NCBI GenBank assembly: GCA_019308525.1
Contig: JAFDIC010000021.1
Location: 1 to 21,593 of the forward strand
Length of the DNA: 21,593 nt
Reading direction: 5' to 3'
Source of the DNA: Deltaproteobacteria bacterium
Lineage (GTDB): Bacteria; Desulfobacterota; DSM-4660; Desulfatiglandales; HGW-15
Part shown: positions 1 through 21,593 of the stretch, piece after piece
Layout of the letters: the number at the start of each line of letters is the position of its first letter
Position numbering within the stretch: the stretch's first letter is position 1
The notes under the pieces: model-generated
The model's input: only the letters and a program-made list of their open reading frames with translations
Databases searched by the model: none
What the model was told of the DNA's origin: nothing
Position numbers and translations under genes: made by a program

Positions 1-131
1 ACGGGATAAGCTCCAGCAGGAATCCAGTAATCTCAGAGGCTTCTGGATGCCCCCGGATCCCAGTCAGGGGCGGGCTTATCAAATCCGGCATGACGGTTTT
101 GGGGGCTTTCTACGAGTTCGTCATTCTGGGC
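1..131. other. non-coding stretch with degenerate repeat remnants
   Basis: I see no credible coding sequence here. The text around 45-125 resembles the decayed 'ctggat...ccggcatgacgg' type of intergenic repeat, with a G/C-rich inverted core (GGATCC, CAGGGGCGGG, ATCCGGCATGACGG). A piece at 104-125 (GGCTTTCTACGAGTTCGTCA) resembles text at 10691-10710. These are probably remnants of dispersed repeats. I cannot count genome copies from this window. Confidence 0.4.
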
Positions 132-159
132 TTGACTTTGTTTAAACGCTTGATATAGA
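132..159 (+). promoter_or_regulatory. candidate sigma70 promoter for the EF-G-like gene
   Basis: TTGACT at 132-137 and TATAGA at 154-159 are separated by 16 nt. Transcription from it would begin near 166 and leave a leader of about 140 nt before the ATG at 307. The match is 5/6 and 4/6 to consensus, so it is plausible but unproven. Confidence 0.4.
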
Positions 160-172
160 TTTTTGTTTTTGA

Positions 173-233
173 GGCCAACAAGTTAGTGTTCTGATTCACA
201 TTACCTCTCGGGATTGATCGTGGCCAACAAGTT
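173..233 (+). repeat. 12-nt direct repeat in the EF-G leader
   Basis: GGCCAACAAGTT occurs at 173-184 and again at 222-233, a 49-nt period, inside the predicted untranslated leader. The inner ten bases (CCAACAAGTT) recur at 20903-20912, in the leader of another gene. It could be a protein-binding site or a leftover of a short duplication. I cannot decide between these. Confidence 0.45.
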
Positions 234-306
234 CAACCAGCCCTTGTTCCTCGGGGCTGACCATAATATCCCTTGTCCGGGAATTTGACTTTGAAAGGAT
301 TATGAT

Positions 307-2385
307 ATGGATCGGAAAAGCGAGCTATTGAGAAATGTCGCTCTGGTCGCCCACGTGGGATCCGGGAAGACCTCTCTTGGTGAAGCATTTCTCTTCAATG
401 GAAAGGCTACAAACAGGATGGGAAAGGTAGACGATGGCACCTCGAACCTGGACTTTGAGCCCGAGGAAATAAAGAGGAACATTACCATCAGCACGTCCTT
501 TCATCACTGCGAATGGAAAAGGCACTGGATTAACATTATTGATACTCCTGGCGACGATAACTTCCTGTCTGATGCCAAGCTCTGCCTTCAGGCCGCGGAC
601 AGCCTTGTAGTCGTCATTGACGCAACTGGAGGAGTAAAGATAGGGACCGAAAAGGTCTGGGAATTCGGAAACGAGCTGGAACTACCAAGAGCGGTATTCG
701 TCAACAAGATGGATCGCGAAAGGGCCGATTTTTTCAGTGCCGTCCAAGAAATCATCAGTACCTTCCAGGTCAAGGCTACACCTGTATTCTTGCCCATAGG
801 ATCAGAGGACAAATTCGAGGGCCTTGTGGATCTAATAAGGCTCAAGGCTTATATCTACAAGAAGGACGGGAGCGGCAAGTTCCAGGATTCGGATGTGCCG
901 AAAGACATGCAGGACACGGTCTCTGAATGGCGGGAAAAAATGATAGAGAATGTCGTGGAGGCCGATGATGATTTGATGGAAAAGTATCTGGAAGGGGAAG
1001 AACTGACACCGGATGAAATCGAGAACACACTCTTCCATGGCATGAAATCCAGGCTCGTTGTGCCCATCGTCTGTGGTTCCGGTATCCTGAACATAGGCGT
1101 ATGCCAGTTAATGGATTTGCTGATCCAAGGCATGCCCTCCCCCCTGGAAAAGGGGGAACTTCGCGGGAAAAAGCCCGGGGGAAACGACACCGTGAGCAGA
1201 ACGCCCTCTCCCGATTCACCCTTTTCCTCCATAGTGGTCAAGACAGTCGCTGATCCCTTTGCCGGCAAGCTTAATATCCTGAGAATCTTGTCCGGGACCC
1301 TCAATGCCGACTCCACGGTATACAATCCCAACAAGGCCGTGAAAGAGAAATTCGGGCAGATCTTTCTCCCTGAAGGCAAGAAACAGCAGCCGGTTGAATC
1401 TGCGACTACCGGCGACATCATTGCGATACCCAAGCTGAAGGATACCGGCACTGGAGATACGCTTTGTGACGAAGCGGATCCTATCGTTTACGAGGCTGTC
1501 GAGCCGTTGCCCGCAGTTATCTCCTACGCCGTTGAAGCCAAGGTAAAGGGCAGCGAAGACAAGGTATTCACCTCTCTTGCCAAGCTGCTCGAAGAAGACC
1601 CCACGCTCCGCCTGGAGAGGGACCAGGCCACGTCCGAGATCATCCTTTCCGGGACAGGTCAGATACATTTGGAGGCCACGTGTGAAAAGCTGAGCAGAAA
1701 ATTCGGCGTGGAGGTGAACCTTAAACCCGTAAAGGTTCCTTACAAGGAAACCATAAAGAAGCCGGCCAAACATGTAATTTACAGACACAAGAAGCAGACC
1801 GGTGGCCGCGGCCAGTTTGCAGAAGTTCACTTCGACGTAACTCCTCTTCAGAGGGGCAAAGGCTTTGAATTCGAGGAAGCCCTGGTGGGCATGAACGTAC
1901 CAAGGAATTTCGTCCCTGCCGTTGAAAAGGGACTGAACGAGGCACTCAACAGTGGCGTCCTCGCCGGGTATCCCGTCGTAGACCTAAAAGTGAGATTTTA
2001 CGACGGGAAATCTCACGATGTCGACTCCTCTGAGATGGCCTTTAAGATCGCCGCCAGCATGTGTTTCAAGAAGGCGGTTCAGGAGGCCAACCCTGCCCTT
2101 CTCGAACCCATAATGAAGATGGAGATCACGGTACCGGAAGAAGTCATGGGCGACGTGATGGGTGATCTTAACAGCCGGCGGGGAAGGGTCTTGGGCGTGG
2201 AGAGCAAGGGCAAGTACCAGGTCATCAAGGCACAGGCCCCCATGGCCGAGGTATTACAGTACGCCCTGGACCTAAACGCCATGACCGCGGGACGGGGTTC
2301 CTTTAGCATGGAGTTCTCCCATTACGAGGAGGTCCCGGCCCACCTGGCGGAGAAGATTATTGCAGAGGCCAAGAAGGGCGAATGA
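307..2385 (+). CDS. elongation factor G-like translational GTPase (FusA2-type paralogue)
   Basis: A ribosomal translocation-type GTPase of 692 residues, the full length of EF-G. G1 is AHVGSGKT (15-22), the switch I text is KRNITI (about 56-61), G3 is DTPGDDNF (79-86) and G4 is NKMD (133-136). Domains II-V follow, including the domain IV loop GGRGQFAEVHF and the C-terminal half with SRRGRVLG. Canonical EF-G has DTPGH in G3, and here the catalytic His position is Asp83. RGITI is also changed to RNITI. Such changes are typical of secondary EF-G paralogues, whose roles include ribosome recycling and are often unknown, so this is probably not the main fusA. No rpsL, rpsG or tuf is adjacent, which agrees. 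The ATG at 307 has GAAAGGA at 293-299. A mogA-type gene follows 34 nt downstream. Confidence 0.93.
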   Translation: MDRKSELLRNVALVAHVGSGKTSLGEAFLFNGKATNRMGKVDDGTSNLDFEPEEIKRNITISTSFHHCEWKRHWINIIDTPGDDNFLSDAKLCLQAADSLVVVIDATGGVKIGTEKVWEFGNELELPRAVFVNKMDRERADFFSAVQEIISTFQVKATPVFLPIGSEDKFEGLVDLIRLKAYIYKKDGSGKFQDSDVPKDMQDTVSEWREKMIENVVEADDDLMEKYLEGEELTPDEIENTLFHGMKSRLVVPIVCGSGILNIGVCQLMDLLIQGMPSPLEKGELRGKKPGGNDTVSRTPSPDSPFSSIVVKTVADPFAGKLNILRILSGTLNADSTVYNPNKAVKEKFGQIFLPEGKKQQPVESATTGDIIAIPKLKDTGTGDTLCDEADPIVYEAVEPLPAVISYAVEAKVKGSEDKVFTSLAKLLEEDPTLRLERDQATSEIILSGTGQIHLEATCEKLSRKFGVEVNLKPVKVPYKETIKKPAKHVIYRHKKQTGGRGQFAEVHFDVTPLQRGKGFEFEEALVGMNVPRNFVPAVEKGLNEALNSGVLAGYPVVDLKVRFYDGKSHDVDSSEMAFKIAASMCFKKAVQEANPALLEPIMKMEITVPEEVMGDVMGDLNSRRGRVLGVESKGKYQVIKAQAPMAEVLQYALDLNAMTAGRGSFSMEFSHYEEVPAHLAEKIIAEAKKGE

Positions 2386-2419
2386 GGCACCCTGCAAGGG
2401 CCCCGAAGCATGGAAGCTG

Positions 2420-2923
2420 ATGGATCTTGATGTAAAAGCCGGCGTCTTGGTATTGAGCGATAAGGCCTCGAGGGGAGAGAGGTTCGACGAGAGCGGCCTC
2501 GTTGCCTCAGAGATGTTAGAAACCTTGGGTTTTTCCGTGGTCAAGCGCGAAATCATACCTGATGATCTTCAGCAGATCGTCAATACCCTCAGCAGATGGG
2601 TCGACGAGGAGGGTCTGAACCTAATCGTCACTTCCGGGGGTACCGGGCTCAGCCCTACCGACGTTACGCCCCAGGCCATGAAACAGGTGATAGATTACGA
2701 GGTCCCGGGGATGGCGGAAGCCATGCGTGGGGAGAGCTTGAAAAAAACTCCCCATGCAATGATCTCCAGGGCCATGGTGGGGGTGCGAAAATCATGCCTC
2801 ATAATCAACCTCCCTGGCAGTCCCGGCGGAGTCAGGGAAAACCTACAAGTCCTGTTGCCCGCCCTGGAGCACGCTCTCTCAAAGCTCATGGGAGACACAT
2901 CCGATTGCGCAACCCCCCACTAG
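2420..2923 (+). CDS. mogA: molybdenum cofactor biosynthesis protein, MogA/MoaB family
   Basis: A molybdopterin adenylyltransferase-type protein of 167 residues. It would activate molybdopterin as the AMP adduct before metal insertion in the cytoplasm. Family landmarks are [12 protein letters not shown] (10-20), the MPT-binding [13 protein letters not shown] (72-84) and [11 protein letters not shown] (131-141). I chose the ATG at 2420 because the family fold begins right at [11 protein letters not shown] longer TTG reading from 2360 would overlap the EF-G gene and add 20 unrelated residues. The ribosome site is weak (GGAAG at 2412-2416), so translation may be coupled to the upstream gene. MogA and MoaB cannot be separated with certainty by eye. 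Its stop codon overlaps the convergent fumarase stop. Confidence 0.88.
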
Positions 2924-4311
2924 GTCTTGCCACGAATCATGTCGTCAAGCAGCCTGTTGAGTTCCTCCTCTGGAAGGACGCGCTTTTTCAATGCCACTTC
3001 CCGTATGCTTTCCCCCTTTTCGTATGCCTCCTTGGCAATGGCTGCCGCCCTGTCATAGCCTATAACCGGCACAAGACCGGTGCAGAGTGCGAGGCTCTGT
3101 TCAAGGTATGATATGCACCTATCCCTGTCGGCCTTAATCCCATCCACACATTTTTCTGCCAGTGTAATGCTGGCCGATCCGAGCAGATCAATGGATTGGA
3201 GGAGGCTGTAAGCCATGACTGGGAGCATTACTATCAAGTCCAGATTCCCGGCCTGGCCTGCAAAGGTCAAGGCGGCGTCGTTTCCGATCACTTGCGCGGC
3301 AACCTGCAAAACTGCCTCCGGGATAACCGGGTTTACCTTCCCGGGCATGATGGAAGATCCGGGCTGGAGTGAGGGTAGTGTAATCTCGCCCAGGCCGCAG
3401 CGAGGCCCCGATGAAAGCCAGCGGAGATCATTACATATCTTTGTGAGGCTGACCGCATAGGATCTAAGGGCGCCGCTGGCCTCCACGGATGCGTCCTGGG
3501 ATGCCTGTGCTTCAAAGTGGTTGGTGGTCTCCCTGAAGGGGCAGCGCGTCTCTCCGGAAACATAGGTAATAACGCGGGAGGCAAATTCGGGATGGGTATT
3601 GAGCCCTGTTCCAACCGCTGTGCCTCCCAGGGCCAACTCGGCAAGCGATTCTTCCGTTGATTTTACCCTCCTGATACTCAGTTCCACTTGCCTTGCATAC
3701 CCGCTGAATTCCTGGCCGAGGGAGATAGGGACAGCGTCCTGGAGATGGGTCCTGCCTATCTTGCGCACGTCCGAGAACTCTTCGGATTTTCGTAACAAGC
3801 TCTTCTGAAGCACGCCCATGGCAGGGAGGAGCGTCTCCCTGACACCCATCAAGGCCGCGATATGAATGGCCGTGGGGATAACATCATTGCTTGATTGCCC
3901 CAGGTTGACGTGATCGTTTGGATGAACCGGAGTCTTGCCCCCCCTCCTCCCCGTAAGTATCTCGTTGGCGCGCCCGGCTATTACCTCGTTTGCATTCATA
4001 TTCGTAGAGGTCCCGGAGCCCGTCTGAAACACGTCAACTATGAACTGCTCATCCAGCCTTCCTTCTTCCACCTCGGTTGCAGCCTGGACAATAGCTTCTG
4101 CCAGGCCTTTCTCCAAGAGGCCCAGCTCCTGGTTCACCTTGGCCGCATATTTCTTGATCATGCCCATGGCTCGAATAAAGGACCTCTGGAATCTCAAACC
4201 ACTCAGACGAAAGTTTTCTGCGGCCCTTTGCGTTTGCGCCCCGTAGTAGGCATCCCCGGGGACCCTCACACAGCCCATAGAATCCTCTTCTTCCCTGAAA
4301 CCCTTGCCCAT
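2920..4311 (-). CDS. fumC: fumarate hydratase, class II
   Basis: Reversible hydration of fumarate to L-malate in the TCA cycle, by the heat-stable iron-independent enzyme. It has 463 residues, normal for the family. The start reads EEDSMG...[16 protein letters not shown] (130-136), GRTHLQDA (186-193, catalytic His), [17 protein letters not shown] (294-310) and the signature [11 protein letters not shown] (318-328, catalytic Ser loop) are all present. SGPRCG and MPGK favour fumarase over the related aspartase, which has SGPRAG and MPAK. The following VIPEA is less typical of FumC, so a minor chance of another superfamily member remains. The ATG at 4311 has a strong upstream GGAGGGAGG (complement of 4320-4328). 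The gene is monocistronic and convergent with the mogA-type gene. Confidence 0.88.
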
Positions 4312-4441
4312 TCTTAGAACCTCCCTCCAAAACTTGTGGCAATTGCTTGATCAGCATGTCCATTGTCACAGCACTCCATACTCTATACCGATCCAGCGGT
4401 GGCCTGCAATAGATTTGTTTTCCCGCGCTTTTGCCGCCAAG

Positions 4442-4470
4442 TTGAAACATCGCTCTGTATACTGTATCTT
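4442..4470 (+). promoter_or_regulatory. candidate sigma70 promoter for cutA
   Basis: TTGAAA at 4442-4447 and TATCTT at 4465-4470 are 17 nt apart, placing the transcript start about 25 nt before the GTG at 4501. The GGAGG in GCGAGGAGGAACAGGCC lies in the short leader. This is the only good promoter match in the fumC-cutA divergent gap. Confidence 0.45.
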
Positions 4471-4500
4471 GACCAGGAAAAACGCGAGGAGGAACAGGCC

Positions 4501-4824
4501 GTGAAGGAATACATTGAGGTCCACACGACCCTTGAAACCCAAGAGGATGCCCGGAAAATCGCCAGACGTCTTGTTGAAAAAAGATTGGTCGCCTGTGCCC
4601 AGGTCCTGGGTCCCATCTCCAGCACCTACTGGTGGAAGGGAGAGATACAGGAAGAACAGGAATGGCTTTGTACCATGAAAAGTAAAAGGGCCCTCTATCC
4701 CCGGATCGAGAATGAAATAAGAGCGATCCATCCCTATGAAGAACCGGAGATCCTTGCGACCCCCGTGGTTGAGGGAAGCAAAAGCTACTTGGATTGGGTG
4801 GATGACCAGGTAGAATCCCCGTGA
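4501..4824 (+). CDS. cutA: CutA family divalent-cation tolerance protein
   Basis: A small cytoplasmic trimeric protein of the CutA1 family, linked to divalent metal tolerance, with its biochemical role unsettled. Visible family motifs are TTLETQEDARKIARRLVE (9-26), RLVACAQV (28-35), STYWWKGEI (40-48), IHPYEEPEI (79-87) and the C-terminal SYLDWV. I chose the GTG at 4501, which gives 107 residues, the usual CutA length, and has GAGGAGG about 9 nt upstream. A reading from the ATG at 4363 would add 46 residues that do not look like the family and would start before the likely promoter. It is divergent from fumC and convergent with the giant gene. Confidence 0.92.
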   Translation: MKEYIEVHTTLETQEDARKIARRLVEKRLVACAQVLGPISSTYWWKGEIQEEQEWLCTMKSKRALYPRIENEIRAIHPYEEPEILATPVVEGSKSYLDWVDDQVESP

Positions 4825-4909
4825 CTTCCTCGAAGTGAGCATCTGATAGGAGGAATATTCTCCGGCAGCGCAAGTAGTCGGCAGGGGTGGAATAGTCGGC
4901 CCAGTGTCC

Positions 4910-7900
4910 CTAATGGGGCGGGGTGCTGTTATCGCCTAGTTGCCCCATCCTCTTGTCAAATTTCCTTGCTACCAGGTTCTCAAATTCCTTTCCGAGATAG
5001 GGACGATGATCGAATAGATACCACTTTATGCTGTCCCAGTAGTCCTTCAACTCCTGCATGTCCCCTGTCCTGTCCAGCAAATCGGTTATCTCTTTTAATT
5101 TCTCCCTCTTTAGTTGGTCTTTCCTGAGCTCATAAAGGTCCACAAGCCTGTGCCTTTGCCCTTCTGTAAAACCGATGTCCAGAGAACGCTCCATGAGGTC
5201 GTTGACTATGCCCTGAATCTCCTTGAAATCCCTGGATGCCTCTATTTTAGTCCTGACCCGGTCAAGCATGGCGTCAGTAATTTCCCGGAGTCTCTCTTCA
5301 AATGCCCTTTCCAGTTCATTTTCATAATCATCAGTATAAAATGGTGTCTTCCTCAAGGACCTGAGACTATAGTGGAAATAGTTCTTTAGCTGATCCAGGT
5401 CCCCTATGGACCTCATGTAAGATATCTTTTGGCCTATGTTTATCCTGTCGACGAAATCGACCGTGAGCACCCTCTTGTCCTCGTCCTTGCCAAGGACAAG
5501 GCCTGTCTTTGCCCTGAAGAAGTGATTTAGATAATAGGGCTCACTCCATAGTTTCTTCGCCGAGATGTTGTTCAAGGAGTCATTCAGTGCTTCGTACCGC
5601 CTTTCCACCTTCTCTGCCAAATCCAGGAAGTTGACGCAAACGGGCTTGTTTTTCCCTCTAAAACGGGCGCAGCCCATCAAGACTATCAAGAGCAGCTTTA
5701 TCATATTCTCGTAATTCATGTAGACGCTGACATTTTCAAAACCATAAAGACGGACTTCGTCCCTTATCAGTCTCTCGAGCATAAAGTCCAGTGCCTCTCC
5801 TGGCAGACTCCTCAAGCCATTGTACAGGCGCAATGCCTCAAAAAGTTCCCGCTCAAAGGTCGGGTACCCGACCCCGCGATAATTCCTCCTTTGATAAATG
5901 AATCTGAGGGGGACTTTGACAATGAGACTTGCAAGATCCCGGAATTCCACGTACCTAATTCCCTTGAGCCTGAATATTCTTTCCAGGGCATAGATCTTTC
6001 TCCCCGCCCTGACATAGTCTTCCTCCCTTGATTCATCGCGGCCAAAGGAATCAAAATAGTTTGCCGGTGTCTTGTCAGGGGGCAGGCCCCTTTGATAGTA
6101 GAGTTCGAGGGCATGGAAGACATGGCCCCTCCTGGAGCAGATTTCCCGGATGTGTTCATCAAGGGTTCTCTTGCCCTCGATAATCTCATGGCATATACAC
6201 CTGATCCGGTACAGTTGGGTCGCAAGATCTTCCAGGACTATGCCCTCCTTCATCGAGGAAAACACAATAAAAGAACTTATGAAAAAGGCGTCAAAAAAGT
6301 TCTTGTGACCCAGGTCCAGGAGCTCCTGGGTGGCATAAATCGAAAATTCTCCCCGAACCATGTGGTGGAGAAAATCATGGTATCTCACAAGGTCTACCAA
6401 GTATTTCCGCGACTTCCCATAAATACCGTATCTCTCTGGTATCTTTTCCTTTTCAAGGAAATAGGCCCCCGCAAGTGCGTGATCGACTATGTTGACCTCA
6501 TTCCTGTATTTTTCCCTCAGCACGGGATTGAGTCCTATGTCCCTGAAAACGGAAGACCTGATGAACGCCTCGAACAGAGGCCGATCTGCGCTCATCAATT
6601 GATTTATCATGCTCCCCAGGGTTTCGATCTGTACCTCACTCAATCCCACGATACCGGCTGCCATTGGACCAAATTCACGCTGGGCCGCCTTGTGCAATAG
6701 CTCCACATCCTGGAAGCCATCCTTGTCTCGCCTTATCAAGGCTTCTATCTTCTTTATGCTTTTCAGGATGTGGGAAAGGACGGGTGACTTCAGGTAGACC
6801 TTACCCGCCAATTTGAGGTCCTTGAGTTCCATGATCTCGGGAAGCACAAACTCCAGCAGGGAAGGACAGCGTTGATACAGGATCTCAATGTCCGAGTAAA
6901 GGCTTTCAGGATGGAAAAGAGCCTTTACGAAATTAGCCCTAATGGTCTCCCTCAGTGCTTCCGCCCTCTTGAACCACATCCTCTGTCTAGCAGGTAATCT
7001 CAAATCGGAATCATCGTGGGACAGGAGTCTCAGGTGACTCGTATAGAAGCTTTCCAGGTTCCCGAAAAAGCTCTCCATCTCTTCCAGGCTCTGGACGGGA
7101 ATCTCAGACACCCGACATCCCTCGTATTCCTTTGCCATCCTTTCCAGCCGGTTTATGTTTTCATCCATATTGATGTAAGTGATGTCCAGGGCCTGGGTCT
7201 CATGGTTCAACTTCAACTGGAATCCAGTGCCTACAATAAAGGAGGTCTGGCTCTCATATAGCTGGTCGCTAAATCGCCTCAGCGTGGGGAGATCGAGATA
7301 GTTTTCATTGATATACTTGGTCTCTGCTTCCACCTCCTTGACCAGGTGGCTGATCTCAGCCGGGGCAACCCCAGCCAATATGGGATTGAAATTTACAATA
7401 TCCGTCCTCGACAAGTTGACGGCAACCCACAGGAGGGGAAAGAGCATGCGCCCGTCCATCCTTTCAAATATGTGACCGGTGCCGTGGAATTCGATATTGA
7501 GAAACTTTCTGTAGAAGGTGGACACTTCAAGGGGATCGCTTTTCAGATACTTCCTTTCAAATTCCCTGATCACCCCCAGCAACCTCAGTGCGTTTTCTAT
7601 CTTGGCCAGATTGGCGTCATTGTAATCGGCAAGAACCTCCTTCTCCATGATCCCCTTTGAAGGTAGATCTTGCCAGTTGTGGAGAAATTCGAAACGGTTC
7701 ATCATTTTTAGTATTTTCCTGACGATCTGATGGTGGATGCCGCCCGTGGAACTTATACTTTCATCCAGGTATTGCTCCCAGTCCAATTCGCGATTAGTAA
7801 CCACTCTGACCATGGAATCGTAGAGGCCAAAGAGCTCGGCAAGCTGCTCTGTGCTAAGGCCTGACCTCTTTGATGCAACCGTTTCCGCCATGGTCATCAA

Positions 7901-9628
7901 TCTACAATAGCCCAACAGATTCAACGACTGCTGGGAATCCACGGTGCGGGCCAAGTCAGAGACCGGTTTCAATGCCTTTTCGTTCATCTTCCCGGCCAGC
8001 ACCCTCCCCATGGCCGTATGCCCAACTACTATGAGAAAGATCTCTTTCAACTCGCCAGGACTGAAGCCGAATAGGGATAGAATCTCCAGATTTGACAAGA
8101 GGCTCGTCCTGGGACCTTCTATCCCTTCCGGGTTAAGGTAGGATTCGATCCTTTCAAGTTTGCTTATCTTGGAAATCAGTCCGAGGACATGGTTCAAGCT
8201 TGGATACCTTTTCTTCTTGTTCACCAAGGGCTCCCTGAGTTGTTCCATAAAGACCTCAGGGAGCCACGGAAGCTCTTTTCTTTTGATTCCTTTCAGCACC
8301 CTCAGGGTCCTGATCAGATAACCGAAGGAATCGCGATAATCAGCCAACAGGCTTAGAGGACATCCGGAAAGCTTGGATTCCGCAACCGTCTCCTTTATCT
8401 CTGAGAGGGTCGTTTCTGGCACCTTTTTCTCCCCAAGGTATATGAGCATGTAACTTGGAGGATAACCATCGATTCTGAATCTCCTCTCCCAGTCACTCTT
8501 CACAGACTCCGGCAACAGGGGCTTCAGGAAGATTTCCTCGAAAAAGGGAGAAAACATCTCGGGCCAGGCCTTGACCTGATCATAGCTCAATGTATCCTCG
8601 AGGGGATAATTCAGATAGGGCAATTCATCCATCTCCTCTATGTTCAACTCTTCCACATTTCTCCCGTCCAGGAGCTTGTTCAGGATATCACTCCCCATGT
8701 ACATACCGTCCAGGTATTTTTGAAGGTCGAAGACATTGACCTGATAGGCCCCTCCACCTGAATGATATTTCTTCATGGTCCTGAAGGCGTGGCTGAACAG
8801 GAGGAAGTTCTTCTCTTCTTCAAGTGAGCGGAATGTCACCTCTACGGTCTGCTTAGACCTCAGCGGATGAGAATCTGCTATCATGAACAGCTCGCCCCCC
8901 TGCTTGAGGGACTGAAAGGACCTGTTCAAGAAATAGATCGCGTACTCCCTCAATCTCTTCTTTGAGGTCAACGCCTTTTTACTCGGATTGAACTCCTTCA
9001 TGACTATGATCTCATAGATATCCCTGGTTAGTATCACCATGTCCAACTCGGCCCTCAGAGACTGGAGCATTCTCAGGGAATCTATGACTACAAACTGGTG
9101 TTCTTTGAAGCGAAGAGAGAGATCGTTGACTATGAGGTGGTCCGCCTGAGTCAGAAGGCCTATCCTGTAGCGCTCCTTGAGGTATTTCTTACCGTGGAAG
9201 CGGATTATCTTGCTAATCTCATCAGCCCTATTTCTTATGCGCGAGACGGATAGAGAAATAAGGTTCCCGGGGACCAGGTAAAAGGGTCTCCCATGGCTTG
9301 AAAACCTTATCAGGAGGCCTAGTTCGGCGTAAATCCTGTTTATCTCCCTGTAATGCCGCCTGACATTCTCAGGGTCTTCAAGGCTCACTGATTGGAGCAA
9401 TTCGAGGTCCTTTTGGCTCAATCGATTATAGAGCTCAAAGAATCCGAATCCGTACGCATTTCCACCAAAACGGCTCTGCATCTGGGCCGGATGTCTGCGG
9501 GACACAAATGTTCCTGGCGGGATATCCCTCGGATCTATGCCCAGGGACTGGAACTCCTCCGGTTTGATAAAGCTGAAAGGGTCGTCGGACCCTATAGTAT
9601 CAAAGGGTAATGATTCAGGGAGATTCAT
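4910..9628 (-). CDS. giant conserved-looking protein of unknown function, 1572 residues
   Basis: I do not recognise this family with confidence. The reading frame is intact over 4.7 kb and rich in Leu, Glu, Arg and Lys. It has no signal peptide and no convincing membrane segment, so it is probably cytosolic. About 165-300 has an alternating strand-helix look, with DMVIL (196-200), SLKQGGELFMIADSHP (240-255) and VNVFDLQKYL (298-307), loosely like the late part of a Rossmann methyltransferase. No glycine-rich SAM loop is visible. About 1040-1150 resembles an HD-domain segment: VDH (His1050), YHDFLHH (1083-1089), then FFDAFFISSFIVFSS and ATQLYRI, vaguely like the HD region of GlnD. No nucleotidyltransferase or ACT domain is seen. 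The C-terminus (about 1430-1530) is charged and helical, possibly coiled coil. The ATG lies 5 nt after the livF stop. The only GGAGGAG is about 23 nt upstream inside livF, so coupled translation is likely. It is the last gene of the importer operon. Confidence 0.85.
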   Translation of the reverse strand: MNLPESLPFDTIGSDDPFSFIKPEEFQSLGIDPRDIPPGTFVSRRHPAQMQSRFGGNAYGFGFFELYNRLSQKDLELLQSVSLEDPENVRRHYREINRIYAELGLLIRFSSHGRPFYLVPGNLISLSVSRIRNRADEISKIIRFHGKKYLKERYRIGLLTQADHLIVNDLSLRFKEHQFVVIDSLRMLQSLRAELDMVILTRDIYEIIVMKEFNPSKKALTSKKRLREYAIYFLNRSFQSLKQGGELFMIADSHPLRSKQTVEVTFRSLEEEKNFLLFSHAFRTMKKYHSGGGAYQVNVFDLQKYLDGMYMGSDILNKLLDGRNVEELNIEEMDELPYLNYPLEDTLSYDQVKAWPEMFSPFFEEIFLKPLLPESVKSDWERRFRIDGYPPSYMLIYLGEKKVPETTLSEIKETVAESKLSGCPLSLLADYRDSFGYLIRTLRVLKGIKRKELPWLPEVFMEQLREPLVNKKKRYPSLNHVLGLISKISKLERIESYLNPEGIEGPRTSLLSNLEILSLFGFSPGELKEIFLIVVGHTAMGRVLAGKMNEKALKPVSDLARTVDSQQSLNLLGYCRLMTMAETVASKRSGLSTEQLAELFGLYDSMVRVVTNRELDWEQYLDESISSTGGIHHQIVRKILKMMNRFEFLHNWQDLPSKGIMEKEVLADYNDANLAKIENALRLLGVIREFERKYLKSDPLEVSTFYRKFLNIEFHGTGHIFERMDGRMLFPLLWVAVNLSRTDIVNFNPILAGVAPAEISHLVKEVEAETKYINENYLDLPTLRRFSDQLYESQTSFIVGTGFQLKLNHETQALDITYINMDENINRLERMAKEYEGCRVSEIPVQSLEEMESFFGNLESFYTSHLRLLSHDDSDLRLPARQRMWFKRAEALRETIRANFVKALFHPESLYSDIEILYQRCPSLLEFVLPEIMELKDLKLAGKVYLKSPVLSHILKSIKKIEALIRRDKDGFQDVELLHKAAQREFGPMAAGIVGLSEVQIETLGSMINQLMSADRPLFEAFIRSSVFRDIGLNPVLREKYRNEVNIVDHALAGAYFLEKEKIPERYGIYGKSRKYLVDLVRYHDFLHHMVRGEFSIYATQELLDLGHKNFFDAFFISSFIVFSSMKEGIVLEDLATQLYRIRCICHEIIEGKRTLDEHIREICSRRGHVFHALELYYQRGLPPDKTPANYFDSFGRDESREEDYVRAGRKIYALERIFRLKGIRYVEFRDLASLIVKVPLRFIYQRRNYRGVGYPTFERELFEALRLYNGLRSLPGEALDFMLERLIRDEVRLYGFENVSVYMNYENMIKLLLIVLMGCARFRGKNKPVCVNFLDLAEKVERRYEALNDSLNNISAKKLWSEPYYLNHFFRAKTGLVLGKDEDKRVLTVDFVDRINIGQKISYMRSIGDLDQLKNYFHYSLRSLRKTPFYTDDYENELERAFEERLREITDAMLDRVRTKIEASRDFKEIQGIVNDLMERSLDIGFTEGQRHRLVDLYELRKDQLKREKLKEITDLLDRTGDMQELKDYWDSIKWYLFDHRPYLGKEFENLVARKFDKRMGQLGDNSTPPH

Positions 9629-9633
9629 TTATT

Positions 9634-10437
9634 TTACAGCCAGCGTTTTCTCCTCCTGTAAGCCTTTACCTCCTTGTAAGACTTCAGCGCCCCTGATGCC
9701 GCAGTCCCAAGGTAGAACTCCTTAACATCCGGGTTTTCCCTCAGCTCAGAAGCTCCACTCTCAAGCACGATCTTTCCGTTTTCCATGACATAGCCGTAGT
9801 GGGCAATCTGAAGGGCCATGTTTGCGTTCTGCTCGACGACCATAAGGGTGGTCCCCTGTTCTTGATTGATTCTCTTTATTATCTGAAAGATCTCTTTTAC
9901 CAGCAACGGCGCCAAGCCCAGGGAAGGCTCATCCAGGAGGAGGAGTTTTGGATGGGCCATCAAGGCCCTTCCGATGACAAGCATCTGAAGCTCCCCTCCG
10001 CTGCAATAGCCGGCCAGGGCCTTCTTTCGAGCAAGCAGGGCTGGAAAATAGCGGTACACCAGTTGCAGGTCATCCTGGTACGGCCTCCCCCATCTGGTCG
10101 CAGTTCCAACCTTTAGGTTTTCTTCCACCGTTAGGTACTTGAATTCTTGCCTCCCTTCCAGGACCTGAATAATCCCTTTCCTGGTAATCTCTTCCGGGGA
10201 TGAGTTCTGTACCGGCTCTCCGTCATACTCAATGGAGCCCTCGGTCACTTTGCCGTTTTCAGGTTTCAGTAACCCCGAAATGGCCTTGAGGGTTGTGGTC
10301 TTTCCCGCCCCGTTGCTCCCCAGGAGAGACACGATCTGTCCCTTCCTGATCTTGAGGGAGACGCCCTTTAAGACCTGGATTACATCAGAGTACACGACGC
10401 TTATGTTATTTATGAGAAGCCGAATATCATCTTCCAT
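9634..10437 (-). CDS. livF: branched-chain amino acid-type ABC transporter ATPase, LivF family
   Basis: One of the two ATPases of a HAAT-family importer, at the inner face of the membrane with LivG, LivH and LivM. It has 267 residues. Walker A is GSNGAGKTT (40-48), the Q-loop region is QVLEGRQEF (91-99), the ABC signature is CSGGELQ (145-151), Walker B is LLLLDEP (165-171), and the H-loop position reads VEQN as is usual for LivF. The Pro normally seen in the 'VPEGR' text is Leu here, and the leading Leu of the signature is Cys. A basic tail (YRRRKRWL) extends beyond the core, which I associate with non-amino-acid members of the family. The operon context with an acyl-CoA ligase points to an organic acid substrate rather than an amino acid. 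AGGG about 8 nt before the ATG may serve as the ribosome site. Confidence 0.9.
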   Translation of the reverse strand: MEDDIRLLINNISVVYSDVIQVLKGVSLKIRKGQIVSLLGSNGAGKTTTLKAISGLLKPENGKVTEGSIEYDGEPVQNSSPEEITRKGIIQVLEGRQEFKYLTVEENLKVGTATRWGRPYQDDLQLVYRYFPALLARKKALAGYCSGGELQMLVIGRALMAHPKLLLLDEPSLGLAPLLVKEIFQIIKRINQEQGTTLMVVEQNANMALQIAHYGYVMENGKIVLESGASELRENPDVKEFYLGTAASGALKSYKEVKAYRRRKRWL

Positions 10438-10571
10438 AGAAACTACCCTGGAATTCCCTTACAGTATATTTGGCAAACCAAGAAAAAATCAAGAATCGGA
10501 TGGCAAAGTAAAAAGCTTCAAGTGCGCAGTCAAGTTGAGCTTGCGAAATCCCGCCGTCGGGAGCGCGAGAA

Positions 10572-10612
10572 TCTCGTGTGATCACCGCTAAACAGCAGCG
10601 GTATCTGCGAGA
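10572..10612. repeat. imperfect long hairpin in the livM-livF gap
   Basis: TCTCG, GAT and ACCGCT on the left pair with AGCGGT, ATC and CGAGA on the right, with small bulges and a 7-nt loop (AAACAGC). It is about 14 bp of stem in total. There is no T-tract on either side, so it is not an intrinsic terminator. It could be a transcript-stabilising or REP-like element within the operon mRNA. The surrounding 275-nt gap has no credible gene. Confidence 0.55.
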
Positions 10613-10671
10613 GGCGTACTTATGGTTCGCCGCAGTCACAACGAGATGAAGCGCAACGCAAATCCCTAGAT

Positions 10672-10693
10672 CCCGCCTTGCGGGGAATTGGAC
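10672..10693 (+). repeat. palindromic repeat copy 1 (stem plus GGGGAATTGGAC)
   Basis: The stem is CCCGC (10672-10676), loop CTT, GCGGG (10680-10684). The 15 bases TGCGGGGAATTGGAC at 10679-10693 are identical to 17193-17207, where they also form the right arm of a hairpin. The same style at two intergenic places suggests a dispersed REP-like family. Confidence 0.6.
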
Positions 10694-10712
10694 TTTTTAC
10701 GAAGCCATCATA

Positions 10713-11783
10713 TCAATAGGAGAAGGGCCACAACCTGAAGCTTGACTTAACTATCCTCCAGACCTCTGCAAGCCCTTTCGGCTCGAAGATCACAAACAAT
10801 ACGATTGCAAGGCCGAAAACGAACTCCCTGAGAGGAGCGATGGTAATGGCAGCGCCCATGGTTGCCCCGATATTCATAAGGTATTCGGTGGCATGACTCA
10901 AGATTTCCTCGAGCACAACGATGAAGACAGCCCCGAACACGGACCCAGGAATATTCCCGAGCCCTCCTATGATGATCATGGCGATAAAGACGATGGAAAG
11001 CCATAGATCAAAGGGCTCAGGGGTTATGCTCATGATGTAATAGGCATACAGTCCCCCAGCCACCCCTGTATAGAATGAACTGATGGCGAAAGAAAGCAGT
11101 TTATAGGGGAAAAGTGGTATACCCATTCCTTCCGCCGCCCTGTCATTGTCCCTGATGGCTATGAAAGCCCGCCCGTATCTCGACCGAACCAGGTTTGAGG
11201 CGATCCATGTCAGGACCACGAAACAGGCGAAGATAACATAGAAAAAGGCCCTGTCACTACCCAAATCTATCCCAAAGAGCGTAGCACCCAAAATGCTGAT
11301 TCCGGCAGCCCCTCCCGTCAGGCTCTCCCATTGAACGAGGACATATTCGATGATCTTCTGTCCTGCCAAAGTGGCGATAAGCAGGTACAGATGTTTGAGA
11401 CGGGCCGAGGGGAGCCCGAATATGATCCCCACGGCGGCGGTCATGATACCGGCAGCAGGGATCGAGAGTATGAAAGGCATACTTAGCTTATTTGCAAGTA
11501 TGGCCGCCGTATAAGCTCCTACCCCAAAGAATGCCCCGTGCCCAAGAGAAATCTGCCCGGTATAGCCTATGAGAAGGTTCAGTCCGACCGCTGCAATGGA
11601 GTATATCCCTATTATGTTCAGGATATAGAGTGTGAAGGGGCTGCTAAGGAAGGGGACCACCAGGAAAAGCAACACCAGGCCGATGACCAACCACAGCCTC
11701 CCGAAATCCGTCTCAAAGATGGTCAATTCCTGGTAGTAGGATTCCTTGAAATTACCGCAGGGATGAAACTGGAGCCTCCTCAT
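10713..11783 (-). CDS. livM: branched-chain amino acid-type ABC transporter permease, LivM family
   Basis: An inner-membrane permease of the HAAT importer with 356 residues. A hydrophilic N-terminal arm (1-30, FHPCGNFKESYYQEL) precedes many hydrophobic segments, probably 8-10. LivM landmarks are GLNLLIGYTGQISLGHGAFFGVGAY (about 67-91, described by its GYTGQISLGHG core), the cytoplasmic coupling loop text AIRDNDRAAEGMGI, and IIIGGLGNIPGSVFGA. The ATG at 11783 has GGAGAAAGG about 10 nt upstream. It follows livH after 65 nt, and a 275-nt gap separates it from livF. In many related operons, as I recall them, the binding-protein gene sits in that gap. Confidence 0.92.
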   Translation of the reverse strand: MRRLQFHPCGNFKESYYQELTIFETDFGRLWLVIGLVLLFLVVPFLSSPFTLYILNIIGIYSIAAVGLNLLIGYTGQISLGHGAFFGVGAYTAAILANKLSMPFILSIPAAGIMTAAVGIIFGLPSARLKHLYLLIATLAGQKIIEYVLVQWESLTGGAAGISILGATLFGIDLGSDRAFFYVIFACFVVLTWIASNLVRSRYGRAFIAIRDNDRAAEGMGIPLFPYKLLSFAISSFYTGVAGGLYAYYIMSITPEPFDLWLSIVFIAMIIIGGLGNIPGSVFGAVFIVVLEEILSHATEYLMNIGATMGAAITIAPLREFVFGLAIVLFVIFEPKGLAEVWRIVKSSFRLWPFSY

Positions 11784-11848
11784 CTATGTTGCCTTTCTCC
11801 TTCCTTGCCGCTTTGGTCAAACGCCCCTATTCTTGACCTGTCCCGGAA

Positions 11849-12727
11849 TCACACCCTCTCAATCTCCACAAGCCCGAACAGACCATAGGGTTTTACCATC
11901 AAGATCACGATGAGCACGATGTACGGCACAATCTCCCGAAGCGACGTGGATATGTATCCCCCCGTGAACGTCTCCACCAAACCTATGATGATACCGCCAA
12001 GTATGGCACCACCTATGCTGTCCAGTCCGCCCAGTATCACAACAGGAAACACCTTGAGGCCAATGGCGCTCAATTCATGGACATTGATGCCGTTGATGAT
12101 ACCCAGCACTATCCCGCTCATGGCGGCCACGATAAAGGCTATGGCCCAGGAAAGGGCGAATACCCTGCGCACGTGGACCCCGAGGGAGAGGGCGGCAGTC
12201 TGATTGTCCGCCACGGATCTCATGTAGATCCCCTGGGAAGAATATTTGAAAAAAAAACCAAAGATTAGCAGGAACAGTATTCCTATGATAAAGGCCGCCA
12301 CATTTACCGAGGGAACCCTGATCATGCCCCAGTCTATGGACAATACTTCCGGCAAGAAGGGCCTGTATTCATGGATGTCGCCTCCGAATATGAACAGCAG
12401 CAAGCCCTTGAACATGATCCCAATCCCCAGGGTCAACATGATCACGTGAATAAGCTCCTCTCCTATCAGGGGGCGAAGGAAAAACCTTTCAACCACGAAA
12501 CCCAGGGCAAAGGTACCGGCCAGGGTGAATGCAAATGCCAGCACTATGGGCAAATTGGCCCACGTAGAGAGGACCAGGAATACAAAGGCTCCTATGGCCA
12601 GAAGCTCCCCGTGGGCGAGATTGAGAACGCTGCTGGACTTGAAAATCATTACAAACCCTAATGCCGACAGGGCGTACAAGAAGCCCAGGGAAAGCCCATT
12701 CACCAAGACCTGTAGAAAAAACTCCAT
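11849..12727 (-). CDS. livH: branched-chain amino acid-type ABC transporter permease, LivH family
   Basis: The partner permease of LivM, 292 residues and almost entirely hydrophobic with about 8 membrane segments. Family landmarks are LGFVMIFKSSSVLNLAHGE (23-41, NLAHGE is diagnostic), the coupling loop SVADNQTAALSLGV (171-184) and VVILGGLDSIGGAILGG (229-245). The ATG at 12727 has GGAGAGGAG close upstream and lies 18 nt after the ligase stop codon, which supports one transcript with tight coupling. Confidence 0.93.
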   Translation of the reverse strand: MEFFLQVLVNGLSLGFLYALSALGFVMIFKSSSVLNLAHGELLAIGAFVFLVLSTWANLPIVLAFAFTLAGTFALGFVVERFFLRPLIGEELIHVIMLTLGIGIMFKGLLLFIFGGDIHEYRPFLPEVLSIDWGMIRVPSVNVAAFIIGILFLLIFGFFFKYSSQGIYMRSVADNQTAALSLGVHVRRVFALSWAIAFIVAAMSGIVLGIINGINVHELSAIGLKVFPVVILGGLDSIGGAILGGIIIGLVETFTGGYISTSLREIVPYIVLIVILMVKPYGLFGLVEIERV

Positions 12728-12745
12728 TAGTCTCCTCTCCCCCGA

Positions 12746-14695
12746 TCAAACCTCCAGGATCTTCGCCGTGGTCTCGATTTTCCCCACTGTTCCATCCCTG
12801 TACCTGACCTGACCGCTGACCTTGAGATCTTTCTTGCCTGCATACATGGCATCGATAAGTTCCTTGTATTGCTCAAAGACGAACTTCCTGCGCACCTTGC
12901 CCGTTCTGGTCAACTCCTCGTCGTCGGGGTCCAGCAATTTGTAGAGGAGGATAATCTTCACCAATTGCATTGGCTTGGGCAATTGTGCGTTGACCTGCCT
13001 GACCTCACCCTGAATCAGTTCCTCGACCTGCGGTTGTTGGGAGAGGTCCGTGTAGGTCGTATAGGGGATCTTCCTCTCTTCGGCCCAGTTCCCCACGTTG
13101 CCGAAGTCTATGTTGATGAACGCCGTAAGATAGGGCTGACCCTCCCCCCATATGACAGCTTCCTTAATATAGGGGCTGAATTTCAACCTGGTCTCTATGA
13201 AGTCCGGAGAAAAGGCCTCCCCCTCCCTTGTCCTCATTATGTCTTCTTTTCTGCCTATGATGAGCAGGTGCCCGTCTTCGTCCAGATATCCCGCGTCTCC
13301 CGTATAGAACCACCCTTCTCTGAGCACCTCGGCCGTGGCCTCCAGGTTCTCGTAATAGCCCACAAAGTTTGACTTGCTGGCAACCACCACTTCCTGGTCA
13401 TCGGTTATCCTTACCTTTGTACCGGGCAGAGGTTTTCCCACGGTTTCGGGTTTCACCTCGTCGTCGGGTTGGACCTGGAAGATTCCCCCTGCCTCGGTCA
13501 GTCCATAGCATTGCTTCAGGTTCAGTCCATTGGCCCTGAAGAAGCGAATTACCTGAGGGCTTATGGGATGGCCCCCGGTGTAGGCCGCCCGAAACCCCAG
13601 GCATCCAACCCTGTCCATCAGCGGTCTCGATACTGTGCTCGTCATGATCTTCTTCAGGGCCTTGAGATGGACCGGCACAGGTCGACGCTCCGATTCAAGG
13701 TCCACTACTCTGCCGCCGATCCTCTGGGAGAGGTTGTACAGGGACCTCTTTATGTATCCTGAGTCATTTATCTTCACCCTTATCTGGGAAGCCAGGTCTT
13801 CCCAGAACCTGGAAGAGGAGACCAGTACGGTCGGGCCGATTTCCCTGAAGTCTTCCATGGCTGTCTCGAAGGTCTCGGGAAAATTCATGACCAGGCCCCC
13901 GCACAAGGCTATCCCCACTCCCCATAGTTGATCTACGATCCAGGCCGTGGGCGTAATCGAAATCCAGTTGTCGCCGATGCCGATTGGTGCAGTCCTGAGC
14001 CACTTGAAGGCCATATCCGTGAAATTTGCATAACTCAACATCACCAGCTTTGGCACACCCGTGGTACCGGATGTCATAAGCATCAAGGCAACGTCATCAG
14101 GATTCCCCTCCCATAGCTCCTTGTTGAAAAGTTCCGGCTTTTCCCGGTCGAGCCTCTTTCCCAGCTCAAGTAGCTGTGCAAAGCTGATCAACCAGGGGTC
14201 GTCTTCATAGCTTCTCATCCCTGTCGGGTCTACATAGATTACCCGGCGGACGTGGGATATATGGTCACGTGTTTCAAGGAGTTTGTCCACCTGCTCCTGA
14301 TCCTGGACGAACACGTATGCTGCCTTGATCCTATCGAGACCCCCCGCTATCTCTTTCGATACCGCGGAAGTGAACAGGGGCACCGCAACAGCACCCATCG
14401 CCTGGACTGCCAGTTCACTGAACAGCCACTCAGGATGGTTGTCCAGTATCAGCCCGACGTTCTCTCCCCTCTTGAGGCCCAGGGATATAAGGCCCAGGGA
14501 TGTATGCTTGGCATATACCAGGTATTCCTGCCAACTGTATCTCTGCCATATCCCGTATGCCTTTTCACGGATGGCGGTCTTTTCGGGCCCCAGTCTTTCC
14601 GCCTGTCTCAACAGTATCTGGGGAAAGGTGAACTGCTCCAGGGTCGACAACGCTTCACTGTTCGAAATTCCCCTCTGGCCCGCAGCACTGCCCAT
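12746..14695 (-). CDS. AMP-forming acyl-CoA synthetase (long-chain, FAA1-like)
   Basis: It would activate a carboxylic acid to its CoA thioester with ATP, via an acyl-adenylate. It has 649 residues, within the range of the bacterial long-chain type. The P-loop is MTSGTTGVPK (207-216). YTGGHPISP (372-380), YGLTEAGG (397-404), WFYTGD (462-467), GRKEDIM (481-487) and the C-terminal GKVRRKF (599-605, with a Lys at or near the catalytic position) are in order. FAA1-like features suggest long-chain or bulky substrates, but chain length cannot be read from sequence alone and an aromatic acid is possible. It lies inside the importer operon, 8 nt after the livG stop and 18 nt before livH, with GAGG just upstream of the ATG. 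I therefore infer that it converts the imported substrate. Confidence 0.92.
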   Translation of the reverse strand: MGSAAGQRGISNSEALSTLEQFTFPQILLRQAERLGPEKTAIREKAYGIWQRYSWQEYLVYAKHTSLGLISLGLKRGENVGLILDNHPEWLFSELAVQAMGAVAVPLFTSAVSKEIAGGLDRIKAAYVFVQDQEQVDKLLETRDHISHVRRVIYVDPTGMRSYEDDPWLISFAQLLELGKRLDREKPELFNKELWEGNPDDVALMLMTSGTTGVPKLVMLSYANFTDMAFKWLRTAPIGIGDNWISITPTAWIVDQLWGVGIALCGGLVMNFPETFETAMEDFREIGPTVLVSSSRFWEDLASQIRVKINDSGYIKRSLYNLSQRIGGRVVDLESERRPVPVHLKALKKIMTSTVSRPLMDRVGCLGFRAAYTGGHPISPQVIRFFRANGLNLKQCYGLTEAGGIFQVQPDDEVKPETVGKPLPGTKVRITDDQEVVVASKSNFVGYYENLEATAEVLREGWFYTGDAGYLDEDGHLLIIGRKEDIMRTREGEAFSPDFIETRLKFSPYIKEAVIWGEGQPYLTAFINIDFGNVGNWAEERKIPYTTYTDLSQQPQVEELIQGEVRQVNAQLPKPMQLVKIILLYKLLDPDDEELTRTGKVRRKFVFEQYKELIDAMYAGKKDLKVSGQVRYRDGTVGKIETTAKILEV

Positions 14696-14703
14696 TAATG
14701 CCT

Positions 14704-15534
14704 CTATTCCAACCTCGTTTCCTCTCCAAGGTAAGCCTTGATAACTTCCGGATCCCTTTGAACATGCTCCGGCGTTCCCTCGGATATCTTTACCCCGAAA
14801 TCAAGAACGATGACCCTTTGAGAGATACTCATCACCACAGACATATCGTGCTCCACCAGGATCATTGTTTGACCCCACGCTTCGTGCAGATCTTTCAGAA
14901 AACGTACCATGTCCTCTTTTTCTTCGAGAGTCATGCCTGCAAAGGGTTCATCGAGGATCAATAGTTTTGGTTCCAATGCCAGGGCACGGCCGAGCTCCAC
15001 CCGTTTTCTCATGCCATAGGGCAGTGATCCCACCAGCTTCTTCCTTATCGACTGCATTTCCAGGAAATCAATAAGTTCTTCCAGTATCCTCCGGTGACGT
15101 ACCTCTTCGTCCCTCACGGATTTCAGGAAAAGGGACGCACTACCCAGATTGTATCTGCTGTGGACATGGCGGGCCAAAAGCATGTTGGACAGGACGGTCA
15201 TTCCCGGAAACAGCTCTATGTTCTGATAAGTCCTGCCGATGCCGAGTTTGGTGAGGTGGTGAGTGGATAGGCGGGTAATCTCTTCACCGTTGAAGAATAT
15301 CTGCCCCTCCTGCGGCTTGTAATACCCGGTAATACAGTTCAACAGGCTCGTCTTTCCGGCCCCATTGGGGCCGATGATCGCCACCAGCTCGCCGCTGTTA
15401 ACTACCAGATTGATCTTGTTCAGGGCGGTAATTCCGCCAAAGGTCAGGGTTAAATTTTTCACCTCCAGCTCGGCCTGTCTCTCCTCGGGCCGAACCGAAG
15501 CGAAAATACTGGGTTCACCGCGAAAGGCTTTCAT
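14704..15534 (-). CDS. livG: branched-chain amino acid-type ABC transporter ATPase, LivG family
   Basis: The second importer ATPase, 276 residues. Walker A is GPNGAGKT (55-62), the Q-loop area is GIGRTYQNIELFPGMTV, Walker B is LLILDEP (191-197), the D-loop region is FAGMT, and the H-loop is VEHDM (His229). The signature reads LPYGMRKRVELGRAL (171-185) instead of LSGGQ. I associate this PYG form with LivG relatives from acid- and aromatic-uptake operons. The N-terminal 20 residues precede the family core, and a shorter form cannot be excluded because the site before the ATG (ACAGG) is weak. The ligase gene starts 8 nt after its stop. Confidence 0.92.
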   Translation of the reverse strand: MKAFRGEPSIFASVRPEERQAELEVKNLTLTFGGITALNKINLVVNSGELVAIIGPNGAGKTSLLNCITGYYKPQEGQIFFNGEEITRLSTHHLTKLGIGRTYQNIELFPGMTVLSNMLLARHVHSRYNLGSASLFLKSVRDEEVRHRRILEELIDFLEMQSIRKKLVGSLPYGMRKRVELGRALALEPKLLILDEPFAGMTLEEKEDMVRFLKDLHEAWGQTMILVEHDMSVVMSISQRVIVLDFGVKISEGTPEHVQRDPEVIKAYLGEETRLE

Positions 15535-15576
15535 CTATTTACCTGTCTTCCCCCGGGCAATCTCCTGTAGGGAAAG

Positions 15577-15635
15577 GCACGGGGCTGAAAGGCAAATCTG
15601 ATTCCGCCTCTTTGACCTTGCTCAACGCCCCGTGC
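15577..15635. promoter_or_regulatory. inverted repeat between the binding-protein gene and livG
   Basis: A perfect 9-bp stem GCACGGGGC (15577-15585) / GCCCCGTGC (15627-15635) encloses a 41-nt loop with further partial pairing (AGGC/GCCT). There is no T-run, so it is not a classical terminator. In binding-protein importer operons such structures after the first gene can stabilise its mRNA or cut downstream expression. That role is an inference here. Confidence 0.55.
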
Positions 15636-15651
15636 ATTATTCGCTCGTGGT

Positions 15652-16863
15652 TTACCTTAGTATCCTGACCTTTTCCCTCCCCGGTGCCCAGAAGCTCGTA
15701 AGCGGAGTGTAAGTCTGGTCTTCATTGATCTTTACGATCCTTGCCATCCAGGAACCGCTGTGATCCGTCTCAGTGTAAGTTATGTTCGGGACGAGACCAC
15801 CGAAATCCTCGTTCCTGAATGTTTCAAGCGCCTTATTGACAGTCTCGCTGTTTATTTCTCCAAACTTCTCATGTGCCCTTCGAAAGGCACGTTCCATGAT
15901 AGAGGCGATCACCACTCCTTCCCAGTAGGAGGCATCAAACCTGGAGACCGTCTTGTATCTATCCCACAGCTCCCTCAAGAGATCCATCCCGGGGGTCTCA
16001 TCCACAGGCAGCCCTCCGGGGAATTGCATGAACATCCGGTCCCTGATCAGGCCCTTGCCCCGTTTGAAGAAATCCGGGTCCGTGGAGGTCCAGGTCCCGA
16101 AAAAGGGCACGTCGTAGCCTATGCGGTCCGCAGACTTCAAGGCCATCAGTATCGCCGAAGGCAGGCATTGCATGAAAATATACTGGGCTCCCGCATTCTT
16201 CAGCCTCAGCAGCTCGGTGTTGAGATCTAGCGCCTTCGGGGGAAACTCCTCAATGGCTACGATGTCCACACCGTATTTGGAGGCATATTGCTTACTGGCA
16301 TCATGGATCGACTTACCATAGGCATTATTGTAAGTCAGAAGACCCACTTTGGGAACTCCCGGCCCCTTGTGGATGGCACGGATATACTCCAGCACGGCGT
16401 AGCTGTCCATGTTGTATGCTCCGTAGGGGAGGTACGCATAGTCAACAGGCGGCTTCAAGATACCCTGATAGGTCGAGTAGTTGATATTGGGTATCTTGTA
16501 CTTCTGGATAATAGGCTTTGCCATGATGCCTGAACCGGCATCCCATGTGGCCAGGATGTCCATTCTTTCAGAAGTGCAGAACTTCTTGACCCACTTGATG
16601 GCCTCGGGAACCTTGTATCCGTGATCCACGATCTTCAAGTCTATCTTGTTGCCGTAGACCCCTCCTTTCACCTCATTGACATACCTGAAATAATCCCTGT
16701 GCCCCTTTGCGTGAAATTGCCCCCACGTGGAGGCAGGCCCTGTGAGGTTGATAATCGCTCCGACCTTGATGGTCTTGGCACTAACATCATCCGTTAGACC
16801 GACCACGAAACAACCGGCAGCGAAGAAGGCTCCAGCCAGAAAAAATAGAAACAACCTGCGCAT
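15652..16863 (-). CDS. livK: periplasmic solute-binding protein of the Liv-type importer
   Basis: It captures the substrate in the periplasm for LivHMGF. It has 403 residues, a usual length for Peripla_BP_6-type proteins. A signal peptide MRRLFLFFLAGAFFAAGC... is followed by the mature start TIKVGAIINLTGPASTWG. Cleavage may follow VSA29. Cys18 in FAAGC also makes a weak lipobox, so a lipoprotein is possible. I chose the ATG at 16863 because AAGGAGGG lies 6 nt upstream and the signal peptide starts there. A longer reading from 16926 begins near the predicted transcript start and spoils the signal peptide. The substrate is not readable from the sequence. The gene symbol is by family only. Confidence 0.88.
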   Translation of the reverse strand: MRRLFLFFLAGAFFAAGCFVVGLTDDVSAKTIKVGAIINLTGPASTWGQFHAKGHRDYFRYVNEVKGGVYGNKIDLKIVDHGYKVPEAIKWVKKFCTSERMDILATWDAGSGIMAKPIIQKYKIPNINYSTYQGILKPPVDYAYLPYGAYNMDSYAVLEYIRAIHKGPGVPKVGLLTYNNAYGKSIHDASKQYASKYGVDIVAIEEFPPKALDLNTELLRLKNAGAQYIFMQCLPSAILMALKSADRIGYDVPFFGTWTSTDPDFFKRGKGLIRDRMFMQFPGGLPVDETPGMDLLRELWDRYKTVSRFDASYWEGVVIASIMERAFRRAHEKFGEINSETVNKALETFRNEDFGGLVPNITYTETDHSGSWMARIVKINEDQTYTPLTSFWAPGREKVRILR

Positions 16864-16931
16864 TGCTTCCCTCCTTTTCAAGGGGTTAACGATATACCAT
16901 ATCACCATCGCGCTTCCGAGATTCACTAGAA

Positions 16932-16960
16932 ATTTAATCGAATTTGGGGCAGTTAGTCAA
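16932..16960 (-). promoter_or_regulatory. sigma70-like promoter of the importer operon
   Basis: On the minus strand TTGACT (complement of 16955-16960) and TTAAAT (complement of 16932-16937) are separated by exactly 17 nt. The transcript would start near 16925, about 60 nt ahead of the ATG at 16863. This supports the shorter start of the binding protein. No copy of the FadR-like dyad overlaps it. Confidence 0.5.
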
Positions 16961-17232
16961 GATTATTCTGAAAAGAGGCGCCGGTAATGATCCGGTTCCA
17001 GAGGGCACGGTTTTGCTCAGCCCCTGGAAGGGGCTATGGCCCGCGGCTGGCACCGAGCATATAGAGAGAAGCCAGAATAGAACAACCATACAAGCGGGTT
17101 CATATTAGCCTCGCTCTTCGGACTCCTGGCTCCTGGATACCTCAGAATCCACGACGCACCCAGGGGATCATACGCGACCTACCGCAGCAAGCTGCGGGGA
17201 ATTGGACCCGAAGAGGGACTAGAGCAAATGTC
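16961..17232. other. intergenic spacer between the divergent promoters
   Basis: There is no credible gene. It contains a 6-bp hairpin AGCCCC/GGGGCT with a TGGAA loop (17019-17035), a 'GACTCCTGGCTCCTGGAT' style text at about 17120-17138, and the palindromic repeat copy at 17182-17207. I see no T-tract that would make any of these a terminator. It reads as repeat debris. Confidence 0.5.
17182..17207 (+). repeat. palindromic repeat copy 2 (stem plus GGGGAATTGGAC)
   Basis: A perfect 7-bp stem CCGCAGC (17182-17188) / GCTGCGG (17191-17197) with an AA loop, followed by GGAATTGGAC. Bases 17193-17207 equal 10679-10693 exactly, while the left arms differ but keep pairing. That is compensatory-style variation expected of a structured repeat. 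Confidence 0.6.
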
Positions 17233-17260
17233 TTGACACAAAAACCGACCCCATGATAAT
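17233..17260 (+). promoter_or_regulatory. strong sigma70 promoter of the fadR-type gene
   Basis: A perfect TTGACA (17233-17238), a 16-nt spacer and GATAAT (17255-17260). Transcription would start near 17267, inside the operator dyad. An ATG at 17263 would therefore not be on the mRNA. etfBA may be read from this promoter, as I found no better one nearer to them. Confidence 0.7.
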
Positions 17261-17279
17261 GAATGAACAACCATTCATT
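17258..17279. promoter_or_regulatory. FadR-like (TetR family) operator overlapping the -10 and start site
   Basis: A perfect inverted repeat AATGAATG / CATTCATT around a 6-nt centre (17266-17271). The 18-base core TGAATGAACAACCATTCA (17260-17277) differs from the Bacillus subtilis FadR consensus, as I recall it (TGAATGAMTANTCATTCA), at two central positions. Its place over the -10 element and start point fits autorepression relieved by acyl-CoA. Confidence 0.72.
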
Positions 17280-17319
17280 TTGCGCTCGACCTCTTTGGGA
17301 AAGATCGACTTTGGATTCG

Positions 17320-17949
17320 ATGAAAAGCAGGAACGGGGATAAATATCAGAGGATCATCAACGCGGCGACGAAGATTTTCGCGAGAAAGGGATTTTTCAAC
17401 TCCAAAATATCTGACATTGCAAAGGAAGCGCAGGTCGCTGACGGCACCATTTACCTCTATTTCGAAAACAAGGACGACATCCTGATCTCCCTCTTCGAAG
17501 AACAGATGAAAAAGGTCCTGGAAGGTATGAAAGAAGAACTCAAGAGGGAGAAGGATCCCGTTAGAAAGATCAAGAGATTCGCTCTCTACCACTTGAAACT
17601 TATTGAACACAACAAAGACATGGCGGAAATCATCCAAGTGGAACTGAGGCAGAGCAGCAAGTTCATGAAAGAGTACAAGAACGAAAAATTCATCGAATAT
17701 CTCAACCTGATAGGGGAGATAGTCAGGGAGGGACAAGAGAAGGGCGTGTTCCGGCAGGATATCGTCCCGGGCATAGCCAAACGGGCGTTTTTTGGAGCCC
17801 TGGATGAAATGTCCAGGTTCTGGGTGTTGTCAAGCCGGAGAAAATATGGTATAGACACCGCCGCCAGGCAAATCAGTGGGTATTTTCTCCACGGCCTGGT
17901 GAAGGAAACCCAAATGACAAGTACCAAATTGCACGAAAGCACCAAATGA
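17320..17949 (+). CDS. fadR: TetR-family transcriptional regulator, FadR (YsiA)-type
   Basis: A DNA-binding repressor, probably sensing long-chain acyl-CoA. It has 209 residues. The N-terminal helix-turn-helix (about 9-50) runs RIINAATKIFARKGF ... ISDIAKEAQVADGTIYLYF. The next text, ENKDDILISLFEEQM, and the ligand-domain piece VELRQSSKF closely resemble B. subtilis FadR. I chose the ATG at 17320, which aligns with that protein's N-terminus. A TTG at 17311 has a better-spaced GGGAAAG and is an alternative. The ATG at 17263 lies in the operator and is rejected. The last residues (about QMTSTKLHESTK) and the stop codon are encoded by an intergenic-type repeat. Divergent importer and downstream etfBA suggest a fatty- or organic-acid regulon. 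Confidence 0.85.
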   Translation: MKSRNGDKYQRIINAATKIFARKGFFNSKISDIAKEAQVADGTIYLYFENKDDILISLFEEQMKKVLEGMKEELKREKDPVRKIKRFALYHLKLIEHNKDMAEIIQVELRQSSKFMKEYKNEKFIEYLNLIGEIVREGQEKGVFRQDIVPGIAKRAFFGALDEMSRFWVLSSRRKYGIDTAARQISGYFLHGLVKETQMTSTKLHESTK

Positions 17950-18080
17950 CAAATGCCAAATCACAAACGGGGCCAAGGGGAATAATACGGGGCGGGCTCT
18001 GATGGTGGATTCCCTGTGCTCTGTTTGGGACTTGTGATTTGATCATTGGGATTGTTTCAAGTTTGGTGTCTGGAATTCGG
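17910..18080. repeat. MITE-like repeat overlapping the end of the fadR-type gene
   Basis: CCAAATGACAA occurs at 17910-17920 and 17942-17952. CAAATCACAA at 17957-17966 has a perfect inverted partner TTGTGATTTG at 18032-18041. Weaker inverted similarity (TTTGGTGTCTGGAATT) continues to about 18080. The left arm codes for the regulator's C-terminal tail and supplies its TGA at 17947-17949. The style matches 'caaatgacaaa...' repeats I recall from Desulfobacterota genomes. No transposase is present. Confidence 0.6.
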
Positions 18081-18162
18081 AATTTCTCTGGGTTTTGCCC
18101 TTCGGCTGAATCAAGGTTACAAGAAAAGGCTTCGTAAATCATGAAAGGAGGAGGAGAAAAAG

Positions 18163-18957
18163 GTGAATATCATAGTTTGCTTGAAACAGGTACCTGATAC
18201 TGAAACGCAGATCAAGATCGCTCCTGACAAGAAATCTATCGTAGAGGATGACATAAAATGGGTGATGAATCCTTACGATGAGTTTGGCGTCGAGGAGGCC
18301 CTTCGCATCAAAGAAAAGTTCGGAGGTGAAGTCACGGTTATAGGTCTGGGCCCGAAAAGGGTAACCGAGACTATCCGTACCGCCCTGGCTATGGGCGCGG
18401 ACAAGGGGGTCCTCATCAGCGATCCCGCCCTCGAAGGGAGTGACTCCCTGGCGACAGCAAAGGCCCTTGCAGCGGTTGTCAAGGACCTTCAATTTGACCT
18501 GATTTTTACAGGCCAAAGGGGGGTCGACGATGACATGGGTGTCGTGGGAGCCGCCCTTGCTCAATTCCTTGGGATTCCCCAGCTGTCCCTCATAGTGAAG
18601 GTGGAAGTTGACGATGGGGCAAAGACAGTAAAAGTCCATCGCCCCGTCGAAGGGCAAACACTGGTGATTGAGTCTACATTGCCAGCCCTGATTACGGCCC
18701 ACAAGGGATTGAATGAACCCCGCTATGCATCTTTGCCTGGAATCATGAAAGCCAAAAAGAAACCCCTGGAAGAAAAGACCCTGTCCGAGCTGGGGATGGA
18801 CGCTTCCGAGGTGGGTTCCGGGGCCAGGAGGCTCCAGGTTCTGGAATTGACACCGCCTCCGGAAAGAAAGCCCGGCAAAATCGTCGAAGGGGATACTCCA
18901 GAGGCCAAGGCAGCCGAGCTGGCCCGCCTCCTCCATGAAGAGGCAAAGGTCATATGA
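18163..18957 (+). CDS. etfB: electron transfer flavoprotein, beta subunit
   Basis: A subunit of the EtfAB heterodimer that accepts electrons from acyl-CoA dehydrogenases. It has 264 residues, typical for the family. VCLKQVPDTE opens the protein, WVMNPYDEFGVEEA (33-46) and GQRGVDDDMGVVG form the nucleotide-binding core, and NEPRYASLPGIMKAKKKPL (184-202) is the beta-subunit signature. It starts with GTG at 18163, preceded by AAAGGAGGAGGAG. The alpha gene follows 93 nt after the stop. I cannot tell by eye whether the pair is of the bifurcating type. No dehydrogenase or ETF:quinone oxidoreductase gene lies in the window. Confidence 0.95.
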   Translation: MNIIVCLKQVPDTETQIKIAPDKKSIVEDDIKWVMNPYDEFGVEEALRIKEKFGGEVTVIGLGPKRVTETIRTALAMGADKGVLISDPALEGSDSLATAKALAAVVKDLQFDLIFTGQRGVDDDMGVVGAALAQFLGIPQLSLIVKVEVDDGAKTVKVHRPVEGQTLVIESTLPALITAHKGLNEPRYASLPGIMKAKKKPLEEKTLSELGMDASEVGSGARRLQVLELTPPPERKPGKIVEGDTPEAKAAELARLLHEEAKVI

Positions 18958-19050
18958 GGTTGAACAGGGGGATTTCCCCTTATCTTCTATTATCAACAGC
19001 GAATAGGAATCACCGATACTAAGACAAATTGGAACGAGGAGTTGATAGAA

Positions 19051-20034
19051 ATGGCACAGGATATAATGACAATAGTAGAGCAAAGGGACGGAGAGATTCG
19101 AAAAGTATCTTACGAGGTTGTCAGCGAAGCAAGGCGTCTTGCAGACGCACTCAACCAGAAAGTTGTCGCCATCCTGCTTGGCTCTGACGTCAAGGACAAG
19201 GCTCCTGCACTGGGGCATTATGGGGCAGATAAGGTAATCGTTGCAGATGATCCGAGGCTTCAGGTATACACCACCGATGCCTATGTTTCTGTAATCAGCC
19301 AAATCGTTCAGGCCCATGATCCTGGCATATTGCTGTTGGGGGCCTCTGCACAGGGCAAGGACCTTGCGGGCAGGCTGTGTGCAAGGCTGGACGTGGGAAT
19401 GGCCCAGGACTGCACGGCCTTCTCCGTTGAAGACGGAAATCTTGTTGCAATCCGACCCATATACGCCGGGAAGGCTTACGCAAGGGTGACATTTGACGAG
19501 AGGAGACCCCACATGGCCACTGCAAGGCCCAATGTGATGTCCATGAACGAGCCGGACGAGTCAAGATCTGTAGAGGTTGCGGATGCATCCTTTACGCTGG
19601 ACGACGGGGAACTCAGGACAAAGGTCGTGGATGTGATCCGTGATGAAAGCGGCAAGGTGGACCTTACCGAGGCAGACAAGATCGTATCAGGCGGCCGGGG
19701 CATGAAAGGACCCGAGAATTTCAAGATTCTGGAGGAACTTGCAGAGGTCATAGGAGCTTCGGTAGGGGCCTCTCGTTCCGCGGTGGACGCCGGCTGGAGA
19801 CCCCACAGCGACCAGGTCGGCCAGACGGGGAAGGTGGTCTCGCCGAACCTCTACATCGCTTGCGGGATCTCCGGCGCTATCCAGCACTTGGCCGGTATGG
19901 GGACATCCAAGGTCATAGTGGCGATCAACAAGGATCCCGAAGCGCCCATTTTCCAGAAAGCGGATTACGGGGTGGTTGACGACCTGTTCAAGGTAGTTCC
20001 GCCTTTGACGGAAGAATTCAAGAAGTACGCGTAG
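19051..20034 (+). CDS. etfA: electron transfer flavoprotein, alpha subunit
   Basis: The FAD-binding partner of EtfB, 327 residues. The C-terminal FAD domain is fully present: GGRGMKGPENF, SRSAVDAGW (about 241-249), QVGQTGK (255-261), LYIACGISGAIQH and AINKDPEAPIFQKADYGVV. I chose the ATG at 19051 because AGGAG (19037-19041) lies 9 nt before it. A TTG at 19042 touches that site. The pair would carry electrons from beta-oxidation-like steps to the membrane, or in reverse during synthesis. There is no ferredoxin-like extension at the N-terminus. Confidence 0.95.
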   Translation: MAQDIMTIVEQRDGEIRKVSYEVVSEARRLADALNQKVVAILLGSDVKDKAPALGHYGADKVIVADDPRLQVYTTDAYVSVISQIVQAHDPGILLLGASAQGKDLAGRLCARLDVGMAQDCTAFSVEDGNLVAIRPIYAGKAYARVTFDERRPHMATARPNVMSMNEPDESRSVEVADASFTLDDGELRTKVVDVIRDESGKVDLTEADKIVSGGRGMKGPENFKILEELAEVIGASVGASRSAVDAGWRPHSDQVGQTGKVVSPNLYIACGISGAIQHLAGMGTSKVIVAINKDPEAPIFQKADYGVVDDLFKVVPPLTEEFKKYA

Positions 20035-20042
20035 ATGCCCGC

Positions 20043-20088
20043 TTCAAGGTTCACGGTTCCAAGAGGTTGTTGTCCCGTGAACCTTGAA
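20043..20088. repeat. perfect 14-bp hairpin between convergent genes
   Basis: TTCAAGGTTCACGG (20043-20056) and CCGTGAACCTTGAA (20075-20088) are exact complements around an 18-nt loop. It lies just after the etfA stop and 66 nt from the convergent gene's stop. There is no T-run on either strand, so a factor-independent terminator is not supported. It may protect 3' ends of both messages, or be a repeat of the GAACCTTGAACC kind. Confidence 0.7.
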
Positions 20089-20154
20089 CCTGAGATCCCG
20101 GGCCGTCAAAAGTACCTGTGGTGAAGATATGGGGAGGTCAGAGGCCTTTCAGGC

Positions 20155-20832
20155 TCAAGCTGTCAGGAGGCTTAGAAATTCCTCCAGTGTGAGCGCTTCG
20201 AGCTCCCTTGCGACCTGTTCGTCACTCATTGGTTCGGCGGACGACAGATCTTCAGGTTTCCTGGGGTAGATCATTGTCCTTAGACTCTGCTCGTCCCTTC
20301 TCTCCAAGTGCTCCTTCATGAGCTGGACCGGTCTTCGTATCTCTTCCAGTTCTCTCCACAGGGCCTCTGCAATCTGCCTGGAGTCTCCTGAGGAAAGATG
20401 GGGGGCAGCAAACAATCTGTCCAGGATCACCGGTAGCGGCGTGTCGAGCTCTTTATCAATCAGGCGCTGCAATTTGAGAAGATAGGCCTGCTGGTACGCC
20501 CGGGGATGCATCTCCCCCCGCAAGTAATCGGCCTCAACCAAAACAGCATATTTCAGACACAATTCCCTGTCCCCCCTAACTTCTTCCGGTACCCACAAAC
20601 TCCTCAAGGGTTCTTCGCTCATTCTTCTACCGGGAGCATCAGAGGCGGATTCTTTGCCCCTCATGGAAGGAGGCTGTGCCTCTTGAGTCTCTAAGATCTT
20701 CACCAGCATACCGGGTACCAGGGCGCGGAACTCCCCGTCCCCCGTCGTAATGCCTATTTCATGGTGACCGCACAAGGGGCACTTCCTGGAGGTGACCACT
20801 CCCTGCGATTTTAGTACGTCTTGAAAGACCAT
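20155..20832 (-). CDS. unknown protein with one CxxC zinc-knuckle-like motif
   Basis: I do not recognise this 225-residue protein. An N-terminal knuckle SRKCPLCGHHEIGI (Cys18, Cys21, with adjacent His-His) is followed by GEFRALVPGMLVKI (34-46). A Ser/Pro/Arg-rich linker (about 52-80) leads to a long charged helical region with many Glu and Arg. No signal peptide or membrane segment is seen. I chose the ATG at 20832 because AAGGAGGAG lies 6 nt upstream. A TTG-started extension to 20925 would run through a perfect dyad and lacks a well-placed ribosome site. It is convergent with etfA and not in an operon here. A single CxxC with neighbouring His could bind metal, alone or as a dimer. Confidence 0.75.
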   Translation of the reverse strand: MVFQDVLKSQGVVTSRKCPLCGHHEIGITTGDGEFRALVPGMLVKILETQEAQPPSMRGKESASDAPGRRMSEEPLRSLWVPEEVRGDRELCLKYAVLVEADYLRGEMHPRAYQQAYLLKLQRLIDKELDTPLPVILDRLFAAPHLSSGDSRQIAEALWRELEEIRRPVQLMKEHLERRDEQSLRTMIYPRKPEDLSSAEPMSDEQVARELEALTLEEFLSLLTA

Positions 20833-20862
20833 TGTCAACTCCTCCTTACTGACCCACTCCTC

Positions 20863-20879
20863 ATCATAATCCTTATGAT
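20863..20879. promoter_or_regulatory. operator-like perfect dyad ahead of the CxxC-protein gene
   Basis: ATCATAA-TCC-TTATGAT is a perfect 7-bp inverted repeat lying 31-47 nt before the ATG. A second stem, CCTCAA/TTGAGG (20896-20901/20911-20916), follows upstream. Either may bind a regulator or fold in the leader RNA. Confidence 0.5.
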
Positions 20880-20945
20880 TACCAGCGAAGCCCCGCCTCA
20901 AACCAACAAGTTGAGGAGAAATCAACTCCGTTGCTTAGGCACCAC

Positions 20946-20974
20946 AATATATACAAACTTGACATAAAACTTAA
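20946..20974 (-). promoter_or_regulatory. candidate promoter for the CxxC-protein gene
   Basis: On the minus strand TATATT (complement of 20946-20951) sits 17 nt from TTAAGT (complement of 20969-20974). The -10 is good and the -35 is poor, so confidence is low. The leader would be about 105 nt. Confidence 0.35.
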
Positions 20975-21100
20975 GATCTTCGCTTATGAAGACATCTAGA
21001 CCATTTGCCCTGGCATGTCAAGAAAGCCACCCGGCCTCCAGGGACCACCGATCACAGTGGAGCAGGCTTTGGGCAACAGCTTTTCAACCCATGAATCCGC

Positions 21101-21128
21101 AAAAAGAAAACCCCGGCCTGAGCCGGGG
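21101..21128 (-). terminator. intrinsic terminator, minus strand
   Basis: Read on the minus strand, CCCCGGC-TCAG-GCCGGGG is a perfect 7-bp G/C stem with a 4-nt loop, immediately followed by TTTTCTTTTT. It is the best terminator in the window. No protein gene ends just before it on that strand. Confidence 0.88.
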
Positions 21129-21488
21129 CCCCTCCGGGTGTGCCGTCGCTACTCTATCCTTCTTTCCTCCTAAAATTAATGGCAGGAACCGCCATAAATG
21201 CAACGGGCAACCCAGAACCAATGGATGTGTCTTTGTCTTTGTATTAGCCAGCAAATTGCGTGCCACAGGCTTCGTTTTCGCCGAAAAGCCGGAACCCGCG
21301 AGTAGTACCTGTTTGAGGCTACTGCCCTATCCTCATCTGCCGTCGGTTTTGTATCGTCAATGACACAGGAATGTGATGATTTTGACACACCTTGTCTCCT
21401 TCCCTGGTCCGCACTGCTCCTGGGACAAAAGTTCAACTCGCAGCATCCTCCGCTCATGCCCCATGGGGCGGCGCGGATTATTATTCTA
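21129..21488 (-). ncRNA. possible small RNA gene ahead of the orphan terminator
   Basis: This 360-nt stretch has no convincing protein gene, yet minus-strand transcription must enter the terminator at 21101-21128. A plus-strand tRNA starts at 21527, so the transcript should begin inside this stretch. On the minus strand there are several GGA-type motifs (TGAGGATAG, TTTAGGAGGAAAG, GAAGGATAG), a hairpin near 21269-21292 (GGCTT...AAGCC) and another near 21300-21323 (AGTAG/CTACT). I do not recognise a known riboswitch, 6S or SRP RNA. I found no clear promoter, so the 5' end is unknown. An unannotated small protein is the alternative. Confidence 0.35.
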
Positions 21489-21516
21489 TTGACAAAATCA
21501 AAGATTTGAATAAATT
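21489..21516 (+). promoter_or_regulatory. promoter of the tRNA gene
   Basis: A perfect TTGACA (21489-21494), a 16-nt spacer and TAAATT (21511-21516). It ends 10 nt before the mature tRNA start, which is the expected distance for a tRNA promoter. Confidence 0.65.
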
Positions 21517-21526
21517 ATTGATGATC

Positions 21527-21593
21527 GGCGGTGTAGCTCAGTTGGTCAGAGCATGCGGCTCATATCCGCAGAGTCACTGGTTCGAATCCAGTC
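21527..21593 (+). tRNA. tRNA with CAT anticodon, probably elongator Met, truncated by the window end
   Basis: The acceptor 5' strand GGCGGTG, D-arm GCTCAGTTGGTCAGAGC, anticodon arm TGCGG-CTCATAT-CCGCA (anticodon CAT), a 5-nt variable region, and T-arm ACTGG-TTCGAAT-CCAGT are all visible. The last six acceptor bases, the discriminator base and any CCA lie beyond the window. The paired first acceptor position argues against initiator tRNA. A lysidine-type tRNA-Ile with CAT remains possible. Confidence 0.93.

Follow-up and report, generated by a model that had tools for sequence, protein, structure and literature searches.

A large gene at the end of a liv-type operon

The window analysed here, a stretch of 21,593 nucleotides of Deltaproteobacteria bacterium DNA, raises the question of what a 1572-residue protein is doing at the end of an operon of liv-type transport genes and an acyl-CoA ligase gene, and whether it belongs to the uptake system, as an earlier note proposed. 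The open reading frame, here called BIG, is one unbroken frame on the minus strand with its ATG at 9628, 5 nt beyond the livF stop at 9634; the frame is thus intact over 4.7 kb, as had been claimed. The order of transcription is livK, livG, AMP-dependent ligase, livH, livM, livF, BIG, where the liv names are those of the closest models, with scores below the curated NCBIfam cut-offs:

4910..9628 (-), BIG open reading frame, 1572 aa (frame and relatives)
9634..10437 (-), livF, ABC ATPase (closest model, below cut-off)
10713..11783 (-), livM-type permease (PF02653)
11849..12727 (-), livH-type permease (PF02653)
12746..14695 (-), AMP-dependent acyl-CoA ligase (PF00501, PF23562)
14704..15534 (-), livG, ABC ATPase (closest model, below cut-off)
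15652..16926 (-), livK-type substrate-binding protein (PF13458)

Between positions 4200 and 10800 both promoter-like matches (7, against a shuffled mean of 6.1) and terminator-like matches (8, against 7.3) stand at shuffle level, which leaves the lack of a separate promoter, as stated in the earlier note, a presumption. No membrane segment stands out in BIG, in agreement with the earlier note, the highest 19-residue Kyte-Doolittle mean being 1.56; a reading of the N-terminus shows no signal peptide, and BIG is best read as a cytosolic protein. Elsewhere in the window, within 17263-20034, a gene for a TetR regulator with a YsiA-like C-terminal domain lies divergent to the liv operon and is followed by two open reading frames read as etfB and etfA, which recur upstream of BIG at 68-91% identity. 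A 692-residue EF-G-like factor is encoded on the plus strand (307-2385) and recurs downstream of BIG in three other loci (L001, L005 and L029). The sole Rfam match is a tRNA cut by the window end (21527-21593, RF00005), for which ARAGORN gives no report.

BIG represents a conserved family

A first protein search with BIG gave 332 matches at E<=0.001, and among the best 120 of these the 119 relatives besides the window copy share 52-90% identity with BIG across 90-100% of its length; because there are 332 matches and those listed are near full length, BIG is a gene and not a chance frame. A second search with a wider profile found 415 relatives, of which the best 120 were likewise listed, most entries in both lists being without an organism, and a third, seeded with distant members, found 61. 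The relatives that are named among the matches listed belong to Deltaproteobacteria, Thermodesulfobacteriota, Desulfobacterota genera or families, or unspecific Proteobacteria or Pseudomonadota MAGs.

No Pfam family scores over its cut-off for BIG (the best is DUF445, E 0.17), no NCBIfam family is found at E<=1, and sequence searches of the PDB gave nothing usable; a PDB profile match to DNA polymerase (E 0.011) was treated as noise. Literature searches showed nothing on this family among the papers listed. BIG is a conserved family without a curated model, its combination of folds was not found described, and its presentation as an undescribed large protein stands. We also considered an anti-phage defence role, for which PADLOC gives no support: among three proteins scanned, the window copy and L113 have no match, and L038 has one weak match (E 0.024).

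A scan with one genome per species recovered 76 BIG loci, whose titles name the same groups as above except for L016. The contig of this locus is labelled Candidatus Aminicenantes and its BIG nests among Desulfobacteraceae rows in the tree, likely a case of mis-binning. In whole genomes of the phylum of L038, BIG is present in 41 of 395, after removal of four of the 45 matches (G212, G220, G242 and G285), which are weak, confined to residues 1013-1155, and lie in open reading frames read as HD-type enzymes. Two of the frames at these discounted matches are confirmed as of HD-enzyme type (L118, and L115, which is nucleotidyltransferase-like), while L116 and its near copy L117 are so assigned by reading only. 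In the order of the nearest relative, L001, 62 of 85 genomes carry BIG. There is one match in each of nine genomes checked, and where genomes of this order or of the phylum of L038 have two, these cover different parts of the query and are read as split copies. The relatives L113 and L114 are shorter, with 1139 and 1245 aa respectively, and stop short of the final ~280 residues of BIG. The cultured species Desulfarculus baarsii, Desulfoferula mesophila, Desulfocarbo indianensis and Dethiosulfatarculus sandiegensis carry BIG under the name hypothetical.

Distances among BIG proteins correlate with those of rpoB (Mantel r 0.41, p 0.0036; 23 genomes), but we do not claim strict vertical descent because only six of 20 splits agree between the two. 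The rpoB of genome G062 (L210) stands apart from those of G290 and G180, although the BIG copies of the three group together, a discordance that may reflect either contamination or transfer.

Linkage to liv and ligase genes is limited to one clade

Were BIG a component of Liv/acyl-CoA ligase uptake, as a regulator or a metabolic scaffold, a constant association with these genes might be expected, with any unlinked copies acting in trans. We examined 92 of 93 loci (L071 was dropped, since its BIG fragment was missed by the ORF caller), scoring as linked those with livF, livM, livH or the ligase (at least 40% identity) upstream on the same strand, as unlinked those that lack such genes in 3 kb or more of available upstream sequence, and as undecidable those with too little sequence. 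The result is 34 linked, 44 unlinked and 14 undecidable loci, a ratio that is not a frequency because 16 of the unlinked loci (L113, L114 and L119-L132) were hand-picked from distant genomes in the phylum of L038; without them the counts are 34 to 28. The loci are in part non-independent, L053 and L070 coming from one MAG and L072 and L076 from another.

All 34 linked loci fall in one clade, in which BIG is at least 45% identical to the window copy (the L076 fragment is too short for this scoring, its match being 53%), and livF lies directly upstream of BIG in 25 loci with a gap of 0-188 nt by the ORF calls. Within the closer group ten decidable loci are nonetheless unlinked, and in the more distant group (<44% identity) so are all 34 decidable loci. 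A ligase of at least 54% identity is present in six of 28 BIG genomes, and adjoins BIG in five of these, the sixth (G432) having both on short separate contigs; it was not found in the other 22, although single absences are weakened because some genomes are incomplete. On the tree, linkage needs at least eight changes over 67 rows, which we read as about one gain followed by repeated losses while BIG was retained, the numbers of gains and losses being approximate because the tree carries warnings for long branches and odd composition.

The neighbours of unlinked copies, scanned with one representative per cluster, vary. In Syntrophobacteraceae and their kin they are PgpA, VanZ-like and trypsin-like genes; another clade has a Ham1-family gene and a zinc-ribbon protein; in genomes where BIG matches Desulfarculaceae proteins an M20 peptidase or LytB gene adjoins; and L051 has a RadA-like gene (by reading) and a GidA gene. 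In five close loci (L011, L012, L013, L034 and L035) etfBA is found in the upstream flank without liv genes. We note separately that L010 (14993-20980) and L061 (5183-9604) have a distant liv-type set (25-49% identity) together with a ligase downstream of BIG on the opposite strand.

A constant association of BIG with liv and ligase genes is therefore not seen among these 92 loci and 28 genomes. The recurrent linkage proposed as a check in the earlier note holds within the clade of the window copy and fails outside it, and the proposed tie to acid uptake is not supported, given the unlinked loci in both the distant and the closer group and the genomes in which no such ligase was found. Because it adjoins this operon in one lineage only, BIG is probably not a part of the transporter, and in spite of the close spacing to livF and the adjoining ligases we consider a role as an uptake component quite unlikely.

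Domain organization of BIG

The absence of any familiar domain, to which the earlier note drew attention, applies to sequence searches; the predicted structure, by comparison, reveals a methyltransferase fold and a region of the HD superfamily. The parts of the protein are as follows, all on the minus strand:

9269..9628 (-), residues 1-120, conserved GGNAYGxG loop and winged-helix-like segment (AF2 secondary structure)
9443..9466 (-), residues 55-62, GGNAYGxG motif (invariant in alignments A1, A2 and A5)
8420..9268 (-), residues 121-403, class I methyltransferase-like Rossmann domain (predicted)
9137..9166 (-), residues 155-164, strand 1 and loop, expected site of the SAM glycine motif (no GxG, 0/76)
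7124..8419 (-), residues 404-835, module 1, helical and then a small strand-containing part (hhalign to module 2)
7988..8023 (-), residues 536-547, G-H-x4-R-x3-G-K motif (near-complete conservation, 81 sequences)
6164..7165 (-), residues 822-1155, predicted fold of the tRNA CC-adding enzyme C-terminal half, containing the HD-superfamily domain
5417..6931 (-), residues 900-1404, module 2 (duplication test, which used 900-1410)
6533..6547 (-), residues 1028-1032, FRDIG, the counterpart of the HD dyad in alignments with HD enzymes (HD 0/81)
4913..5416 (-), residues 1405-1572, C-terminal helices, absent from L113 and L114

The GGNAYGxG motif is invariant in A1 (35 rows), A2 (27) and A5 (10). We read the N-terminus as winged-helix-like from the AF2 model, which predicts helices at 63-69, 72-80 and 86-102 and strands at 107-109 and 115-120. 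The predicted structure of residues 121-403 has the class I SAM methyltransferase Rossmann fold, and this assignment rests on the fold because profile comparison of the segment with 22 real methyltransferases gives an hhalign probability of only 29.9. In contrast to class I SAM methyltransferases such as PhzM (2ip2), PH0226 (1ve3) and others, the family has lost the SAM glycine motif (GxG or GxGxG) after strand 1 in all 76 sequences that include the segment. At the ribose-acid position of these enzymes the family has D in 60 of 81 sequences and E in eight, with five gaps. The Foldseek list also includes the methyltransferase-like domain of Anamorsin. That domain is likewise not known to bind SAM.

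Profile alignment of modules 1 and 2 gives an hhalign value of 95.6 (E 1.3e-8, 333 columns), against 0.3-0.4 for reversed controls, so that the two are evidently tandem homologues derived by duplication. Residues 900-1160 are homologous to HD domains, with hhalign values of 95.8 against eight GlnD rows and 94.5 against 22 tRNA-nucleotidyltransferase-type rows (L115 counted twice), and no more than 1.2 against the controls, which were profiles in reverse, methyltransferases and 12 unrelated families encoded at these loci; the values come from pairwise profile comparisons, not database searches. Residues 404-640 alone have no direct match to GlnD (0.3) or to nucleotidyltransferases (4.2), and module 1 would thus be related to HD domains only by way of module 2. 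In the alignment to the GlnD of L133, BIG 900-1090 corresponds to the linker and HD region at 420-562 (probability 95.8, 143 columns, 24% identity), and the two share both the LPEF stretch that precedes the HD domain and the histidine of LVRYH.

The HD metal dyad is found in none of 81 sequences. Its histidine position has Q in 63, R in seven, Y in seven and H in two; the first HD histidine position (953) is H in ten and Y in 58; and the later H1084 is kept in 75. We rejected HDFLHH (1084-1089) as the HD motif, because alignment to GlnD and the nucleotidyltransferases places the dyad at 1029-1030, and BIG lacks it there. BIG further differs from GlnD in the duplication of the module and in the methyltransferase-like domain in front. 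Searches with Pfam and NCBIfam detected neither a nucleotidyltransferase nor an ACT domain in BIG; TIGR01693, the GlnD model, finds other genes, above its cut-off in eight of 12 BIG genomes. The uridylyl-removing activity of GlnD resides in its HD domain (PMC4285133), and since BIG is without the dyad it should not perform that chemistry in the same way.

In the predicted model, residues 822-1155 fold like the C-terminal half of class II tRNA nucleotidyltransferases. A rival reading is that BIG binds RNA, perhaps tRNA, on a scaffold of this type without the nucleotidyltransferase head. PF01743 (the PolyA_pol catalytic head) has no match at E<=1 in BIG or five relatives, while genes with PF01743 are present in all 16 genomes searched; BIG also differs from the HD-type C-terminal half of the CC-adding enzyme (3wfo/3wfr) in its missing dyad, and from class II enzymes in size and architecture. 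RNA binding is unlikely, however, as BIG matches the GlnD profile no less strongly and the target of GlnD is a protein (PMC4285133). Moreover, the HD-like module carries a slight negative charge (mean -2.6 per 100 residues, n=81), and BIG as a whole is near neutral (median pI 6.6, n=69).

Conserved motifs and possible function

Three other motifs, G-H-x4-R-x3-G-K, H-G-T and N-F-N, are conserved in BIG. Among 81 sequences, G536 and K547 are kept in all, R542 in 80, H537 and G546 in 79, H715 in 78, N746 in 79 and N748 in 81. Judged from this conservation the motifs form a possible new active or ligand site. It could be that BIG catalyses a reaction at a new site built from them and GGNAYGxG, and their near-complete conservation down to 21-33% overall identity is consistent with this; but there is no known catalytic motif and the conserved motifs could be structural, and we regard such an enzyme as improbable. 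A bolder proposal is that BIG acts in Desulfobacterota as a new hub of signalling or metabolism, whose duplicated GlnD-type module and methyltransferase-type pocket lost their ancestral chemistry and were rebuilt around a new conserved G-H-x4-R-x3-G-K/H-G-T/N-F-N site for sensing a metabolite or modifying a partner; this we put forward tentatively, as an unlikely possibility.

The reading that we prefer, and to which we give about an even chance, is that BIG is a non-catalytic regulatory or scaffold protein of Desulfobacterota assembled from methyltransferase- and HD-derived domains. The winged-helix-like N-terminus and the predicted methyltransferase fold, which has no SAM glycine motif, are followed by the two tandem modules and the C-terminal helices; module 2 is homologous to the linker and HD region common to GlnD and HD-type tRNA nucleotidyltransferases but has no metal dyad. 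The methyltransferase- and HD-derived pockets may hold a ligand or a partner, BIG would have a basal role independent of uptake as a scaffold for binding or regulation, and one clade would in addition co-transcribe it with the liv/ligase operon.

Because cultured species carry BIG, the family is open to experiment. A protein of ~1570 residues, conserved over nearly its full length in several orders, must be important to the cells that make it. BIG would be a further example of enzyme domains recruited into a non-catalytic assembly, and it illustrates that an attractive operon context can be merely a local arrangement of genes.
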